Positions 1 through 64,000 of a DNA stretch of 64,000 nucleotides are shown here, one piece after another. This DNA is from Halorussus marinus (lineage in GTDB: Archaea > Halobacteriota > Halobacteria > Halobacteriales > Haladaptataceae). Under the pieces are notes generated by a model that saw only the letters and a list, made by a program, of their open reading frames with translations, had not been told where the DNA came from and did no database searches. The stretch lies in assembly GCF_004765795.1 (NCBI RefSeq), contig NZ_SBIV01000002.1, positions 186,001 to 250,000 on the forward strand, in the 5' to 3' direction. Both the position numbers and the translations under genes were made by a program. The first letter of the stretch is position 1. Every line of letters begins with the position of its first letter.

Positions 1-319
1 CGTCCGCGTACGAGAGGTGGTGTTCTTCGAGCAGGGGGCGCTCGTCGGAGTGGGCCATCCGGCGTTCTCCCAACCCACACCGGACGCACGCTCGATCGCG
101 GTTCCGACACCGGTAGTGGGGACACGACTCCCAGTCGCCGTCGGGGACCGCCGGACACCGCAGGTCGTCCTCGCGGCGCTCGCGGGCGAACGCCGGATCC
201 CGTTCGGGGTGTTCGAAGGCGTACCGGCACTTTCCCTCGTCGGTGAGATGGTCACAGAGCCCGGCGTGGTCGTAGGGATCGTCCACGCCGACGGGCGTCC
301 CCGAGGGCGTCTCTTTCAC
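1..319 (-). CDS. Cysteine-rich haloarchaeal protein, C-terminus cut by window edge
   Basis: The reading frame is open from GTG 319 to the left edge, about 106 codons. It contains many Cys and His residues in short spacings (GLCDHL, GKCRY, ESCPHYRC, ACVRCG), which suggests one or more structural zinc sites. An in-frame GTG at 328 also exists. The TATA-like box at 341-349 sits about 26 bp before 319, the usual leaderless distance, so 319 is preferred. I recognise no catalytic motif. It resembles small uncharacterised zinc-binding proteins of haloarchaea, but I cannot name the family with certainty. It is divergent from the DUF192 gene at 405, and the two share a short intergenic region. Confidence 0.7.
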   Translation of the reverse strand, partial: MKETPSGTPVGVDDPYDHAGLCDHLTDEGKCRYAFEHPERDPAFARERREDDLRCPAVPDGDWESCPHYRCRNRDRACVRCGLGERRMAHSDERPLLEEHHLSYAD

Positions 320-404
320 GCCCGCCACTCGGGGGTCTACGGATAAAAATGTGTAGCGACGCGCCAGCGCAACGCTTTTGCTCGCGCCGCGAACACCTCG
401 GCCC

Positions 405-752
405 GTGGAACTGATACACGAGTCGGGCGGCGAGCGACAGACCCTCGCTACCGACGTGGAGACGGCCGATTCGTTCCTCTCGCGGGCGAAGGGCCTGATG
501 TTCAGGCGGTCGATTCCCGACGACTACGCGCTGGTCTTCCGGTTCGACGGCGTCGGGACCCGGGACGTCCACATGGTGTTCGTGCCGTTCGGGCTCGACG
601 TGCTGTGGCTCCGGGACGGGGAAGTCCGGCACAAAGAGCGCCTCTCGGCGTGGACCGGGCTGGCCGAAGCCGAGGCCGACACGCTGGTCGAACTCCCGGC
701 CGGCGCCGCCGACGGCGTGGCTGTCGGCGATGCGGTTGGGCTCGACTCGTAG
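405..752 (+). CDS. DUF192 family protein
   Basis: The 115-residue protein matches DUF192 in length and layout: an opening VELIHES strand, the stretch FLSRAKGLMFRR near residues 25-36, and the later DVHMVFVPFGLDVLWL block. DUF192 proteins are small beta-rich proteins of unknown biochemical role. Bacterial members are often exported, but no signal peptide is visible here. The start is placed at GTG 405 because a T-rich promoter element (about 373-379) lies about 28 bp upstream and because the family alignment begins there. An upstream in-frame ATG at 378 would lie on top of that element. Function remains unknown. Confidence 0.85.
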   Translation: MELIHESGGERQTLATDVETADSFLSRAKGLMFRRSIPDDYALVFRFDGVGTRDVHMVFVPFGLDVLWLRDGEVRHKERLSAWTGLAEAEADTLVELPAGAADGVAVGDAVGLDS

Positions 753-830
753 GTCCGACAGACCCGCCTGTCACAAAGGCCCCCTTAAGCCGGTCGGGCT
801 CCGAGCCCCTGTCGTGGTTTCGCATGACCC

Positions 831-2378
831 GTGAACGTTTTATTCGGGGGCTTCCCGAATAGCACACCTCTCTCAGACCGGGACGTACAGCTGTTAGATA
901 CGACGCTTCGCGACGGCGAGCAGGCACCGGGCATCTCGCTGGCGCCCGAGGAGAAAGCCGAGATAGCCGCGGCGCTCGACGCGGCGGGCGTCTCGGTCAT
1001 CGAGGCCGGGAGCGCCTGCACCGGCGAGGGCGAGCGCGAGGCGATCCGTCGGGTGACCGACCGGGACCTCGACGCTAAGATCACCAGCTTCGCCCGCGGG
1101 GTCCGCGACGACGTCGACCTCGCGCTCGACTGCGACGTCGACGGGGTCGGCATCGTGGTGCCGGCCAGCGACCGCCACGTCGAGGGGAAGGTCGGGACGA
1201 CCCGCGAGGAGGTGGTCGAGACGACCGCCGACCTCGTGGCCTACGCCCGCGACCACGGCCTGTGGGTCGAGGTGCTCGGCGAGGACGGCTCGCGGGCCGA
1301 CCTCGACTTCCTCGAAACCCTGATGGCCGAAGCTCTGGACGCCGGCGCCGACCGGGTGTGTTTCTGCGACACGGTGGGCCACGCAGGTCCCGAGCGCACC
1401 TACGAGGCGGTCTCGCGGCTCGCCGAACTGGGCCCGACCAGCACCCACACCCACGACGACCTCGGGCTCGCGGTGACCAACGCCCTCGCGAGCCTCGCGG
1501 CGGGCGCCGACCTCGTCCACGCCACGGTCAACGGCGTCGGCGAGCGGGCGGGCAACGTCGCCCTCGAAGAGGTCGCGATCGCGCTCGACCACTGCTACGG
1601 AGTCGAGACCGCGGACACGACTCGACTCTACGACCTCGCGCGCGTGGTCGCGGACGCGACCGGCGTCGCGCTCGCGCCGAACAAGGCGGTCGTCGGCGAG
1701 AACGCGTTCGCCCACGAGTCGGGCATCCACACCGACGGCACGCTCAAAGACGAGCGGATGTACGAGCCGTACCCGCCCGAGAGGGTGGGCCGCGAGCGCC
1801 GGCTCGTGCTCGGCAAGCACACCGGTCGGGCGGGCGCGAAGGCCGCGCTCGCCGAGCACGGCGTCGAAGTCGACGACGACGAGCTCGGCGCGGTTGTCGC
1901 CCGGGTCCAGCGGCTCGCCGAGCGGGGCAAGCGCGTGACCGACGCCGACCTGCTCGCCATCGCCGAGGACGTGCAGGGACGGGACCGCGACCGGCGAATC
2001 GAGCTCCGGGAACTCACAGCCACGAGCGGCGGTCCGCTCCCGACCGCGAGCGTCCGACTCGTCGTCGACGGCGACGAGCGGGTCGCCTCCGGCACCGGCG
2101 ACGGCCCCGTCGACGCCGCGGTCGCCGCGGTCCGGGAGGCGGTCGGGTCGATGGCCGACGCCAGCCTCGAATCGTACCACGTCGACGCGATCACGGGCGG
2201 GACCGACGCGGTCGTCACCGTCGAGGTCGAGATGAGCCGGGGCGACCGCACGGTGACCGTCCGGGCCAGCGACGGCGACATCACCCGCGCGAGCGTCACC
2301 GCGATGGTCGACGCGCTGGACCGACTGCTCGCGGCCGCGCCCGACGGCGAGGCCGGCCCCGCGGTCGCAGACGACTGA
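831..2378 (+). CDS. cimA: Isopropylmalate synthase family enzyme, probably (R)-citramalate synthase
   Basis: The enzyme condenses acetyl-CoA with a 2-oxo acid. In the citramalate route that acid is pyruvate, which leads to 2-oxobutyrate and isoleucine. The HMGL-like TIM barrel begins with LLDTTLRDGEQAPG (residues 21-34) and carries the metal-binding HTHDD segment near 206. It is followed by a linker and a C-terminal LeuA allosteric/dimerisation domain (about 385-510). The 515-residue length is normal. The gene is a monocistron, not next to leuCDB or ilvBNC. In haloarchaea, as I recall, that arrangement fits the citramalate synthase paralogue rather than true LeuA. Substrate cannot be read from sequence, so 2-isopropylmalate synthase remains possible. 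Start is GTG 831, with a TTAAG box near 784-790. Confidence 0.8.
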   Translation: MNVLFGGFPNSTPLSDRDVQLLDTTLRDGEQAPGISLAPEEKAEIAAALDAAGVSVIEAGSACTGEGEREAIRRVTDRDLDAKITSFARGVRDDVDLALDCDVDGVGIVVPASDRHVEGKVGTTREEVVETTADLVAYARDHGLWVEVLGEDGSRADLDFLETLMAEALDAGADRVCFCDTVGHAGPERTYEAVSRLAELGPTSTHTHDDLGLAVTNALASLAAGADLVHATVNGVGERAGNVALEEVAIALDHCYGVETADTTRLYDLARVVADATGVALAPNKAVVGENAFAHESGIHTDGTLKDERMYEPYPPERVGRERRLVLGKHTGRAGAKAALAEHGVEVDDDELGAVVARVQRLAERGKRVTDADLLAIAEDVQGRDRDRRIELRELTATSGGPLPTASVRLVVDGDERVASGTGDGPVDAAVAAVREAVGSMADASLESYHVDAITGGTDAVVTVEVEMSRGDRTVTVRASDGDITRASVTAMVDALDRLLAAAPDGEAGPAVADD

Positions 2379-2388
2379 GCGGTTCCCC

Positions 2389-2396
2389 TTCTTTTT
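2389..2396 (+). terminator. T-rich transcription stop after the synthase gene
   Basis: A pyrimidine run (TTCTTTTT) begins 11 bp after the stop codon at 2378, in otherwise GC-rich sequence. Oligo-T tracts on the non-template strand terminate archaeal transcription, so this is a likely stop. No strong hairpin precedes it. The same tract could also supply the promoter of tspO, which starts 25 bp later at 2421, so the two roles cannot be separated by eye. Confidence 0.4.
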
Positions 2397-2420
2397 GGGT
2401 CACCGGCGCGTAGGACGCGT

Positions 2421-2933
2421 ATGAGCGTTCTCGACAGGCTACGATCGACGCCGGGCGGGCGATCCGTCGAGTGGCTCGCGCTGGCGGCGAGCGTCCTCGT
2501 CTGCGAGCTCGCGGGCGTCGTGCCCTCGCTCCTGACCGCCGACGACGTGGCGACGTGGTACCCGACGCTCGCCAAGCCGGCGTTCACACCGCCGAGCTGG
2601 GTGTTCGGCCCGGTGTGGACCGTCCTCTACCTCCTGATGGGCGTGGCGCTGTATCTGGCGTGGCGTGGCGGGACGGGTCGGCGCCGCCGGATCGCGCTCG
2701 GGGCGTTCGCCGTCCAGTTGGTCCTCAACGCGGCGTGGACGCTCACCTTCTTCGGCGCCCGCGAACTCCTCGGCGGGCTGGTCGTCATCGTCGCGCTCGT
2801 TGCCACCATCCTCGCGACGATGGCGGCGTTCGCCCGGATCGACCGCCGGGCCGCGGCGCTCCTGGCTCCGTACCTGCTGTGGGTGGGGTACGCGACCGCG
2901 CTGAACTACGAAATCTGGCGGCTGAACGGCTGA
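2421..2933 (+). CDS. tspO: TspO/MBR family membrane protein
   Basis: This 170-residue protein has about five hydrophobic helices and family landmarks: WYPTLAKPAFTPPSWVFGPVW near residues 46-66, LNAAWT near 100, and a C-terminal NYEIWRLN. TspO proteins bind tetrapyrroles and related ligands and are implicated in porphyrin and stress responses; the archaeal role is not established. ATG 2421 lies about 25-30 bp after a T-rich element at 2389-2396, consistent with a leaderless transcript. The neighbours do not suggest a pathway. The family call is secure, the ligand is not. Confidence 0.92.
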   Translation: MSVLDRLRSTPGGRSVEWLALAASVLVCELAGVVPSLLTADDVATWYPTLAKPAFTPPSWVFGPVWTVLYLLMGVALYLAWRGGTGRRRRIALGAFAVQLVLNAAWTLTFFGARELLGGLVVIVALVATILATMAAFARIDRRAAALLAPYLLWVGYATALNYEIWRLNG

Positions 2934-3074
2934 CTCGGTGGTGCCGTCGCGACCGAGTATCGGGCCGTTACTCGCGAGCAGGCCGTCCCAACCCTCGCCT
3001 GATTCGGGCTTGACCGCGGTTACCGCGAGTTTGCGCGCCGCATAACAAAGGACGGCTGTGGCGTCGGCTGGGTC

Positions 3075-3473
3075 GTGTCGAACAGTTCGGTCTCGGAGAT
3101 CGGTGTGGCCGGCGGTCGCTACGGCGTGGGCGCGAGCCGCGCCGCGCTACTGGTGGTGTTGATCGCCGGCAAGGCGCTCGACGCGGTCAGCACGGTGACG
3201 GTCCTGTCACTGCGCGACGACGTCTACGAGTCGATGTACGTCACCCGGACGCTGATGCAGGAACTCGGGATGGTGCCCGGGGTGCTCGTCACCGTCGTCA
3301 TCGCGGTCGGGGGCGTGGCGCTACTGGCCGAGAGCGCCGAGGTGGTGGCTCGAATCGTCCCCGAGGGGTGGGCCCCCGACGACTACCCCGCGGCGTTCCG
3401 GGTCGTGACCTACGCCTCGGCGGGAGTGTGGTACGGCTTTCTCGGAGTCCACAACTTCATGTTGCTGTTCTGA
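3075..3473 (+). CDS. Small integral membrane protein, unknown function
   Basis: The 132-residue protein has three likely membrane helices, around residues 22-43, 65-86 and 108-131. The last ends almost at the C-terminus with NFMLLF. There is no recognisable motif or cofactor site. Start is GTG 3075, about 30 bp after the TATA-like ATAACAA at 3042-3048, so the mRNA is probably leaderless. The gene stands alone between tspO and the oppositely oriented tRNA-Ser. It looks like one of the conserved but unnamed haloarchaeal membrane proteins. Codon use matches its neighbours, which supports a real gene. Confidence 0.75.
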   Translation: MSNSSVSEIGVAGGRYGVGASRAALLVVLIAGKALDAVSTVTVLSLRDDVYESMYVTRTLMQELGMVPGVLVTVVIAVGGVALLAESAEVVARIVPEGWAPDDYPAAFRVVTYASAGVWYGFLGVHNFMLLF

Positions 3474-3508
3474 ACAGCCGCGGCTCGCCGGTGTGGGAAC
3501 GAAGAAGC

Positions 3509-3592
3509 GCCGAGGAGGAGATTTGAACTCCTGTGTCCGTGAGGACAGTTGCTCTCGAAGCAACCGCCTTGGCCGGGCTAGGCTACCTCGGC
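3509..3592 (-). tRNA. tRNA-Ser (anticodon CGA)
   Basis: On the minus strand the acceptor GCCGAGG pairs with CCTCGGC at the 3' end. The anticodon arm is GTTGC-TTCGAGA-GCAAC, which puts CGA at positions 34-36 and reads UCG serine codons. A long variable arm (about 15 nt), the class II hallmark of tRNA-Ser, precedes the T arm with TTCAAAT. No CCA is encoded, as is usual in haloarchaea. No intron is visible. The length is 84 nt. Confidence 0.95.
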
Positions 3593-3692
3593 TCGTCTCG
3601 ACGTACCGCCGTCTCGGACTTAGTGGTTTCGATTCCGCGCCCATCCTTCAACCGACCGTCACATTCAAGCGAGTGGCACGCCGGGGTAGCGT

Positions 3693-4652
<960 letters not shown>

Positions 4653-4714
4653 GACCGTTTCACTTTCACCGCGGTTGGCTCGCCTTTATTTCGGAGCGCC
4701 GGACACTGACGGGT

Positions 4715-4903
4715 ATGGACGACGACCGCGAGACGGATTCCGAGACGCGAGAGACCGACGACACCGCGCGACCCGACCGCGAGGACGAAGGCGGCGAGGA
4801 GAGCGCCGACGCCGACCTCCGCGACCTCGATCCGAACGCCGAGGACGCGGCTCGCCGGGTCGAACGCCAGCTCCGACGGGTTCGGCGCGAAACGCGGCCT
4901 TAG
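4715..4903 (+). CDS. Small, very acidic protein of 62 residues
   Basis: The product is almost all Asp, Glu and Arg. An acidic disordered first half (to about residue 40) is followed by an amphipathic stretch rich in Arg (VERQLRRVRRETR). There is no Cys and no membrane segment. ATG 4715 lies about 27 bp after a TTTATT box at 4684-4689, a good leaderless arrangement, which argues for a real gene despite the small size. Its stop codon (4901-4903) overlaps the stop of the opposing operon by four bases. The role is unknown; its position between moxR and the DUF58 operon hints at the same module. Confidence 0.6.
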   Translation: MDDDRETDSETRETDDTARPDREDEGGEESADADLRDLDPNAEDAARRVERQLRRVRRETRP

Positions 4904-5400
4904 GCCCGAAGCGCCGAGGTCAGCGCGACCGCCCCGAGCAACAGGAACACCAGCGCCGTCACGGGCTGGCCGCCCGACGACCCGAGGTAGATCGCGTACC
5001 CCAGTCCGCCGGCGCCCGCGCCGACGACCGTGCTGGCGGCGGCGTGGGTCGCCTCCAGTTGGGCGGTGTCGGCCGCCCGGCCCAGTTGCTCGCCGACGTT
5101 GATCGCCTGCTCGCCGAAGTCCCACGCGAGCACCGCGGCGATGACACCCGGCAACAGCAAGAACGGCGCCCCGGTCAGGACGCCGCCGGCGAGCGCGCCG
5201 ACGAGCAGGCCGCTCGCGCCCAGCCCGACAGCGCGCCGCCAGCCCCGGGCGAGACCGATCGCGACGAGGACGAACCCGGCCGCGCCGAACCCGAGCCCGA
5301 TCGTCGAGGTGAGCGCGCTCGCCCCCGCCGAGATCGCCGCCGCCGAAGCCGCCAGCGCCGACGACAGCACCGCCGGCGACCGGTCGATCTCGCGGGTCAC
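4900..5400 (-). CDS. Polytopic membrane protein of the DUF58/MoxR module
   Basis: The 166-residue protein is strongly hydrophobic, with about four or five helices between residues 12 and 160, and loops that contain WDFGEQAINVGEQLGR. It starts at GTG 5400, which overlaps the TGA of the DUF58 gene as GTGA, so it is probably translated by coupling. It is the last gene of a four-gene minus-strand operon. It probably belongs to one of the uncharacterised haloarchaeal DUF families found beside DUF58 (DUF7519 comes to mind, unverified). No enzymatic motif is visible; a membrane scaffold role is inferred from context. Confidence 0.75.
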   Translation of the reverse strand: MTREIDRSPAVLSSALAASAAAISAGASALTSTIGLGFGAAGFVLVAIGLARGWRRAVGLGASGLLVGALAGGVLTGAPFLLLPGVIAAVLAWDFGEQAINVGEQLGRAADTAQLEATHAAASTVVGAGAGGLGYAIYLGSSGGQPVTALVFLLLGAVALTSALRA

Positions 5401-6692
5401 GCGGTCCACCTCCGAGCCGACCGTTCGAGCGCTACGCCGAGTCGGTCGTCGAGCGACCAGTCGATGGCGCGGATTCCGGCCTCCCGGAGCCCCGTGAGCC
5501 GGTGGGCGCGCCGGGTCCGGGCGAGGCGCTGGCCCGGCGTCTCGGTCGCGGTGGGGTCGGGGCTGAGGACGGTCACGAGGTGGCCCTCGGCGTCGAGCCG
5601 GCGGGCGACCTCGCCGGCGAAGTCGTCGCACAGCGGCGTGACGAACAGGACCTGCGAGGAGGGCGGGAGCCGCTTGCGGAGCCACTTCAGCCGGCTCGTC
5701 GGGTAGAAGGTGCCGCCGGCGGGCACCGGCCCGAACGCCGGGTGGGTCGCCAGCAGGTCCCGGGCCCGGGCCTGATGATCGTGGCCCGCGCCCGGCGCGA
5801 GCCAGCACGTCTCGGGGCCGAACGACGCCAGCCCCGCCCGGTTGCCCGCGTCGAGGAGCTTGGTCAGCGCCTTGCCGGCGGCGTCGACGCCGTACTGGAC
5901 CGCGTTCCGGTCGTCGCCCGGCGCCGAGCAGTAGGCCTCCTCGCGGGCGTCGACGACCACCACCACGCTGGCGGCCCGTTCCTCCCGGAAGTCGATCGTC
6001 GTGAGATCGCCCGTCCGTGCGAGCCGGTTCCAGTCGACCCGCGAGAGGGGGTCGCCCCGGCGGTACTCCCGGGTGGCGTGGAACTCGACGCCGGAGCCGC
6101 CCGAGTCGGTGGTGACCCGACCGGTGTACTGGGTGGTCTGGGCCCGCAGGGGCACGTCGACCGTGGTGCCGAGCTTCGGCACGCAGGTGAGCGTGGTCTC
6201 GCACTCGATTTGGGTCTCGACCTCGGTCGCCCCGCTGAAGTCCCGGGCGACCACCGAGACGGGGTCGAAGGCGTGGTCGCCGCGTTCGGCGGTCACGGCG
6301 TAGGTGAGCCGGGCGGTCTTGCCGGGGCGGAGCGCGGTCCCGAGCCGGGGCGAGCCGTCGACGACCCCGAGCGCGTCCGGAACGCCGTCGACCAGCCGGA
6401 GGTCCGGGAGCGTCGCGTCGCCGACGTTCTCGACGGTCAGGTGCACCGTCACCTCCTCGCCCGGCAGGGGTTGGTCGTCGCTCACCGCGCGGGTCACCTC
6501 GAGGGCGACCGCCGGCGGGCTCGCGGTCCGGGCGTAGGCCGCGAACGCGACCCCGACCACGCCCGACAGCAGGACGACGGGACTGCTGAACAGCACGCCC
6601 AGCCCGCCCGCCAGAAACGCGACCGCACTGACGCCGCGCCAGCGGTTCGTCGTCCGGATCGTCCGGCTCCGGTCGTCGTCGCGGTCGCTCAT
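5397..6692 (-). CDS. DUF58 domain protein, MoxR partner
   Basis: The 431-residue protein has two N-terminal membrane helices (about 22-60), a beta-rich region with paired strands like a CARDB/immunoglobulin fold (about 70-195), the DUF58 signature REYRRGDPLSRVDWNRLART (near 206-226) and a C-terminal von Willebrand A-like domain starting VVVVDAREEAY. DUF58 proteins work with MoxR ATPases at the membrane; the precise activity is unknown. ATG 6692 overlaps the upstream stop as ATGA. The vWA metal site lacks a classical DxSxS, as is common in this family. Confidence 0.9.
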   Translation of the reverse strand: MSDRDDDRSRTIRTTNRWRGVSAVAFLAGGLGVLFSSPVVLLSGVVGVAFAAYARTASPPAVALEVTRAVSDDQPLPGEEVTVHLTVENVGDATLPDLRLVDGVPDALGVVDGSPRLGTALRPGKTARLTYAVTAERGDHAFDPVSVVARDFSGATEVETQIECETTLTCVPKLGTTVDVPLRAQTTQYTGRVTTDSGGSGVEFHATREYRRGDPLSRVDWNRLARTGDLTTIDFREERAASVVVVVDAREEAYCSAPGDDRNAVQYGVDAAGKALTKLLDAGNRAGLASFGPETCWLAPGAGHDHQARARDLLATHPAFGPVPAGGTFYPTSRLKWLRKRLPPSSQVLFVTPLCDDFAGEVARRLDAEGHLVTVLSPDPTATETPGQRLARTRRAHRLTGLREAGIRAIDWSLDDRLGVALERSARRWTA

Positions 6693-7285
6693 CGCGACCC
6701 CTCCCGCGCGTCGGCGTCGTCGCCGACCCCGGCCACCCGAGCGACGGCGTCGGCGGTGCGACGCATCTGGTGTTGGCGAAGCGACTCCGAGCCGGCGACG
6801 AACCGGAGCTTCGACCGGAACGGCAGGCGGGGTCCGTCCGGGCCGGCGAGAAACGCCGCGGCGTACCGGTCGTCGGTCCACTCGCCGGCCTCGATCCGTT
6901 CGCGGGCGGTCGCCGGCGAGCAGTTGCGGGCGTGGGCGACCGCCGTCACCGCGGTCTCGGTGAGATGCTCGCGGATGTCCTCTCGCTCGCGGACCGTGGT
7001 CCGGCGGGCGCCCGCCCCGAGCCCCGCCACGCGGTCGTCGAACGCCTCGCCCGGGGTCGGCACGGTCTCTACCGTCTCGACGTCGGGCGTCGCCGCGCCG
7101 CGGATCTCGGTCGATCGGCGGCGCTGAACGACCCGGACCGCCTGCACGACCGCAAGGAGTCCGACCACGGTGACCGCCACGTAGTCGGCGCCGACGGCGG
7201 CCGCGAGCCCCGGCTGGACGACCAGCAGGACGCCGAGTCCGACCGCCCCCACGCCGACCGCGGTGAGAATCGGGTGATCGGTCAT
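6689..7285 (-). CDS. Two-helix membrane protein between DUF58 and DUF4129
   Basis: The 198-residue product has two closely spaced helices (about 6-50), then a soluble, Arg- and Glu-rich region of about 140 residues containing ARNCSPATARERIEAGEWTDD. ATG 7285 overlaps the DUF4129 stop, and its own stop overlaps the DUF58 start, both as ATGA, so the set is translationally coupled. Similar two-helix proteins recur at this place in haloarchaeal DUF58 operons; I recall the label DUF7269 but cannot check it. Function unknown. Confidence 0.75.
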   Translation of the reverse strand: MTDHPILTAVGVGAVGLGVLLVVQPGLAAAVGADYVAVTVVGLLAVVQAVRVVQRRRSTEIRGAATPDVETVETVPTPGEAFDDRVAGLGAGARRTTVREREDIREHLTETAVTAVAHARNCSPATARERIEAGEWTDDRYAAAFLAGPDGPRLPFRSKLRFVAGSESLRQHQMRRTADAVARVAGVGDDADAREGSR

Positions 7286-8232
7286 CGACCGGGCCCTCCG
7301 TCGTCGGCGTACTCCTCGACGCTTCGGAGCGCGTCCAGCGCCCGGCGCTCGCGGTCGTCGGTCGGCGACTCGCCACCGTACCGGACTTCCTCGAACAGCG
7401 CGGTGAGTTCCTCTACGTCCTCCCGATCGATGCCCGCCTCGACCGCGGCCGCCGCGAACTCGGCGGGCGTGCTGGAGTCGGGGTTGGCCACGTCGAGATG
7501 GCTGGTCATCTCGCGCCACGCCCGGTAGACCTCGTTGTCGACGTCGGTCGCGTCCTCGATGCGGTCGGCGGCCGCGCCGGCCGCCCGGCCCACCGCGGCG
7601 ACGTCCTCTCGGGTCTCGGGGCCGGCGACCGACTCGTCGGGGTCGGCGTCGTCGCCGCTCGACGAGACGACCAGTAGCGCGACCGCTCCCGCGAGCGCGA
7701 GGCCGAGTCCGACCAGAAGTAACACCGAGGGGTCGGTCAGAGTCGTCCCCGACCCCGACCCCGGCACGCCGCTCCCGCCGCCGGGCAACGAGATGTTACC
7801 GGCCCCGCCCGGGAGCAGGCTCTCGGACTCGGAAGTCGACGGCGAGAGACACGCGGTGAGCAACGCGTGGGCCAGCACGAGCGGGATTCCGACCGGAAGG
7901 GCGTATGCCACGACCCCGATCCCGCCGAGCCGACGGTACGCGAGATACCCCCCGAGCGCGAACGCCGCGACGATCAGCCCGACCGCCCACGGTTCGACCA
8001 ACATGGGGTAACACGGGAAGTCGAACCCGAGCCCCGCGCCCGCCGATCCGTTCCCGAGGCTGAACTCGGGGTCGGCGCCGCCGGGCGACCCCGCGTCCGA
8101 CGCCGGCGATCCGACGCCGAACCCGCCGCCGGCGTCGGTCCGAACCGCCGAGTTCAGCGTCGCGGCCGCCACGCCGATAGCGAGGACACACAACAGCGCC
8201 AGGACGACGGGCCGTACGGTATCGCTGTCCAC
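7282..8232 (-). CDS. DUF4129 domain membrane protein, first gene of the DUF58 operon
   Basis: The 316-residue protein has an N-terminal helix (8-26), a Gly/Ser/Pro-rich outer segment (about 30-65), further membrane helices (about 73-95, 105-125, 162-185), and a C-terminal DUF4129 domain (about 240-305) with VYRAWREMTSHLDV and a following STPAEFAAAA. In DUF4129 proteins this cytoplasmic domain is common beside transglutaminase-like, DUF58 and MoxR proteins. Start is GTG 8232. It is the promoter-proximal gene, divergent from the pilus-type operon across 8233-8407. It probably forms a membrane complex with the three downstream products. Confidence 0.85.
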   Translation of the reverse strand: MDSDTVRPVVLALLCVLAIGVAAATLNSAVRTDAGGGFGVGSPASDAGSPGGADPEFSLGNGSAGAGLGFDFPCYPMLVEPWAVGLIVAAFALGGYLAYRRLGGIGVVAYALPVGIPLVLAHALLTACLSPSTSESESLLPGGAGNISLPGGGSGVPGSGSGTTLTDPSVLLLVGLGLALAGAVALLVVSSSGDDADPDESVAGPETREDVAAVGRAAGAAADRIEDATDVDNEVYRAWREMTSHLDVANPDSSTPAEFAAAAVEAGIDREDVEELTALFEEVRYGGESPTDDRERRALDALRSVEEYADDGGPGR

Positions 8233-8377
8233 GGCAGAAGGTAGCGCGATTGATACCTTAGCGTTTGGGGATTCGTCCCGGGATCGAACGCCGGCGATAC
8301 CCGACGGCGTTCGAGTCGAGCGGGGTCGGGTCGCCGGTCGCCCACCCAGAGTTATCCACCGTCTCCGTTTCTAAAAA

Positions 8378-8385
8378 TTTAAATT
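8378..8385 (+). promoter_or_regulatory. TATA box of the PilB-like operon
   Basis: TTTAAATT is centred about 27 bp upstream of ATG 8408, inside an AT-rich stretch (8371-8407) that stands out from the flanking GC-rich sequence. This spacing predicts a leaderless mRNA and decides in favour of 8408 rather than the in-frame ATG at 8384, which overlaps the box. Confidence 0.7.
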
Positions 8386-8407
8386 GTATAAGTATCAGAA
8401 TTATCCT

Positions 8408-10633
8408 ATGGCAGGGCTATCGCCGTCTCCGGAAGCGCCGGGATCGGCTCCCGGCAGCCCCGAACCGCCGACGGTTCCGGCGCCGAAGCCGCCGGACGAC
8501 CCCGACGCGTGGTACGCGCCGACCGTCCGCGACCAGTACGAGCTCCACCCCGACGTGATCGCCACCATCCGCGAGGCCGGCGAGGGCTTCGACTACCGCG
8601 TGCGAGAGCCGAGCCTCTCGCCGGCCGGCGCCGACGCCCTCTCCCGGGTCGAGGAGCACTTCTCGGACGCGAACCTCCGGCGGCCGGTGACCCGGGAGGG
8701 CGCGACCGAGCGGATGGACGCGGGCCTCGACCCGAAGTACCGCCGGATCGTCGACCGGCTCACAGATCTGCCGCCCGAGGCCCGCCGGCGGGTCGAGTAC
8801 CGAGCGCTCCGAGACCTGCGGTGTCTGGGCGAGCTCACTCCGCTCGCGCTCGATTCCGGCATCGAGGTCGCCGACACCGCCGGCGACCGCCTCGTGGTCC
8901 ACACCGACGACTACGCGCCCGCCGACACCGCCCTGCCCGCCGACGCCGACTTCCTGAGCCGGTTCGCCAGCGAGCGCGTCGAGACCCACGCGGTGGGGTT
9001 CCGGAACTTCCGGGTGCCGGTCGTGATCTACCGCGAACACCTGCTGGCGAACGACGCCTTCACCACGAAGTACGCGGTCCAAGAGCCCGATCTCCTGCCC
9101 GGCGACGAGGAACTGATACGCGAGTGCAAAGACCGCATCTGGGAGACCAACGTCGACGGCGTGGTCGAAGACCGGGCGGCGTTCGTGCGCGAGCGCGCCC
9201 GGACCTTCCTCTCGCGGCGGCTCACCGCCCGCAACACCCGAGCGTGGCTCGACGCCGCGGCCTACCGCACGCGGGCCGCCCTCGCGGAGTACGATCTGGC
9301 GGTGCCGCCGGTGAACCACCGCTTTTCGACCGATCGGCTCTCGGACCTCGTCTACTACGTGATGCGGGACTTCGTTGGCCACGGCAAGCTCACGATCCCG
9401 ATCCGGGACGACCTGCTCGAAGACATCGAGGCCAACCGCGTGGGCGAACGCATCAAGGTCGTCCCGCGGGGCCGCGAGATCGGCCACGGCGAGCGCATCC
9501 CGACCAACCTCTCGTTCGACGACGAGTCGGCGTTCGTCAACGTCGTCACCCAGATGGCCGCCGCCGACGGCACCGAGCTCAACGCCTCGAACCCGAGCGC
9601 GAAGGTGAACCTCCAGCCGGAGGGCGTCCCCGACGGGACGACCATCCGGTGTGCGGTCGCGCTCGGAGTCATCAGCGAGGACGGCCCACACATCTCGATC
9701 CGCAAGCAGGCGCCCGAGGCGATGACGCCCGTCGACCTGCTCGAATCCGAGAGCCTCTCGACGGAGATCGTGACCCTGCTGTGGCAGGCCTACGAGCACC
9801 ACGGCGTCGTCCTCTTCTCGGGGCCGACCGGGGCCGGCAAGACGACGCTGATGAACGCCCACATGCCGTTCGTGCCCTACCGCGACCGCCCGATCTCGAT
9901 CGACGAGGGCTCCCGGGAAGTCCGGCTCCCCCACGAGACGAGCGTCTCGCTCACCACGCGCGACCACGAGAGCGACTACAAGCGCGTGACGATGGCGGAT
10001 CTGATGACCGAGTGCAACTACCTGAATCCGGACGTGGAGGTGATCGCGGAGATCAACACGCCAGCGAGCTTCCGGACGTTCGCCGAGAGCCTCAACACCG
10101 GCCACGGCATCATCGGCACAACCCACGCCGAGGACGTCGAGAAGCTCGTCAATCGGGTGGTCGAGCAGGGCCTGCCGCCCTACCTCCTCCGGGAGCTCGA
10201 TCTGGTCGTGTTCCCTCGGCGCGTCGACGGCGAGCGATACGTCGGCGAGGTCGTCGAACTCCTCTCTGAGTCGGCGTTCGAGGCACTTGACGCCGACCGG
10301 TCGCGGTGCGGCGCGGTCCACAAGGACGACGCCACCGTCTACTGGAACACGGTCGCGTACCGGGACACCGACGGGCGATACCGGTTCGCGTACGACCACC
10401 CCCAGCTCGGCGACGACGAGCGCGACCGGCGCCACCGGTTTTTCCACCGTCTCGCGGCCCGCGGCGACCGCACCGTCGAGGACGTCGAGGCGGAGTTTCA
10501 CCGGAAACACCGGTACGTCCAGTACCTCCAGCGGGAGGGAATGGACGACTTCGAGGCGCTGTTCGGGTTCCTCTCGGACCTCCAGACCAACGAGGCCGCG
10601 ACCGTCGAGCGCGCCAACCGGGGGGCGCCGTGA
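8408..10633 (+). CDS. PilB/GspE-like secretion ATPase of an archaeal type IV pilus system
   Basis: The 741-residue protein powers assembly of a pilus-like structure by hexameric ATP hydrolysis at the cytoplasmic membrane. The C-terminal half has Walker A GPTGAGKTT (about 472-480), an acidic Walker B region VEVIAEINT (about 544) and the His box GTTHAEDVEKL (about 571). The long N-terminal half begins with a Pro-rich disordered tail and carries the N-terminal domains of the family. The length is typical for haloarchaeal PilB. The next gene overlaps by four bases and encodes the platform protein. Haloarchaea have several PilB/PilC pairs; I cannot say which this is. Confidence 0.92.
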   Translation: MAGLSPSPEAPGSAPGSPEPPTVPAPKPPDDPDAWYAPTVRDQYELHPDVIATIREAGEGFDYRVREPSLSPAGADALSRVEEHFSDANLRRPVTREGATERMDAGLDPKYRRIVDRLTDLPPEARRRVEYRALRDLRCLGELTPLALDSGIEVADTAGDRLVVHTDDYAPADTALPADADFLSRFASERVETHAVGFRNFRVPVVIYREHLLANDAFTTKYAVQEPDLLPGDEELIRECKDRIWETNVDGVVEDRAAFVRERARTFLSRRLTARNTRAWLDAAAYRTRAALAEYDLAVPPVNHRFSTDRLSDLVYYVMRDFVGHGKLTIPIRDDLLEDIEANRVGERIKVVPRGREIGHGERIPTNLSFDDESAFVNVVTQMAAADGTELNASNPSAKVNLQPEGVPDGTTIRCAVALGVISEDGPHISIRKQAPEAMTPVDLLESESLSTEIVTLLWQAYEHHGVVLFSGPTGAGKTTLMNAHMPFVPYRDRPISIDEGSREVRLPHETSVSLTTRDHESDYKRVTMADLMTECNYLNPDVEVIAEINTPASFRTFAESLNTGHGIIGTTHAEDVEKLVNRVVEQGLPPYLLRELDLVVFPRRVDGERYVGEVVELLSESAFEALDADRSRCGAVHKDDATVYWNTVAYRDTDGRYRFAYDHPQLGDDERDRRHRFFHRLAARGDRTVEDVEAEFHRKHRYVQYLQREGMDDFEALFGFLSDLQTNEAATVERANRGAP

Positions 10634-12540
10634 GCGTCGCCGAGACGAGCGCCGTCGACGACCGCGGGTCGCGGTCGCTCTCGGTCCTCGATCGGGCGCT
10701 CTACGCGTTGTTCTCCCGGCACGCCGATTCGGCCCGCCACGACGCCGACCGCAAGCGCTACCGGGCGACCGGCGTGACCGCGAGCTTCGACGTCTACCTC
10801 GCGCGGACGTACGGCCTCTCGTGGCTCGCGTTCGGGCTGGCCGGGGTGTGGGCGTTCGGGGCGGTCGTGGCTCTGCCCGACGCGAGCGTCGGGGCGGTCG
10901 CGTCGTTCGTCCGGCGGGGCGTACCCGGCCTCGACGCCGTCTCCGGCCCGTCGGTCTCGGGGACGACTACGGCGCTCCTCGTCGGCGCCGCCGCGGGGCT
11001 GGCGGCCAAGCGCGCGGTCGTCGCGCTCGGGGGACGCTACCTCAAGTGGGCCGCCGACGCCCGCCGGTCGAACATCGACCGGACGCTCCCCGGCGCGGTC
11101 CGGTATCTCCACGCGCTGTCGTCGGGAAGCGACGACGGCGCGGCGATGCTCCGGAAAGTCGCCGACCGCGAGGCCGCGTACGGCGAGACCGCGGTCGCGT
11201 TCCGGAAGGCGCTGAACAAAGCGGCCCTGAGCGGGAGCCTCGGGGAGGGGCTAGGCGTCGTCGCCCGGGACACCCCCTCGCGGGACGCGCTGGCGCCGTT
11301 CCTCGTGAAGTTCCGCGAGCACGCCGAACAGGGCCCCGACGCGTTGGCCCAGTACCTCCAGATGGAGAGCCGCATGCTGAGCCACCGCCAGTCGAAGACT
11401 CGCGAGCAGGCGGGCGACTTCCTCGAACTCGTCGCGGAGATGTTCATCGTCCTGCTGGTGATGCCCGCACTGTTGGTCATCGTCCTGACCGTGATGAGCG
11501 TGCTCGCGCCGGGGCTGAGCGAACCCGTTGCGACCCCGTTCGGGACGACCTCGACCCGCGCGGTGCTGGTGTACGGGAGCGGCGCGTTCATCCTCGTCGT
11601 CGGGGGCGGCGCGGCCGCGATGGTCGCGCGGCTCCGGCCCCCGGACCAGTCGGGCCGGAGCTACGACCGACCCGCGGGCGCGCTTGCGACCGCCGCGAGC
11701 GCGCTCCGGAACCCGGCCAGCGCGGTCGTCGCGGCCGCGCCGTTCGCGGCCGGCGTCGTCGCGATCCTCCACGCCACCGGGGCCAAGCCGGTCGACGTGG
11801 CACTGTTGGGCTACGTCGCGTTCGCGGTGCCGGTCGGGCTCGTCGCGCTCCGCCGAGCCGGCCTCGACGACGCGAAAGACCGCGAGATCAAGGACTTCGT
11901 CCACGCGGTCTCGGGCCACGTCAGCCTCGGCCGGCCGTTCTCGGCGGCGGTCGAACGGGTCGCCAGCGACGTCGATCTGGGTGCGCTCGACCCCGACGTC
12001 GCCGATCTGGCGTTCAACGCGAACCTGACGACCCGCGAGCAGAACCTCCAGTCGGCGTCGCTCGCGCGGTTCGTCGACCGGGTCGGGACGCCGCTGGCCG
12101 ACCAGAGCATCGGCCTCGTGACGGGCGCGCTCGACGCCGGCGGCGACGCCGAGGCCGTCTTCGAGACCCTGCAGGTCGAGATCGGACGGCTCTACCACGA
12201 GCGCAAGGCGCTTCGCGCGAACATGCTCGTCTACGTCGCGGTCGGGTGGACCACCGGCATGCTGGTCGTGCTGATCATGGTCGCGGTCGACGTCTACGTG
12301 CTCGACAGTTTCGCTCAGTTGTCGTCGCTCTCGACCACCGACGCAGGGATGGCGCTCGATCCCGACGCGGTCGAGCCCGCCCGCGACAGACACCGGTTCT
12401 ACGTCGTCACGCAGGCCACGATGCTCGCCTGCGGGTGGTTCGCGGGCTACGCGAGCAGGGGTCCGTACGAGGCGCTGTTGCACTCGGGCGCGCTGGTCGG
12501 GGTCGCGTACTTCGTGTTCGCGGGGGTGGGAATGGTATGA
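10630..12540 (+). CDS. PilC/TadC-like pilus platform membrane protein
   Basis: The 636-residue protein carries two type II secretion F (T2SF) domains, each followed by membrane helices. The first includes RTLPGAVRYLHALSSGSDDG (near 150-170); the second includes REIKDFVHAVSGHVSLGRPF (near 418-437). There are about eight to nine helices in total. It anchors the PilB-like ATPase in the membrane and is thought to guide pilin extraction. GTG 10630 overlaps the previous stop as GTGA, and its own stop overlaps the next start as ATGA. The paired domain architecture agrees with archaeal PilC/FlaJ proteins. Confidence 0.9.
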   Translation: MSVAETSAVDDRGSRSLSVLDRALYALFSRHADSARHDADRKRYRATGVTASFDVYLARTYGLSWLAFGLAGVWAFGAVVALPDASVGAVASFVRRGVPGLDAVSGPSVSGTTTALLVGAAAGLAAKRAVVALGGRYLKWAADARRSNIDRTLPGAVRYLHALSSGSDDGAAMLRKVADREAAYGETAVAFRKALNKAALSGSLGEGLGVVARDTPSRDALAPFLVKFREHAEQGPDALAQYLQMESRMLSHRQSKTREQAGDFLELVAEMFIVLLVMPALLVIVLTVMSVLAPGLSEPVATPFGTTSTRAVLVYGSGAFILVVGGGAAAMVARLRPPDQSGRSYDRPAGALATAASALRNPASAVVAAAPFAAGVVAILHATGAKPVDVALLGYVAFAVPVGLVALRRAGLDDAKDREIKDFVHAVSGHVSLGRPFSAAVERVASDVDLGALDPDVADLAFNANLTTREQNLQSASLARFVDRVGTPLADQSIGLVTGALDAGGDAEAVFETLQVEIGRLYHERKALRANMLVYVAVGWTTGMLVVLIMVAVDVYVLDSFAQLSSLSTTDAGMALDPDAVEPARDRHRFYVVTQATMLACGWFAGYASRGPYEALLHSGALVGVAYFVFAGVGMV

Positions 12541-13283
12541 GTCGGCGCCCGAACTCGCGCGTCCGCGCCCAGTCGAGCGTCGTCGGCGTCGCGGTCCTGC
12601 TCGGAGTGGTCGTCGTCTCGCTCGGGACGCTGACCGCGAGCGTCGGCACGGTCGTCGAGGAGAACGCCGCCACCGCCGACGCGACCCGGGTGGCGACCGA
12701 CCTCGACGCCGCGCTCGCGCCCGTCGAGGCGACCGGCGTCCGCCGCGGGCGGGTGTCGTTCACCGAGGGGCGACTGGAGACCGTCGACCGGAACCTCCGG
12801 GTGTTGAACGAGTCGGGGGTCGTTCGCACCGTCGGCGTCGACGCGCTCGTGTTCACCGCGGGCGACCGGCGGGTCGCCGCCCTCGCCGGCGCCGTCGTCC
12901 GCGGGACCGGCGCGAACGCCCGCCTCCGGACGCCGCCGCCCGTGACGGCGTCCCGCGGAGACAGGGGCCCCGAAGGTGTGCTCGTCGTCGGCGCGCCGGC
13001 GCTGAACGGCTCGGGGTCGATCGCGGCGACCGGCGGCGGATCGGCGCTCCTCCGCACCGACGTGAGCCACGCGCGGACCGACCTCGGAACCGGCTCCTAC
13101 CGAGTGGCGATCGAGACCGCGACGCCGGCGGCGTGGACCCGCCACTTCCGCGAGCGGAACGCGACGGTGACCACGCGGCGGTTCGCGGGCGACGACGAGC
13201 CGAGCGTGGTCGCCCGATTCCCCGGCGAGCGCGTCGCGTACCTCGTGGTCCACGACATGCGACTGGAGGTCCGCGGTGCGTAA
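12537..13283 (+). CDS. Pilin-like protein 1 of the PilB/PilC operon
   Basis: The 248-residue protein has a class III signal peptide: a basic N-terminus ending RVRAQSSVVGVAVLLG, where cleavage between Ala and Gln is expected, then a hydrophobic helix to about residue 35. The rest is a beta-rich outer domain with Gly, Thr and Val and a few Asn-X-Ser/Thr sites. It starts at ATG 12537 (ATGA overlap) and its stop overlaps the next gene by eight bases. It resembles the largest of a set of uncharacterised haloarchaeal pilin-like families (DUF7289 by memory). A minor pilin or tip role is inferred. Confidence 0.8.
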   Translation: MSRRPNSRVRAQSSVVGVAVLLGVVVVSLGTLTASVGTVVEENAATADATRVATDLDAALAPVEATGVRRGRVSFTEGRLETVDRNLRVLNESGVVRTVGVDALVFTAGDRRVAALAGAVVRGTGANARLRTPPPVTASRGDRGPEGVLVVGAPALNGSGSIAATGGGSALLRTDVSHARTDLGTGSYRVAIETATPAAWTRHFRERNATVTTRRFAGDDEPSVVARFPGERVAYLVVHDMRLEVRGA

Positions 13284-13749
13284 CCCGCGACCCGACCGCC
13301 GGGACAGGGGCGTCTCGCCGGTCGTCGGGAAGGCCCTCGAAGCGAGCATCGTCGTCCTCTACGTCTCGTTGCTCGGGGCGACGCTGTACGGCGGGCTGGT
13401 GCCCGAGTACCGGACCGCCGCGGGCGCGGAGGTCGGCGATCGGGTCCTCTCCCAGTCGACCCAGCGCGTCCAGCAGGCGGTTCCCCCGACGGCGCGGGCC
13501 GTCGAGACACGGGTGCGGGTGGCACTGCCCGCGACGATCCGCGGGCGGGGGTACTCGATCCGGGCCCAGAACCGGACGCTCGTCCTCGACCACCCGCGCG
13601 ACGGGGTCGGCGGCCGGGCGCGGCTCGCGCTCCCGGCGGCCGTCGAGTCGGTGACCGGCAACTGGTCGAGCGGCGAGCCGGCGGTCGTCGCGGTCCGGGG
13701 CGACGCCGACGGACTGACCGTCGCGCTCGAATCGGGGGCGGCCGAATGA
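13276..13749 (+). CDS. Pilin-like protein 2 of the PilB/PilC operon
   Basis: The 157-residue protein begins with a basic segment ending DRRDRGVSPVVGKALE, which resembles the RG/VSPV processing site of haloarchaeal adhesion pilins, followed by a helix to about residue 43 (ASIVVLYVSLLGATLYGG). The outer domain is about 110 residues, beta-rich, with no Cys. GTG 13276 lies inside the end of the preceding gene. The N-terminal helix carries Lys and Glu, unlike PilA helices, so it may be a specialised minor pilin. It probably matches a haloarchaeal family of unknown function (DUF7266 by memory). Confidence 0.8.
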   Translation: MRNPRPDRRDRGVSPVVGKALEASIVVLYVSLLGATLYGGLVPEYRTAAGAEVGDRVLSQSTQRVQQAVPPTARAVETRVRVALPATIRGRGYSIRAQNRTLVLDHPRDGVGGRARLALPAAVESVTGNWSSGEPAVVAVRGDADGLTVALESGAAE

Positions 13750-14423
13750 GTCGCGCCCAGATGAACCTCCCGGCGCTGGCGGTGGCCCTGCTCGTCGTGA
13801 CGACGGTCTCGATCCTCGGATTCGGGATGGCCGACCGGGCGTTCGTCGCCGCCGACCGCGACCCGGGCGAGCGGCGGGTCGCGGTCGCGCTCTCCGAGCG
13901 GTTGGTCGGCGCCGAGACGCGGGTGACCGCCCGTGCCAACGTCCTCGACGCCGACGAACTCGGCGCGCTGAACGGGAGTCGGCTCCGGACGCTGTTCCCG
14001 GTCGCCGACGGTCGGGACGTTCGGCTCCGGATCGGCGACCGAACCGTGGCGATCGCGGGCGACCCCGCCGGCGGGACGACGATCCAGCGTGTAGTGCTGG
14101 TCGAGGAGCGCGAAGCGGCGACGCTCCACCCCGACCTCTCGGCGGCCGAACCGACGGTGACCCTCCCGCGGCGCTCGCCGAACGCCACCATCGAGCTCTC
14201 GCCGCCGGCAGGGACGACCGTCGAGACCGTCCGGGCGAACGACCGGGTCGTCCTCCGGAACGGGTCGGGGCTTGCGGGGCGGTTCGACGTTCGGCTGTCG
14301 GCGTTCGAGACCACGACCCTCTCGTTCGAGACCGACGGTCCGCTGCCGACCGAGAGTCTCGAAGTGACCTACGCGCCGGCCGAGACGCGCAAAGAACTCC
14401 TGGCGGTGACCGTCGATGGGTGA
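13746..14423 (+). CDS. Pilin-like protein 3 of the PilB/PilC operon
   Basis: The 225-residue protein has a very short leader, MSRA, before QMNLPALAVALLVV, which fits a class III signal peptide cleaved before Gln5. The hydrophobic helix ends near residue 27. The outer part (about 30-225) is beta-rich with several Asn-X-Ser/Thr sites. Start ATG 13746 overlaps the previous stop as ATGA. Codon use matches the operon. No catalytic motif. Its role is inferred only from the signal peptide and from coupling to PilB and PilC. Confidence 0.8.
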   Translation: MSRAQMNLPALAVALLVVTTVSILGFGMADRAFVAADRDPGERRVAVALSERLVGAETRVTARANVLDADELGALNGSRLRTLFPVADGRDVRLRIGDRTVAIAGDPAGGTTIQRVVLVEEREAATLHPDLSAAEPTVTLPRRSPNATIELSPPAGTTVETVRANDRVVLRNGSGLAGRFDVRLSAFETTTLSFETDGPLPTESLEVTYAPAETRKELLAVTVDG

Positions 14424-14832
14424 CCGAGGGCGACGCGGACAGCTCTCGCTGTCGGTCGTCGAGGCCGGGGTCGGCGCGATCCTGATCCTCGCGGTCGCGA
14501 TGGGGTTCGCACTCGGCGGTCCGCCGCCCGACGATCGGCGCGCGCAACTCGACGCGTACGCCGCCGACGCCGCGACCGTCCTCGCGGGAGAACCGCCCCG
14601 CCATCGGGGCGCGACCAGACTCGCGGAGGTAGTCCGGACGCGGGCGGCGTTCGACCGCGAGCGCGCCGCCCTCGAACGCCGGGTCGCCCGAATTCTCCCC
14701 GACAACCTCCTCTTCCGGGTGACTACCCCATACGGATCGGTCGGCTTCCGCAAGCCAGCCGGGATCGCGGTCGGGTCGGCGACCGTGACGACCGGCGGCG
14801 GCGACGTGAGAATCAGGGTGTGGTACGCGTGA
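14416..14832 (+). CDS. Pilin-like protein 4 of the PilB/PilC operon
   Basis: The 138-residue product starts MGDRGRRGQLSLSVVEAGVG, with RRG/Q as a canonical class III processing site (cleavage between Gly8 and Gln9). A Glu lies eight residues into the mature helix, near the conserved Glu5 of bacterial pilins. The helix ends by about residue 35 and a mixed soluble domain follows. ATG 14416 lies eight bases before the end of the upstream gene. It is the smallest protein of the set. Function unknown; a minor pilin is inferred. Confidence 0.8.
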   Translation: MGDRGRRGQLSLSVVEAGVGAILILAVAMGFALGGPPPDDRRAQLDAYAADAATVLAGEPPRHRGATRLAEVVRTRAAFDRERAALERRVARILPDNLLFRVTTPYGSVGFRKPAGIAVGSATVTTGGGDVRIRVWYA

Positions 14833-15362
14833 GCCGACCGGTAGCGCCGGGCGAGCGCGCCCAACTCGTCCTCGTCTCGGCGGCGGTGGTCGCCGTCGCG
14901 CTCGCGCCGGTGGTGATGGCGTACGTCCAGTTGGGCTACCACGCCGACGTGACCGCGAGCGAGGGGTACGACGCGCCCGCCGAGAACGCCGACCGGCTCC
15001 TGACCCGGGCGGTCCACGACGCCGCGGCCGGAACGACCGGCGCGGCGTGGGACGAGCGCGACGACGCGGTGGCCACGATGCGGTCGTCGGTGGCGCCCCG
15101 ACTCGACGCGCTCCGGTCCTCGCGGGTCGAGTCGGGGACCGTCTATCAGGTCGCGTACAACGAGTCGGCGGCCGACGCGTGGCGCCGCGCGAACTGCCCC
15201 GGCGGACCCGACCGGCAGTTCGGCGACTGCGAGGCGATCGACGGCGTCGTCGTTCAGGAGCGGGCGGGCGAGACCCACGTCCTCGCCGCGGCGTTCGACG
15301 TGCGGATAACGACCGACGGCGCGGAGTGGTCGCTGACGACCGTCGTCCAGAGCGTCGGCTGA
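14829..15362 (+). CDS. Pilin-like protein 5, last gene of the PilB/PilC operon
   Basis: The 177-residue protein starts at GTG 14829 (GTGA overlap). Its leader ends GERAQLVLVSAAVV, again with an Ala/Gln class III site, followed by a helix to about residue 35. The outer domain contains two Cys (ANCPGG and GDCEA, about ten residues apart) that could form a disulfide outside the cell; the other four pilin-like proteins of the operon have none. It closes an unbroken run of seven overlapping genes from 8408. No prepilin peptidase is encoded nearby, so processing would rely on an enzyme encoded elsewhere. Confidence 0.8.
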   Translation: MSRPVAPGERAQLVLVSAAVVAVALAPVVMAYVQLGYHADVTASEGYDAPAENADRLLTRAVHDAAAGTTGAAWDERDDAVATMRSSVAPRLDALRSSRVESGTVYQVAYNESAADAWRRANCPGGPDRQFGDCEAIDGVVVQERAGETHVLAAAFDVRITTDGAEWSLTTVVQSVG

Positions 15363-15423
15363 CCTCGAGAGCCGCTCACGGTGGCGCGACGAACCGCAGA
15401 CCGGGGAGCGATGCGAGAGACGC

Positions 15424-16212
15424 TCACAGGTCGCTCCGGTCGAACCGGAGGATTCCGACGACGAGCGGGAGACAGAGCCACGCGACGAGCACGAGAACGC
15501 CGAACCACGCTGTCGCGTAGAACGCTTCGGTGGGCGCCGGTCCGCCCGACACGAGTCCCCGGACCGCCGTCTGGAAGGCGTTCGTGGGGTTCAGCTGGCC
15601 GAACACCGCGACCCATTCGGGGATCGGGCCGCGGGGCGGCGAGAAGCCGTTGAGCACGTACCGGACGATACCCGGGAGCTGGCTCCACAGCCCTAAAAAC
15701 AGCAGGTAGGTCCCGAACCCGAGCACGGCGGCCCGATTGGTAGTGCGGACGGCCGCCGAGATGCCGACCGCGAGCCCGACGATCGAGACCGCGAGCAGGA
15801 CGCCGAGCGCCCAGACGACCGCGAGCGATCCGAGTTCCGGGACCCCCGTCCGGAGAGCGGCGACGAGCGCCGCCGCGAGGAAGCCGGCGGTCACGAGCCC
15901 CGCCATCACGATCGCTCGCCCGACGGCGGTCCCGACGACCACCTCGCGGCGCGTATGCGGGTACGACAGCACGACCCGGAGCCCGCCGTTCTGGCGGCTT
16001 TGAGCCACCGACTGGTAGCCGACCACCAGCGAGACCAGCGGCACGAAGAACGCGACGATGCCGACCAGCGCCGCGGCGAGTGGCTGGCCGCCCGGCGCGA
16101 CGACGTAGCCCGCCAGCCCGAAGAGGACGACGAACACCGCGAGGTACACCCACAGCGACCGCGACCGGTAGGGGTCGAGCGCGTTTCGCTCGGCGACGAC
16201 CGTCCAGCTCAT
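15424..16212 (-). CDS. ABC-2 type transporter permease
   Basis: The 262-residue protein has six predicted membrane helices and a layout like NosY-type ABC permeases: a short N-terminal cytoplasmic stretch (ERNALDPYRSRSLW), helix 1 at about 20-40, and a cytoplasmic coupling region near RQNGGLRVVLSYPHTRREVV (about 70-90) that is typical for this family. ATG 16212 overlaps the end of the ATPase gene as ATGA, so the two form a transporter. The substrate is unknown; families of this kind export drugs, lipids or antimicrobial compounds, or serve copper-site assembly. Confidence 0.88.
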   Translation of the reverse strand: MSWTVVAERNALDPYRSRSLWVYLAVFVVLFGLAGYVVAPGGQPLAAALVGIVAFFVPLVSLVVGYQSVAQSRQNGGLRVVLSYPHTRREVVVGTAVGRAIVMAGLVTAGFLAAALVAALRTGVPELGSLAVVWALGVLLAVSIVGLAVGISAAVRTTNRAAVLGFGTYLLFLGLWSQLPGIVRYVLNGFSPPRGPIPEWVAVFGQLNPTNAFQTAVRGLVSGGPAPTEAFYATAWFGVLVLVAWLCLPLVVGILRFDRSDL

Positions 16213-17117
16213 TCGCGCCCTCCGGTGTAGGCGGCGAACAGGTCGTCGAGCGACGCGTCGCTGGTCTCGATGTCGAGGACGGTCGCGCCGTCGGCCCGGA
16301 GCGCATCGAGGGCGTCCATCTTCCGTCGGTCGGGACACGACAGCGACACGGTCGCGCCGTCGGCGGCGACGTTCGAGACGCCGTCGAGGTCGCCGACGGC
16401 GTCGAGCGCGCCGTCGGGCGAGCGGTCGAGAGTCACGGTCATGGTCGCCTCCGAGCCGACGGCGTCCTGGAGCCCGTCGATGGTGTCGACCGCGACCAGT
16501 TCGCCGTCGGCGAGGATGCCGACGCGGTCACAGACCGCCTCGACCTGCCCGAGGATGTGACTCGAGAAGAAGACGGTCGCGCCCCGGTCGGCTTCGGTCC
16601 GGACGATCTCGCGCATCCGGCGCGCGCCGTTGGGGTCGAGGCCGGTCGAGGGCTCGTCGAGGATCAGCAGGTCGGGGTCGCCGACCAGCGCCATCGCCAG
16701 CAGGAGCCGCTGGGCCATCCCCTTCGAGAAGCCGCCGACCCGGCGGTCGAGCACGCCGTCGAGGCCGACTCGATCGAGCAGCGCCGCGGGGTCGTCGTCG
16801 GCGCCCTTCGAGTCGACGGCGAATTCGAGGTGGTGGCGCGCGGTCAGGTGGCCGTCGAGGTGGTAGCCGTCTGGGAGGACGCCGATGCGGCGCCTGATCC
16901 GTTTGGTCTCCGTTTGGGCGTCGAGACCGAAGACGCTGGCGTTGCCGGCCGTCGGACGGAGGAAGTCGAGCAGGACGTCGATGGTGGTGGACTTGCCCGC
17001 GCCGTTCGGCCCGAGGAAGCCGAACACTTCCCCGGACTCGACGGCGAGGTCGAGCCCGCGGAGGGCGACCACGTCGCCGAACCGCTTGCGGAGGGAGTCC
17101 AATTCGATGGCGGTCAT
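16209..17117 (-). CDS. ABC transporter ATP-binding protein
   Basis: The 302-residue protein has Walker A GPNGAGKST (36-44), Q-loop region, signature FSKGMAQR (130-137, a variant of LSGGQ), Walker B LLILDEPSTGLDP (150-162) and a switch His (SSHILGQVE). A C-terminal extension of about 80 residues follows, as in CcmA/NosF-type exporters. It is co-transcribed with the permease downstream. ATG 17117 begins the operon. Homologues energise export through ABC-2 permeases; the cargo cannot be deduced here. Confidence 0.94.
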   Translation of the reverse strand: MTAIELDSLRKRFGDVVALRGLDLAVESGEVFGFLGPNGAGKSTTIDVLLDFLRPTAGNASVFGLDAQTETKRIRRRIGVLPDGYHLDGHLTARHHLEFAVDSKGADDDPAALLDRVGLDGVLDRRVGGFSKGMAQRLLLAMALVGDPDLLILDEPSTGLDPNGARRMREIVRTEADRGATVFFSSHILGQVEAVCDRVGILADGELVAVDTIDGLQDAVGSEATMTVTLDRSPDGALDAVGDLDGVSNVAADGATVSLSCPDRRKMDALDALRADGATVLDIETSDASLDDLFAAYTGGRE

Positions 17118-17245
17118 GCGTCGTGACCTACAGAGGGCGCCCGGATAGATCTTGTCATCGTGCTGTCGTTCTCGCCCGGCGAGCCGCGGGAGACGGCCAT
17201 TAACGCGGGGGAAGACTATTGTCCCGACCGTCCCACGTCCCGATA

Positions 17246-18346
17246 ATGCCCTCCCGACGCCAATTCCTCGCGACGTGTAGCGCCGCCGCCGTCAGCGGCC
17301 TCGCCGGCTGTACCGGACTCCTCGACGATCCGCCCGAGGGAACCGTCTGGAGCGCATCGGTCGGCGGCGCGAGCCCCCTCTCGCCGCCGGTGCTCACGGG
17401 GAGCGTCGTCGCGGCCGCCGGTCCGGACGGGGACCTGGAGGACGGTCGCGTCGACGCCTTCGACGCCGCGTCGGGCGAGCGGCGCTGGTCGAAGGAGGTG
17501 GGCCGCGTCACCGGCGTCGAGGCCGCCGGGGGCGTCGTCTACGTCGGCGTCAAGGCCGGCGGCGACACCGCCCGCGTCCTCGCGTTCGACGCGAGATCGG
17601 GCGAGCGGCGCTGGAACGGATCGGTTCGGAATCTCGCGTCCGCGATGGCCGCCGCCGACGGGGCGCTCTACGCCGCGAACGGCGGGCTCGCGGCGATCGA
17701 CCCCGCAGACGGGAGCGTGCGCTGGCAGTTCGACGACCGGGACGGCGCGACCTTCACGATCGTGGTCGCGCCGGGCGAGCAGCTCGCGGCCGACGGACGG
17801 CGGGTCGTCTACGGCGGGAACGGCGGCATCGTCGCGCTCGCGCCGGCCGACGGGAGCGTCGAGTGGCGCGCCGACACCGACTTCTCGACGAACGCCGGCC
17901 CGGCTCTCGGCGACGGGACGGCGTACGTCGGCGGGGACAACGGCGACGGGCTCGCCGCACTCGACGCGACGAGCGGCGACGTCCGGTGGACGCACACCTT
18001 CGGTCAGAGCGCCGGCGTGGCCGGGATCCGTCCGACCGATCGGTCGATGCTGGTCGCGACCGGGACCGCCGGCGTCGGCGGATCGTTCGGGACGCTGTAC
18101 GAGCTCGACCCCGAAACCGGGGTCGAGCGCCGCGAGACGCGGTTCGACGCGCCGGTCCGCGGGACCGCGACCGGCGGCGACTGGTTCGTCGTCCGGACGG
18201 CCGAGGACACCGTCGCCTGTTTCGACGCCGAGACGTTCACCGAAGCGTGGCGGACCGAGCTGTCGGCGAGCGCCCTGCTGGCGACCGACGGCGAGCGAGC
18301 GTACGCCCAGACCACCGACGGGACGCTGTGGGCGCTCGCGCCCTGA
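17246..18346 (+). CDS. Tat-exported lipoprotein with PQQ-like beta-propeller
   Basis: The 366-residue protein starts with a twin-arginine signal and lipobox: SRRQFLAT near residue 3 and LAGC with the lipidated Cys near 21. The body consists of repeats of the PQQ-type propeller motif (for example LAFDARSGERRWNG, AIDPADGSVRWQF and ALDATSGDVRWTH), about seven blades. Such proteins bind quinone cofactors in enzymes or act as scaffolds, like BamB; no dehydrogenase residues are evident, so a scaffold or sensing role is more likely. ATG 17246 is chosen over upstream ATG 17219 because the signal peptide begins there. Confidence 0.88.
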   Translation: MPSRRQFLATCSAAAVSGLAGCTGLLDDPPEGTVWSASVGGASPLSPPVLTGSVVAAAGPDGDLEDGRVDAFDAASGERRWSKEVGRVTGVEAAGGVVYVGVKAGGDTARVLAFDARSGERRWNGSVRNLASAMAAADGALYAANGGLAAIDPADGSVRWQFDDRDGATFTIVVAPGEQLAADGRRVVYGGNGGIVALAPADGSVEWRADTDFSTNAGPALGDGTAYVGGDNGDGLAALDATSGDVRWTHTFGQSAGVAGIRPTDRSMLVATGTAGVGGSFGTLYELDPETGVERRETRFDAPVRGTATGGDWFVVRTAEDTVACFDAETFTEAWRTELSASALLATDGERAYAQTTDGTLWALAP

Positions 18347-18892
18347 TCACTCCAGCGTCTCGTCGAACCCCCACTGCTCGGCGCGCTCGCGAGCCTCCTC
18401 GCGTGCGCGCTCGCGGATCGCGTCGATCTTCTCCTCGTCGTCGAGAAACGCCTCGACCGCGTCCATCGACCCCGCGTCGGCGGTTTCGTCGCGACGGCTC
18501 GTGGGGGCGGCCGCCCGCGTCCGGTCGGCGAGGGCGGCGTCGCCCGCCAGCAGGTCCGCCGGCGCGTCGGCCGCCACTCGGCGGTCGGCCTCGCGGTGGT
18601 ACGCTTCGAGCGCCCCCGCCGAGACAGACCGGAGTTCGACCCTGTAGGGTCCGGGCACCGCGAGGTCCGCGAGTGCGTCGGCGCCGCGCCGACCCGTCCC
18701 GGTGTGGCCCGCCGCGACCGGCACGCCGTCTTCGAAGGTGAGTCGGCCCTCGCCCGTCCCGTCGAGCAGGAGCGCGTCCTGGGGTTCGAGGACGGCATAG
18801 CCCGTGAGCCCGCGGTCGAGGGCGGTCGCGAGCGCGTCCCCGGGGTCGCCGACGACTCGCGACAGCACGAGGGTACCCGACGGGAGGCTCAT
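18347..18892 (-). CDS. MinD-partner protein with DUF4388-like domain
   Basis: The 181-residue protein is the second gene of a pair with minD: its ATG 18892 overlaps the minD stop as ATGA. The first about 90 residues resemble DUF4388, a domain with the pattern GYAVLE, a G-x-L-x-F-x-D-G turn (RLTFEDGVPVAAG) and a following G-x-x-AL-x-x-L helix. The remainder is acidic with a C-terminal coiled segment (IRERAREEARERAEQWG). Haloferax volcanii minD2 has an adjacent co-encoded partner affecting cell shape and motility; this gene sits in the matching place, an inference from context. No catalytic residues seen. Confidence 0.7.
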   Translation of the reverse strand: MSLPSGTLVLSRVVGDPGDALATALDRGLTGYAVLEPQDALLLDGTGEGRLTFEDGVPVAAGHTGTGRRGADALADLAVPGPYRVELRSVSAGALEAYHREADRRVAADAPADLLAGDAALADRTRAAAPTSRRDETADAGSMDAVEAFLDDEEKIDAIRERAREEARERAEQWGFDETLE

Positions 18893-19662
18893 GGCGAGTC
18901 CGGCGCGACCGCGCTCCGGAAGCGGTCGGCCACCGCGTCCGATTCGCCGGCCCGCACGTCGAGCGTCCCCGCCGCCGCCTGATACGCTCGGGCGGCGTCG
19001 CTGTCGGGGGCGTGAGCGAGCAGGGGAGCGCCCGCCCGCCGGGCCGCCCGGGCGGCGTCGCTGTCGGGGACCGTCGCCAGCGTCGGCCCGTCGAAGTACC
19101 GCTCTGCCTTCTCGGCGACGTCCGAGGCGGCCTCGGGGTCTCGGACCTTGTTGAACACGACGCCCGCGGTGTCGGTGCCGTAGGAGGCGGCGTACTCCTG
19201 GACCTTGAGGCCGTCGCTGAGCGCCGGGATCGTCGGCTCGACCACCACCGCGACCCGATCGGCCAGCACGACCGGGAGGACCGCGCTCTTCGAGCCGAGC
19301 GCCGCCGGCGAGTCCAGCAGGATCACGTCGGCGTCGGCCGCCAATTCCGCGACCACGGCTCGGAGCCGGTCGGGGTCGGCCGCCTCGAAGGCCTCGAGGC
19401 TGGTCCCGCAGGGCACGACTCGCATGCCGAACCGCTCGTAGACGGCGTCCTCGACCGATCTGGCCGACCCCGCGATCAGCAGGTCGTGGAGGGTCGCGTC
19501 GGCGTCGGTCAGGCCGGTGTGAAAGAGGAGGTTCGCCATCCCGGTGTCGGCGTCCACCACGGTCACGTCGTACTCCTCGGCCAACGCCATCCCGAGCGCG
19601 ACCGTCGTGGTGGTCTTGCCGGTGCCGCCCTTCCCGCTCGCCACCGCGAACGCCTCGACCAT
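18889..19662 (-). CDS. minD: MinD/ParA-family positioning ATPase
   Basis: The 257-residue protein has the deviant Walker A KGGTGKTTT (11-19) with the signature Lys11, a switch I region near DADTGMANLLFH (38-49) and a switch II LLDSPAALGSKS. These define the SIMIBI MinD/ParA class, which dimerise on ATP binding and position cell structures. Haloarchaea carry several MinD paralogues that affect motility, chemosensory arrays and shape rather than FtsZ placement. The pairing with the downstream partner gene suggests the MinD2 type, which I infer from gene order and have not verified. Start ATG 19662 lies about 28 bp after a T-rich box at 19688-19697. Confidence 0.88.
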   Translation of the reverse strand: MVEAFAVASGKGGTGKTTTTVALGMALAEEYDVTVVDADTGMANLLFHTGLTDADATLHDLLIAGSARSVEDAVYERFGMRVVPCGTSLEAFEAADPDRLRAVVAELAADADVILLDSPAALGSKSAVLPVVLADRVAVVVEPTIPALSDGLKVQEYAASYGTDTAGVVFNKVRDPEAASDVAEKAERYFDGPTLATVPDSDAARAARRAGAPLLAHAPDSDAARAYQAAAGTLDVRAGESDAVADRFRSAVAPDSP

Positions 19663-19714
19663 TGGGCCGTGATTGCGCTCGACGCGGTAAAAATCTAACC
19701 TTCGAGGCGAGAAA

Positions 19715-21178
19715 TTATAATCCGGGCACGTCGGGGTGGCCCTCGTCGAGCGAGAGCGCGACGTTCTTGGTCTGGAGGTACGAGTCGAGCGCTTCGAGTC
19801 CCTTCTCGCGGCCGATTCCGCTCCGCTTGTAGCCTCCGAACGGGGTCGCCGTCCGGTCGCCGAACCACTCGTTGACGTAGACGGTTCCGGCGTCGATGCG
19901 GCCCGCGACGGCGTGAGCGCGTTTCACGTCGCGGGTGAAGACACCGCCCGCGAGGCCGAACTCGACGTCGTTCGCGACGGCGATCGCCTCGTCGACGTCC
20001 GAAAACGGAACGACGGTGAGTACGGGACCGAAGATCTCCTCGCGGGCGATCCGCATCTCGGGGGAAACGTCGGTGAACACCGTCGGTTCGACGAAGTGGC
20101 CGTCGCGGTCGAGCGACCCACCGCCGGCCGCGACCGTCGCGCCCTCTTCGCGTCCCACCCGGATGTACTGCTCGACCTTCTCGCGGTGTGCGGCGTGGTT
20201 GAGCGGACCCATGTCTGGGTCGTCGAGTCCGGCGTCGAGTTCGTACGCGTTCGCGACGGCGACGATGCGATCGACGAACTCCTCGTAAACGTCTTCGTGG
20301 ACCAGGGCCCGATCTGCGGCCGAGCAGACCTGTCCGGCGTTAGTGAAGATTCCGGTCGCGATCCACGAGACCGCCTCGTCGAGATCGGCGTCGGGGAAGA
20401 CGACGGCCGGGTTCTTCCCTCCGAGTTCGAGCGTGACCGGCGTTATCGTCTCTGCGGCCGCTTCCATCACGCGCTGACCGGTGGGGACGCTCCCGGTGAA
20501 CGTGATCGCGTCGACGTCCTCGTGGCCGGTCAGGGCTGCGCCCGGCTCGGCGCCGCCGGTGACGACGTTGACGACCCCGTCGGGGAGACCCGCGTCCTGA
20601 CAGAGTTCGGCAAGCCGGAGGGCCGAAAGCGGCGTCGTGGGCGATGGCTTCACGACCGTCGCGTTACCGGCGGCGAGCGCGGGCGCGACGCCGCGCGCGA
20701 AGATGTTCGCGGGGAAGTTCCACGGGATGATCTGAGCGCTCACGCCGTACGGTTCCCGGACGGTGTAATCGAGACGATCGGACTCGACCGGGACGGTCGT
20801 CCCCTCTAATTTGTCGGCCGCGCCGGCGTAGTATTCGAAGTAGCGAGCCGCGCCCTCGATGTCGCGACGGGCCTGCGACAGCGGCTTGCCCTGGTCGCGA
20901 CTCTCGAGTTCGGCGAGGTCGTGGGCGCAGTCCCTGATCTCGGCGGCGACCGCACGGAGGAGACGCCCGCGCTCCGACGGCGAGACGTCTCGCCAATCGG
21001 GAAACGCCGACTCCGCCGCCTCGACTGCACGGTCGACGTCGGGAGCGTTCGCCTCCGGGACGCTGGCTATCGCTTCGCCGGTCGCCGGGTCTTCGGTCGT
21101 TAGCCATTCGCCATCGGTCGCTGGAACGCGCTGGCCGTCGATGAAGAGGCGCTCGCGCTCGGTATCTGTCGTCGGCAT
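19715..21178 (-). CDS. NAD(P)-dependent aldehyde dehydrogenase
   Basis: The 487-residue enzyme oxidises an aldehyde to the acid. It has the class signature: IIPWNFP, the Glu in TLELGGKNP (about residue 251), and the catalytic Cys in AGQVCSAADR (about 285). The length and ERERLFIDG opening fit betaine-aldehyde or succinate-semialdehyde type ALDHs; the substrate cannot be determined from the motifs. ATG 21178 is preferred over GTG 21190. It is monocistronic and followed by minD transcribed the same way. The upstream region (21179-21390) is AT-rich and contains a TTTATAC element near 21231-21237. Confidence 0.92.
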   Translation of the reverse strand: MPTTDTERERLFIDGQRVPATDGEWLTTEDPATGEAIASVPEANAPDVDRAVEAAESAFPDWRDVSPSERGRLLRAVAAEIRDCAHDLAELESRDQGKPLSQARRDIEGAARYFEYYAGAADKLEGTTVPVESDRLDYTVREPYGVSAQIIPWNFPANIFARGVAPALAAGNATVVKPSPTTPLSALRLAELCQDAGLPDGVVNVVTGGAEPGAALTGHEDVDAITFTGSVPTGQRVMEAAAETITPVTLELGGKNPAVVFPDADLDEAVSWIATGIFTNAGQVCSAADRALVHEDVYEEFVDRIVAVANAYELDAGLDDPDMGPLNHAAHREKVEQYIRVGREEGATVAAGGGSLDRDGHFVEPTVFTDVSPEMRIAREEIFGPVLTVVPFSDVDEAIAVANDVEFGLAGGVFTRDVKRAHAVAGRIDAGTVYVNEWFGDRTATPFGGYKRSGIGREKGLEALDSYLQTKNVALSLDEGHPDVPGL

Positions 21179-21390
21179 GGGTGCTGTCACCGGTGTTCGT
21201 CCGGCTCGTCAGAACCCTCTCGGCGAGCGCGTATAAAACTAGCCGGTGTCGGAAACTACAATAGATTACTATATCGCCGGAAAGTCCGTATTACGAAACC
21301 GTATTTAGTTACTTCGCACGGGATCGACCGAGCTCACCGCGACGGCGCGCCTCCGCGGTCCGTCACCCGCAGTCGATTTCGTATCGCCGG
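21179..21390. other. AT-rich intergenic region before the aldehyde dehydrogenase gene
   Basis: This 212 bp gap between cbiZ and the aldehyde dehydrogenase gene is clearly AT-richer than its surroundings, especially 21236-21310. It contains several TATA-like runs but no ORF with plausible codon use and no hairpin strong enough to call. It most likely holds the dehydrogenase promoter and the transcription stop of the cobalamin operon. Confidence 0.5.
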
Positions 21391-22116
21391 TTACGGTGTA
21401 AACACCGACGCCCGCCGATCGGTCACGACCCCGTAGTCTGCGTCCGCGACCGACTCGGGGAGCGCTGAGTCGCCGTCGCCGTCGGCGTACCGCGAGTCGA
21501 GGCTCGCCGAGACCGCTTCCCGGACGCAGGCCCGGGCGCACGCGCCGACCTCGGTCGCGCTCCCGGAGAACGCCGCCGGCTCGCCAGCCGGGTCGCAGGC
21601 CGCGATCGCGGCGTCGCTGGTCGTGCCCGGAAAGCCCGTGGCGGCGAGCAGGGTCGCGGTCTTGGCCTCGACCGCGACCGCGAGCAGGTTCGCGAGCGCG
21701 CCGTCGGCCAGCGATCGGTCGGCGCCGACGACGACGTTGACCGTCCCCGCGTGGCGGGGCGAGTCGCTCGGCCGCTCGACGCCGTCGGGGTCGGGGTCGG
21801 GGTCGGGGTCGATCGGGAGCGCCGCCGGGTTCGAGAGGCCCGCGGTCGCGACCGCCGCGACCGGCCCACACCGCGCCCCCCGGGCGTGGCGGAGGTCGAC
21901 GCCGGTGAGCAGGGCCGGCCCCGCCCCGTCGAAGCCCACCCGGTCGCGGCGCTCGGCCAGATAGGCGTCGAGGTCGGTCCGGTCGAACCCCTCGGGCACC
22001 GAGACGTTGTACGCGGCGTCGGCCCGGCAGTGCCCGCCCGCCCACCCCGAGGAGAGCCAGCGAGCGCCCTCGCGGCGGAGTCGCAGGACGCCGTCCCGAA
22101 CCGCCGTCTCAAACAC
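21391..22116 (-). CDS. cbiZ: Adenosylcobinamide amidohydrolase CbiZ
   Basis: CbiZ removes the aminopropanol arm of scavenged adenosylcobinamide to give adenosylcobyric acid, the archaeal route to salvage incomplete corrinoids. The 241-residue protein has family features: LSSGWAGG near residues 21-28, TGVDLRHAR, and the glycine-rich segment AVVTAGLSN-like AAVATAGLSNPAAL, followed by NVVVGADRSLADGALAN. It is the last gene of the cobalamin operon and overlaps cobD by eight bases. An Asp-Pro run (about residues 102-110) is encoded by a hexamer repeat (21785-21808) and may vary in length. Confidence 0.85.
   Translation of the reverse strand: MFETAVRDGVLRLRREGARWLSSGWAGGHCRADAAYNVSVPEGFDRTDLDAYLAERRDRVGFDGAGPALLTGVDLRHARGARCGPVAAVATAGLSNPAALPIDPDPDPDPDGVERPSDSPRHAGTVNVVVGADRSLADGALANLLAVAVEAKTATLLAATGFPGTTSDAAIAACDPAGEPAAFSGSATEVGACARACVREAVSASLDSRYADGDGDSALPESVADADYGVVTDRRASVFTP
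21785..21808. repeat. Four tandem TCGGGG hexamers inside cbiZ
   Basis: TCGGGG is repeated four times without interruption; on the coding strand this encodes Asp-Pro repeats. Because the unit is six bases, slippage would change only the number of Asp-Pro pairs and keep the frame. It lies in a loop between conserved CbiZ segments, so length change is probably tolerated. Confidence 0.8.
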
Positions 22117-23125
22117 TCGCGAGCACCTCCAGCAGGCGGTCGTTCTCGGCGGGCGCGCGGACCGCTACCCGGACGTGCGAGTTCAGTCCCCGGAAGGTGG
22201 TGGCGTCCCGGATCGCGACGCCCCGGTCGCGGGCGGCCGCGACGAGGTCGGCGGGATCACGGGCGCCGGTATCGAGCAACAGGAACGGGGCCTCGGAGGG
22301 GTGGACGTCGAAGCGCTCGCCGAGCGCGTCCGCCAGCCGGGCGCGCTCGCTCGCGACCCGGTCGCGGGTCGCGGCGACGAACTGGGACTGGTCCAGACAG
22401 TAGGCGCCGACCCGGGCGGCGGGCGTGCCGAGGTTCCACGCCCGCCGGGCCGTCCCGAGCGCCTCGCGGGGGTCGCCGGTCGCGACCGCGAACCCCGCCC
22501 GGAGCCCGGGGAGCCCGAACAGTTTGGTGAGCGAGCGCGCGACGATGACGCCCTCGGTGCCCGCCAGCGAGGGTCGATCGGTGAACCCCAAGAACGCCTC
22601 GTCGACGACCAGACGCGTGTCGCGGTCGCGACAGCGAGCCGCGAACGCCTCGATCGCGTCGGGGTCGTACGCGTCGCCGGTCGGGTTGTTGGGGTTGCAG
22701 ACGACCGCGAGCGCGTAGTCGTCGGGGTCGGCGTCGAGCACCTCGTCGTGGGGGACGAACTCGGGCGTCGCGCCCTGCAGGCGGACCTCGCGGGCGTACT
22801 CCCCGAAGCTCGGGGACGGGACCAGCGCGTCGTCGCCCGGACCCAGCGTGGTCGCGAACGCGAGCCGGAGCGCCGCGAGGCCGCCGGGCGTCGGGACGAC
22901 CGATTCGGAGTCACAGCCGACGAAGGCGGCGGCGGCGTCTCGGAAGGCCGGATAGCCGTCGTTCGGGTAGGATCGGGCCGCGTCGAGCGCCCCGTCGTAG
23001 ACCGCATCGACTCCGTCGGGCGTCCGGGGGTTGGTGTTCGCCGAGAAGTCGAGCAGGTCGGGGTCGTCGCTCCCGCCGTGGGGAACGCGGTCGACCCCCC
23101 GGACGCTATCGGGGTCCATCCGCAC
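22109..23125 (-). CDS. cobD: L-threonine-O-3-phosphate decarboxylase / HisC-like aminotransferase
   Basis: This PLP enzyme (338 residues, fold type I) is expected to make (R)-1-amino-2-propanol phosphate, the linker of the cobalamin nucleotide loop. It shows LLDFSANTNP (24-33), NPNNPTGD, the DEAFLGF block, and the PLP lysine in ARSLTKLFGLPGLRAG (Lys about 201). Histidinol-phosphate aminotransferases look alike; the location between cobY and cbiZ decides for CobD. Its start (23125) overlaps the end of cobY. An upstream in-frame start cannot be excluded. Confidence 0.85.
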   Translation of the reverse strand: MRMDPDSVRGVDRVPHGGSDDPDLLDFSANTNPRTPDGVDAVYDGALDAARSYPNDGYPAFRDAAAAFVGCDSESVVPTPGGLAALRLAFATTLGPGDDALVPSPSFGEYAREVRLQGATPEFVPHDEVLDADPDDYALAVVCNPNNPTGDAYDPDAIEAFAARCRDRDTRLVVDEAFLGFTDRPSLAGTEGVIVARSLTKLFGLPGLRAGFAVATGDPREALGTARRAWNLGTPAARVGAYCLDQSQFVAATRDRVASERARLADALGERFDVHPSEAPFLLLDTGARDPADLVAAARDRGVAIRDATTFRGLNSHVRVAVRAPAENDRLLEVLASV

Positions 23126-23690
23126 CCCCGAGCAGGGTTTCGGCGAGGTCGGCGTCCGATCGTCTGTTCACGTTGAGCGCGAATCGCGCGTCGTAGGTCT
23201 CGTAGATGGTCTCCTCGGAAGCGTCGGCGACGACGTTGATCCCGGCGGGCGCGAGCGCCCGCCCGTCGCGCTCGAAGGTGGTGTCGGCGCTCGCGCCCAG
23301 TCGGCGCTTGAGTACCGCCGGCACGCAGACCGTCACCGACCGCCCGTCGAAGGCGTCCCGGACCCGGTCGACGGCCGCCCCGTCGAGCACCGGCAGGTCG
23401 GCGGCGACGGTCAGCGCAGGCGTCCCGACCCGGTCGAGTGCGGTCCGGAGGTCGGCGACGTACCCCTCGCCGGGCGTCTCGACGACCGCGAGGTCCTCGC
23501 GGGCCGAGACGTGCGCGCGGGTCTCCGGGGCGTGGGGCGAGACGACGGCGTGGGCGCGTTCGAGCCCGCTCGCCGCGAGCGCGTCGGCGACCCGGTCGAC
23601 CATCGGCGCGCCGGCGACCTCGAACAGGGGCTTTTCGGCGTCGGCGTCGAGGCGGGTGCCCCGCCCGCCACACATCACGAGAGCGTCCAC
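23106..23690 (-). CDS. cobY: GTP:adenosylcobinamide-phosphate guanylyltransferase CobY
   Basis: CobY transfers GMP to adenosylcobinamide phosphate; archaea use it in place of bacterial CobU. The 194-residue protein has the nucleotidyltransferase opening DALVMCGGRGTRL (2-14) with a downstream Lys (EKPLFEVAGAPM) and the Asp in TVAADLPVL. The start GTG 23690 is chosen because the ATG at 23675 would remove the first beta strand. It overlaps cobS by 16 bases and cobD by 20. It has no kinase domain, consistent with archaeal CobY. Confidence 0.88.
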   Translation of the reverse strand: MDALVMCGGRGTRLDADAEKPLFEVAGAPMVDRVADALAASGLERAHAVVSPHAPETRAHVSAREDLAVVETPGEGYVADLRTALDRVGTPALTVAADLPVLDGAAVDRVRDAFDGRSVTVCVPAVLKRRLGASADTTFERDGRALAPAGINVVADASEETIYETYDARFALNVNRRSDADLAETLLGGADGPR

Positions 23691-24439
23691 GCGATCACCC
23701 CCAAGTGGAGGCCGGCGAGCCGGCCGAGCTCGTTGGCGGCGCCGAACGCGTCGCCGCTGATCCCGCCGAGAGTCGCGTCGAACCACCGCCGGACGCCGAA
23801 CGCGGCCCCGAGCGCGCCGAGGACGGCCGCGATCGCTGGCGCGCCCAACAGCGCGACGGGGGCGGCGACGACCGCGGGCCCGGCGAGTCGGGCGGGCGGG
23901 TGGCGGGCGAACGCCGAGCCCAGCCCCTCGTGGGCGGGCCGGCCGAGACACGCCAGCGACGCCATCCCGAGTTTGGCGCCGACCTCCGCGGCGACGACGA
24001 CCCCGAACGCCCCGGCCGGCGGTCGACGCGCGAGCGCCAGCCCCGCCAGCGCGACCCCGACGAGGACGACCCCGAGCGCCAACAGCGCGCCGACCCCGAC
24101 CTCGGTGTCTTTCAGCACCGCCCGGCGTTTCTCGGGGCCGCCGTGGACGACCGCGGCGTCCCCGAGGTCGGCGACCCCGTCGGCGTGGTTGATCCCGGTG
24201 ATCGCGTAGAGCGCGAGCAGGTAGCCGAACGCGGCAGTCGGCGCGGGGACCCCGACGAGGAGGGGTCCCGCCGCGACCGCGCCGACGATCCAGCCGACCG
24301 CGGGGAAAGCGGCGGGCGTCGCGCGGAACGCGTCCCACGCCCGCTCGTCGTGGCCGACCGGCGCGCGCGTGAGAAAGCCGAGCGCGCCACGGAGCGCGGT
24401 CAGGTGACGCTCCGCGAGCGACCCCTCGTTCAGGGCCAC
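23675..24439 (-). CDS. cobS: Adenosylcobinamide-GDP ribazoletransferase CobS
   Basis: CobS joins adenosylcobinamide-GDP with alpha-ribazole (phosphate) to form adenosylcobalamin (phosphate) in the membrane. The 254-residue protein has about six or seven helices and the family motifs GFLTRAPVG (about 20-28), ITGINHADGVADLGDA (about 82-97) with acidic metal ligands, and GGISGDAFGAANE near the C-terminus. Start GTG 24439 overlaps cbiB by ten bases. The partner CobT is not in the window. Confidence 0.92.
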   Translation of the reverse strand: MALNEGSLAERHLTALRGALGFLTRAPVGHDERAWDAFRATPAAFPAVGWIVGAVAAGPLLVGVPAPTAAFGYLLALYAITGINHADGVADLGDAAVVHGGPEKRRAVLKDTEVGVGALLALGVVLVGVALAGLALARRPPAGAFGVVVAAEVGAKLGMASLACLGRPAHEGLGSAFARHPPARLAGPAVVAAPVALLGAPAIAAVLGALGAAFGVRRWFDATLGGISGDAFGAANELGRLAGLHLGVIAWTLS

Positions 24440-25365
24440 GCGACCACCCCCGCGAGCAGGAACGAGAGCAGTCCCGCGACCCCGACGATCCGGACGCCGC
24501 CCCGAGCGTCCGCGAGCGTCGGGAGCGGGGCTCCGGGGTTGAGCGCGTAGGCGCCGGGCTTTTCGAGCCGGACGTCCAGAAGCGCCGCCAGCGTCGCCAT
24601 CGGCCACCCCGAGTTCGGCGAGGCGGGGACGCCGGCCCACTCGCGGGCCGCCCGGAGCGCCGCGAGCGGTCGCGGTCGAGCGGCGTCGGCGTCCCGGACC
24701 GCGAGCGCCCCGAGAGCGAGCAGGCCGGCGCTGGCTCGGGCCGGGACCCACATGACGAGGTCGTCGAGGCGGGCGCCGGCCCCGCCGTGGGGCTTGTGCG
24801 GGTAGCCCACCATCGAGTCGACGGTGTTGACCGCCTTCACCCACGCGGCCGCGCCGGCCGCCAGCGCCACGGAGGCGGGCGCGAGGAGGGCAAACGCCAG
24901 CAGGGGCGCGACCAGTCCGTCGGTGAGGTTCTCGGCCGCGCTCTCGACGGCGGCGCTCCGGACCTCGCCGGCCGAGAGGTGGGTCGCGTCCCGGCCGGCC
25001 AGCCACCGGAGGCGCTCGCGGGCGGTCGGGAGGTCGGTCTCGGTCGCCGCCGCGACCTCGGCGGCCTTCGCGACGAGTCGCCGGAGGCTCGTGGTCGAAA
25101 AGAGCGCGACCCCCGCGACGAGGACGCCCGCCAGCGGGAACACTCGGCGGGCGAGCGCGACCGCGAGCGCGACGACGCCGGCCGCCAACAGGGGGAGCGC
25201 GACCGCCGCGACCGCGCCGGCGAGCCGCGGGCGGACCCACTCGCGGTCGAAGGAGGCGACCAGCGAGCCGAACCACGCGACCGGGTGGAACCGCGTCGGC
25301 GGTTCGGCGAGTGCGGCGTCGAGGACGATCGCGACCGCGACCGCGCCGGCGGCCGCCGCGGTCAT
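24430..25365 (-). CDS. cbiB: Adenosylcobinamide-phosphate synthase CbiB
   Basis: CbiB attaches aminopropanol phosphate to adenosylcobyric acid. The 311-residue integral membrane protein has the family motifs EPPTRFHPVAWFG (near 21-33), ESAAENLTDGLVAPL, KAVNTVDSMVGY, and PNSGWPMA. ATG 25365 overlaps the HAD gene stop as ATGA. With CbiZ and CobD in the same operon, the cell can rebuild adenosylcobinamide phosphate from salvaged cobinamide. Confidence 0.92.
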   Translation of the reverse strand: MTAAAAGAVAVAIVLDAALAEPPTRFHPVAWFGSLVASFDREWVRPRLAGAVAAVALPLLAAGVVALAVALARRVFPLAGVLVAGVALFSTTSLRRLVAKAAEVAAATETDLPTARERLRWLAGRDATHLSAGEVRSAAVESAAENLTDGLVAPLLAFALLAPASVALAAGAAAWVKAVNTVDSMVGYPHKPHGGAGARLDDLVMWVPARASAGLLALGALAVRDADAARPRPLAALRAAREWAGVPASPNSGWPMATLAALLDVRLEKPGAYALNPGAPLPTLADARGGVRIVGVAGLLSFLLAGVVAWP

Positions 25366-25985
25366 CGCCGACCCTCCAGCCACGCCGGGAACTCGGTCAG
25401 GCCGACGTCGTCGAGCAGGACCGCCTCGCCTCCCGCGTCCGCGACGCCCGCGTCGGTCCGAGGGTCGTCGCCGACGTGGACGAGCGCCTCGACGCCGACC
25501 CCGAGCCGGTCGGCGCAGGTCTCGAACGCCCGCGGGTCGGGCTTGCGCCACCCGCAGGCGACGCTGGTGACCACCGCGTCGAAGGCCTCGCGGTCGAGCG
25601 CCGACCGGATCAGGGTCCGGCGGGCGAGTTCGGGCACCGCGCAGTTCGAGAGCACGCCGACCGGCCCCCGATCGCTCGCGGCCGCGACCGCGGCGACGGC
25701 GCCCTCGCGCGTCTCGACGTCGGGATCGAACGCCGCGACGACCGCCCGGCGCGGGGCGTTTCCGGGCGCGTCGACGCCGCGGCTGGCGAGGGCCCCACTG
25801 ACGTGGGCCGGCAGCGGCACCTCCGCGCCGGCCGGCGCGTCGACGTGTCGCTCACGATAGGCCGCGTCCCAGTCGTCGGGGACCCGGACCCCCCGCTCGC
25901 GGAGTTCGGTCGCGACCGCCGCCGCGGGATCGGTCGGCCGGTCGGCCTCGACCAGCGTCCCGAACAGATCGAACGAAACTGCCAC
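25362..25985 (-). CDS. HAD superfamily hydrolase heading the cobalamin operon
   Basis: The 207-residue protein has HAD motif I FDLFGTLVE (Asp6), motif II VLSNCAV, motif III Lys in GWRKPDP, and motif IV VGDDPRTDAGVADAGG, with a helical cap between I and II. The +2 position of motif I is Phe, not Asp, as in haloacid dehalogenase-like members, though phosphatases with this pattern also exist. Its start GTG 25985 follows a TTCAAG box (26009-26014), so it is likely the first gene of the operon HAD-cbiB-cobS-cobY-cobD-cbiZ. A role as alpha-ribazole-phosphate phosphatase is possible by context only. Confidence 0.82.
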   Translation of the reverse strand: MAVSFDLFGTLVEADRPTDPAAAVATELRERGVRVPDDWDAAYRERHVDAPAGAEVPLPAHVSGALASRGVDAPGNAPRRAVVAAFDPDVETREGAVAAVAAASDRGPVGVLSNCAVPELARRTLIRSALDREAFDAVVTSVACGWRKPDPRAFETCADRLGVGVEALVHVGDDPRTDAGVADAGGEAVLLDDVGLTEFPAWLEGRR

Positions 25986-26031
25986 TACTCCGGGATTAGT
26001 CCAAGCCGACTTGAATCGCTCGGAGTCGACC

Positions 26032-27234
26032 CTACTCGACCGGGATGACGTTCGATTCGAGGTCTCGCGGGAAGTAGGTCAGCCACTCGACGCCGTCCTC
26101 GGTGACCGCGATGGTGTCCGAGTGGCGATAGCCGTACTCGTCGGTGTAGATTCCGGGCTCGATGGTGTAGACGTGTCCGGGCTCCATCTCGGCGTCGGCC
26201 GGGTCGCGCTCCTCGCGTCGCTCGCAGTGGTCGGACCATCCGCGGTCGATGTACGGCGGCTCGTGGGCGCCGAGCCCGATGTTGTGGCCGACGTGGTGCT
26301 GTGCGAGATCGGTCACGCCCTGTTCGTCGAAGTACGACCACACCTGCTCGTCGACGTGCGACAGCGGGACGCCCGGGCCGAGCGCCTCGATGGCGATCGT
26401 CTGGGCCTCCAGCATCAGCTCGAAGTAGTGGGCCTGCTCGTCGGAGGGTTCGCCGAGGAACATCGTGCGTTCGAGCTCCGAGTGGTAGCCGTCGACGTTC
26501 GCGCTCGCGCCGGTCACGAGCACGTCGCCTTCCCGGAGCCGGCGGTTCGCGGTGTGGCCGTGGGGCAGGGCGGTCTGCTCGCCGGTGATGTAGCCCGCCA
26601 TCGCGGGACCGTCTCCTCGCGTGCGCGGGACGTACTCGTCGCCCAGCGCGTCGAGCATCGCCCGCGAGGCCTCCATCGACGCTCGCTGGCTCACCGTCGC
26701 GGGGTGCTCGCCGACCTCGGTGTAGTCGGCGAGATAGCGGTGAGCGAGGTTGCCCCACCGCGCGGACTCGCGGATGAGGTCTACTTCGACGTCGGACTTG
26801 GCCCACCGCATCCGGTCGACCCAGCTCTGGGACTCGACGTCGACGTACTCCGAGAGCGCCGGCCCCTCGTAGCCCATCGCGCCCGGGGCGCCGTCGGCGT
26901 CGGCCGCGACCGACGACGCGTCGAGACCCGCGAGCATCTCGGCGGCCACCTCGATCGGTTCGCCGCCGGGGTAGTCGAAGTAGTTGTGGACCGCGTCGAT
27001 GAACGGGTTGGTCTCGACCCGCTCGACTTCGAGCCGGGGGACCGTGACCTCGGCTCGGTCGTCGGTCACCGCGAGGACCACGGGCCGTTCGGTCTGGATG
27101 TGGTCGAACCCGGTCAGATACTCGATGCTGGTCGCGCCGAACCAGACGCCGGCGTCGGCGCCGGCGTCGGCGATTCGCTTTCGGACGGCGTCGAGGCGGT
27201 CCGCGAACTCGGACTCGGGAACGCGTGTCGGCAT
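26032..27234 (-). CDS. M24 (creatinase/Xaa-Pro dipeptidase fold) family protein with altered metal site
   Basis: The 400-residue protein has an N-terminal creatinase-like domain (about 5-160) and a C-terminal pita-bread domain. The His motif HHVGHNIGLGAHEPPYID and the Glu motif YTIEPGIY are kept. By comparison with E. coli PepP, however, the two metal Asp positions read Gly and Glu (in VTGASANVDGYHSELERT) and the last Glu reads Ser (YRHSDTIAVT). Known peptidases need these. It may be a non-peptidase M24 hydrolase or lyase, or a variant metal enzyme. Start ATG 27234; the TAAATATT element at 27262-27269 upstream is the likely promoter. Confidence 0.8.
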   Translation of the reverse strand: MPTRVPESEFADRLDAVRKRIADAGADAGVWFGATSIEYLTGFDHIQTERPVVLAVTDDRAEVTVPRLEVERVETNPFIDAVHNYFDYPGGEPIEVAAEMLAGLDASSVAADADGAPGAMGYEGPALSEYVDVESQSWVDRMRWAKSDVEVDLIRESARWGNLAHRYLADYTEVGEHPATVSQRASMEASRAMLDALGDEYVPRTRGDGPAMAGYITGEQTALPHGHTANRRLREGDVLVTGASANVDGYHSELERTMFLGEPSDEQAHYFELMLEAQTIAIEALGPGVPLSHVDEQVWSYFDEQGVTDLAQHHVGHNIGLGAHEPPYIDRGWSDHCERREERDPADAEMEPGHVYTIEPGIYTDEYGYRHSDTIAVTEDGVEWLTYFPRDLESNVIPVE

Positions 27235-27296
27235 AGGCCGAACCACGCAACCCCCGCGGTTAAATATTGACGTGGAGGCAACCCCGCGGGACCCGG

Positions 27297-27629
27297 TCAC
27301 GAGAGTCGCAGGCCCGCCCGGAGCGCCACCGCGTAGGCGGCGATCCCGATCCGGAAGAACAGGCCGAACACGACGACGAACAGGACCGACAGACCGACCG
27401 CAGTCGCGGCGACGTCGAGCGCTGACGGGGCGGCGCGGGCGGCTTCGATCGCGACGATCGCCAGCGACAGCAGGGCCGCGACCCCGCCCGCGACGTACGC
27501 ACCGACCGAGAGCCCGACGCCGACCCGGGCCTCAACGAGGTCGGCCGTCGTGCCGAGGTCGCGTGCGACACCGCCGTAGAACCCCACCAGCGCCACGACC
27601 ACCGCCGCGTCCGCGAGTTGCGCCGACAT
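27297..27629 (-). CDS. Small integral membrane protein, unknown
   Basis: The 110-residue protein has about three or four membrane helices (approximately 6-20, 34-60, 70-105). No functional motif is visible. ATG 27629 is preferred to the adjacent GTG 27632. It is divergent from the peroxiredoxin-like gene at 27722, with TATA-like sequences for both strands between 27650 and 27695. It is likely a conserved haloarchaeal membrane protein, but I cannot name the family. Confidence 0.65.
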   Translation of the reverse strand: MSAQLADAAVVVALVGFYGGVARDLGTTADLVEARVGVGLSVGAYVAGGVAALLSLAIVAIEAARAAPSALDVAATAVGLSVLFVVVFGLFFRIGIAAYAVALRAGLRLS

Positions 27630-27721
27630 CACGACCGGACGTTCGACCCGCCGGAGATAAAACGTCCGGAAGACGTGCGTCTGACGAATAACTTATGCCG
27701 GAACGACGCGAAACGAGACCG

Positions 27722-28255
27722 ATGGCAGACGCTCGCGGCCCGGCGGTCGGCGCGGAGGCGCCGGAGTTCACTGCACCACTCTCTACCTCTGAGGGAACGA
27801 CCCGATCGGTGTCGCTGTCGTCGCTGTGCGAGGACCGCGCGGTCCTGTTGGTGTTCCAGCCCACCGACTTCGGACTCGAACCGTTCGCCGAAGAGTCGGC
27901 GGTCGGCGAGTACGGCTGGTTCACCGTCGACGATCGGGTCCGGGTCGTCGGCGTCAACCGGGCGCGACCCCGGACCAACCGGAAGTTCGCCGCGCACCTC
28001 GACGTCCCGTACCCGTTTTGCTCGGATCGGAACCTCTCGATCGCGAGGGCGTACGGCGTGACCTACCGGGCGTTCGGGGTTGCCCCGCGGGCGCGCCCGG
28101 CCTGCTTTTTCGTGGATTCGGACGGCGTGGTCCGCCACCGGTGGGTTGCCGATCGGGCCCGACGGAGTCACGCCCGGGCCCAGATCCGGGACCTCTACGA
28201 GTCGGTCCTCGAGGTGCTCGGCCGCCCGACCACCGAGACCTTCGGACTCGCGTGA
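27722..28255 (+). CDS. Peroxiredoxin-fold protein lacking catalytic cysteines
   Basis: The 177-residue protein aligns from end to end with the peroxiredoxin at 52437. Where that one reads DFSPDCIEEWCAF, this one reads DFGLEPFAEESAV, so peroxidatic Cys has become Pro and resolving Cys has become Ser. Two other Cys (in FCSDRNLSIARAYGVTY and PACFFVD) are shared. It therefore cannot run the usual peroxide cycle and may be a regulatory or binding protein. Start ATG 27722 is preferred over ATG 27695 because it matches the start of the paralogue and lies about 30 bp after an AATAACTT element (27687-27694). Confidence 0.8.
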   Translation: MADARGPAVGAEAPEFTAPLSTSEGTTRSVSLSSLCEDRAVLLVFQPTDFGLEPFAEESAVGEYGWFTVDDRVRVVGVNRARPRTNRKFAAHLDVPYPFCSDRNLSIARAYGVTYRAFGVAPRARPACFFVDSDGVVRHRWVADRARRSHARAQIRDLYESVLEVLGRPTTETFGLA

Positions 28256-28307
28256 TCGCGGGACCCACACCTATTTGTATCGGGAATCGGAAGCTTCGCC
28301 GAGTAGC

Positions 28308-29897
28308 ATGCGCTGGTCGACCCCATCGCCGGCCGGAAACGCGACTCTCGGCGGCCTCGGGGTCGCTGGCGTCGGATTTCTGCTGACTCGGTTCACGGTG
28401 ACGCTGGCGATCTACGACGAGCCGCGGGCGTTCTATCTCTCGGGGCTGGTGCCGCTGGTCCTCGGACTCTCGCTGACGGCGTTCGGCGTCGCGCTCGTGG
28501 TCGGACCGTTCGACCGCGCGTTCGTCCGCACCACCACCGCCTGGTGTCTGGTCGGCGCCGGCGCGATGCTCCTGCTCGTGATGTTGACGGTGCTTGGCTC
28601 GAACCCGGACGGCGTCGACGGGATGGCGCCGGTGCTGTCGGAGACGTACCTCTCGAACTTCCTCATCGGCGGGAGCGTCGGCGGGACGCTGACCGGCGTC
28701 TACGCCGCCCGGGCCGAGCGCCGGCGGCGCCAGCTCCGATCGCAGGCCAACCGGCTGGTCACCCTCAACCGGATCCTCCGCCACGAGGTCCTCAACGCGG
28801 TGACCGTCATCGGCGGGTACGCCGACGCGATCGCCGACCGCGAGCGCCCCGGGGACGAACGCGAGTCGGCCGACGTCATCCGCCGGAGGTCCGACCACAT
28901 CGTGGACACGATCGAGGACGTCGAGTACCTCACCGAGACGGGCCGATCGGCCGGGAGGGGACTGGAGCCGGTCGGGCTGGCGACGTGCCTGCGGGCGAGC
29001 GTCGAGTCGGTCCGGGCGGCGTATCCGGACGCCGAGTACGCGCTGGCTGTCGATCCGGCGGAGGGAGTCGAGGTGTGGGCCAACGAGCGGCTCGACCAAC
29101 TGTTCGAGAACCTGATCGAGAACGCCGTCGCGTACGACGGCTCCGACCGGCCCCGCGTGGAAATCGACGCGACCGTCGGCGGGCGTCGCGCGACCGTCCG
29201 CATCGCGGACGACGGACCGGGACTGCCGGCCCGCCACCGCGAGATCCTCGAAGACGGCGCCATCACCGACCACGACGACCCGTCGAGCGGGTTCGGCCTC
29301 AACGCAGTCCGCCTGCTCGCCGAGCGGTTCCACGGCGACGTACACACGACCGTGACCGACGACGGGACGACCATCGAAGTGACGCTGGTCCGGGCGAGCC
29401 GGCCGGCGCCGGCGTCCCCGACCGAGAGCGTCTCGTCGTACGGCGTCTCGCCGTCGGAGCTGACGGTCGCGGTCGGCGCGTCGGTGCTCGCGGGGGGTGC
29501 GATGGGCGTGTTCAATCAGCTCACCGGCGGGTCGATCCCCGTCATCGGCGCGCTGTACGGCGTCGCGAACCCGCTCGTCGGCTGGATCACCCACGAGTTC
29601 CACAGCGTCGTGTTCGGGATGATCTACGCGGCGATGCTGGCTGTCGTCCCCGAACGGTACGGCAGGAGCCGGCGCGGCCGATTGCTCGTCGGGGCGGGCT
29701 GGGGCGCGTTCCTCTGGGCGTTCGCGGCCGGCGTCGTCATGCCGACGTGGCTGCGGCTGGTCGGGATCTCGGCGCCGCTGCCGAACTTGGCGTGGCCGTC
29801 GCTCGCGAGCCACCTCGTCTGGGGGCTCGGCCTCGGCCTCCTGTACAGTCTGGGAACCGAGTGGTTCGGATCTGATACGCGTCCCTGGCCGCGATAG
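28308..29897 (+). CDS. Membrane sensor histidine kinase with extra C-terminal membrane domain
   Basis: The 529-residue protein has four N-terminal helices (about 10-125), a HisKA-like helix pair with the phospho-acceptor His in RILRHEVLNAV (about 159), and a HATPase domain with N box NLIENAV (about 269), DDGPGLP (about 302) and SGFGLNAVRLLAERFHGD. It continues with about 140 residues of membrane helices (about 384-525) containing FNQLTGGSIPVIGALYG and GWITHEFHSVVFGMIYAA. No response regulator is adjacent. Start ATG 28308 follows a CTATTTGTAT promoter-like element (28271-28280). The C-terminal domain is unusual for the class. Confidence 0.85.
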   Translation: MRWSTPSPAGNATLGGLGVAGVGFLLTRFTVTLAIYDEPRAFYLSGLVPLVLGLSLTAFGVALVVGPFDRAFVRTTTAWCLVGAGAMLLLVMLTVLGSNPDGVDGMAPVLSETYLSNFLIGGSVGGTLTGVYAARAERRRRQLRSQANRLVTLNRILRHEVLNAVTVIGGYADAIADRERPGDERESADVIRRRSDHIVDTIEDVEYLTETGRSAGRGLEPVGLATCLRASVESVRAAYPDAEYALAVDPAEGVEVWANERLDQLFENLIENAVAYDGSDRPRVEIDATVGGRRATVRIADDGPGLPARHREILEDGAITDHDDPSSGFGLNAVRLLAERFHGDVHTTVTDDGTTIEVTLVRASRPAPASPTESVSSYGVSPSELTVAVGASVLAGGAMGVFNQLTGGSIPVIGALYGVANPLVGWITHEFHSVVFGMIYAAMLAVVPERYGRSRRGRLLVGAGWGAFLWAFAAGVVMPTWLRLVGISAPLPNLAWPSLASHLVWGLGLGLLYSLGTEWFGSDTRPWPR

Positions 29898-29949
29898 TCT
29901 GATTTCAGCTACGCTAGAAATAAGTGATCGGCGGGCGTGAACGCACTGG

Positions 29950-31395
29950 ATGCGATCCGGAACGACCCGTCGGGGGTTCCTGGGGACGGCGGCGGCCTCG
30001 CTGCTCGCGGTCGGCACCGCGAGCGCCCGAGATCGAACGCCGAGAGCCGACCATCGGGCGCGCAGTCGCGCCGGGCGCCGGGGCGTGTCGAGGCGGGGCG
30101 GCCCCGACGCCGACGGCTTCGACCCGGCGGTCCACGGCTTCGGCTTCCGGAACTGGTCGACGAGCGATCCCGCGTATCCCGAGCACGATCACGACGCCGT
30201 CGACGAAGAGCAGATTCGGCGGGTGCTCGGCCGGCGGTGGCCCGAGTCGGTCCGCGCCGACGCGGGCGTAAACGTCCGGGACCTGCCGGGCGCGCTCCTC
30301 GACGCGATCGCCAAACAGCTCTACGTCTCGGTGAACCAGCAGTCCGCGACCGACGGCCACTGCTACGGGATGGTGTTCGCCGCCCAGCAGTACTACGAGC
30401 ACCCCGACACGCTCCGCGCGGGTCGGTCGGTGGCGAGCGACCTCGCCCATCCCGAAGCGCCCGCCGGCGACGACGGCCGGCCGGCGAGCCGGGAGATCGA
30501 CCTCTATCAGCTCACCCAGTTTCTGAACGTCCACGCGTGGCTCGGCCGGCGGGCGATGGCCGCGCCGGAGCTGATCGACTACCGGCGCCAGCTCGATCGG
30601 GTCACGTCGGTCGTCGACGAGTTCGACACCGCGAGCGTCACGCTGTTCGATCGCGACCACCGTCGCGCCCACCAGGTGCTGGTGTACGACTACCGCCGGG
30701 ACTCGGACCGAACTCGGCTGTTCGTCTACGATCCGAACTACCCCGCCCGGCGGTACGAACGGGTCGACGAACCGCCCGCGATCGACGTCGCCACCGCCGG
30801 GGATCGACCCACCGTCCGGCGGTACGACGGCGAGTACGGCGAGTTCGTGTTCAACCGACGGGACCGTCTCGTCGCCGCCCAGACCGCGCCCGGGCCGGGA
30901 TCACTGCTGGCGGCGAACCCCGATCGACTTCGGGAGGCGGCGTTCCGACTCGCGCTGTTCGTCGTGGACTCGCCGGGGGTGTCGCTGACCGTGGTCGGAC
31001 CGAACGATCGGCCGCTCGGACGCGACACCGCGACGTACATGGACCGGGGGCGAAGCGCCTACGCCCGGATGCGGTACCGCTACGGCTTCGCGCCCGGCAC
31101 GTATCGGATCCGGATCGCGGGCCGGCGCGCGACCGAGTACACGCTGGAAGCGCTGGTAGCAGACGACGCGCCCCGCCTCGACGCGACGACCTCGGCGTCC
31201 ATCGCCCCGGGCGAGGTCCACCGCTACACCGCGACCGCGCCCGACGACGGAACCGGGTCGCTCGAACGCGTCTCGGCCGGGCGGTCCCCGTGGCTGGCGG
31301 CGCTCGGCGGCGCGGGCCTCGGAGCGGGCGTCGCCGGCGGGTACGCGTACCTCCGGTGTCGGGACGGAGCGTCCGACCGGGGCGACTCGGAGTGA
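29950..31395 (+). CDS. Tat-exported protein with papain/C39-like cysteine peptidase fold
   Basis: The 481-residue protein has a Tat signal (TTRRGFLGTAAASLL, residues 5-19). A candidate catalytic triad is visible: Cys138 in DGHCYGMVFAAQQYY, His241 in AHQVLVYDY and Asp261 or Asn263 in FVYDPNYP, in the order and spacing expected for papain-like or C39-type enzymes. A beta-rich domain follows (about 330-440), and a single C-terminal helix (about 447-465) with a short basic and acidic tail should anchor it in the membrane. The substrate is unknown. ATG 29950 lies about 30 bp after an AAATAAG element (29917-29923). Confidence 0.7.
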   Translation: MRSGTTRRGFLGTAAASLLAVGTASARDRTPRADHRARSRAGRRGVSRRGGPDADGFDPAVHGFGFRNWSTSDPAYPEHDHDAVDEEQIRRVLGRRWPESVRADAGVNVRDLPGALLDAIAKQLYVSVNQQSATDGHCYGMVFAAQQYYEHPDTLRAGRSVASDLAHPEAPAGDDGRPASREIDLYQLTQFLNVHAWLGRRAMAAPELIDYRRQLDRVTSVVDEFDTASVTLFDRDHRRAHQVLVYDYRRDSDRTRLFVYDPNYPARRYERVDEPPAIDVATAGDRPTVRRYDGEYGEFVFNRRDRLVAAQTAPGPGSLLAANPDRLREAAFRLALFVVDSPGVSLTVVGPNDRPLGRDTATYMDRGRSAYARMRYRYGFAPGTYRIRIAGRRATEYTLEALVADDAPRLDATTSASIAPGEVHRYTATAPDDGTGSLERVSAGRSPWLAALGGAGLGAGVAGGYAYLRCRDGASDRGDSE

Positions 31396-31858
31396 GTCGA
31401 GGCGAGGACGCCTAAAGGGCCAAGAGTCGAGACGAGAAAGTCGCGCGAACGATGTCGACTGTGTTCTTTAATGTGGTAGCGGGCACGAGCGTGGTTGCTG
31501 GGACCGTCGAGAAAATTGAAGGGATCAGACAAGAACGAAGTAGCGGGCGTTCCCACAGACAATGTCGTCATCGGTCAGCGTGCTGGGTTGAACATAGTGA
31601 CGATCGCATCTTGGAACGCACCACGAAAGACGGATGCTTGAAGCTGACAGTGATAGCATCACCATGTGACGACGTGAGATTAGTCGTACTTGGACGAGTA
31701 TATTACCATAGATTACCAGCTCTGGCCCGGGATAAATTCACAGATTCAGCAAAATAGTCGAATGAATAGCATGTAGAGTAATCGGAATAATTAGGCTGTT
31801 ATCGGTATTCCCCTATATAAACAAGAAAGTGTTCGGTATTATATTGCGGCTACCGAGT
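31396..31858. other. AT-richer intergenic region, no convincing gene
   Basis: The 463 bp between the peptidase-like gene and the pilin gene become progressively AT-richer to the right. A 101-codon frame (31452-31757, +) exists, but its codon use and composition are unlike the neighbours and it has no promoter-like element or homology I recognise. The motif GTAGCGGGC occurs twice (31483 and 31542). This may be decayed mobile or foreign DNA, or a long untranslated region of the pilin gene. Confidence 0.5.
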
Positions 31859-32212
31859 CTAGCTATCGAATGTGTAGACGGTCGCGTCGTTTACGTCATC
31901 ACCGTAGGCAACAACTGAATTGGCGCTGGTATCACAATCTAAGACCTCTCCAACACTTTCAACACCGCTCGACTCATCTTCATTCGAGCACCGGATACCT
32001 TGGGTATTGGGTCCTAGTGAGTTGAGAGTGACTGCGTTATCATTCGCAGCCTCCGAAACTCCTGCAGATGCATTTTGTTGAACTTGTTCGCCGAGCCCGA
32101 GTACGAAGGTGCCGATGACGGCGGCCAGAATCACCGTGATGGCGACCATCAGGATGACCCCGATCACCGGGCTCACCGCCTCGTCGTCCGTGAGTAGTGT
32201 TTTGAAGTTCAT
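31859..32212 (-). CDS. pilA: Type IV adhesion pilin (PilA family)
   Basis: The 117-residue protein has the class III signal peptide and the conserved H-domain of haloarchaeal adhesion pilins: DDEA before [20 protein letters not shown], cleaved before Val13, with a helix to about residue 41. The short outer domain (about 75 residues) has two Cys (GIRCSN, VLDCDT) that could form a disulfide. Such pilins mediate surface attachment and biofilm formation. The gene is isolated from any pilB/pilC pair. Its GC content is clearly lower than neighbouring genes. Promoter: TATAAAA-like sequence at about 32265-32271, leaving a leader of about 27 nt. Confidence 0.92.
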
Positions 32213-32498
32213 GAGTTGTGTTTCTCGTTCGGCACGGTATCATCTCTGAGAAGTGGCCGCACATTTTATGCCGAACGACCGAGTACTTTGGTCCGTCGGC
32301 GGGGAGAGCCTGTCAAAGCCGCCCCACGTCCGACACTTCTCTGTGGTGATACGTGCTTAGTTCAGATTTTGGCACCAAGGGTATATAAAAACTTCTCTAT
32401 ATGAAACAGAGTTTATGTCATTTCTTCATCTGATGTGAAAATAGAGCGAAGACTTGTCCGTGATAAAAGAGTTTAAGCTAGGTTCGAGAAACAGACGT
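32213..32498. other. AT-rich divergent promoter region between pilA and the HNH-repeat gene
   Basis: The 286 bp region contains the pilA promoter on the minus strand (near 32265-32271) and a plus-strand promoter (TTTAAGC at 32470-32476). The centre (32370-32450) is AT-rich and has no ORF with haloarchaeal codon use. No repeat or integrase fragment was seen. Confidence 0.5.
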
Positions 32499-33050
32499 AT
32501 GATGAGCGAGTGCACCGCGACAGATCCCGGCGAGGAGACTCTGGAGGTCGCGCTCCGCGCGCTCGCGGCCCGGCTCGGGAAGACGCCGACTGTCGTGGAC
32601 ATGCACGAGCGGGGGGACTTCCACCCGGAGACCTACGTCGAACGGTTCGAAAGTTGGGAGGCCGCGCTCGAAGCCGCCGACCTCGATCCCGGCGAGATCG
32701 GGTCGAAGCAGTACACCGATTACGAACTCCTCGGCGAACTCCAGCGACTCGCGGAGGAGCTCGGTCGATCGCCGACGCGGTACGATCTCGACGAGCACGG
32801 AGAGTACTCGTACAAGACCTACCAGAACCGCTTCGGGTCGTGGAACGACGCGAAAACCGAAGCGATGCTCGAAACCGAGAAGATCCCGGAGGAGCGACTG
32901 CTTCACGAACTCCGCCGGCTGGCGAAGGACGTCGACGGCATCCCGCGCGTGACCGACATGGCAGAAGACGGGGCGTACGGTCACGTGACCTATTATCGCC
33001 GATTCGGGTCGTGGATGGAGGCGCTCGAAAAAGCCGATCTCCTCGAATAG
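32499..33050 (+). CDS. Protein with three homing-endonuclease-associated repeats
   Basis: The 183-residue protein is made of three repeats of about 50 residues. Each begins with a helix L-x-x-LxxLA-x-x-x-G, then P-x-x-x-D-M/L and ends in TY-x-x-R-F-x-SW-x-x-A (for example ESWEAALEAAD, GSWNDAKTEA, GSWMEALEKAD). These resemble the DNA-binding HNH-associated repeat (PF18780 by memory). No nuclease domain is present, so a DNA-binding regulator is likely. ATG 32499 or the adjacent ATG 32502 is the start, about 27 bp after TTTAAGC. It faces tRNA-Tyr and is divergent from pilA, which it might regulate. Confidence 0.82.
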   Translation: MMSECTATDPGEETLEVALRALAARLGKTPTVVDMHERGDFHPETYVERFESWEAALEAADLDPGEIGSKQYTDYELLGELQRLAEELGRSPTRYDLDEHGEYSYKTYQNRFGSWNDAKTEAMLETEKIPEERLLHELRRLAKDVDGIPRVTDMAEDGAYGHVTYYRRFGSWMEALEKADLLE

Positions 33051-33292
33051 AACGCCGGTCGCTCCCCCTCCACTTCGTCGGGGGCCGTCTCAGGATCGAG
33101 AGAGGTGTTATACCTGTTCCAGCGGGACGCAGAGCCGTCAGTCGCAAAATGCGTAGTTGGTCCACCGCTCGGGCAACATCCAAAGACACGACGGCGCGGA
33201 CCCGATTTGGACACCCATCGAACTATCTCGGGTCCTGCGGGGATCGAACGAGGGCGGCTACTCGACCAACAATGAAACGACCGGGGGAGAAG

Positions 33293-33366
33293 TCCGCCCT
33301 CCCCGATTTGAACGGGGGACAAGTCGATCTACAGTCGACTGCTCTACCAGTCTGAGCTAAGGGCGG
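33293..33366 (-). tRNA. tRNA-Tyr (anticodon GTA)
   Basis: The acceptor CCGCCCT pairs with AGGGCGG, with A as discriminator. The D arm TAGCTCAG...GGTAGAG, anticodon arm GTCGA-CTGTAGA-TCGAC with GTA at 34-36, and T arm CCCCG-TTCAAAT-CGGGG are all complete. There is no intron and no encoded CCA. The length is 74 nt. Confidence 0.96.
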
Positions 33367-33633
33367 GCGTGTTTCACCGTAGGTCGTCTGTCGGACTTAA
33401 GGGTTATTATTCGACGACGGCGTGCCGTCGGCTACCGACCGGACGCCGCCTCGCGAACCGGGGTCGATCGGCGCACGGGACGGCGACCGAGACGAGAGAG
33501 CCGACCGTGAAGCGCTCGGAGTCGCGTTTACAGACACTTTCGAGTGTTAACGCGGGATCGAATCGGGACGGCAGTGTCAGACGCTCGGTAAGATTGAAGT
33601 GGTGGGGGCGACGACATCGTGACGAACAGTTAC

Positions 33634-34176
33634 ATGAGCAAGATAACGTTCCGCGCGGACGAGGACCTGATCGAGCGCATCGAGGCCCTCGACGAGTCGA
33701 AGAGCGAGGTCATGCGCGAGGCGCTCCGGGCGTATCTCGACGCCGAGAGCGAGGCGTCCGGCGGGGCCGAGGAGAGTCTCGACGGCCTCCTCGCCGAGCG
33801 CGTCGACGAGCTCGTCGCCACGCGCCTCGACGCTCGAGAGCCTGAGGCCCGCTCGTCCGTGAGACCGCAGGGCGGTCGGGACGTGAACGTCAACGTCACG
33901 CTCGAATCCGACGGCGCGGTCCGGGAGCGAGCGGCCGACGAGTCGGCCCGGGACGGGGACACCACGGACGACCGCGACCGACAGAGCGAGCGGGACTGCG
34001 AGTGTGGCCAGTGCGGGGAGTCGCTGTCGGACGATCACGTCTACTGTCCGAACTGCGGGGAGAAGGCCTCGCGACGCGCCTTCTGCGAGTGCGGCGACGA
34101 GGTTCGGTCGGACTGGGCGTTCTGTCCGGGCTGTGGCCGGCGCACGCCCGCGGCCGACGTCCTCGACAGAACGTAA
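33634..34176 (+). CDS. cdrL: CdrL: ribbon-helix-helix regulator with zinc ribbons
   Basis: The 180-residue protein starts with an RHH DNA-binding domain (SKITFRADEDLIERIEAL, residues 2-19, then two helices to about 45), has an acidic linker, and ends in a double zinc ribbon with CECGQCG, CPNCGEK, CECGDE and CPGCGRR. This is the long cell-division regulator that, in Halobacterium, binds upstream of the cdrS-ftsZ2 operon, as encoded just downstream here. ATG 33634 is preferred; in-frame GTG 33619 would add five residues. A GTAAGAT half-site at 33588-33594 precedes it and may allow autoregulation. Confidence 0.88.
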   Translation: MSKITFRADEDLIERIEALDESKSEVMREALRAYLDAESEASGGAEESLDGLLAERVDELVATRLDAREPEARSSVRPQGGRDVNVNVTLESDGAVRERAADESARDGDTTDDRDRQSERDCECGQCGESLSDDHVYCPNCGEKASRRAFCECGDEVRSDWAFCPGCGRRTPAADVLDRT

Positions 34177-34189
34177 GACGCCGTTTTAC
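34173..34189. promoter_or_regulatory. Imperfect GTAAGAC/GTTTTAC operator at the end of cdrL
   Basis: GTAAGAC (34173-34179) and GTTTTAC (34183-34189) are inverted around three bases, with one mismatch from a perfect repeat. The first arm contains the cdrL stop codon. It is the same half-site as the perfect operator at 34236-34253 and lies just upstream of the cdrS TATA box (34203-34211). Confidence 0.6.
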
Positions 34190-34202
34190 TACTCGCCGTT
34201 AA

Positions 34203-34211
34203 TTATTTAAG
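34203..34211 (+). promoter_or_regulatory. TATA box of cdrS-ftsZ2
   Basis: TTATTTAAG lies in an AT-rich stretch (34187-34211). A transcription start about 26 bp downstream (near 34233) would leave a 5' leader of about 125 nt before cdrS, unusually long for this window. Confidence 0.6.
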
Positions 34212-34235
34212 TTCTGACTATGTGGGTTAGCCCAC

Positions 34236-34253
34236 GTAAGACGGTTGTCTTAC
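34236..34253. promoter_or_regulatory. Perfect GTAAGAC-N4-GTCTTAC operator at the cdrS transcription start
   Basis: A perfect inverted repeat of seven bases with a four-base spacer lies at or just after the expected transcription start. Ribbon-helix-helix proteins usually bind such short palindromes. The position would block initiation or escape, so repression by CdrL or CdrS is the simplest reading. Confidence 0.75.
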
Positions 34254-34300
34254 ACGGCGCCCGAGAGTCGGCGTACGGCCGCGCTCCGGGCGGATGCGGC

Positions 34301-34338
34301 GTAAGACAGGCTGTGTGAGCATCCGCATGCCGTCTTAC
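34301..34338. promoter_or_regulatory. Third GTAAGAC/GTCTTAC pair in the cdrS leader
   Basis: GTAAGAC (34301-34307) and GTCTTAC (34332-34338) are inverted with 24 bases between. Both arms match the operator at 34236-34253 exactly. They lie in the leader 20 to 57 bp before the cdrS start and could allow DNA looping or an RNA hairpin. Confidence 0.65.
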
Positions 34339-34357
34339 CTCAAGGGGAATACAAAAT

Positions 34358-34540
34358 ATGGAGCGTGTGACACTTCGCATTCCGAAACAGCAGATCGAGG
34401 AGGTCGAACAGATGGTCGAGACCGGGGAGTTCCCGAACCGTAGCGAGGCGATTCGGGCCGCGGTCCGCGACATGCTCAACGAACACGACGAAGGCACGAC
34501 AGAGCAGACGACGAACAAGCGGTCGTGGGCCAAGGTGTAA
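34358..34540 (+). CDS. cdrS: CdrS: short ribbon-helix-helix cell-division regulator
   Basis: The 60-residue protein is a minimal RHH factor: strand [12 protein letters not shown] (2-13), helix [18 protein letters not shown], and helix [10 protein letters not shown]. In Halobacterium, CdrS is needed for timely division and controls ftsZ2 expression. It is separated from ftsZ2 by only two bases (stop 34538-34540, ATG 34543), so they are co-transcribed. Its own leader carries the GTAAGAC repeats described separately, a likely site for autoregulation or control by CdrL. Confidence 0.93.
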
Positions 34541-34542
34541 GC

Positions 34543-35799
34543 ATGCAGGACATCGTGCAAGACGCCTTGGAGAACGCCGAACAGGAGAACCGCGAGCTGG
34601 ACGCCGACACCAACGGCGACGAGTTTGGCGACCCCCGAATCGTGATCGTGGGCTGTGGCGGCGCGGGCAACAACACGGTCAACCGACTGTACAACATCGG
34701 AGTCGACGGCGCGGACACCGTCGCGATCAACACCGACAAGCAACACCTCAAGATGATCGAGGCCGACACGAAGATCCTGGTCGGCAAGTCCCTCACCAAC
34801 GGCCTCGGCGCGGGCGGGGACCCCTCGATGGGCGAGCGAGCCACCGAGATGGCCCAGGGCACGATCAAGGAGGTACTCGGCGACGCCGACCTCGTGTTCG
34901 TGACCGCGGGCATGGGCGGCGGCACCGGGACCGGTGCGGCCCCGGTCGTCTCGAAGATCGCCAAAGAGCAGGGCGCCATCGTCGTCGGGATGGTCTCGAC
35001 CCCGTTCAACGTCGAGCGCGCACGGACGGTGAAGGCCGAGGAAGGGCTCGAAAAGCTCCGCAACGAGGCCGACTCCATCATCGTGCTCGACAACAACCGG
35101 CTGCTCGACTACGTCCCGAACCTGCCGATCGGGAAGGCCTTCTCGGTGATGGACCAGATCATCGCCGAGACGGTCAAGGGGATCTCGGAGACGATCACCC
35201 AGCCGAGCCTCATCAACCTCGACTACGCCGACATGACCTCGATCATGAATCAGGGCGGAGTCGCGGTGATGCTGGTCGGCGAGACCCAGGACAAGAACAA
35301 GACCGAGGAGGTCGTCCGGGACGCGATGAACCACCCGCTGCTCGACGTCGACTACCGCGGCGCCTCGGGCGGGCTCGTCCACATCACGGGCGGTCCGGAC
35401 CTCACGCTCAAGGAGGCCGAGTCGATCGCCTCGAACATCACCGAGCGACTCGAAGCCAGCGCCAACGTCATCTGGGGCGCGCGCATTCAGGACAACTACA
35501 AGGGGAAGGTCCGGGTCATGGCCATCATGACCGGCGTCCAGAGCGCCCAGGTCCTCGGCCCGAGCACCCAACAGCAGGCCGACAAGTCCCGCGAGCAGAT
35601 GCGCGACGTCGACGCCCAGTCGTTCGACGCCAGCCAGAACCTCGAAACGGGCGCCACCGGCGGCTCGTCCCGTGAAGAGAGCCTCGGCGGAACCGACCGG
35701 TCGACGAAGACCACCGGCGACTCGGGCGGGTGGGGTGCCAAGAGCGACGGCGGGCAAAACGAGGTAGAGCAGAACAACGGGCTCGACGTCATTCGCTGA
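34543..35799 (+). CDS. ftsZ2: Cell division tubulin FtsZ2
   Basis: The 418-residue GTPase polymerises at midcell. It has the tubulin signature [10 protein letters not shown] (about 126-135), the N-terminal [12 protein letters not shown] and the T7 loop [11 protein letters not shown] (about 224-234) containing the catalytic Asp. The C-terminal 70 residues are disordered, rich in Gly, Ser and Gln, and end in GLDVIR. Linkage to cdrS identifies it as FtsZ2, which in Haloferax acts in constriction, with FtsZ1 needed for assembly. The ATG at 34543 is preferred over the in-frame ATG 34525, which lies inside cdrS. Confidence 0.96.
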
Positions 35800-35858
35800 G
35801 TCGGTCCCGCACCGCTTTTCTCTCCGACGGGTCTCTCACCGACGGACGAGCGGCCGTC

Positions 35859-36854
35859 TCAGGCCGCGTGGAGCGCGTCGAGCAGCGAACACTTCCGACA
35901 CCGATCCCGGGTCGTGGCGGCCCCGCACTGCTCGCACTTCCCGAGATCGGCGCTCCCGCCCTCGCGGGCGCCGAACTCCTCGGCGGCCAGCGCCGCCAGC
36001 TCCTCGTAGCCGGCCATGATCGAGTGGCGGGTTCCCGGGTGGTTCTCCTCGAGGTCGTGGAGAAGGCTCTGGATCTCCCCGCGGTAGGCCTCGCTCGCGT
36101 GGGGGCACTCCGTGATGTGGGCCGGCAGATCCGCGAGGTGGGCGTACAGCGCGACCTCCTTCTCGGGCACGTCCCGGAGGGGTTTGGCCCGCGGGACGAA
36201 GTGGTCGCCCGCCTCGCGGGTCGGGTCCTCGCCCGCCCCGCGCTCGTCGAACCCGCCGAGGCTCGCGTCGAAGTGCTTGGCGATCTGGGCGAGGTCGCCT
36301 TCGAGGAAGTTCATCAGCGCGGTCTGGGCCTCGTCGTCGAGATTGTGGCCCGTCAGGAGCTTGTCGGCGCCCAACTCCTCGGCGTACCGCGAGAGCACGT
36401 CCCGACGGAACACTCCGCAGTACGCGCAGGCGGCCATGTTCTCGGGGTCGTCCTCGACCACGTCGTCCATTCGGACCCCAAACTCCTCCTCGTAGCTCAC
36501 GAGTTCGTGGCGGACTCCGAGCTCCGCGGTCAGCTCCTCGCAGGCCGCCACGCTCTCGTCGCGGTACCCCTCGATGCCCTCGTGGACGGTGAGTGCGACC
36601 AGTTCGATCCGGGGGTCGCGCTCGAACGTCCGGTGGAGGATGTCGGTGAGGACGACGCTGTCTTTCCCCCCCGAGAGCCCGACGACCCACGTTTCGGGCT
36701 CCTCGGGCGTAGCGTCGTCGGGCACGAGGTTGTCCTCGCGGACCCGGCGGCGGACGCGCTTGTCGACCGACGAGAGAAAGTGATCCTCACAGAGGTGCAG
36801 CCCCGAGTAGGCGGCGTTCATCACCGCCTCGCGGCCGCATTTGTCGCAGTCCAT
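35859..36854 (-). CDS. ncsA: NcsA, tRNA wobble-uridine 2-thiolation protein
   Basis: The 331-residue protein belongs to the TtcA/Ncs6 (CTU1) family. It has an N-terminal zinc ribbon (CDKCG and LCEDH), the PP-loop SGGKDS (61-66), CAYCG and HITECPH Cys residues that may bind an Fe-S cluster or act in sulfur transfer, and a C-terminal zinc knuckle (CEQCG...CRKC). In Haloferax, NcsA works with the ubiquitin-like SAMP2 and the E1-like UbaA (encoded here at 56183) to thiolate tRNA-Lys. ATG 36854 is chosen because the conserved CDKCG begins there. It is convergent with ftsZ2. Confidence 0.92.
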   Translation of the reverse strand: MDCDKCGREAVMNAAYSGLHLCEDHFLSSVDKRVRRRVREDNLVPDDATPEEPETWVVGLSGGKDSVVLTDILHRTFERDPRIELVALTVHEGIEGYRDESVAACEELTAELGVRHELVSYEEEFGVRMDDVVEDDPENMAACAYCGVFRRDVLSRYAEELGADKLLTGHNLDDEAQTALMNFLEGDLAQIAKHFDASLGGFDERGAGEDPTREAGDHFVPRAKPLRDVPEKEVALYAHLADLPAHITECPHASEAYRGEIQSLLHDLEENHPGTRHSIMAGYEELAALAAEEFGAREGGSADLGKCEQCGAATTRDRCRKCSLLDALHAA

Positions 36855-37113
36855 CGCCCGACACTTTCGGTCCCGAGCGTTTGACGGTTTCGCCTCCAGG
36901 CGCGTAAACCGGATCCGGCGATAGCAAATCGTAATTCGGCCGGGTCGGTGTGTCGAGCGGGCGTCGACAGCGGCCGGGGTGTCGCTGTGGGCCACCGGGG
37001 CGCTCGATCAGCAGTGTCGCGTGTATCGGCATCGGCGACGACTGCGACGAGAAGCGTGATCTGGATCGTGACCGACGACGGCGAGTGACCGGAGTCGAGA
37101 ACCCAGACCGCGA
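36855..37113. other. Intergenic region upstream of ncsA
   Basis: These 259 bp hold the ncsA promoter (TTTACGC near 36902-36908, minus strand) and the end of the brp transcript. No ORF with credible codon use, tRNA or strong repeat was found. Confidence 0.45.
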
Positions 37114-38139
37114 CTACCGCGACCAGACGCCCTCGCGGGCGTCCATCCACGTAACGACGAGCGTGTGGGGAAGGGTCAGGACCGCCAGCAACACGAGGTA
37201 GAGCCCGAGCAGCGACGGGAGGCTCGCGTCCGGGGGCGCGACCGCCCCGAGCCCGACGAGGACGACGACCGCGCCGACCGAGTTCGGGAGCGCGTCGCGC
37301 CCGAACCCGGCGAGGGCGGCGCCGATCCGGCCGTCGGCGAGCGCCGTCCCGGCGTCGGCGACGACCACCAGTCGGGCGACGTGTCGGATCGAGTGCCAGA
37401 GACAGAAGTAGAGTCCGACCGCGACCACCGGCGGAACGACGAGGAAGAACGCCCACAGGAAGCCGGTCTCGACCGCGTCGATCCGCCACCCCCGCCGCGA
37501 TTGGGAGGCGTCCTCGCCCGTCCGAGCACGAGCGTAGCCGAGCGCGATCGAACCGATCGAGAGAGCCCCGAGCGCGCCGCCCGCGATCAGTCTCGCCTCC
37601 GGGCGGAAGGCGGCCCCGAGCGCGTCGGCGGCCGACGGGTCGAACAGCGCCACGGTGGCGCGGGTGATTTCGCGGTACACGCCCGGAAACGCCACCAGCG
37701 GGACCACCATCGGAAGCCCGCCTCGAACGGCGATCGCGAGCGCCCGCTGGGTCCGGGTCCGGAGGTGGTCGCCGCCGACCGCGAGCAGGAAGTAACAGTC
37801 GCCCTGCCCCCAGTGGTACCACGTCAGCAGGATGAACCCCGCGAACGCGGCCGCGGGCGCGACCAGCCAGCCCGCGAGAGTGGCGCCGCCGGCGAGGAGG
37901 TAGGCCGCGCCGACCGCGACGAGCGGCCGCTCCCCGCCGAGTCGCGCGACCGCGAGGTGGTCGGCCGCGCCGTGGGGGAGCCCGAAGGCGACGAAACTGA
38001 CCGCGAACGGGAGATACCGCGCGATCGGGGGGACGTCGACGCCGAGCGCGAACGGGACCGCCGCGAACCCAAGCGCCGCGACGGCGGGAACGACCGCGAG
38101 TCTCACGAGCGCGCGCCGAACCGGCGTGGGGTAGCTCAC
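37114..38139 (-). CDS. brp: Brp/Blh family beta-carotene 15,15'-dioxygenase
   Basis: The 341-residue membrane enzyme cleaves beta-carotene to two retinal molecules, the chromophore of microbial rhodopsins. It has about eight helices and the conserved iron-ligand His motifs GLPHGAADH (about 58-66), TWYHWGQGD, LWHSIRHV and TLPHTLV. GTG 38139 overlaps the crtY stop as GTGA, so lycopene cyclisation and cleavage are coupled. No opsin gene lies in the window. Confidence 0.92.
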   Translation of the reverse strand: MSYPTPVRRALVRLAVVPAVAALGFAAVPFALGVDVPPIARYLPFAVSFVAFGLPHGAADHLAVARLGGERPLVAVGAAYLLAGGATLAGWLVAPAAAFAGFILLTWYHWGQGDCYFLLAVGGDHLRTRTQRALAIAVRGGLPMVVPLVAFPGVYREITRATVALFDPSAADALGAAFRPEARLIAGGALGALSIGSIALGYARARTGEDASQSRRGWRIDAVETGFLWAFFLVVPPVVAVGLYFCLWHSIRHVARLVVVADAGTALADGRIGAALAGFGRDALPNSVGAVVVLVGLGAVAPPDASLPSLLGLYLVLLAVLTLPHTLVVTWMDAREGVWSR

Positions 38140-38927
38140 CGCCACCGCCTGCTCACCCGCATTGTGCCCGGCACCAGTCCCTCGACGGCGTGGCCCGCCC
38201 CGCGGTCGGCCGCCCGCGCGAGCGTCCAGTCGAACAACACCAGCCCCTGAACGACGAGGAGGTTCGTCAGGACGAAGAAGACCGCCTCCTCGATCGGAAG
38301 TCCGAGGACCGCCAGACCCGTACTGTGGTCGGCCGAGATCGTCCAAAGGCCGCGGCCGATGGCGAACCTGTCGGCGGCCCAGAGATACGCCGAGGGGACC
38401 GCGACCGCGACCGCGACGAGCCGGCGGGCCGACCAGAGCACGGGGCCCCCGACCGCCCAGAGGAACGCGGCGACCGGGGCCGCCCAGACGAGCGTCATCC
38501 CGAGGTAGTACGTCCCATCGGACGCGACCGCGAGCGCGGCGCCGACGACCGCCAGCGCGGCCCAGACCGCGGCGCCGACCGTCCGGGCGTCGGGGCTCGC
38601 CGGCAACGCGGGATCGATCCGCGGGGCCAGAGCGTAGTACCACAGGCCGGTGAGTCCGGTCTGGCCGGCGAAGAACAGCCACTCACCGAGGGGCACCCGA
38701 GCGAACCGGGCCGCGACGACGCCGTCGCCGTACCGCCAGACGCCCCGTCCGATGAGGTAGCTGTCCCACGGCGCCGTGTAGGAGACCGCGATACAGACCA
38801 GAGCGCCGATTCCGGCGGCCGCTCGCGACGGCCGTTCGCGCCGGGCGAACACGACCGCTCCGAGCGCGAGCGCGGGCGGCCCGAGGGCGGCGATCAGGAA
38901 GTCGAGATACGTGACTGGGCTCGTCAT
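38136..38927 (-). CDS. crtY: Lycopene beta-cyclase CrtY (fused heterodimer type)
   Basis: The 263-residue protein has about seven helices and two homologous halves, each with the family PWD/DRF and RGVW/RGLW motifs (TAPWDSYLIGRGVW near 49-62, DRFAIGRGLW near 185-194), and PIEEAVFFVLTN. It is the archaeal fusion of the CrtYc and CrtYd halves. It cyclises both ends of lycopene to beta-carotene for the downstream Brp. Start ATG 38927. Confidence 0.93.
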   Translation of the reverse strand: MTSPVTYLDFLIAALGPPALALGAVVFARRERPSRAAAGIGALVCIAVSYTAPWDSYLIGRGVWRYGDGVVAARFARVPLGEWLFFAGQTGLTGLWYYALAPRIDPALPASPDARTVGAAVWAALAVVGAALAVASDGTYYLGMTLVWAAPVAAFLWAVGGPVLWSARRLVAVAVAVPSAYLWAADRFAIGRGLWTISADHSTGLAVLGLPIEEAVFFVLTNLLVVQGLVLFDWTLARAADRGAGHAVEGLVPGTMRVSRRWR

Positions 38928-39089
38928 GGTGAATCGGCCGCCGTGAGCCGGCACACGGGACCGGATTGGGAGGCCCCCGTCAAAGTCGGTTCGGAAGCCG
39001 CGGACGACTCGCGTCCGGGCGCCCGATTCGGGGCGTCGGCCCCCGGTCGCGGGGATGGAACTGAGTTGCTCCGGGACGTAGACCCCCGA

Positions 39090-39710
39090 ATGCGGCGCGT
39101 CTCTCGTCAAACCGTCCTCCGCGAGTGGCTCCGGATGGAGCGGACCGACGCCGAAACCGACCGCGACCCCGTCGAGGGCCTCTCCGAGCGGGCGGTGCTC
39201 GACGAACTCCTCGACCACAAGCCCGGGGCGGCCGCCTTCGTCTGGCGCGACGCCCCCGTCGAGTGGTACGAACTGACTCTCGACCGCGAGACGTTCTCGC
39301 GCCTCCGCGTGATCGACGGCGTCGACGGCCTCCGGTGGCGGGCGCTCGCGCCCGACGACACGGTCCTCGGGGCGGCCCGACGGGTCGCTCGCGAGGACCC
39401 GGCGGCGCTGACCGCTCGGACCGGCGTCGACGTCGAGCGCATCCGGCGGTTTCGCGCGGACCCGCCGGGCGGTCCGCTGGTCCTCGCCACCCGCCGGGGG
39501 TGCGTGCCCGTCACGGTCGCCGACGGGAACCACCGTGCGGTCGCGCTCGCGCTCGACCTCCTCGCGGGCGAGCCGGTGACGTTCCCCCGGGCGTATCTGG
39601 GACGGGGCGCGAACCCGGTGGTCGGGCCGCTCCGCCAGCGCGTCTGTGGGTTCGTGCGGGGCGTCCTCGGACGCGTGTTCGGCAGGTCCGGGTCCGATCT
39701 GCCGGAGTGA
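39090..39710 (+). CDS. Haloarchaeal protein with ParB/sulfiredoxin-like DGNHR motif
   Basis: The 206-residue protein contains VADGNHRAVALALDLLAGE (about 148-166), similar to the D-G-x-HR motif of ParB/Srx-fold proteins. A conserved-looking YELTLDRETFSRLRVI and an R-rich C-terminus follow a helical N-terminal part. The motif alone does not tell ATPase, nuclease or binding function apart. ATG 39090 is the most likely start, though the frame is open far upstream. It is divergent from crtY and precedes trkA in the same direction by 65 bp. Confidence 0.6.
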   Translation: MRRVSRQTVLREWLRMERTDAETDRDPVEGLSERAVLDELLDHKPGAAAFVWRDAPVEWYELTLDRETFSRLRVIDGVDGLRWRALAPDDTVLGAARRVAREDPAALTARTGVDVERIRRFRADPPGGPLVLATRRGCVPVTVADGNHRAVALALDLLAGEPVTFPRAYLGRGANPVVGPLRQRVCGFVRGVLGRVFGRSGSDLPE

Positions 39711-39775
39711 CGCCGGTCGCTCGCGCGGTCCGAGAACGGTATCTTTTCGTCCGTGCCCCGAAAACGTGACCGAAG

Positions 39776-40477
39776 ATGTATATCGTGATCGTCGGCGCAG
39801 GGAACATCGGGACGCCGCTCATCGAGATCGCCACCGCCGGTGGGAACGAGGTCGTCGTCATCGAACGCGACGAGGAAAAGGCCGAACGCGCGGCCTCGGT
39901 GTACGACTGTCTCGTCCTCCACGATGACGCGACGACGAAAGAGACACTCCTCGACGCGGGCATCGACCGTGCGGACGCGCTCATCTCCACGACCGATCAA
40001 GACGCGACCAACATCATGGTCAGCCTCCTCGCGAAGGAACTCGACGTTCCGAACATCGTCTCGGTCGTCCACAACCCCGAGCACATGGACCTGTTCGCCC
40101 GGATCGGGGTGAACACGATGCAGAACCCCCAGCGGCTGATCGCGGAGTACCTCTACCGTGCGGTCAAACGCCCCTCGATCGTCGACTACATGCGAATCGG
40201 CGACGAGGCCGAGGTGTTCGAGATCCGCGTGGGCGAAGACGCCGCGATCGTCGGAGAGACGATCCAACAGGCGGCGTCCAAGGGCCTGCTGGAAGAGGAA
40301 ATGCTCGTCGTCGCGATCGAGCGCAACGGAGACGAACACCCCATCACGCCCCGCGGGAACACCGAGATCCACGCCGGGGATCTCGTGACGGTGTACTCGG
40401 GCGAGGGCGCGACGCCCGAAGTGACCGACGTGTTCGGCCATTTCGAAGACCACAGCGTCGATCCCGACGAACACTGA
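39776..40477 (+). CDS. trkA: TrkA, NAD-binding regulator of K+ uptake
   Basis: The 233-residue protein has an RCK N domain with a Rossmann loop (VIVGAGNIGTPL, residues 4-15) and a conserved acidic ligand (ERDEEKAERAAS), then an RCK C domain (about 140-225). TrkA binds NAD(H)/ATP and gates TrkH. The trkH gene follows after one base, so the two are co-transcribed. There is a single RCK pair, so octameric rings would form from identical subunits. Confidence 0.93.
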   Translation: MYIVIVGAGNIGTPLIEIATAGGNEVVVIERDEEKAERAASVYDCLVLHDDATTKETLLDAGIDRADALISTTDQDATNIMVSLLAKELDVPNIVSVVHNPEHMDLFARIGVNTMQNPQRLIAEYLYRAVKRPSIVDYMRIGDEAEVFEIRVGEDAAIVGETIQQAASKGLLEEEMLVVAIERNGDEHPITPRGNTEIHAGDLVTVYSGEGATPEVTDVFGHFEDHSVDPDEH

Positions 40478-40478
40478 G

Positions 40479-42164
40479 ATGTCGGCGGATCGCTTCGCCG
40501 GCCGACTCTCCTCGGACCTCGCGATCATCGCTCGCGACGTCGGCTCGCTGATCGCGATGGAGGCCGGACTGATGGCCATCACCGTCGGCGTCGCCGTCCT
40601 CTTCGCCGAGTGGTACGCGGCGGCGTCGTTTCTCGGGGCGGCCGTCGTTACCGCCGCGGTCGGACTCGGAGCGCGTCGGGCGTTCGCGGACGCGCCCGAC
40701 CCCCGGATGAAACACGGGATGGTGATCGCGGCCGCGGGGTGGCTGTTCGTGGCCTGTTTCGGCGCGCTCCCGTTCGTCCTGACGGCCCATCTCACGCCGA
40801 TCGAGGTCATGCAGACGTACGTCGCCTCCGCACCCCGACCCGACGCCTACGAGGCGGTGAGGATCCTCGGCGCCGAGTCCCGGTCGAGTCTGGTCTACTT
40901 CCGTGACCCGTTGCACGCGTTCTTCGAGAGCATGAGCGGCTGGACCGGCTCGGGGCTGACGATGGCGGTCCACGAGCCGACGCTCCCGCGGACGATTCAG
41001 TGGTGGCGGTCGTTCATGCAGTGGGTCGGTGGCGTCGGCGTCATCGTGCTCACGACCGCCATCCTCGCGCGACCGGGGAGCGGGAGCTACGCCCTCTACC
41101 GAAGCGAGGCGCGCGAAGAACGGATCCACCCGAGCATCATCTCGACGGTCCGGACGGTCTGGAAGATATTCGTGGTCTACACCGGCCTCTCGGTCCTCGC
41201 GATGTTCGTCGCCATCTCCCTGTCGGACTACGGCTCCCAGCTACCGACGTGGGAGGCGTTCTGGCAGGCGCTCAACCACGCCATGACCGGGTTGGCAACC
41301 GGCGGATTCTCGGTCACGGACAACTCGATCGCGACCTACGATTCGCCCCTCATCGAGACCGTCTTGTTGCCGATCATGTCGCTGGGAGCGATCGCCTTTC
41401 CGATCCACTACGGCATCCTCGCGAACGAGGAGATAGAGCTGTTCTGGGAGGACTTACAGACACGGTGGCTGTTCGTCCTCTTCGGTGCCGGCGTGGTCGT
41501 CCTCTCGATCCAGAACGCCGGGGTGGTCACCGAGGCGTTCGACGCGACCGACTACGCCGGACTGCAGACGGTCGGCCTCTCGGCGGCACAGACCACCGCG
41601 GTCCGGGACTCGGTGTTCCAGTGGATCAGCGCGCTCTCGTGTACCGGCTTCCAGTCGTCGGACATCGGGGCGTGGGGCGCGGGCGGCAAGCTCATCGTCT
41701 CGACCGCGATGGTCGTGGGCGGGGCGGCCGGATCGACGGTCGGCGGCATCAAGATCGTCCGGACGTACACCATCGGCCGGGGCATCGTCTGGCAGTTCTC
41801 GCGGGTGTTCCTCCCCGCGAGCGCCGTCGTCACGACGACGATCGACGGCCGAACGCTCGACCGCGAGGAGATGGAGCGGGAGTTCAGCGAGGCCGCGATC
41901 GTCAGCCTCCTCTGGATAAGCCTCCTCGTCGCGAGCGCGCTGGTCCTGATCAACGTCGTCGGCCCCGACTTCGGGCTGGCCGACGCGCTGTTCGAGGTGG
42001 CCAGCGCGCAGGGGAACGTCGGGCTCTCGTCGGGGATCACGGGGCCGGAGATGCCGCCGCTCGCCGAGGGGATGTTCGTCCTGAACATGTGGATCGGCCG
42101 ACTCGAGATCATCCCGATACTGGTGTTCGGCCGGTCGCTCCTCTACGGCCTCGATCCGCGCTGA
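40479..42164 (+). CDS. trkH: TrkH family K+ channel subunit, first copy
   Basis: The 561-residue protein has the four M1-P-M2 repeats of the Trk/Ktr superfamily. Pore loops are SGWTGSGLTM (about 150), TGLATGGFSV (about 270), SCTGFQSSD (about 388) and SAQGNVGLSSG (about 510). The first filter reads Gly-Ser-Gly rather than the usual Thr-Thr-Gly. A stretch of about 30 residues before the first pore loop is longer than in the second copy. It is coupled to trkA. Confidence 0.92.
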   Translation: MSADRFAGRLSSDLAIIARDVGSLIAMEAGLMAITVGVAVLFAEWYAAASFLGAAVVTAAVGLGARRAFADAPDPRMKHGMVIAAAGWLFVACFGALPFVLTAHLTPIEVMQTYVASAPRPDAYEAVRILGAESRSSLVYFRDPLHAFFESMSGWTGSGLTMAVHEPTLPRTIQWWRSFMQWVGGVGVIVLTTAILARPGSGSYALYRSEAREERIHPSIISTVRTVWKIFVVYTGLSVLAMFVAISLSDYGSQLPTWEAFWQALNHAMTGLATGGFSVTDNSIATYDSPLIETVLLPIMSLGAIAFPIHYGILANEEIELFWEDLQTRWLFVLFGAGVVVLSIQNAGVVTEAFDATDYAGLQTVGLSAAQTTAVRDSVFQWISALSCTGFQSSDIGAWGAGGKLIVSTAMVVGGAAGSTVGGIKIVRTYTIGRGIVWQFSRVFLPASAVVTTTIDGRTLDREEMEREFSEAAIVSLLWISLLVASALVLINVVGPDFGLADALFEVASAQGNVGLSSGITGPEMPPLAEGMFVLNMWIGRLEIIPILVFGRSLLYGLDPR

Positions 42165-42305
42165 GGTGGCCGAGCCGGAATCCGACCCAGACTCCGCGTT
42201 TTCGGGGGTTTCGAACCCGGACGCGTCCGATCCGTCCGTCGGAACGACAGCGGGACGTTTTTCCTCCTCGCCGCGAGAGAGTCGCCCAATGTACGGTGAT
42301 CGGTG

Positions 42306-43841
42306 ATGTCAGTTCGAGTCGATTGGCGACAGAGCGTCGCTTTCACTGGCACGGTGATCAAGTACCTCGCCGTCGCCATGCTCGTCCCGCTGGGGATAAG
42401 CCTCCTCTACCAGGAAGACGTACTCACCTTCCTCGCCTCGATCAGCCTCACGGTCGCCAGCGGCGTCGCACTCGAGCGGCTCAGCGACGACCCGGATCTC
42501 GGACCCCGCGAGGCGCTCTTGCTCGTGGCCCTCTCGTGGGGCGCGGTCGCGGTCATCGGGGCCATCCCGTACGTCATCGCGGGGTACGGCACCGAATCGG
42601 CGCTCGGCCACCCGATCAACGCCTTGTTCGAGTCGATGTCCGGGTTCACGACGACCGGAGCGACCGTGACGGCCGAGATCTCCTTCGAGCGCCACTCCCA
42701 CGCGCTTTTGATGTGGCGCCAGCTCAGCCAGTGGCTCGGCGGCATGGGGATCATCGTGTTGATGGTCGCCATCCTCCCGGAGGTCGCGGTCAACGGCGCC
42801 CAGCTGATCGCCTCGGAGGCGCCCGGCCCGGAGCTACAGAAGCTGACGCCGAAGATCGCCGAGACCGCGCGACTGCTCTGGCTGTTCTACCTCGGGTTCA
42901 CCGTGCTGTACGTCGCGATACTGCTCGGACTCCACTACGCGGGGCTGGCGCCGAACATGGACGCGTACAACGCGGTCGCCCACGGGTTCACGACGCTACC
43001 GACCGGCGGGTTCTCCCCGCAGGCCGAAAGCATCGCGGCGTTCTCGCCGGCGGTCCAGTGGGTCGTCATCCCCTTCATGCTGATCGCGGGGATGAACTTC
43101 GCGCTGTTTTACTTTCTGTTGCAGGACGACTACGGCGAGTTCCTCCACGACCGCGAGCTACAGGCCTATCTGGGCGCGAACGCCGGCGTGGCGGTCCTGC
43201 TCTGGGGACTGCTCTTCACCGGCTCGGCGCCGCCGCTGGAGCTCGGCGGCCTCACCGAAGGCGTCGTCGAGAACTCCCTTCGGCAAGCGACGTTTCAGGT
43301 CGCCTCGCTCCTGAACTCGACGGGGTACGCGACCAGTGACTTCGCACAGTGGGGGACGACCGCGCAGGGCCTGCTGTTGTTCGCGATGTTCATCGGCGGC
43401 TCGGCCGGATCGACCGGCGGCGGCGTCAAAGTCGTCCGATGGCTCGTCGTCCTCAAGGCGATCCGGCGCCAGCTGTTCACGACGGCCCATCCGAGTTCGG
43501 TCAGACCCGTCCGTCTCGGCGGCCACGTCATCGACGAGGACGCCATCACCGCCATTTACGGGTTCACCCTGCTGTATCTGTTGACCTTCGGGGTCGCGAC
43601 GGTGCTGTTGCTGTTCGACGCGAGTCGGGTCGGCCTCGAACTGTCCGTCCTCGAGGCGGTCAGCGCGAGTCTGGCGACGATCGGCAACATCGGCCCCGGG
43701 TTCGGGTTTCTGGGACCGTTCGGGAGCTACCTCGACTTCCCGGCGACGAGCAAACTGCTGATGGTGTTTCTGATGTGGATCGGCCGGCTCGAGATCATCC
43801 CCGTCTTCGTGATGTTCACCGGCGCGTTCTGGAAGAAGTGA
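42306..43841 (+). CDS. trkH: TrkH family K+ channel subunit, second copy
   Basis: The 511-residue paralogue has pore loops SGFTTTGATV (about 115), TTLPTGGFSP (about 234), NSTGYATSD (about 338) and ATIGNIGPGFG (about 460), closer to classical TrkH than the first copy. ATG 42306 follows GTG 42303. A 141 bp gap with a T-rich element (42256-42261) suggests its own promoter. It could pair with TrkA from 39776 or another RCK protein. Confidence 0.92.
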   Translation: MSVRVDWRQSVAFTGTVIKYLAVAMLVPLGISLLYQEDVLTFLASISLTVASGVALERLSDDPDLGPREALLLVALSWGAVAVIGAIPYVIAGYGTESALGHPINALFESMSGFTTTGATVTAEISFERHSHALLMWRQLSQWLGGMGIIVLMVAILPEVAVNGAQLIASEAPGPELQKLTPKIAETARLLWLFYLGFTVLYVAILLGLHYAGLAPNMDAYNAVAHGFTTLPTGGFSPQAESIAAFSPAVQWVVIPFMLIAGMNFALFYFLLQDDYGEFLHDRELQAYLGANAGVAVLLWGLLFTGSAPPLELGGLTEGVVENSLRQATFQVASLLNSTGYATSDFAQWGTTAQGLLLFAMFIGGSAGSTGGGVKVVRWLVVLKAIRRQLFTTAHPSSVRPVRLGGHVIDEDAITAIYGFTLLYLLTFGVATVLLLFDASRVGLELSVLEAVSASLATIGNIGPGFGFLGPFGSYLDFPATSKLLMVFLMWIGRLEIIPVFVMFTGAFWKK

Positions 43842-43876
43842 GGACGCGCCGGGCCGGCGGTCTCGGGAGCCCGACC

Positions 43877-43898
43877 GCCGGCGGTTTTATCCGCCGGC
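43877..43898. promoter_or_regulatory. Inverted repeat around the TATA box of the permease gene
   Basis: GCCGGCGG (43877-43884) and CCGCCGGC (43891-43898) are exact inverted repeats around TTTTAT, which lies about 29 bp before ATG 43917 and so looks like the TATA box. It may be an operator, or the end signal of trkH. Confidence 0.5.
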
Positions 43899-43916
43899 TG
43901 AAACAACCGTGTACGT

Positions 43917-45344
43917 ATGGCTGACGAGCGTGCCGACGTCGAACCCGCGGGCCGGAACGTCGCCGGCGAGGCCCCCGCAACGGAGCCGAAGGCGGTCACC
44001 GACGATACGACCGTCCACGACGACGTCGAACTCGAACGGACGATCGGGCTCGTCGGCGGGTTGGCGATCGGGATCGGCACGATGATCGGCGCGGGGATCT
44101 TCGTGTTCCCCGGGCTGGCGGCCGCGAACGCCGGGCTCGCGGCCACGCTCTCGTTCGCCATCGGCGGCGTGATCGCGTTGCTGGTGGCGCTCCCGACCTC
44201 GGAGCTCGCCACCGCGATGCCCCGAAGCGGCGGGGGCTACTACTTCATATCGCGGGGGATGGGGACGGCGTACGGCGCGATCGTCGGCCTCGGGCTGTGG
44301 CTGGGGCTGATGTTCGCCTCCGCGTTCTACCTCGTCGGACTGGGCCACTACGCGAGCGCGGTGTTCGCCGAACTGGGCGTCGCGCTCCCGGTCAGCCCGG
44401 TCATCGGGATCGGGCTGCTGTTCGGGGCGGGCCTGACCGCGCTGAGCATCGGCGGAACCGAGAACACGGCCAGCCTCCAGAACGCCGTGGTGGGAATCTT
44501 GCTCGTCGTGCTGACGGCCTTTCTCTCGTACGGCGTGCTCGACGCGGTGGGCGTCTTCGGCGGCGAGAGCGTCCCGGAGACGTTTTTCGCGAGGGGGTAC
44601 TTCCCGGTGCTGACGACCGCGGCGCTGGTGTTTACGTCGTATCTGGGGTTCGCGCAGGTCGCGACCGTCGCGGGCGAGATCAAACGGCCGGGACGAAACC
44701 TCCCGCTGGCGATGGTCGGGTCCGTCGTCGTCGTCACGGTCTTCTACGTCGTGACGATCTTCGTCGCGACCAGCGCGTTCGGCGCGGAGCGACTGGGCCA
44801 GTTCGGCGAGACCGCGATGGTCGAGGTCGCCCGGGAGTTCCTCGGGGTCCCCGGCGCGATCGCGATCCTCGGCGCCGGGCTGTTGGCGACGTTTTCGAGC
44901 GCGAACGCGTCGATCCTCAGCGCCTCGCGGGCGGTGTACGCGCTGAGCCGCGACGCCTTACTTCCCCGAAAGGCGAGCGAGGTCAACCTCCGGTACGGCA
45001 CGCCACACGTCGCGTTGCTCTCCGCCGGCGGACCGATACTGGTCCTCGTCGCGACCGGGCAGGTCGAACTGCTCGCGGAGGTCGCCTCGTTTCTCCACCT
45101 GATCATGTACGGCCTGATGTGCGTCGCTCTGATCGTGTTGCGTCGGCGAGATCCGCCGTGGTACGCCCCGAGCTACCGCGTTCCGGGCTACCCGGTGGTC
45201 CCGGCCGCCGGCGCGCTCGCGAGCTTCGGACTGATCGCGTTCATGCAACCCGCGTCGATCGGCGTCGGTATCGTGGTCATGGCCGGGTCCTACCTCTGGT
45301 ACCGATACTACGCCGGCGACGTCGACCTCAAAGGAGACATCTGA
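43917..45344 (+). CDS. APC family amino acid permease
   Basis: The 475-residue protein has a soluble N-terminal tail of about 40 residues and about 12 helices. It starts with the APC hallmark [15 protein letters not shown] (about 51-65), and the segment [13 protein letters not shown] (about 102-114) is typical of cationic or broad amino acid porters. A Usp protein follows directly, in an arrangement common for haloarchaeal transporters. The substrate is not predictable with confidence. Confidence 0.92.
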
Positions 45345-45346
45345 CA

Positions 45347-46081
45347 ATGACAGACAGACCGTCGGTACTCGTCCCGATCCGCGTGCTCGAAGGAGAATCG
45401 GTTCCGGAGGGCGTTCCCGAACTGCTCGCGGACGCCCACGTCGTCCTGCTTGGCTATCACGTCATCCCCGAACAGACCGCGACGGGGCAGGCCCAGATGC
45501 AGTTCGAAGAGCGTGCGAACGAGCGCCTCGACGACTACGCGTCGATGTTCGAGGAGGTCGGTGCGACCGTCGAGCGCCGACTCGTGTTCACCCACGACGG
45601 GCAGAAGACGATCGACCGGACGATCGCCGAGCACGACTGCATGGCCGTCCTCGTCCCGAACGCGACCCGATCGGTCGAGGACGTGCTGGTCGCCGTCCGC
45701 GGGACCGTCGGGATCGATCGGCTCGCCCGGGTCGTCGCGGGCGTGTTCGCCGAGACCGACGTCTCGGTGACGCTGTATCACGTCGCCGAGACCGACGAGT
45801 CTGACGGCGACGTCGAGACGCTACTCGAGGGCCTCGACGAACGACTCGAAGAACTCGGGGTGGAGCCGTCGGCGATCGAGACCCGCGTCGAGCGCGACCG
45901 AGACGCGCTCGACGCGATCGTCGAGGCGGCCGACGAGTTCGACGCCGTCGTCATGGGCGAGACCGACCCGTCCCTGACGACGTTCGTGTTCGGGATGCCG
46001 GCCGATCAGGTCGCAGACCGGTTTCTCGGTCCCGTGCTCGTCGTTCAGCGCGAGCCCGCGTCGAGCGCGACCGAGGAGTGA
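45347..46081 (+). CDS. Universal stress protein, two-domain
   Basis: The 244-residue protein contains two UspA folds: a degenerate first (about 5-140) and a second (about 130-238) with the end motif DAVVMGETDP...FGMPADQVADRFLGPVLVV. The ATP loop GxGxxG is not well kept, so nucleotide binding is doubtful. The start is two bases after the permease stop, so it probably regulates that transporter, as Usp partners are thought to do. Confidence 0.85.
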   Translation: MTDRPSVLVPIRVLEGESVPEGVPELLADAHVVLLGYHVIPEQTATGQAQMQFEERANERLDDYASMFEEVGATVERRLVFTHDGQKTIDRTIAEHDCMAVLVPNATRSVEDVLVAVRGTVGIDRLARVVAGVFAETDVSVTLYHVAETDESDGDVETLLEGLDERLEELGVEPSAIETRVERDRDALDAIVEAADEFDAVVMGETDPSLTTFVFGMPADQVADRFLGPVLVVQREPASSATEE

Positions 46082-46178
46082 TCCGCCGAGGCGGCCCGGA
46101 CGGCCCGAAAGCGTCGGTCGACATGCCCCGGCGTGCTCGCCCGCGGGCGGCACACGACTCTTCGAGACGCCGGTCGTC

Positions 46179-47219
46179 TCACTCCTCGGACGGCGCCGGT
46201 CGATCGTCGGACTGCTCGGAGAGCTGGAGTTCCTCGACGAGACGAGCGGTGACGATCTGCTCGACGATCGCGAGCAGGTCCGGGCCGTCGAGGTCGGCGT
46301 CGGCGAAGATCCCGAGCGGGATCTCGCCGCCCGCCATCTCCCGGTGACCGCCGGCGCTCCCGACGTCCGCGAACGCGGCGTGGAGCGCGTTGCCGATGTG
46401 GACGCGCGAGTCCGTCGACCGGGCGCTGAGCTGAATCGACTCGTCGATGATACCGAAGACGACGGCCGTCTCGACGCCCTCCAGCGACGCGAGATAGTCG
46501 GCGGCCTGTGGTAACGCGTCGCGTTCGGACGTCCGACCGACGTGGGAGATGAGCACCGCGCCCCTGATCTCCCGGTTCTCGATGGCGGTCGCGATCGCGT
46601 CCACGGTCGCGCCGCTGACCGACGGCGAGGAGAGTTGCTTGAGGAGGTCCCGATCCGCGTGGCCGTGGAGATACTTGGCCGCCTCGTACTCCTCGGCGGT
46701 CACCCCGCGGAGGAACCCGAGCGTCTCCCGGCGGATCGCGAACATGAGCGCCGTCGCGAGCGTGAGATCGAGATCGAGTTCGAGCGCCCGGACGTACTCG
46801 GTGAGTATCGTGGCGGTCGCGCCGATGGCCTCGCGGTGGTCGACGAATCGGGCCTCGATTCCCTCCGCGGGGTGGTGGTCGATCACGATATCGATCGGGG
46901 TGGCCTCGGGCACGCGGTTGTTCGCGCCGGGGACCGCGTGGTCGACGAACGCGAGCAGCGACTCGTCGGGGCGGTCCCGAACTGCGTCGGCGTCGAACGG
47001 TCGGAGATCGATGTCGAGGAGATTGACGAACGCCCGGTTCTGCTGGTGGGAGATCTCGCCGCTGTACAGGATGTGGTGGTCCTCGATGCCGGCGGCGGCC
47101 GCGATCCGCCCCAGCGCGAGCGCGCTCGCGAGGCAGTCCGGATCCGGGTTGTTGTGACAGACGATCGTGAGCTCTTCGCCCTCGGCGAGCAGTTCCCGAA
47201 GCGACGCTGCGTTACTCAT
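46179..47219 (-). CDS. DHH family phosphoesterase (NrnA/RecJ-like)
   Basis: The 346-residue protein has the DHH motifs NNPDPDCLASA (23-33), FVDHAVPG, VIDHHPAEG, and the DHHA1 motif GSAGGHREMAGG near the C-terminus, with all metal ligands present. Such proteins degrade short oligonucleotides or pAp; archaeal members vary. ATG 47219 is favoured over upstream starts because it precedes the conserved LTIVCHNNPD strand by the usual length. The gene is convergent with the Usp gene. Confidence 0.88.
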   Translation of the reverse strand: MSNAASLRELLAEGEELTIVCHNNPDPDCLASALALGRIAAAAGIEDHHILYSGEISHQQNRAFVNLLDIDLRPFDADAVRDRPDESLLAFVDHAVPGANNRVPEATPIDIVIDHHPAEGIEARFVDHREAIGATATILTEYVRALELDLDLTLATALMFAIRRETLGFLRGVTAEEYEAAKYLHGHADRDLLKQLSSPSVSGATVDAIATAIENREIRGAVLISHVGRTSERDALPQAADYLASLEGVETAVVFGIIDESIQLSARSTDSRVHIGNALHAAFADVGSAGGHREMAGGEIPLGIFADADLDGPDLLAIVEQIVTARLVEELQLSEQSDDRPAPSEE

Positions 47220-47346
47220 CACTGTGACGTTCGGGCCCCGGACGAATAGGGATACAGGCGTCCGTAGGTCGGGGCCAAACGCAGTCGGCGGGGTCGGAAC
47301 TCCCCGTGAGAGACCCCATGAATCCCAACGAGAACGTCGCGACCGC

Positions 47347-47538
47347 TCAGTCACGTCCCAGTCCGAGCGTAACGGCTACCGCGACGATAGCCGCGATTAC
47401 TCCGATCGCCAGCGGCACCGGCTGACGCAGGAACGAACCCCACTCCCAGCCGAAGAGAACGGAGCCACCGATGGCGATCACGGCGACGACGAGTCCGACG
47501 AGCGTACCGATGCTTGAGGTATCGCGCGCTGGCAACAT
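47347..47538 (-). CDS. Small two-helix membrane protein
   Basis: The 63-residue protein has two hydrophobic helices (about 11-30 and 41-59) joined by a loop with Trp and Arg. ATG 47538 lies about 25 bp after TTTATACT (47560-47567, minus strand), a clear leaderless promoter, which supports expression. No family recognised. Its promoter resembles that of the gene at 57742. Confidence 0.7.
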   Translation of the reverse strand: MLPARDTSSIGTLVGLVVAVIAIGGSVLFGWEWGSFLRQPVPLAIGVIAAIVAVAVTLGLGRD

Positions 47539-47567
47539 ACGAAATGATTACTATCCTACAGTATAAA
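47536..47567 (-). promoter_or_regulatory. Promoter with TTTATACT and AATCATTnCGTATG
   Basis: On the minus strand TTTATACT (47560-47567) is followed after ten bases by AATCATT, one base, and CGTATG, whose ATG is the start codon of the 63-residue gene. The same order is found at 58357-58389. Confidence 0.5.
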
Positions 47568-47636
47568 CCGTCCTCGCACGACTCCAAGAGCTGGAACTGT
47601 GGGTACGCCCTGATCAGACCGGGTGGAGAAGTGTGC

Positions 47637-47990
47637 ATGGAACGAGTGAATGAAGACGTACGCGAGATCAGCGGACTGCTGGCCGACGACATCACCCAGC
47701 GAATCCTCGTCGAAACGACTGAGCAACCAATGTCCGCGAACGAACTGAGCGACGCCTGTGACGTGTCACCTCAAACCGTGTATCGGCGACTAGAGAGACT
47801 ACAGGAGTACGAGCTGGTCACCGAAGCCGTCGCGCTGGACGACGACGGCCACCACCACAAGGTATACACCGCGACGCTCGATCAGGTCACGATCAAGCTG
47901 ACCGCGGACGGGTTCGAGTTCGATCTCTCTCTCCGTCAGCGCATGGCCGCGCGCTTTAGACAGTTCGTTACCGAGGTGCGTGATCGATGA
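47637..47990 (+). CDS. Winged-helix transcriptional regulator (ArsR-like)
   Basis: The 117-residue protein has a helix-turn-helix (ANELSDACDVSPQTVYRRLERLQEYELV, about 36-63) and a beta wing (TEAVALDDDGHHHKVYTATL), with a C-terminal helix. ATG 47637 has a Shine-Dalgarno-like GGTGGAG upstream. The next gene overlaps as ATGA and encodes a membrane protein, a common haloarchaeal pairing. Target genes are unknown; the divergent 63-residue gene and its own operon are candidates. Confidence 0.88.
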   Translation: MERVNEDVREISGLLADDITQRILVETTEQPMSANELSDACDVSPQTVYRRLERLQEYELVTEAVALDDDGHHHKVYTATLDQVTIKLTADGFEFDLSLRQRMAARFRQFVTEVRDR

Positions 47991-48304
47991 GTCCGTTTCA
48001 GCCCAGCCCCGCGATACAATCACAGATCGCGTTCGTACTCACGGCTATCTCGACGGTTCTGGGACTCGCAGTCGGCTATCTCGCGCTACGTGGCTACTGG
48101 CAGAGCCGACACCGCCCGATGTTTTTCGTCGCCGTCGGTTTCTTCCTCGTCTTCTGGACGCCGGTGTTCCTCGTCCTCGGGCCGTATCTCGTCCCGCTCG
48201 TCGGGCCGTTCGTGTACGGGATGCTGGGAGAGATCAGTCGGATCGTCGGCCTTCTCTCCATTCTGTACGGGTTACGGATGCCGTACGTCCAACGCACGTC
48301 GTAG
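47987..48304 (+). CDS. Three-helix membrane protein coupled to the winged-helix regulator
   Basis: The 105-residue protein has helices at about 14-34, 43-68 and 72-95, separated by RGYWQSRHRP. It starts at ATG 47987 overlapping the regulator stop as ATGA. Similar membrane proteins beside winged-helix genes form a haloarchaeal family (DUF7521 by memory). It may sense the membrane state for the regulator; that is an inference from context. Confidence 0.75.
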   Translation: MSPFQPSPAIQSQIAFVLTAISTVLGLAVGYLALRGYWQSRHRPMFFVAVGFFLVFWTPVFLVLGPYLVPLVGPFVYGMLGEISRIVGLLSILYGLRMPYVQRTS

Positions 48305-48509
48305 CCGTCCACTCGGGAACGCGGGTTACGCAGTCTTCGACGTCGTGGCCCTCTCTGTCCGCGAGTTGGGAGCATCTGTGCCGTCACAACGGACGCAGAG
48401 TCGCTCGGCCGAACGCCGAGAGCGTGATTCTGTATATCTGAATCTGGTTTATCGAGAGTGGCGAACCGACGCGTCACCGTTTTGGCCCGTAAGCGCGTAG
48501 GGTCCGCTA

Positions 48510-49154
48510 ATGGACAGAGACGACGCTATCGAGCGCGTCGAGGAGATTCTGCGGACGGTCGAGACCGAGACGATGCCGGTCCCGGTTCGAGAGCTGTGGG
48601 TGTACGGCGACGTCGCGCTGGGGCTGGACCCGGTCGAGCGCCTCGACGTGTACGTCACCAAAGACATCCTGCTCGACGGCGACGCCGACCGCGAGTCGGA
48701 GTTCCGGCGCTCGCACGGAGTCGAAGGCGTCGGCAAGACCGTCCGGGCCGAGTGGGCCGACGACCACTCCGAGCACATCCGCGCCAACGACAGCGGCCAC
48801 GCGGCGCCCGAGAAGTGTCTGGCCGCCCACCTGCTACCCGACGACGAGCCGGTCCACCTCGAAGTCTGCAATTCCAGCTTCGAGGACAACGTGACCCAGC
48901 GGCTCAGGGGAGCGATCGCCCGGGAAGCCTACGAGCAGATCCTCGATCCGCGGGGCGTCTGTCTGTGGGTCGACGGCGAACGCAGCGACGAGGCCCTCGG
49001 GAAGCTCCGCGAGAGCGAACTCGCGTTCCCGACCCTGCCCGACGCGCTGGAGATGCTCGGGATGGACACCGACCGAACCGACACGGCCGCCGAGGCCGTC
49101 GAGTCCTACCGGAAACGCCAAGAGGGCGCGACGGTCCGAGGCGACGTGGTGTAG
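48510..49154 (+). CDS. Conserved haloarchaeal protein with nucleotidyltransferase-like N-terminus
   Basis: The 214-residue protein begins with a helix and then VRELWVYGDVALGLDPVERLDVYV (about 25-48), which resembles the strand-GS-helix-DhD pattern of the Pol-beta nucleotidyltransferase fold, though the Gly-Ser pair reads Gly-Asp and only one Asp of the DxD is kept. Cys residues (EKCLAAH, EVCNSS) and a later all-alpha part follow. No close family is recognised by me. The gene stands alone, convergent with the methyltransferase. Confidence 0.6.
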   Translation: MDRDDAIERVEEILRTVETETMPVPVRELWVYGDVALGLDPVERLDVYVTKDILLDGDADRESEFRRSHGVEGVGKTVRAEWADDHSEHIRANDSGHAAPEKCLAAHLLPDDEPVHLEVCNSSFEDNVTQRLRGAIAREAYEQILDPRGVCLWVDGERSDEALGKLRESELAFPTLPDALEMLGMDTDRTDTAAEAVESYRKRQEGATVRGDVV

Positions 49155-49192
49155 CGAGGGACCGTCGCGACGTCTCCGAACGCTCACGTCCG

Positions 49193-50008
49193 TCAGACCG
49201 ATCCGACGGTCACGTAGAAGGGGACGACCTCGGCGCGGCGGTACTCGCCCGCCCGCATCTGTTCGATGACGGTCCGTCCCATCTCGCGCCAGTCGGTCCG
49301 GAGGTCGTCGTACTCGCCGGCCGAGAGGTCCCCGTCGAGTAGGGTCGCCCGGTCGTCGGCCAGCCCCGCGCCCGAGGCCTTCCGGCGGGCCGACCGGAGG
49401 TCGCGCTCGGCGTACGGGGGTTCGGTCGTGCGCGCGTGGACGTACCGCCGGGTGCGGACGTCCGAGAGCCCGACCTCGCGGAACGCCTCGCGGGTCCCCT
49501 CGCCTCCGAGCGTCACGTCGGTCTCGACGCCCGACAGGTACGCCCGGCGGGCGCGCGCCGAGAGGTCGCTCTCTCGCTCGACGGTCGATTCGACCGACAC
49601 CGCGGAGTTGTCGGGCTCGATCGCGGCCACGAGGTCCGAGGAGACTCGCCGGAACTCCCGGACCGCGTGGGCCGGCTCGGGGAGGTTGATGAGTAGCGCC
49701 TGACACACCGCCAGATCGACCGCGTCCTCGCACAACGGGAGTCGGAGGGCGTCGCCGGCGACGACCGGGACTCCGGGCTGGTCGGTGTCGTCCCGGCCGG
49801 CGGCGACCGCCAGCAGGTCGCGGTCGGCGTCACAGCCGACCACCTCGCCGGGCGACTCCTCGGCGAGCACGCGGGCGAGTTCGCCGGTGCCACAGCCGAC
49901 GTCGAGAATCCGCTCGCGGGACCCGAGTTCGAGGTCCGAAAGCGCCTCCCGGTCGTCCCACATGCCCCGGCGGGTGTCCCGAAGGTAGTCGGCGGAGAAC
50001 TCTCGCAC
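49193..50008 (-). CDS. Class I SAM-dependent methyltransferase
   Basis: The 271-residue protein has the SAM motif I ILDVGCGTGELA (34-45), motif II acidic CDAD, and later VVAGDALRLPL, QALLINLPEP. The C-terminal 120 residues form a variable substrate domain. Start GTG 50008; ATG 49963 (MWDDREALSD, residue 16) would leave too little before motif I. The methylated substrate is unknown. Confidence 0.85.
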   Translation of the reverse strand: MREFSADYLRDTRRGMWDDREALSDLELGSRERILDVGCGTGELARVLAEESPGEVVGCDADRDLLAVAAGRDDTDQPGVPVVAGDALRLPLCEDAVDLAVCQALLINLPEPAHAVREFRRVSSDLVAAIEPDNSAVSVESTVERESDLSARARRAYLSGVETDVTLGGEGTREAFREVGLSDVRTRRYVHARTTEPPYAERDLRSARRKASGAGLADDRATLLDGDLSAGEYDDLRTDWREMGRTVIEQMRAGEYRRAEVVPFYVTVGSV

Positions 50009-50203
50009 GGTTCTGGGCCCGCTACGGCCCGGTCCCGGAAAAGTCGGGCGGTTCGAGCCGGCGATAAACCGTATCTCGGTCGATGAAATCCAGCGACGCC
50101 CACGAGCGCTCGGGACTCGAACGCGGGGTCTCGGTCGGGCGCCGGCCCGGAACTTCGCCGCGACGCCAACCTTGATGGCGACCGGCGGACCTACTCGGAG
50201 ACA

Positions 50204-50884
50204 GTGTCGTCTCCTCGTGCGGACTTCGTCTCCGGCGTTCGAGTCTCGCTGCCGATCCTGCTGGGCATCGCCCCGTTCGGGATGGTCGCCGGCGTCGCGG
50301 CCGTCGGCGCCGGCGTGCCGACCGTCGAGGCGCTCGCGATGTCGGTCGTCATCTTCGCGGGGGCGTCCCAGCTCGCGGCCGCCGAGCTCATCGGACGGAA
50401 CGCGCCCGCGGTCGTGGTCGTGGTCACCGTCCTCGTCATCAACGTCCGGATGGTGATGTACAGCGCCTCGATCGCGCCCTACTTCCGGGACCAGCCCGGG
50501 CGCTGGAAGGCGCTGGTGGCGTACCTGCTCACAGATCAGGCGTACGCGGTCTCGCTGCTGGAGTTCGAGAGCGACGGCGAGACCGCCCGGCGGTGGTACT
50601 ATCTGGGCGTGGCGGCGTCGCTGTGGGTGACTTGGCAGGTCGCGACCGTCGCGGGCATCGCGCTCGGCGCGAGCGTTCCCGACGGCTGGCGCCTCGAGTT
50701 CGCGGTGCCGCTGGTCTTTCTCGCGGTGCTCGTCCCCGCGGTCACCGACCGAGCGACCGGGGCCGCCGCGCTCGTCGGCGGGTCGGTCGCGGTGACAGCC
50801 AACGGGCTCCCGTTCAACCTCGGGCTGATCGTCGCGGCGGTGGTGGGAATCGGGGCCGGCCTGCTGGTCGAGGAGGTGGCGTAG
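50204..50884 (+). CDS. azlC: AzlC family branched-chain amino acid export protein
   Basis: The 226-residue membrane protein has the AzlC signature SLPILLGIAPFGMVAG (15-30), and FAGASQLAAAELI near 51-63, with seven or eight helices. AzlC with AzlD forms the large and small subunits of an amino acid exporter. azlD follows without a gap (stop 50882-50884, ATG 50885). Confidence 0.92.
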   Translation: MSSPRADFVSGVRVSLPILLGIAPFGMVAGVAAVGAGVPTVEALAMSVVIFAGASQLAAAELIGRNAPAVVVVVTVLVINVRMVMYSASIAPYFRDQPGRWKALVAYLLTDQAYAVSLLEFESDGETARRWYYLGVAASLWVTWQVATVAGIALGASVPDGWRLEFAVPLVFLAVLVPAVTDRATGAAALVGGSVAVTANGLPFNLGLIVAAVVGIGAGLLVEEVA

Positions 50885-51220
50885 ATGGCGACCGACTACG
50901 GCGCCGTGACTCTCTGGGTGATCATCGTCGCCGGCGGGGTCGGGACGTTCGCCTACCGGTTCTCGTTCATCGCGCTGTTCGGGCGCCTCGACGACGTGCC
51001 CGAGGGGGTCGAGCGGGCGCTCCGGTTCGTCCCCGCGGCGGTGCTGGCGGCGTTAGTCGCGCCGGACCTCTTTCTCGCCGAGGGGTCGGCGGGCGTCTCG
51101 GTCGCGAACCCGCGGGTGGCGGCCGGCGCGCTCGCGGCCGCGGTCGCGTGGCGCACGGAGGACATCGCGGCGACGCTCGGGTCCGGGATGGTCGCGCTGT
51201 GGGCGCTGTCGGCGCTGTAG
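50885..51220 (+). CDS. azlD: AzlD family small subunit of the branched-chain amino acid exporter
   Basis: The 111-residue protein has four helices with the family motif GVGTFAYRFSFIALFGR (18-34) and FVPAAVLAALVAPDLF (48-63). It starts immediately after azlC, so both are made from one transcript. It converges with a 59-residue membrane protein gene, whose stop lies three bases away. Confidence 0.92.
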   Translation: MATDYGAVTLWVIIVAGGVGTFAYRFSFIALFGRLDDVPEGVERALRFVPAAVLAALVAPDLFLAEGSAGVSVANPRVAAGALAAAVAWRTEDIAATLGSGMVALWALSAL

Positions 51221-51222
51221 TC

Positions 51223-51402
51223 TCAGAGCCGATCGCGGAGCGTGGCGCCAACCGCGACGGCGACGGCGACGAGCGCGAGACCGAGCGCGATCGGACTGTC
51301 GACGCCGTCGCCGAACCGCCAGCCGAACGCGACGTAGCCGACGAGCGCGAGGACGAACATGGCCACCCCGATCGCTCGGGTCGCCGTGGAAGTCGAGCGC
51401 AT
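51223..51402 (-). CDS. Two-helix membrane protein of 59 residues
   Basis: This small gene has ATG 51402 and TGA at 51223-51225. The product has two hydrophobic helices (about 11-27 and 38-52) with WRFGDGVDS between and a basic tail LRDRL. A TTTTACAC element at 51426-51433 is about 28 bp before the start, giving a good leaderless promoter. The size, composition and codon use match the other small haloarchaeal membrane proteins here. Function unknown. Confidence 0.65.
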   Translation of the reverse strand: MRSTSTATRAIGVAMFVLALVGYVAFGWRFGDGVDSPIALGLALVAVAVAVGATLRDRL

Positions 51403-51474
51403 GATCGGGCGTTCACCGCGTACGTGTAAAACAGTTAGGACGAACGGTAGCGAGTCGACGCGTCGGGTCGGCGC

Positions 51475-52317
51475 TCACTCGGCGGGGCTGGCCGCGCGCA
51501 GTTCTTTGACTCGCTCGATGTTCCACGCGAAGCCCCGGCCGTCCTCGTGGGGCGTTTCGAGCACCAGCGGCACGTCCTCGATCGCTGGGTGGTTGACGAA
51601 CGCGTCCATGCCCGCCTCGCCGATGAGCCCCTCGCCGATGTGGGCGTGCTCGTCTTTGTTGGTGCCACACTCGTGTTTGGAGTCGTTGAGGTGAACACAC
51701 TGCAGGTGGTCGAGCCCGACCACGTCGTCGAACGCCGCCAGCGTCTCCTCGACCGCCTCGGGGGTCGAGAGGTCGTAGCCGGCCGCGAACGCGTGGGCGG
51801 TGTCGAGACAGACGTCGAGGTCCTGGTCGGTGCGATCGAGCACCGCCGCGAGGTGCTCGAAGTCGCCCCCGAGTTTGGTGCCCGAACCGGCGTCGCTCTC
51901 GACGAGGACGGTCACGCCCTCCGGAACGTCGAGTTCGTCGAGCGCGCTGGCGGCGTTGTCGAGGCCGGCGTCGACCCCCGCGCCGGTGTGGGCGCCGAGG
52001 TGGACGTTCACGAACGGGATGTCGAGTGTGGCGGCGGCGTCGACCTCCTTTTGCATGCTGTCGATCGACTTCGACCGGAGGTCGTCTTTCGGGGTACAGA
52101 GGTTCACGAGGTACGACGAGTGGATGACCCACGGTCCGACGTCGTGGTCGGCCGAGAGCTCGCGGAACCGCTCGGCCTCCTCGTCGCCGATGTTGGGGTC
52201 CTGCCAGACCTGCGGGGAGTGGGTGAAGATCTGGCCGCAGTTGCCGCCGTCCTCGATCTGGGCGTCGACGGCGTTGTAGACGCCGCCCGCGATGGATTCG
52301 TGCGCGCCGACTTTCAT
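51475..52317 (-). CDS. nfo: Endonuclease IV (apurinic/apyrimidinic endonuclease)
   Basis: The 280-residue TIM-barrel enzyme cleaves DNA at abasic sites using three zinc ions. It has the opening [11 protein letters not shown] (2-12), [12 protein letters not shown] (about 103-114), the Glu in [45 protein letters not shown] and LETPHEDG, so all metal ligands are present. Start ATG 52317. It is divergent from the peroxiredoxin gene, a plausible oxidative-damage context. Confidence 0.95.
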
Positions 52318-52436
52318 GTGCGTTCGGAGGGAAGGCGTCCCTTTAGTGGCTTCGGAACCGGTGAGGCCGGCGCTCGGGGACGGGGCGGCGCGGCCTCAGA
52401 AGGAATTTTTAAGTCGGGGCGACGGGAGGAGCGACT

Positions 52437-52970
52437 ATGAGCGACTCCCAAGGGCTGGCGACGGGCGAACGCGCACCCAACGTCTCGGCGCCGCTCGTCG
52501 GACCGGACGGGGAGGCCACCGAGACCCCGCTGGCCGACCTCTGGAACGACAAGCCGGTGTTGCTCAGCTTCTACACCAACGACTTCAGTCCCGACTGCAT
52601 CGAGGAGTGGTGTGCGTTCCGCGACTACGACTGGTTCACCAGCAACGACGACGTGCAGGTCGTCGGCGTCAGCAAGTCCCGGGCCTACACCCACGAGAAG
52701 TTCATCGACTACCTCGATCTGAGCTTCCCGCTGTACGCCGACTGCGACCTCGCGATCTCCGACGCCTTCGGGGTGACCTACCGGACGTTCAAGATCGCGA
52801 CCAGATCGCGGCGGTCGTGTTTCCTCCTGGACAGCGACGGGGTGGTCCGGTACAAGTGGGTGGGCGAGCATCCGCTCGACCCGACCCGCGACCAGCCGCC
52901 GATCTCCGAGATCCACGAGACCATCGCCGAGGAGTTCGGCGGCGAGGGGCCCGAGACGTTCGGCTTCTAA
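52437..52970 (+). CDS. Peroxiredoxin (AhpC/TSA-BCP type)
   Basis: The 177-residue thiol peroxidase reduces peroxides. The peroxidatic Cys is in SPDCIEEWC (with the candidate resolving Cys five residues later), in the position of the usual TPxCT motif, and the GVTYR element and SCFLLDSDG strand are kept. ATG 52437 follows TTTTTAAG (52406-52413) by about 27 bp, so it is leaderless. Its stop overlaps that of lplA by four bases. It is a close paralogue of 27722-28255, which lacks both cysteines. Confidence 0.9.
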   Translation: MSDSQGLATGERAPNVSAPLVGPDGEATETPLADLWNDKPVLLSFYTNDFSPDCIEEWCAFRDYDWFTSNDDVQVVGVSKSRAYTHEKFIDYLDLSFPLYADCDLAISDAFGVTYRTFKIATRSRRSCFLLDSDGVVRYKWVGEHPLDPTRDQPPISEIHETIAEEFGGEGPETFGF

Positions 52971-53803
52971 TCGAGAGGGTCCTCGCGGTCCCGGACCCAC
53001 GCCTCGCTCTCGAACTTGGCCGTCGCGCGGTCGCGTGCGCGATCGAGTTCGTCGTCGGTCCACGAACCGGCCTCGGCATCGGCCCACTCTCTGAGGGCGT
53101 CTTCGACGGCCTCGACGGCGTCCTCGCGGGCGACGCCCGCCTGTTCGCGTATCGACGTCACGCGCTCGCGGAACTCGGCGGGCGTCGTCGCCGGGTCGGC
53201 GAACGTCGCGAGGTGGCGCTCGGCGTCGACGTCGAACTTGAGCGAGCCGTGCTGGATGACCGCGTCCTTCCGGCGGTACTGGGCGTTGCCCGAGATCTTG
53301 CGAGCGTGGCCGTCGGCGCGGTCTGTCGAACCGCCCGCGACCACGTCGTGAGCGGGGTGGAGCTCCCGGAGGTAGCAGGCGGGCTGGTGGATCTCGGGGA
53401 GCTTCTCGTCGGTGAACTCGGCGTCCACCCCGAGGCGTTCGAAGGCGTCGAAGATCGGCTCGCAGAGGAGCTCGTAGGTCTCCATCAGATCGCCCGGAAG
53501 CTCGTCGGCGGGCGCGACGATGGTGTAGGAGATGTCGGCGTACTCGTCGTGATAGATGCCGCCACCGCCGGTCGGGCGCCGGGTGACGGTGATCCCCTCC
53601 CGGTCGCAGAACTCCCACGCCACCGTGTCGGGGTCCTGCCGGTAGCCAAGCGAGAGGGTGCTCGGCTCCCACCGGTACACCCGGACCGTCCGGGGACCGC
53701 CGGCGGCCGCCGTCTCGGCGGCGACCTCGTCGAGCGCCATGTTCGTCGGGCCGCGCCGGGACTCCTCGGGGATCAGCCGCCACTCGCGGTCGGACAGCGC
53801 CAT
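52967..53803 (-). CDS. lplA: Lipoate-protein ligase A family protein
   Basis: The 278-residue protein carries the biotin/lipoate-ligase fold with RRPTGGGGIYHD (about 72-83) as the lipoyl-AMP loop and the Lys in ARKISGNAQYRRKDAVIQHGS (about 165-185). It would attach lipoate to E2 or GcvH proteins; the C-terminal accessory part is short. ATG 53803 is chosen because ALSDREWRLIPEE matches the family start, and the upstream extension is basic shadow sequence. Confidence 0.85.
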   Translation of the reverse strand: MALSDREWRLIPEESRRGPTNMALDEVAAETAAAGGPRTVRVYRWEPSTLSLGYRQDPDTVAWEFCDREGITVTRRPTGGGGIYHDEYADISYTIVAPADELPGDLMETYELLCEPIFDAFERLGVDAEFTDEKLPEIHQPACYLRELHPAHDVVAGGSTDRADGHARKISGNAQYRRKDAVIQHGSLKFDVDAERHLATFADPATTPAEFRERVTSIREQAGVAREDAVEAVEDALREWADAEAGSWTDDELDRARDRATAKFESEAWVRDREDPLD

Positions 53804-53881
53804 ACCGGGGGTTCGCGCGAGGGGACCAAGTGGATTGCGGAGCCCCGGCGAGGACGGAGCGGGACGAGAAAAGACTAAGTG

Positions 53882-53899
53882 GTTTAGGCCCACCTAAAC
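53882..53899. promoter_or_regulatory. DtxR-type iron box
   Basis: GTTTAGG (53882-53888) and CCTAAAC (53893-53899) form a perfect inverted repeat with the spacer CCCA. It contains TTAGGN4CCTAA, the core recognised by DtxR/IdeR/MntR-like regulators, including haloarchaeal Idr/SirR proteins as far as I recall. It ends five bases before ATG 53904, over the core promoter, as expected for repression by metal. Confidence 0.7.
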
Positions 53900-53903
53900 A
53901 AGT

Positions 53904-54017
53904 ATGAGGTCGACCCGAAAACCCCGAACGCGTCGGAGCCGAGCGTGGGCGTACGTCTGTGCCGGCCTGTTCGGCCCGGCCGAGGCCGACGACCCGGACG
54001 GCGACGACGCGCGATAG
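53904..54017 (+). CDS. 37-residue basic-to-acidic small protein under an iron box
   Basis: A short frame, ATG 53904 to TAG 54015-54017, encodes 37 residues: a basic, Arg-rich front (MRSTRKPRTRRSR), a short hydrophobic middle (AWAYVCAGLFGPA) with one Cys, and an acidic tail. An AAAGACTA box (about 53870-53878) lies about 30 bp upstream, and the operator overlaps the start of transcription. Small size makes the call tentative. If real, it would be a metal-controlled small protein; the downstream rio2 (54073) is not obviously iron related. Confidence 0.5.
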   Translation: MRSTRKPRTRRSRAWAYVCAGLFGPAEADDPDGDDAR

Positions 54018-54072
54018 GCCGTCGAGCGCGGACGCGCGGGGCTTTTACCCGCCCGACGCGTAGGCGCGACTA

Positions 54073-54990
54073 ATGGTTCAGAACGTCGCGGGCATGCTGA
54101 CCGAGTTGGAGCCCGAGGACTTCCACCTGCTGTCGGGCGTCGAGCAGGGGATGCGGTTCTCGGAGTGGGTCGCTCGCGAGAAGATTCCGGAGTTCTCGCG
54201 GCTCACCGCCGAGGAGGTCGACTACCGGCTCGACCGGTGTCTCGACCGCGAACTCTTGGAGCGCCGGACGATTCAGTACGAGGGCTACAAGCTCAAGTTC
54301 GAGGGGTACGACGCGCTTGCGCTACACACCTTCGCCGAGCGCGAGAGCGTCGAGGGGTTCGGCGCGCCCCTCGGAGTGGGCAAGGAGAGCGACGTCTACG
54401 AGGTCCAGTCGTACAAGCCCCTCGCGCTCAAGTACCACCGCGAGGGGTTCACCAACTTCCGGGAGGTGATGAAAGAGCGCGACTACACCGCCGACCGCGA
54501 GCACGTCTCGTGGCTCTACACCGCCCGGAAGGCGGCCGAGCGCGAGTACGAGGCGCTGGAGGCGCTCTACCCCGACGTGGCGGTCCCCCGGCCCGTCGAC
54601 CACAACCGTCACGCGATCGTGATGGAGAAGATCGACGGCGTGGAACTCTCTCGGACGAAGCTAGAGGACGAGCAGGTCGTCGCCGTCCTCGATCTGATCC
54701 TCGCGGAGATGGGCGACGCCTACGCGGCGGGATACGTCCACGCCGACATGAGCGAGTACAACGTCTTCGTCAACGAGGGCGGCATCACCATCTTCGACTG
54801 GCCGCAGGCGACCCCGACCGACCACGAGAACGCCGCCGAACTGCTCGAACGCGACGTCGAGAACGTTGTCGGGTACTTCCGACGGAAATACCCCCGAATC
54901 GTGCCCGACGAGGTCGACGCCGCCGGGCTGGCGACCGGCCTCGCGGACGGGTCGTTCGAGTCCGTCCGCGAGTACGGCTCAGAACACTAG
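54073..54990 (+). CDS. rio2: RIO2 family serine protein kinase
   Basis: The 305-residue protein has an N-terminal winged helix (about 5-95) and a RIO kinase domain: P-loop equivalent [10 protein letters not shown] (about 98-107), catalytic Lys in [21 protein letters not shown] (about 222-232) as catalytic loop and IFDWPQA (about 239-245) as the metal loop. RIO2 assists late maturation of the small ribosomal subunit in eukaryotes and archaea. Its stop codon region overlaps the DUF1328 gene on the other strand by 12 bases. Confidence 0.96.
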
Positions 54991-55131
54991 CGATACCACC
55001 GCCAACACGAGGAACACGATCACCAGCCACTTCGCGACGTCCATCGACAGGCCCGCGATCCCGCCCGCGCCGAGCGCGCCGGCGATGATGGCGAGGACGA
55101 AGAACGCGATCGCGAGTTCGAGGACCGCCAT
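54979..55131 (-). CDS. DUF1328 family small membrane protein
   Basis: The 50-residue protein has two helices (2-25 and 31-49) separated by the [13 protein letters not shown] turn that is typical of DUF1328. Its role is unknown; such genes are often stress responsive in bacteria. ATG 55131 is preferred to the upstream in-frame start, whose translation has no family match. A TTAGTTATTA element near 55229-55238 could be the promoter, with a leader of about 70 nt. Confidence 0.8.
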
Positions 55132-55309
55132 GCTATCGACCCCCGAAACCGCAGGGCGATCGAACGGCCGTGCGCCGACGGCGCAGTTGGAGTTCCTGCA
55201 TGACAGCACGTACCCGCTCTCCACCGTTAGTTATTAGCCGGGTATGTCTCCGATAAGCCGGCGTTAGTGCGTGGGACGGTCGGGAACGGTTGCAACGGAA
55301 GACGAAGCC

Positions 55310-55507
55310 CTTAAATCCGAACGACGAGAACTCCGAGTAACTCGCTGGCGGACGGGCACCAGCGGGCACCTGCGCGTCGCGCCGACCGCTTCCGGTCGGT
55401 CGCGACCGCGGGACGGAATGTGGCCTGCGGGGTGCGTTGCACCTCGGGACGTCGAGCGGGGTCGCCCGCGAGACGGGGCTGAACCACCAACGCCCGTGGT
55501 GATAACC
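55310..55507 (+). promoter_or_regulatory. rpl15e promoter and long structured 5' leader
   Basis: CTTAAAT at 55310-55316 predicts a start near 55340 and a leader of about 168 nt, much longer than other leaders here. It contains several hairpins: CCGACCG-CTTC-CGGTCGG (55382-55399), GGTGC-GTT-GCACC (55431-55443), GCGGG-GTCG-CCCGC (55456-55469) and ACCAC...GTGGT (55483-55500). The last covers part of the Shine-Dalgarno sequence GGTGAT (55498-55503). The region from 55132 to 55309 shows no gene. Confidence 0.6.
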
Positions 55508-56098
55508 ATGGCAAAGAGCTTCTACTCGCACATCAAGGACGCGTGGAAAAACCCCAACGACGGGGATCTCGGCGAACTGCAGTGGCAGCGAAAGCAGGAG
55601 TGGCGCGAGCAGGGCGCCATCGAGCGCATCGAGCGACCGACGCGCCTCGACAAGGCCCGCGAACTCGGCTACAAGGCCAAACAGGGCGTCGTGCTGGCTC
55701 GGGTCAGCGTCCGGAAGGGCTCGGCCCGCAAAGAGCGGTTCACCGCGGGCCGCCGGTCGAAGCGCCAGGGCGTCAACCGGATCTACCGGCGCAAGAACCT
55801 CCAGCGCATCGCCGAGGAGCGTTCGAGCCGGAAGTACCGCAACCTGCGCGTGCTCAACTCCTACTGGGTCGGCGAAGACGGCAGTCAGAAGTGGTTCGAA
55901 GTGATCATGATCGACCCCGAGCACGGCGCCATCCAGAGCGACGACGAGCTGAACTGGATCTGCGACGACAACCACAAGGGTCGGGCCTTCCGCGGGCTGA
56001 CCAGCGCGGGCAAGAGCAACCGGGGCCTCCAGCAGAAGGGCAAGGGCACCGAGCATAACCGCCCGAGCAACAACGGCGGTCAGGGCCGCGCGAAGTAG
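55508..56098 (+). CDS. rpl15e: 50S ribosomal protein L15e
   Basis: The 196-residue protein matches archaeal and eukaryotic L15e over its length: AKSFYSHIKDAWKNP start, RLDKARELGYKAKQGVVLAR, GRRSKRQGVNR, ERSSRKYRNLRVLNSYWVG and a Gly/Asn/Lys-rich end. It binds 23S rRNA near the peptidyl-transferase exit side. It is monocistronic with a long leader that suggests feedback control of translation. Start ATG 55508, four bases after GGTGAT. Confidence 0.98.
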   Translation: MAKSFYSHIKDAWKNPNDGDLGELQWQRKQEWREQGAIERIERPTRLDKARELGYKAKQGVVLARVSVRKGSARKERFTAGRRSKRQGVNRIYRRKNLQRIAEERSSRKYRNLRVLNSYWVGEDGSQKWFEVIMIDPEHGAIQSDDELNWICDDNHKGRAFRGLTSAGKSNRGLQQKGKGTEHNRPSNNGGQGRAK

Positions 56099-56182
56099 CC
56101 CCCGGACGTTCGAACACAGTTTTCCGCGATTCGGTCGCCGGCCAGCGGCGGCTTTTTACCCCGAGACCGCCAACGACCGGGC

Positions 56183-56998
56183 ATGAGCCTCTCGCTCGAT
56201 CCGACGCAACTCGACCGCTACTCGCGCCACATCATCATGGACGAGGTGGGGCCGGAGGGCCAGCAGGCCCTGCTCGACGCCGCCGTGCTGGTGGTCGGCG
56301 CCGGCGGGCTCGGATCGCCGGTCGTCCAGTACCTCGCGGCCGCGGGCGTGGGCACGATCGGCGTCGCCGACGACGACGAGGTGGAACTGAGCAACCTCCA
56401 GCGCCAGATCATCCACGGCAACGACGACGTCGGTCGGCCCAAGGTCGAGTCGGCGGCCGACTTCGTCGCGGACCTCAACCCCGACGTCGACGTCGAGACC
56501 CACGAGGTCCGCGTCGAGCCAGACAACGTCGAGGACCTGATCGCGGAGTACGACTTCGTGGTCGACGCGACCGACAACTTCCGGACGCGCTATCTGGTCA
56601 ACGACGCCTGCACGCTCTCGGGGACGCCGTTCTCCCACGGCGCCATCTACAAGTTCGAGGGGCAGGTCACGACCTTCACCACCGAGGAGCCGTGCTACCG
56701 GTGTCTGTTCCCCGAGGCGCCCCCGGAGGGGATGGTCGCCGACTGTGCGACCACCGGCGTGCTCGGCGCGCTCCCGGGAACGATCGGCAACATTCAGGCC
56801 ACCGAGACGCTCAAGTGCCTGCTTGGCGCGGGCGAGCCCCTCGACGGGCGGATGATCTTCTACGACGCGATGGAGATGAGCTTCGAGGAGGTCCAGTTCC
56901 GCCCGAACCCAGACTGTCCGATCTGTGGCGACGACCCCATCGAGTCGGTCGCGGAGGTGTCGTACGCCGAGGAGTCGTGTCCGGTGAACGCGGACTGA
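56183..56998 (+). CDS. ubaA: UbaA, E1-like SAMP-activating enzyme
   Basis: The 271-residue MoeB/ThiF-type protein adenylates the C-terminal glycine of ubiquitin-like SAMPs. It has the nucleotide loop GAGGLGSP (39-46), the Arg finger SRH(15-16), NLQRQ (71-75), the catalytic Cys188 in ADCATTG, and zinc Cys171, Cys174, Cys245 and Cys248. Haloferax UbaA also uses Cys188. It serves SAMPylation, tRNA thiolation with NcsA (35859) and molybdopterin synthesis. Start ATG 56183. Confidence 0.94.
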   Translation: MSLSLDPTQLDRYSRHIIMDEVGPEGQQALLDAAVLVVGAGGLGSPVVQYLAAAGVGTIGVADDDEVELSNLQRQIIHGNDDVGRPKVESAADFVADLNPDVDVETHEVRVEPDNVEDLIAEYDFVVDATDNFRTRYLVNDACTLSGTPFSHGAIYKFEGQVTTFTTEEPCYRCLFPEAPPEGMVADCATTGVLGALPGTIGNIQATETLKCLLGAGEPLDGRMIFYDAMEMSFEEVQFRPNPDCPICGDDPIESVAEVSYAEESCPVNAD

Positions 56999-57044
56999 CG
57001 CGTCGGCGTTTCACGCGGTCGAGCCGGCCGATTTCCGAACCTTG

Positions 57045-57057
57045 AGAATCGGATTCT
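57045..57057. promoter_or_regulatory. AGAATC-G-GATTCT palindrome next to the doxX TATA box
   Basis: A 13 bp perfect palindrome ends three bases before TTATAT (57060-57065), covering the BRE position. A second palindrome, TCACATGTGA, lies at 57085-57094 at the expected transcription start. Such placement fits regulator binding. Confidence 0.5.
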
Positions 57058-57105
57058 ACTTATATGTCTCCGGGGAGCCACGGTTCACATGTGAGGTGAA
57101 CGACG

Positions 57106-57675
57106 ATGGCCACTACCCAAATCACAGACGACGCGAATTCGTTCGAGAGCACCATCGGCGGGGTCACGGTCCGAGGCAAGGCCCACAGCCTGAGCGCGTG
57201 GTTCGTGCTTGCGCTCCGGCTCATGATGGGGTACGCGTTCTTCTACTCCGGCTGGACGAAGATCGCGGCCGCCGAGCCGTTCGACGCGCAGGGGTACCTC
57301 CTCCACGGGGTCGCCGACGCGAGCCCGCTGGTCGGGGTGTTTACGTGGATGGGCAACACCCCCTGGTTCGTCGACTTCGTGAACGTCGCGGTGCCGTGGG
57401 GCGAGCTCCTCATCGGGCTCGGGCTCCTCGTCGGCGCAATGGTCCGGCTCGCGGCGTTCTTCGGGGCCTTCATGATGCTGATGTTCTACTTCGGCAACTG
57501 GGAGGTCGCCCACGGGCTCATCAACGGTGACTTCGCGTACATGCTCGTGTTCCTCGCGGTCGCGGCGTTCGGCGCCGGCCGGATCGTGGGGCTCGACGCG
57601 CTGATCGAGAAGTTCGAACTCGACGGCGAAGCGCTGGTCGAGAAGTACCCGAAGCTCCGGTACGTGCTCGGGTGA
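57106..57675 (+). CDS. DoxX family membrane protein
   Basis: The 189-residue protein has four helices; the first includes RLMMGYAFFYSGWTKI (about 38-53), typical of DoxX. Others are GELLIGLGLLVGAMVRLAAF, FMMLMFYFGNW and YMLVFLAVAAFGAGR. DoxX proteins are linked to quinone redox chemistry or thiol stress. A Shine-Dalgarno GGTGA (57095-57099) precedes ATG 57106, unlike the leaderless genes nearby. Two palindromes in the promoter suggest regulation. Confidence 0.9.
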   Translation: MATTQITDDANSFESTIGGVTVRGKAHSLSAWFVLALRLMMGYAFFYSGWTKIAAAEPFDAQGYLLHGVADASPLVGVFTWMGNTPWFVDFVNVAVPWGELLIGLGLLVGAMVRLAAFFGAFMMLMFYFGNWEVAHGLINGDFAYMLVFLAVAAFGAGRIVGLDALIEKFELDGEALVEKYPKLRYVLG

Positions 57676-57741
57676 CCGACTCGCGTCCCACCGGGACCGA
57701 CGGTCCCGGACCCCTTCGACGCTCGACGCTTCGGGCCGTCG

Positions 57742-58359
57742 TCAACGTTCGGTGAACGCGTGACGCATGAACCGCAACTGAGTCGCGTAGTCGTTCCATT
57801 CCTCTCTCGTCGTGAGCGCGTACTCCGCGAGCGGTTGGTTCCGGATCAGTTCGAGCTCGACGAGCCGCGTTCGAGCCGGCGTCGGGAGCCGTTCGAACGA
57901 CTTGACGGTCCGACCGGTCTTGCGCGGGCGGCCGCCGGCCGAGAACCGAACCGGATCGGCGTCTTCGATCGCACCCCGGCGCGAGCGGATCCAGATCTCG
58001 TACTCGCCGAACGGCTCGGTGTCGGTCGGCGGGCCGTCGCGAGTGATCTGTGCCTTGAAGCGCATCCCGGGCGACGGGAGCGCCGACCGCTCCCAGAGGA
58101 ACCCGTCGACGGTCAGTTTGAGCTCTCGGGCCCGGGTCACCCCGCCGTTGAACCGGAGCTTCCCACACCGGTAGGTCGCGTCGCCGATAGCGAAGTCATC
58201 GAGCGCCTCGTATCGGACGTCGGTCTCGTACTGGAACGGTAACGGCGTGTGGAACGCCTGTTCGCGGATCGGGCGGCGCTCGCGGTCGTCGCCAGCGTCC
58301 GACGACGACCCGGCCCACTCGCGGGCGTTCCCGTCTTTGGGATCGATCCACGTCGACAT
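57742..58359 (-). CDS. Conserved haloarchaeal protein, unknown function
   Basis: The 205-residue soluble protein has an acidic N-terminus (WIDPKDGNAREWAGS) and beta-rich central region with YETDVRYEALDDFAIG, CGKLRFNGG, and LTVDGFLWERSALPSPGMRF, and a C-terminal helical part. No membrane segment and no catalytic motif. ATG 58359 lies about 27 bp after TTTATACT (58382-58389). The promoter contains AATGAT-TT-ATCATT (58364-58377). I do not recognise a family. Confidence 0.65.
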   Translation of the reverse strand: MSTWIDPKDGNAREWAGSSSDAGDDRERRPIREQAFHTPLPFQYETDVRYEALDDFAIGDATYRCGKLRFNGGVTRARELKLTVDGFLWERSALPSPGMRFKAQITRDGPPTDTEPFGEYEIWIRSRRGAIEDADPVRFSAGGRPRKTGRTVKSFERLPTPARTRLVELELIRNQPLAEYALTTREEWNDYATQLRFMRHAFTER

Positions 58360-58389
58360 ACGTAATGATTTATCATTTTGTAGTATAAA
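58357..58389 (-). promoter_or_regulatory. Promoter with TTTATACT, AATCATTnCGTATG and a palindrome
   Basis: On the minus strand TTTATACT (58382-58389), an 11-base gap, AATCATT, one base, then CGTATG with the start codon. AATGAT and ATCATT (58364-58377) form an exact inverted repeat with spacer TT, a possible operator. The same order of elements is found at 47536-47567. Confidence 0.5.
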
Positions 58390-58615
58390 TCTACCGGGGC
58401 GACACGCCACCGGGCGCCCGACCGCAGACGAGAGCGGCCGCGCCGCCAGACCGGCCGTTCGTCGGTCGTACCGCCGAGCGTCCGAGTCCGCCCGTGTCGC
58501 GGCCGCCACGCTCGTCTCGGAATCTCGTCCGTTCCGCCGACTGGACGAGGGGGCAGTTCCGGCCGAACTACGGGCGATCCCCGACCTTTTGTGCCGGCCG
58601 ACGCTACCCCGGGGT

Positions 58616-59245
58616 ATGAGCCAGTCCGCAGCGACCGTCACGGTGTACTCCGATTACGTCTGTCCGTTCTGCTATCTCGGCCGCGAGTCGCTCCGGGAGT
58701 ACCGGGCGTCCCGCGAGGGCGACCTCGAAGTCGACTGGCACCCGTTCGACCTCCGGTCGGGCAAGCGCAACCCCGACGGGACGATCGACCACTCGGTCGA
58801 GGACGGAAAGGGCGAGGACTACTACGAACAGGCCCGCGAGAACGTCCGGCGCCTCCAAGAAGAGTACGGCGTCGAGATGGCCCAGGAGATCGCGACCGAC
58901 GTCGACTCGCTTCCCGCCCAGATCGCCTCCTACTACGTGAAGACTAACCGCGACTACGAGACGTGGCTGGCGTTCGACGTCGCGATCTTCGAGGCGCTCT
59001 GGCAGGACGGGGCCGACATCGGCGACGCGGACCTGCTGGTCGACCTCGCCGAGGAGGCCGGGGTCGACGGAGCCGAGATCCAGTCGGCGCTCGACGACGA
59101 GCGCCTCCGCGAGGCGGTCCGCGCGAAGTTCACCGAGGCCCAACAGCAGGGCGTGACCGGCGTCCCGACGTTCGCCTACGACGGCCACGCCGCCCGCGGG
59201 GCCGTCCCCCCGGAACACCTCGAACGACTGGTCGAGGGGACCTGA
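58616..59245 (+). CDS. DsbA family (FrnE-like) thiol oxidoreductase
   Basis: The 209-residue protein has the thioredoxin-fold active site C16-P-F-C19 in DYVCPFCYLGRE, a helical insertion, and GVTGVPTFAYDG (about 178-189) containing the cis-Pro. It lacks a signal peptide, so it acts in the cytoplasm; FrnE-like members are linked to oxidative stress resistance or polyketide chemistry. ATG 58616. It heads a run of five same-strand genes to 62413 with mixed functions. Confidence 0.9.
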   Translation: MSQSAATVTVYSDYVCPFCYLGRESLREYRASREGDLEVDWHPFDLRSGKRNPDGTIDHSVEDGKGEDYYEQARENVRRLQEEYGVEMAQEIATDVDSLPAQIASYYVKTNRDYETWLAFDVAIFEALWQDGADIGDADLLVDLAEEAGVDGAEIQSALDDERLREAVRAKFTEAQQQGVTGVPTFAYDGHAARGAVPPEHLERLVEGT

Positions 59246-59303
59246 GCCCCGAACGCGCGGTCGACTCCACGCGCTTTTACGCTCGCGGTGCGTACCCCAC
59301 GCT

Positions 59304-59957
59304 ATGAGCGAAACAGCCGAGCGCGTCGCGACGGCCTGTCCGTCGTGTTCGCCCGACGCCGAGACCGTCCACGAGGTGCTGTCCTCGGGCGGCGGTCGCG
59401 TCACCGTGCGGTGCACCGAGTGCAGTCACGTCCACAAGACCCAGATCGAGCGCGAAGACGACGTCGAGCGCGACGTCGTCGTCTCACAGGACGGCGAGTC
59501 GTTCACCGCGACCGCCGAGGCGCCGCCCTCAGAGACGGTGGCGGTCGGCGAGGAGTTCGTCCTCGAAACGCCCGAGGCGATCATGGTCGTCCGGATCACC
59601 GACCTCCAACTCGGCGACGAGGTTCGGAAAGAAGAGGCCACGGTCGAGGACGTCGAGACGTTCTGGACCCGCGCGGTCGACAACGTCCGCGTGAACGTCA
59701 CCGTCAATCCCGACGACGGCCGCGAGGAGGAATCAAAGAGCGTCAAGGTCGACGTGCCCGGCGACTTCGAGTTCGAGGTCGGGGCAAGCGAGGAGTTCGG
59801 CGACGAGAAGTTCCGAGTCAAGTCGATCGCGCTCCGCGACGACGCCGTCGGCTACGACTTCGACCCGCTCAGCGAGGACGGCGACACCGCGGTCGCGAAG
59901 GACGTCAAACGAGTGTACGCCGACGACGAGACCTCGTCGGCCTGGTCGGCGTGGTAA
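59304..59957 (+). CDS. HVO_0476 family zinc finger protein
   Basis: The 217-residue protein starts with a zinc ribbon, CPSCSPDAETVHEV (12-25) and CTECSHVHK (37-45), and has a beta-rich C-terminal body with VRITDLQLGDEVR and the end SAWSAW. This is a conserved haloarchaeal family named for a Haloferax protein, with no established function. The downstream pcm gene starts 15 bp after its stop, with a strong GGGGGTGAG in the gap, so they are probably co-transcribed. The ribbon may bind RNA or protein. Confidence 0.85.
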   Translation: MSETAERVATACPSCSPDAETVHEVLSSGGGRVTVRCTECSHVHKTQIEREDDVERDVVVSQDGESFTATAEAPPSETVAVGEEFVLETPEAIMVVRITDLQLGDEVRKEEATVEDVETFWTRAVDNVRVNVTVNPDDGREEESKSVKVDVPGDFEFEVGASEEFGDEKFRVKSIALRDDAVGYDFDPLSEDGDTAVAKDVKRVYADDETSSAWSAW

Positions 59958-59971
59958 GGGGGTGAGCGAGC

Positions 59972-60625
59972 GTGACACCGGGTGGGGGCCCGAGCTTCGA
60001 GGACGCGCGCGAACGCATGGTCGGCCGGCTCGCCGACCGCGAGGACCTGTCGGAGGCGACGCTCGCGGCGATGCGGGCGGTCCCGCGCCACGAGTTCGTT
60101 CCGCCGAACCGCCGCGACCGGGCCTACGAGGACCGACCGTTACCGATCGGCGACGACCAGACGATCAGCGCGCCCCACATGGTGGCGTCGATGGTCGACC
60201 AGCTCGACCTCGATTCCGGCGAATCGGTCCTCGAAATCGGGACCGGGTGTGGGTATCACGCCGCGGTCACCGCCGAAGTCGTCGGGGCCGAGAACGTCTC
60301 CAGCGTCGAGTACCACGAGTCGCTCGCCGAGTCGGCCCGCGAGCGACTCGCCGAGTTGGGCTACGGCGACGTCTCGATCCGGGTCGGCGACGGCCACGAG
60401 GGGTGGCGGGCACACGCGCCGTACGACGCCGCCTACCTGACCTGCGCCGCGACCGCGCTCCCCGAGGCGGTGGTCGAACAGGTACGACCCGGCGGACGAC
60501 TGCTCGGCCCGATCGGCGCGGCGGCCGGCGCCCAGCGGCTCGTCTACGCCCGGCGGCGGGCCGACGGATCGCTCGATCGGGAGACCCGCGGCCGGGTCCG
60601 GTTCGTCCCGATGCAGGAAGACTAA
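59972..60625 (+). CDS. pcm: Protein-L-isoaspartate O-methyltransferase
   Basis: The 217-residue SAM-dependent enzyme repairs isoaspartyl damage. The motifs are LEIGTGCGYHAAV (87-99), VSSVEYHESLA, IRVGDGHEGW and the catalytic Ser/Thr in the DDQTISAPHMVA loop (about 61-72). Start GTG 59972 follows GGGGGTGAG. Second copy in this window at 61670, which is more diverged. Confidence 0.93.
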   Translation: MTPGGGPSFEDARERMVGRLADREDLSEATLAAMRAVPRHEFVPPNRRDRAYEDRPLPIGDDQTISAPHMVASMVDQLDLDSGESVLEIGTGCGYHAAVTAEVVGAENVSSVEYHESLAESARERLAELGYGDVSIRVGDGHEGWRAHAPYDAAYLTCAATALPEAVVEQVRPGGRLLGPIGAAAGAQRLVYARRRADGSLDRETRGRVRFVPMQED

Positions 60626-60650
60626 GCCGCCCGAGGCTCCTTCTGTCGGT

Positions 60651-61562
60651 ATGGACTACCGCGAAGCGCTGCTGTTGCGAGCCGCCCGCGAGAGCGGCGT
60701 GCTGGCGGCGGTGACCACCGACGCCGGGACGCCGAACGCGGTCGCCGACCGGGCCGGCGTGACCGAGCGCGCCGCCCGCATCACCCTCGACGCGATGGCG
60801 GAACTGGGCTACCTCGAATCGGTCGACGGCGAGTACGAGATCACGAACCGCGCGCTCGGGTTCGTCGCCAAGGCCGACGTGCGCTCGATCGGACCCGTGC
60901 CACACGCCCTCGACTGCGTCGAGCGGTGGATCCGACTCCCCGAGACCATGGCGTCGGGCGAGCCGCCCGAACCGCCCGCCGAGTGGACGACCAACTTCGC
61001 GGGCGCGATGGCCAGCGTCGACGAGGCCCTCGTCCGGGCGTGTGTCACCGCCGCGGTCCACCGCAACCCCGACGCCGAGCGCGTCCTCGACGCGGGCGGC
61101 GGCCCCGGAGCGTTCGCGGCGGAGTTCGCCAGCCGCGGGTTCGACGTGACGCTGTTCGACCGGCCGGACGTGATCGACATCGACCGGAAACTCCTCGAAC
61201 ACGAACCGATCGAGCTGGTCGAAGGCGATGCGACCGAGAGCCTGCCGGCAGGGTTCGATCTGGTGTTCTGCTCGCGGGTCGCCCACGGGCTCGGCCCCGA
61301 CGAGAACCGCCGACTGCTCGCCAACGCGTACGACGCGCTCGACCCGGGCGGCGCGGTCGTCCTCGTCGACAGCCTCCGGGGCCGGGCCGACGGCGCCGCT
61401 CTGCTCGGCGCGCACATGCTCGCCCAGACCGAGCGCGGCGATACCTACACCGAGGCCCGGTTCACCGAGTGGCTGGAAGCCGCCGGCTTCGAGTCGATCG
61501 AGGTCCGGGACGTGCCCGGCACCGACCGACAGGTCGTCGCCGGGCGACGACCGACCGAGTGA
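60651..61562 (+). CDS. O-methyltransferase (family 2 type) with N-terminal winged helix
   Basis: The 303-residue protein has an N-terminal winged-helix dimerisation domain (about 8-90: NAVADRAGVTERAARITLDAMAELGYL) and a C-terminal SAM domain with VLDAGGGPGAFAAEFA (145-160) and DVTLFDRPDVI. The fold resembles hydroxyindole or caffeate O-methyltransferases. The substrate is unknown; the context is two isoaspartyl-methyltransferase genes. ATG 60651. Confidence 0.85.
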   Translation: MDYREALLLRAARESGVLAAVTTDAGTPNAVADRAGVTERAARITLDAMAELGYLESVDGEYEITNRALGFVAKADVRSIGPVPHALDCVERWIRLPETMASGEPPEPPAEWTTNFAGAMASVDEALVRACVTAAVHRNPDAERVLDAGGGPGAFAAEFASRGFDVTLFDRPDVIDIDRKLLEHEPIELVEGDATESLPAGFDLVFCSRVAHGLGPDENRRLLANAYDALDPGGAVVLVDSLRGRADGAALLGAHMLAQTERGDTYTEARFTEWLEAAGFESIEVRDVPGTDRQVVAGRRPTE

Positions 61563-61669
61563 GTGGGATCGCCGGGGTCGGGACAGCGTCGGCGCTCGTC
61601 GGCCCGATCGGGCCCCCGAGTCCGGCCGCGGCCGCGCGATTCAAGACCCTCGACCACCACCGTGGAGAT

Positions 61670-62413
61670 ATGGAACTCGCGGTGCTGCGCGACGACATGG
61701 TCGACAGCCTCGAACACCCCTCGAAGGGGTTCGTCGCCAGCGACGAAGTCAGCGCGGCGATGCGGGCGGTCCCGCGCCACGAGTTCGTGGAGGACGATCG
61801 ACTGGCCTACGCCGACCGGTCGTTCGAGCACAGGGGGACCCGCGTTCTCGCGCCCAGTACCGCCGCCCGCCTGCTGGAGGCCCTCGACGCGTCGGCCGGC
61901 GACTCGGTCCTCGTCGTGGGCGCCGGCGTCGGTTACACCGCGGCCGTCCTCGCGGAGATCGTCGGCGAGCGAAACGTCCACGCCGTCGACATCACACGGA
62001 GTCTCGTGCTCGACGCGCGGGCGAACCTCTCGACAGCGGGGTACGACGGCGTGTTCGTCGACCGTCGGAACGGCGCCGACGGACTCCCGGAGTACGCGCC
62101 GTTCGACCGCATTCTGGTGGAGGCCGCCGCGGTCGAGCCGCCCCGGGCGCTGATCGACCAGCTCGCGCCCGACGGCCGGCTGGTGATTCCGCTCGGGACC
62201 GGCGAGCAGTCGCTGACGATCGTGACCGACGATGAGTCGGCGTCCCGGCCGCTCGGGACCGTGCTGTTCGCGCCGCTGCTCGCCGACGGCGAGCACGCAG
62301 ACGCCGTCGAGCGCAACCGGACCGTCCGCGAGGACCGCGAGCGCGCCGATCGGGCCCGCGAACGCCGGACCGGCTGGGAGCACGACTGGATCGACTGGGA
62401 CGGCTACTCGTAG
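61670..62413 (+). CDS. Diverged protein-L-isoaspartate methyltransferase homologue
   Basis: The 247-residue protein follows the PCMT layout: AMRAVPRHEFVEDD (about 34-47), shared with the other copy; SAM loop VLVVGAGVGYTAAVL in place of LEIGTGCGYH; and DRRNGADGLPEY in place of the VGDGHEGW motif. The QTISAPHM loop reads TRVLAPST. These changes make true repair activity uncertain. The start ATG 61670 lies about 28 bp after a GATTCAAG element (61638-61645). Confidence 0.8.
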   Translation: MELAVLRDDMVDSLEHPSKGFVASDEVSAAMRAVPRHEFVEDDRLAYADRSFEHRGTRVLAPSTAARLLEALDASAGDSVLVVGAGVGYTAAVLAEIVGERNVHAVDITRSLVLDARANLSTAGYDGVFVDRRNGADGLPEYAPFDRILVEAAAVEPPRALIDQLAPDGRLVIPLGTGEQSLTIVTDDESASRPLGTVLFAPLLADGEHADAVERNRTVREDRERADRARERRTGWEHDWIDWDGYS

Positions 62414-62895
62414 TCGGCCAACACGAGTATCGCGGTGTTTTCCCGATCGTCGGCGTACTCGGTGCCGGCGGGGGGCTTTATCGACACGTCGAGGGTTCCC
62501 TCCGGCTGATTCGAACCCAGTTCGGGGTCGATGTCGACGGTCGCCCGACCGTCGTCGCCGGTCGTCCCGGTGGCGACGCCGTCGATCGTCGCCGTGCCGC
62601 TCCGGACGACGACCGTCGCGTCCGAGACCGGGGCGCCGTCCGGGTCGACCACTTCGACCTCGACGCTCTGGTCGGTCGGACCGACCACGTCCGGCGACGG
62701 TCTGGCGTCGAGTTCGGTCACGGTGAGGCCGTTCAGCCCCGAGAGCATGTTCATCATCACGCCGAGGCTGGCGACCCCGACCACGAGAGCGATGACGAGT
62801 CGGATCGGGAGCCCCTCGATGGCGCGGTCGTCGTCGCGAAAGCGGTCGAACGCGGTGCAATCGAAGGGATCCGGACAGCCCAGTGGGTGAGCCAT
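62404..62895 (-). CDS. Single-helix membrane protein with Ig-like outer domain
   Basis: The 163-residue protein has a cytoplasmic N-terminus with two Cys (GCPDPFDC), a helix (about 30-52, LPIRLVIALVVGVASLGVMM), and a beta-rich outer domain (about 65-160) with SVEVEVVDPDGAPVSDATV like a carboxypeptidase regulatory or Ig domain. The frame resembles pilin-like proteins but has no clear class III site. ATG 62895 is about 27 bp after a TTTAAG box (62918-62925). Its stop overlaps the neighbouring methyltransferase by ten bases, convergent. Confidence 0.7.
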   Translation of the reverse strand: MAHPLGCPDPFDCTAFDRFRDDDRAIEGLPIRLVIALVVGVASLGVMMNMLSGLNGLTVTELDARPSPDVVGPTDQSVEVEVVDPDGAPVSDATVVVRSGTATIDGVATGTTGDDGRATVDIDPELGSNQPEGTLDVSIKPPAGTEYADDRENTAILVLADYE

Positions 62896-62971
62896 AGCCG
62901 GGGCTGGTCCCGGCTTCGGACTTAAACCCTCGCGCGAACGTTTATCCACCGAACCGCGCCAACCGGATCGC

Positions 62972-64000
62972 GTGTCCCGAATCCTCGGTCGCCGCGAGTC
63001 GGAGTCCGGTCCCGAACGCCCGGCGGGCCACCTCGGTTCGTATCGCGCACGCGACGGGAGCCCCGGCGCGCGGGTCCGCCTCGACTTCGAGTCGTCCCAC
63101 GCGGGCGTCGTGGTGGGCAAGCGCGGCTACGGCAAGTCCTACACGCTGGGCGTCCTCGCCGAAGAACTCGCCGACTCGACGGGGGTCGCCCCGATCGTCG
63201 CGGACCCGATGGGAATCTTCGACTCGCTCGGGACGCTCGGCGCCGAGGTGGTCGCCGAGCCCCGGGTGGCCGCCGACGCGCTCGGCCCGCGGACGTGGTG
63301 TGACCTGCTGGGGCTCGCCCCGGACTCGGCGGTCGGGGCGCTGGTCTGGCGGGCCGCCGCGGCCCGGGCGACGCTCGAGGGAATGCAGTCGTTCGTCGCT
63401 GGCACCGACACGAAAGCCGATCGGTCGACCAGACGGGCCGCGGAGAACCACCTCGCGCTCGCCGACTCGTGGGACGCGTTCGCGCCGGACGGGCTGACCG
63501 CCGCCGACCTCCTCGGCGACCCCCCGGAGGCGGCGTCCGAGACGCGTTCGGGCGTCGTGGTCGACCTCTCCGGGCTGGACGCCGAGGCCGCGAACGCGGT
63601 CGTACGCGGGATCGCTCGCGACCTCTACGACCACTGCGTCCGCGAACGCCCGGCCCGGCTCCCGTGGCTACTCGTCGACGAGGCCCACGCGTTCTTCGAC
63701 GGCGTCGCGGGGCCCGCGCTCCGGACCGTCCTGACCCGGGGTCGCCAGCCGGGGGTCAGCCTCGTGGCGGCCACCCAGCGCCCGGCCGCGTTGCCGGCGG
63801 TCGCGGTCTCGCAGGCCGACCTCCTGTTCGCCCACCGGCTCACGTCTCGGGCGGACATAGACGCCCTCGGGGACGCCCGGCCGACGTACGTCGCGTCGGC
63901 GCTCGGCGAGCGACTCCCCGAGAAACCCGGCGAAGCGCTCGTGGTCGACGACGCGACCGAGAGCGTCCACGCGGTCCGGATCCGCGAGCGCGAGACGGCC
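62972..64000 (+). CDS. HerA-type ATPase, C-terminus cut by window edge
   Basis: From GTG 62972 the frame is open to the right edge, 343 codons, incomplete. It has a Walker A GKRGYGKS (49-56), Walker B LLVDEAHAFF (234-243), and sensor ATQRPAALP, and belongs to the HerA/FtsK-like ATPases that translocate DNA or proteins. The start is supported by TTTATCC (62941-62947), about 28 bp upstream. No nuclease partner such as NurA is visible in the window; the next gene would show it. The N-terminal HAS-barrel-like part is short, so it may be a non-repair HerA variant. Confidence 0.85.
   Translation, partial: MSRILGRRESESGPERPAGHLGSYRARDGSPGARVRLDFESSHAGVVVGKRGYGKSYTLGVLAEELADSTGVAPIVADPMGIFDSLGTLGAEVVAEPRVAADALGPRTWCDLLGLAPDSAVGALVWRAAAARATLEGMQSFVAGTDTKADRSTRRAAENHLALADSWDAFAPDGLTAADLLGDPPEAASETRSGVVVDLSGLDAEAANAVVRGIARDLYDHCVRERPARLPWLLVDEAHAFFDGVAGPALRTVLTRGRQPGVSLVAATQRPAALPAVAVSQADLLFAHRLTSRADIDALGDARPTYVASALGERLPEKPGEALVVDDATESVHAVRIRERETA

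Follow-up and report, generated by a model that had tools for sequence, protein, structure and literature searches.

An operon of pilB, pilC and five prepilin genes in Halorussus marinus and its relation to the pilB1-C1 operon of H. volcanii

Described pilB-pilC systems of haloarchaea

Deletion of pilB1-C1 in Haloferax volcanii causes an intermediate adhesion defect (PMC6491452). PilB1-C1 fails to restore adhesion of the pilB3-C3 mutant, which lacks the PilA-pilus machinery, and the authors of that study could not exclude that PilB1-C1 was poorly expressed in this rescue test; PilB3-C3 does restore adhesion of the pilB1-C1 mutant (PMC6491452). One of the primers listed by Legerme and Pohlschroder lies at the HVO_0620 (pilB1) start codon, and pilC1 ends with GVGLI and overlaps the pilin gene HVO_0618 by four bases, ATGA (PMC6491452).

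Makarova et al. (2016) describe a halobacteria-specific pilus, subclade 4C, with an ATPase and a TadC-type platform (Figure 4C of PMC4858521). Its pilins number five: three that are common to the PilB4 system, arCOG02911, and a predicted in-operon major pilin, arCOG06296 (PMC4858521). The subclade 4C placement and the arCOG numbers used below are taken from that paper (PMC4858521). In Halobacterium salinarum R1, Losensky et al. describe pil-2 (OE1347R-OE1332R), seven cotranscribed ORFs spanning 6.9 kb and found in haloarchaea only, of which just three products are called prepilins; pilC2 has an in-frame stop (PMC4292770).

Layout and signal sites of the Halorussus operon

We analyzed a 64,000-nucleotide stretch of Halorussus marinus DNA, here called the window. 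It holds an operon of seven genes, preceded by a TATA-box-like element:

8378..8384, + strand: TTTAAAT, TATA-box-like element, centered ~27 nt upstream of the pilB ATG (read from the sequence)
8408..10633, + strand: pilB, VirB11/TadA-type assembly ATPase of 741 aa, P-loop near residue 464 (PF00437, 5e-20)
10630..12540, + strand: pilC, platform membrane protein of 636 aa with two T2SSF stretches (PF00482, 1.4e-13)
12537..13283, + strand: p1, DUF7289 prepilin, VRA/QSSVVG (PF23960, 3.9e-56; the slash marks the predicted cleavage site, here and below)
13276..13749, + strand, GTG start: p2, DUF7266 prepilin, DRG/VSPVVG (PF23928, 1.1e-56)
13746..14423, + strand: p3, DUF7263 prepilin, SRA/QMNLPAL (PF23924, 5.3e-83)
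14416..14832, + strand: p4, DUF7262 prepilin, RRG/QLSLSVVEAG (PF23923, 1.2e-57)
14829..15362, + strand: p5, DUF7261 prepilin, ERA/QLVLVSA (PF23922, 1.1e-68)

A preliminary description of this DNA had placed seven overlapping genes at 8408-15362; these coordinates are correct, and from pilB to p5 successive genes overlap by 4, 4, 8, 4, 8, and 4 bases. The mechanically called ORF of p5 begins at 14820, and the GTG at 14829, which gives the 4-base overlap, is the most likely start. The spacing of TTTAAAT fits haloarchaeal expectation and hence suggests a leaderless transcript that would start at or near 8408. Upstream and divergent, on the minus strand at 4900-8232, lies a cluster encoding DUF4129, DUF7269, and DUF58 proteins.

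The PF00437 and PF00482 matches, both above cut-off, lie in adjoining, overlapping genes and identify a VirB11-type ATPase and a TadC-type platform. The best PDB relatives of PilB are an archaeal type II secretion-type ATPase and CpaF, and PilC has about eight hydrophobic windows. Whereas the bacterial Tad pilus has separate platform proteins, TadB and TadC, the operon encodes one PilC with two T2SSF stretches. The window PilB shares 22 to 31% identity with the genome's four other pilus/archaellum ATPases. A domain search found neither PilB3_N nor PilB3_C in the window PilB; both are present in a PilB3 gene on contig C1. An N-terminal cysteine cluster is likewise absent from the window PilB. 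This feature is frequent but not universal in subclade 4F, and on this basis we ruled out a subclade 4F system. A further pilus ATPase, on contig C12 (40000-55000), has four cysteines within its first 48 residues and lies near a DUF7285 class III protein, a locus resembling subclade 4F.

Each of p1 to p5 has a short basic leader, R[A/G] followed by Q or V, and a single hydrophobic helix. All five passed a simple class III test, compared with 7 of 202 six-frame ORFs of at least 130 codons in the window. In alignments of about 53 orthologues per protein, only A or G occurs at position −1. At position −2, p2 and p3 invariably have R, a single p4 (with K) and a single p5 depart from R, and 46 of 53 p1 have R. 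At position +1, p3, p4, and p5 invariably have Q, as do 51 of 53 p1, and p2 has V, L, M, A, or F. The class III start that had been noticed on all five small proteins is thus conserved in all or nearly all orthologues. A PibD gene (Peptidase_A24 plus Arc_PepC_II) is present elsewhere in the genome. We conclude that, by their signal sites, p1 to p5 are putative prepilin-peptidase substrates, which PibD would be predicted to cleave.

Distribution and match to pilB1-C1

When 195 genomes of the order were sampled, 77 had DUF7263. Of 14 named controls, only H. volcanii had it, and this species also carries DUF7266. Fifty named loci with DUF7263 come from Halorussus, Haladaptatus, Haloarcula, Halobacterium, Natronomonas, Halogranum, Halorientalis, and others. 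At every complete locus (~50 loci, many genera) the order pilB-pilC-DUF7289-DUF7266-DUF7263-DUF7262-DUF7261 is constant. Relatives of p2 occur across the phylum. By identity, the window genome appears to fall near the Halorussus loci.

Of 171 genomes of the family, four contain the annealing part of the HVO_0620 primer, ATGCCTACCCAAGGC; these four belong to a single genus, presumably Haloferax. Each has ATGCCTACCCAAGGC exactly at the start of a pilB gene, with pilC and then the same set of five pilin genes behind it. Because this primer site marks the beginning of pilB in an operon with the same seven genes, we match the window operon to pilB1-C1 and to the subclade 4C pilus. No difference in layout from the H. 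volcanii operon (HVO_0620, HVO_0619, and HVO_0618 onward) was detected; the window pilC ends with GVGMV plus ATGA, compared with GVGLI plus ATGA in H. volcanii, and the pilins of the four primer-carrying genomes rank among the most divergent orthologues. Judged by sequence, the window operon is the orthologue of the HVO_0620-0619 operon, a link that rests on the primer site as read in four genomes of one genus and on the published HVO_0620-0618 details. It is probably also the counterpart of H. salinarum pil-2, as its seven ORFs and span of 6.955 kb, compared with 6.9 kb, suggest. Like the subclade 4C model, the operon has five pilins, several of them from families shared with a PilB4-type system. 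A new kind of surface structure was ruled out, since this operon has been published before and is widespread. We conclude that this operon type is already known in Halobacteriales.

Several other members of Halorussus have the operon interrupted by unrelated genes (loci L086, L037 at 2645-5888, L038, and L039), unlike the window. At locus L086 (4480-5790 and 10075-11187), an alpha/beta hydrolase gene lies between p4 and p5, and genes for small membrane proteins lie between pilB and pilC. In Haloarcula argentinensis (L054), pilB and pilC are partial. In Haloarcula salina (L055), pilB, pilC, p1, and p2 were not found upstream of p3, and an ORF with a HINT/intein-like start (7415-8644) occupies that place. 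The Haloarcula loci are examples of recurrent breakage of the pilus locus.

Such broken relatives (the pilB/pilC insertions in several Halorussus and the partial genes of H. argentinensis), together with the stop in H. salinarum pilC2 (PMC4292770), could be taken to indicate that the operon is silent or decaying and has no function in this strain. However, all seven window genes are intact and tightly overlapping, with median identities to their orthologues of 50 to 67%, and we regard decay as extremely improbable.

A set of five dissimilar pilin-like proteins that lacks a canonical major pilin also resembles the minor pseudopilins of type II secretion systems (PMC10191384), so that the operon might make a short pseudopilus or type II secretion-like device rather than a long surface filament. 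However, no secretin gene or gene for an obvious secreted partner lies within the operon, deletion of pilB1-C1 lowers surface adhesion in H. volcanii (PMC6491452), and the literature treats the related systems of archaea as pili. We consider a secretion-like device very unlikely.

The five pilins and the main subunit

The proteins p1 to p5 are full-length members of DUF7289, DUF7266, DUF7263, DUF7262, and DUF7261, respectively, far above the Pfam cut-offs. NCBIfam has no family for any of them, and a literature search did not find these DUF names in use. Their outer domains had been described as having no obvious similarity; profile comparison agrees, with every pair below 3% probability, and we found them mutually unrelated. 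A drifted iterative model hinted that p4 and p5 are recent duplicates. Separate family alignments, in which the N termini matched at 46.5% probability and the outer domains were unlike, led us to reject this. Two cysteines of p5 are kept in 98% and 100% of orthologues, consistent with a disulfide in a predicted extracellular domain.

Compatibility with a pilin fold was checked by structure prediction for p2 and p3, each modeled singly. The AlphaFold2 model of mature p2 has a kinked N-terminal helix and seven strands in a beta-rich outer domain (pLDDT, 90.7), and that of mature p3 likewise combines a kinked N-terminal helix with a beta-rich ectodomain (pLDDT, 90.4). Both models appear compatible with a pilin-like fold. 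Structure searches of the PDB with the two models gave no match at an E value of ≤0.001, and hence we claim no fold name for p2 or p3. Sequence searches of the PDB with the p2 and p3 profiles found no relatives.

By comparison with the PilA adhesion pilins of the genus, the canonical invariant PilA H-domain was found in none of p1 to p5, as the preliminary description had stated; to this we add that the N termini of p1 and p2 are related to PilA. In HHalign, p1 and p2 matched the PilA N terminus at 88.6% and 82.3% probability, respectively, compared with less than 1% for p3 to p5. The Pilin_N matches of p1 and p2 fall under the cut-off (p2 E value, 0.006 to 0.009). The operon thus shares PilB/PilC assembly and a PilA-like start of two pilins with the PilA/PilB3-C3 adhesion pilus. 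It differs from it in the missing H-domain and PilB3 N- and C-terminal domains, and the PilB3 locus is without pilin genes. A canonical PilA operon was ruled out on the basis of the missing domains. One adhesion pilin of canonical PilA type, invariant H-domain included, is encoded at 31859-32212 of the window, on the minus strand, 16.5 kb downstream of the operon.

The genome has a second pilin-bearing operon, of the PilB4 type (contig C1, 8000-24000), which encodes a DUF7288, a DUF7261-like, a DUF7266, and two DUF7289 pilins. As in the window operon, pilins of the DUF7289, DUF7266, and DUF7261 types adjoin pilB/pilC. The PilB4-type operon differs in its 1,160-aa ATPase with extra domains, its DUF7288 pilin, and a second, longer DUF7289 protein, and no DUF7262 or DUF7263 match was found in it. 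It contains a full-length paralogue of p2 (E value, 1.8e-24), one distant paralogue of p5 (5.6e-9), and two paralogues of p1; paralogues of this kind would be expected of the signature minor pilin, arCOG02911.

The operon had been proposed to be either a separate surface structure or a set of minor pilins without its own major pilin. The first proposal is supported, in that the operon is a type IV pilus locus of its own, driven by PilBC; a minor-only set is less likely, given the PilA-related N termini of p1 and p2 and the p2 paralogue. All five proteins could nonetheless be minor pilins of a priming or tip complex, with the bulk of the filament formed by a stand-alone major pilin, PilA or another, encoded elsewhere. 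The lack of a canonical H-domain in the operon would fit this, as would the five Pilin_N genes that lie above cut-off elsewhere in the genome, one of them the 31859-32212 gene, and PilB paralogues are thought to share sets of pilins (PMC4858521). However, PilB1-C1 of H. volcanii did not rescue the pilB3-C3 mutant and so apparently does not build PilA pili; the PilA-like N termini of p1 and p2 and the occurrence of a p2 paralogue in a second pilin operon also argue against a major pilin supplied in trans. We consider this alternative unlikely. Somewhat more doubtful is a heteropolymer or tip machine of five distinct pilins, with no single classical PilA subunit and with p3 to p5 folds that are absent from solved structures.

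We favor a major pilin encoded in the operon, most likely p2, because of the PilA-like N terminus of p2, its paralogue in the PilB4-type operon, the failed pilB3-C3 rescue, and the model of Makarova et al. Several points count against this reading: p2 lacks the canonical H-domain and falls under the Pilin_N cut-off, its model matches no solved fold at an E value of ≤0.001, and the N terminus of p1 is equally PilA-like. To our knowledge, no filament made by a pilB1-C1-type operon has been imaged.

From the gene set, gene order, conservation, signal sites, orthology, and p2 and p3 models computed here, we infer processing, filament formation, and the identity of the major pilin as follows. PibD would cut the five prepilins behind R[A/G], and the PilB ATPase and PilC platform would then draw the processed pilins from the membrane into a thin pilus. 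The main subunit of the filament would most likely be p2 (DUF7266), with p1 (DUF7289) as a minor pilin and p3 to p5 as minor pilins that may initiate, cap, or decorate it. The pilus may help cells stick to surfaces, as the H. volcanii pilB1-C1 phenotype suggests by analogy. We conclude that the operon is probably the Halorussus copy of the subclade 4C/pilB1-C1 pilus operon, encoding a thin adhesion pilus.

The window thus adds a clean and intact copy of a pilus operon that is conserved in haloarchaea and encodes five pilins from Pfam families of unknown function. The same genome offers an internal comparison in its PilB4-type operon, with three pilin families in common. Working out what each pilin does would reveal how assembly of archaeal type IV pili begins and how the filaments are capped.

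Follow-up and report, generated by a model that had tools for sequence, protein, structure and literature searches.

A class-wide array of GTAAGAC boxes before cdrS-ftsZ2 in Halobacteria is probably the operator of CdrL

Which protein reads the GTAAGAC boxes that precede the division genes cdrS and ftsZ2 in Halobacteria, and how would it use them? At the locus considered here, within a window of 64 kb (the whole stretch of DNA that was analysed, with every feature below on its forward strand), the intergenic region is framed by cdrL (33634-34176), whose product carries the Pfam domains RHH_1 and CdrL_M and a double zinc ribbon, and by cdrS (34358-34540), which encodes a 60-aa RHH protein (RHH_1) and is followed by ftsZ2 (34543-35799; Tubulin/FtsZ_C). 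The first-pass annotation had named CdrL and CdrS as RHH proteins and the Pfam matches bear this out, so that an RHH regulator is encoded beside the boxes, as expected for an RHH-type operator array. The best explanation of the locus as a whole, and one that we consider likely, is that the boxes form a CdrL operator array, at a promoter that was handed over from ancestral CdrS self-control.

The region between cdrL and cdrS contains six boxes, named 1L, 1R, 2L, 2R, 3L and 3R, which make up the three inverted pairs originally described. Site 1 is GTAAGAC-gcc-GTTTTAC at 34173-34189, with an exact box 1L (34173-34179) that is kept in part of the class, and a box 1R (34183-34189) in which GTCTTAC has become GTTTTAC, just upstream of the BRE/TATA. 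Site 2 is GTAAGAC-ggtt-GTCTTAC at 34236-34253, where 2L (34236-34242) and 2R (34247-34253) form a near-invariant 7-4-7 dyad. Site 3 is GTAAGAC-N24-GTCTTAC at 34301-34338, with 3L at 34301-34307 and 3R at 34332-34338, the latter adjoining the G-rich run that precedes the cdrS start codon. Box 1L contains the TAA stop codon of cdrL (34174-34176), so that box and protein end constrain each other. The number of exact GTAAGAC/GTCTTAC copies in the window is ordinary (5 observed, 3.04 expected) but their clustering is not: 5 of 5 lie within the 166 bp from 34173 to 34338, for which the chance under five random placements is about 2e-10. Across the 3.76-Mb genome GTAAGAC-N(0-30)-GTCTTAC occurs twice, both times here, and the reversed-pattern control gives 0. 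From the window and genome counts, the clustering reported before cdrS-ftsZ2 is real and far from chance.

A TATA-like element, recognised from its sequence at 34204-34211, has its first base 30-34 bp upstream of box 2L in 130 of 130 genomes. By this spacing the transcription start of cdrS-ftsZ2 would fall at 34234-34238, which places box 2L at the predicted start, in agreement with the earlier assignment of the perfect pair, and site 3 in a leader of ~120 nt. The boxes would thus flank the TATA box, begin at the putative start and continue into the leader. A short TGTGGGTA-like stretch (34219-34229) can be made out in several genera ~8-15 bp ahead of the inferred start. An inverted repeat at 34221-34234, GTGGGttagCCCAC, was rejected as a further element since its right arm is not kept in relatives.

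A scan of 391 Halobacteria genomes recovers the inverted pair in 381, mostly once or twice per genome, with a reversed control near 0. It lies 112-137 bp before cdrS in all 29 of the class-scan loci inspected, and the same array architecture recurs in 80 named loci. The GTAAGAC pairs are thus kept class-wide, and the half-sites, whose absence upstream of cdrS in related species had been named beforehand as grounds for abandoning the idea, are present there. Among the ten genomes that lack an exact pair, three have only weak RHH hits for CdrS, and in these the cdrS locus seems to be missing from the assembly, while the other seven possess cdrS with substituted boxes (for example GTAAGAC-N5-GTCATAC, or a triplet of boxes at 10-bp intervals). 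One genus (L121-L123) has lost the inverted layout; its start site carries the boxes GTATGAC/GTAAGAC/GTATGAC, each 10 bp on from the last.

When 130 leaders were scored for their anatomy, site 2 reached the full score in 124, box 3R in 124 and box 3L in 96. The centre base of 3L is the freest position, and the box is best written as GTA-N-GAC. The spacer of site 2 measures 4 bp in 101 genomes, 5 bp in 17 and 2-3 bp in 12. With its series of short dyad boxes, set at one helical turn in the 7-4-7 form of 101/130, the array has the layout of RHH-type operators. The distance from the start of box 1R to 2L is 52 bp in 46 of the 57 well-conserved cases. The first-pass annotation had suggested that the pair with the 24-base gap may allow looping, an idea that gains little from the comparison: the spacing of site 3 varies from 26 to 35 bp, start to start, with several modes, and 3L is degraded in 34/130 genomes when 3R is kept in 124/130. 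Strict looping by the wide pair was accordingly rejected, its spacing and presence varying too much. In loci of Natrialbales (L014, L034, L056 and others) the GTAAGAC array is interspersed with GTCTGAC boxes of the CdrS type, which lie within site 3 and close to the BRE; these may possibly be dual-input promoters.

CdrL is the most likely ligand of the GTAAGAC boxes, to judge from published binding data set against sequence, because the one ChIP-seq peak published for it lies here and because CdrL occurs where the boxes do. ChIP-seq of CdrL-FLAG in Halobacterium salinarum, with the same genes and the same intergenic region, found one reproducible peak genome-wide, upstream of cdrS-ftsZ2 (Darnell et al. 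2020, PMC7439475). The array lies in the region of that peak, as placed at ChIP resolution, and it is found in a genome (G018) whose bacterio-opsin matches the Hbt. salinarum protein with 100% identity. Boxes and cdrL are present or absent together, and cdrL stands directly upstream in the Halobacteria loci examined, early families included. The main text of PMC7439475 gives no motif, box positions, site conservation or statement on outgroup promoters, and motif, palindrome and inverted repeat are absent from it as terms. A literature search for GTAAGAC, covering sources other than preprints, returned unrelated sequences only.

Divergent Halobacteria families have a second RHH gene upstream of cdrL (L083:524-733, L191:2589-2879). 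It could be argued that a haloarchaeal DNA-binding protein other than CdrL uses the array, given this further RHH gene beside cdrL in some early families and given that CdrL binding is known at ChIP resolution, below that of single bases. We regard this as very improbable, since the one reproducible ChIP peak of CdrL falls in the same intergenic region as the one place in the genome where the paired motif occurs.

The second candidate is CdrS, for which ChIP-seq in Haloferax volcanii identified 18 sites with a symmetric motif, at ftsZ1 (at -50) and 17 others, threonine ammonia-lyase among them, and does not list the cdrS promoter (PMC8406309). The GTAAGAC array is present in three Haloferax species, all other than H. 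volcanii. At the listed targets a different dyad appears: GTCNGAC-N4-GTCNGAC is found at about -50 in the ftsZ1 promoters of many among 31 genomes, and before threonine ammonia-lyase in two genomes. The present genome has two exact copies, one before ftsZ1 and one before a CetZ gene. The latter lies at G000:C6:188376 (L174), and cetZ1 expression falls in a cdrS deletion of Hbt. salinarum (PMC7439475). The site before cdrS, GTAAGAC-N4-GTCTTAC, does not match this dyad. Since GTCNGAC dyads occur at published CdrS targets and the cdrS promoter is unlisted, GTCNGAC dyads seem to be CdrS sites, different from the GTAAGAC boxes, which would most likely belong to CdrL. The first-pass interpretation of the array as the operator of the cell-division switch is thus strongly supported by class-wide conservation and the single CdrL peak, with CdrL as the likely ligand, and CdrS seems to use the GTCNGAC dyad, a related box of a different type.

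The relation between the two box types becomes clearer outside the class. We compared 39 outgroup leaders (150 bp before cdrS) from other classes of the phylum, methanogen relatives without cdrL; these contain 88 copies of GTCNGAC, present in 39/39, against 1.07 expected, and a single GTAAGAC against 0.62 expected, whereas 99 Halobacteria leaders contain 459 copies of GTAAGAC against 3.55 expected. The outgroup GTCNGAC boxes follow an 11-bp lattice: of 124 spacings, 112 measure 11, 22, 33 or 55 bp. No cdrL was found within 1.5 kb in 41 outgroup loci. The GTAAGAC pair itself was matched in 22 of 311 genomes outside Halobacteria against 97 of 311 for the reversed control (a hand count), so that these matches are attributable to chance. 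Within Halobacteria, cdrL and GTAAGAC are already found together in divergent families with small genomes. Because outgroups without cdrL carry CdrS-type boxes at cdrS-ftsZ2, the ancestral state was probably CdrS self-control, a direction read from sequence comparison rather than from a tree. We infer that the promoter passed from CdrS to CdrL in the ancestor of the class, through the acquisition of CdrL and a change of one base in the boxes. Along the recognition strand CdrS has R-[IV]-T-x-R in outgroups and Halobacteria alike, and CdrL has K-[IV]-T-F-R throughout; a published analysis places CdrL and CdrS in separate RHH clades.

Might CdrS itself still bind the boxes, in plain autoregulation with CdrL as a helper only? 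CdrS is an RHH protein, its box type occupies the outgroup cdrS promoters and differs from the haloarchaeal type by one base, and in Hbt. salinarum the expression of ftsZ2 drops when CdrS is lost. However, its own promoter is missing from the 18 H. volcanii sites in a genus whose other members have the array, and the listed targets ftsZ1 and threonine ammonia-lyase carry GTCNGAC dyads instead, which makes autoregulation of this kind unlikely. A mixed dimer of CdrL and CdrS on each box, with CdrS on the GTC half and CdrL on the GTA half, would let the promoter sense the ratio of the two proteins; the box does join exactly one half of a CdrS box to a variant of the other (GTA-N-GAC), around a centre base that is free in 3L, and the T-x-R part of the recognition strand is common to both proteins. 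Mixed RHH dimers are unusual, however, and the site did not appear in CdrS ChIP-seq, and we consider this arrangement quite unlikely.

The neighbouring promoter of cdrL shows a different picture. The letters of the GTAAGAT half-site noted before cdrL are indeed there (33588-33594), but the feature is not: comparison of 80+ cdrL upstream regions aligns this position with the core promoter (BRE/TATA) of cdrL, GGAAGATTGAAATA, in relatives, with no conserved box, and GTAAGAT was rejected as a half-site. A CdrS-type box, GTCAGAC, lies just upstream of it (33576-33582), and a GTCNGAC box just before the cdrL core promoter is seen in many relatives (L037, L121 and others). CdrS may control cdrL while CdrL controls cdrS, which would form a two-way circuit.

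Haloarchaeal mRNAs are mostly leaderless, and the segment between boxes 2R and 3L (34254-34300) contains a predicted stem-loop with strong RNA folding, the mean z being about -2.3 to -2.5 with the boxes excluded. In 88 genomes this segment without its boxes scores a mean z of -2.31 against dinucleotide shuffles, and a mean z of -2.46 compares with -0.13 and -0.49 in coding controls, so that folding exceeds both shuffled and coding sequence. The transcribed boxes could therefore be kept for leader RNA pairing, 2R with 3L and 2L with 3R, in an attenuator-like or translation switch: both pairings are predicted with a mean probability of 0.9, the flanks of 2R and 3L match better than shuffled partners, and published ribosome data from Hbt. 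salinarum point to control of the operon after transcription (PMC8303175). Against this, the same box stands upstream of the TATA box, where it is expected to lie outside the transcript, and the pairings lack the expected compensated changes: the 3L substitutions GTATGAC and GTACGAC leave the partner uncompensated, and compensatory changes within clades are few. The segment had no match in Rfam. A single consensus RNA structure for the class was likewise rejected, as the alignment is too diverged, RNAalifold found box pairs only, and folds differ within clades; the leader stems of ~90 genomes are lineage-specific. The alternating complementary segments 2L, 2R, 3L and 3R recall trp-type leader attenuation, but unlike that system the boxes are uncompensated and recur upstream of the TATA, and no terminator or leader peptide was seen. 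Box 1 and the uncompensated changes led us to reject RNA pairing as the sole reason for the boxes, a reading that we rate as highly improbable, while as an added layer it is likely: by sequence, the DNA role of the boxes is likely to be primary and the structured leader a second, RNA-level layer.

How CdrL would work on this promoter can be sketched from related systems. In the arrays of the RHH repressors MetJ (met boxes), Arc, CopG and NikR stacked dimers bind short dyad boxes about one helical turn apart, and in RHH structures one dimer covers a box of the present size. Each 7-mer before cdrS, as a quasi-dyad (GTA-N-GAC), would fit one RHH dimer, and two CdrL dimers, separated by one helical turn, may occupy the 7-4-7 site at the transcription start, with further dimers immediately before the BRE/TATA and within the leader. 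As the product of the neighbouring gene, CdrL would so set the level of cdrS-ftsZ2 transcription, in the simplest mode by gating polymerase loading or the start at site 2, and CdrS would act on its own boxes (GTCNGAC-N4-GTCNGAC) at ftsZ1, cetZ1 and other genes. In the Halobacteria ancestor, the gain of CdrL together with a change of GTC to GTA in each box would have passed the promoter to CdrL. Unlike the MetJ, Arc, CopG and NikR arrays, the present one combines an archaeal core promoter, a near-unique site per genome, class-wide conservation and an exchange of box type between lineages.

Both the contact of CdrL with these letters and the sign of regulation are our inferences. Expression of ftsZ2 is very high (PMC7439475), which is in tension with a repressor at the start site, and the array may thus tune or activate. 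For the CdrL operator it is slightly awkward that a homodimer should read an asymmetric box, and the unfixed spacer of site 2 counts against it as well. A composite account, in which a new RHH regulator took cdrS-ftsZ2 by a one-base change in every box, the resulting hybrid box (GTA and GTC halves) is read by CdrL-CdrS mixed dimers, and the transcribed boxes add a second control layer by pairing within the leader RNA, appears to us unlikely as a whole.

A CdrL operator would give a base-level site for the only known target of this regulator and open the CdrL-CdrS-FtsZ2 circuit to direct tests by point mutation, and the different CdrS box would explain why CdrS went undetected at its own promoter. 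A structured leader is indicated in a group where leaders of any kind are the exception. The exchange of boxes between archaeal lineages at one division promoter, together with the R-to-K difference in the recognition strand, would constitute a compact case of natural regulatory rewiring, in which one regulator seems to have taken over a key division gene from another.
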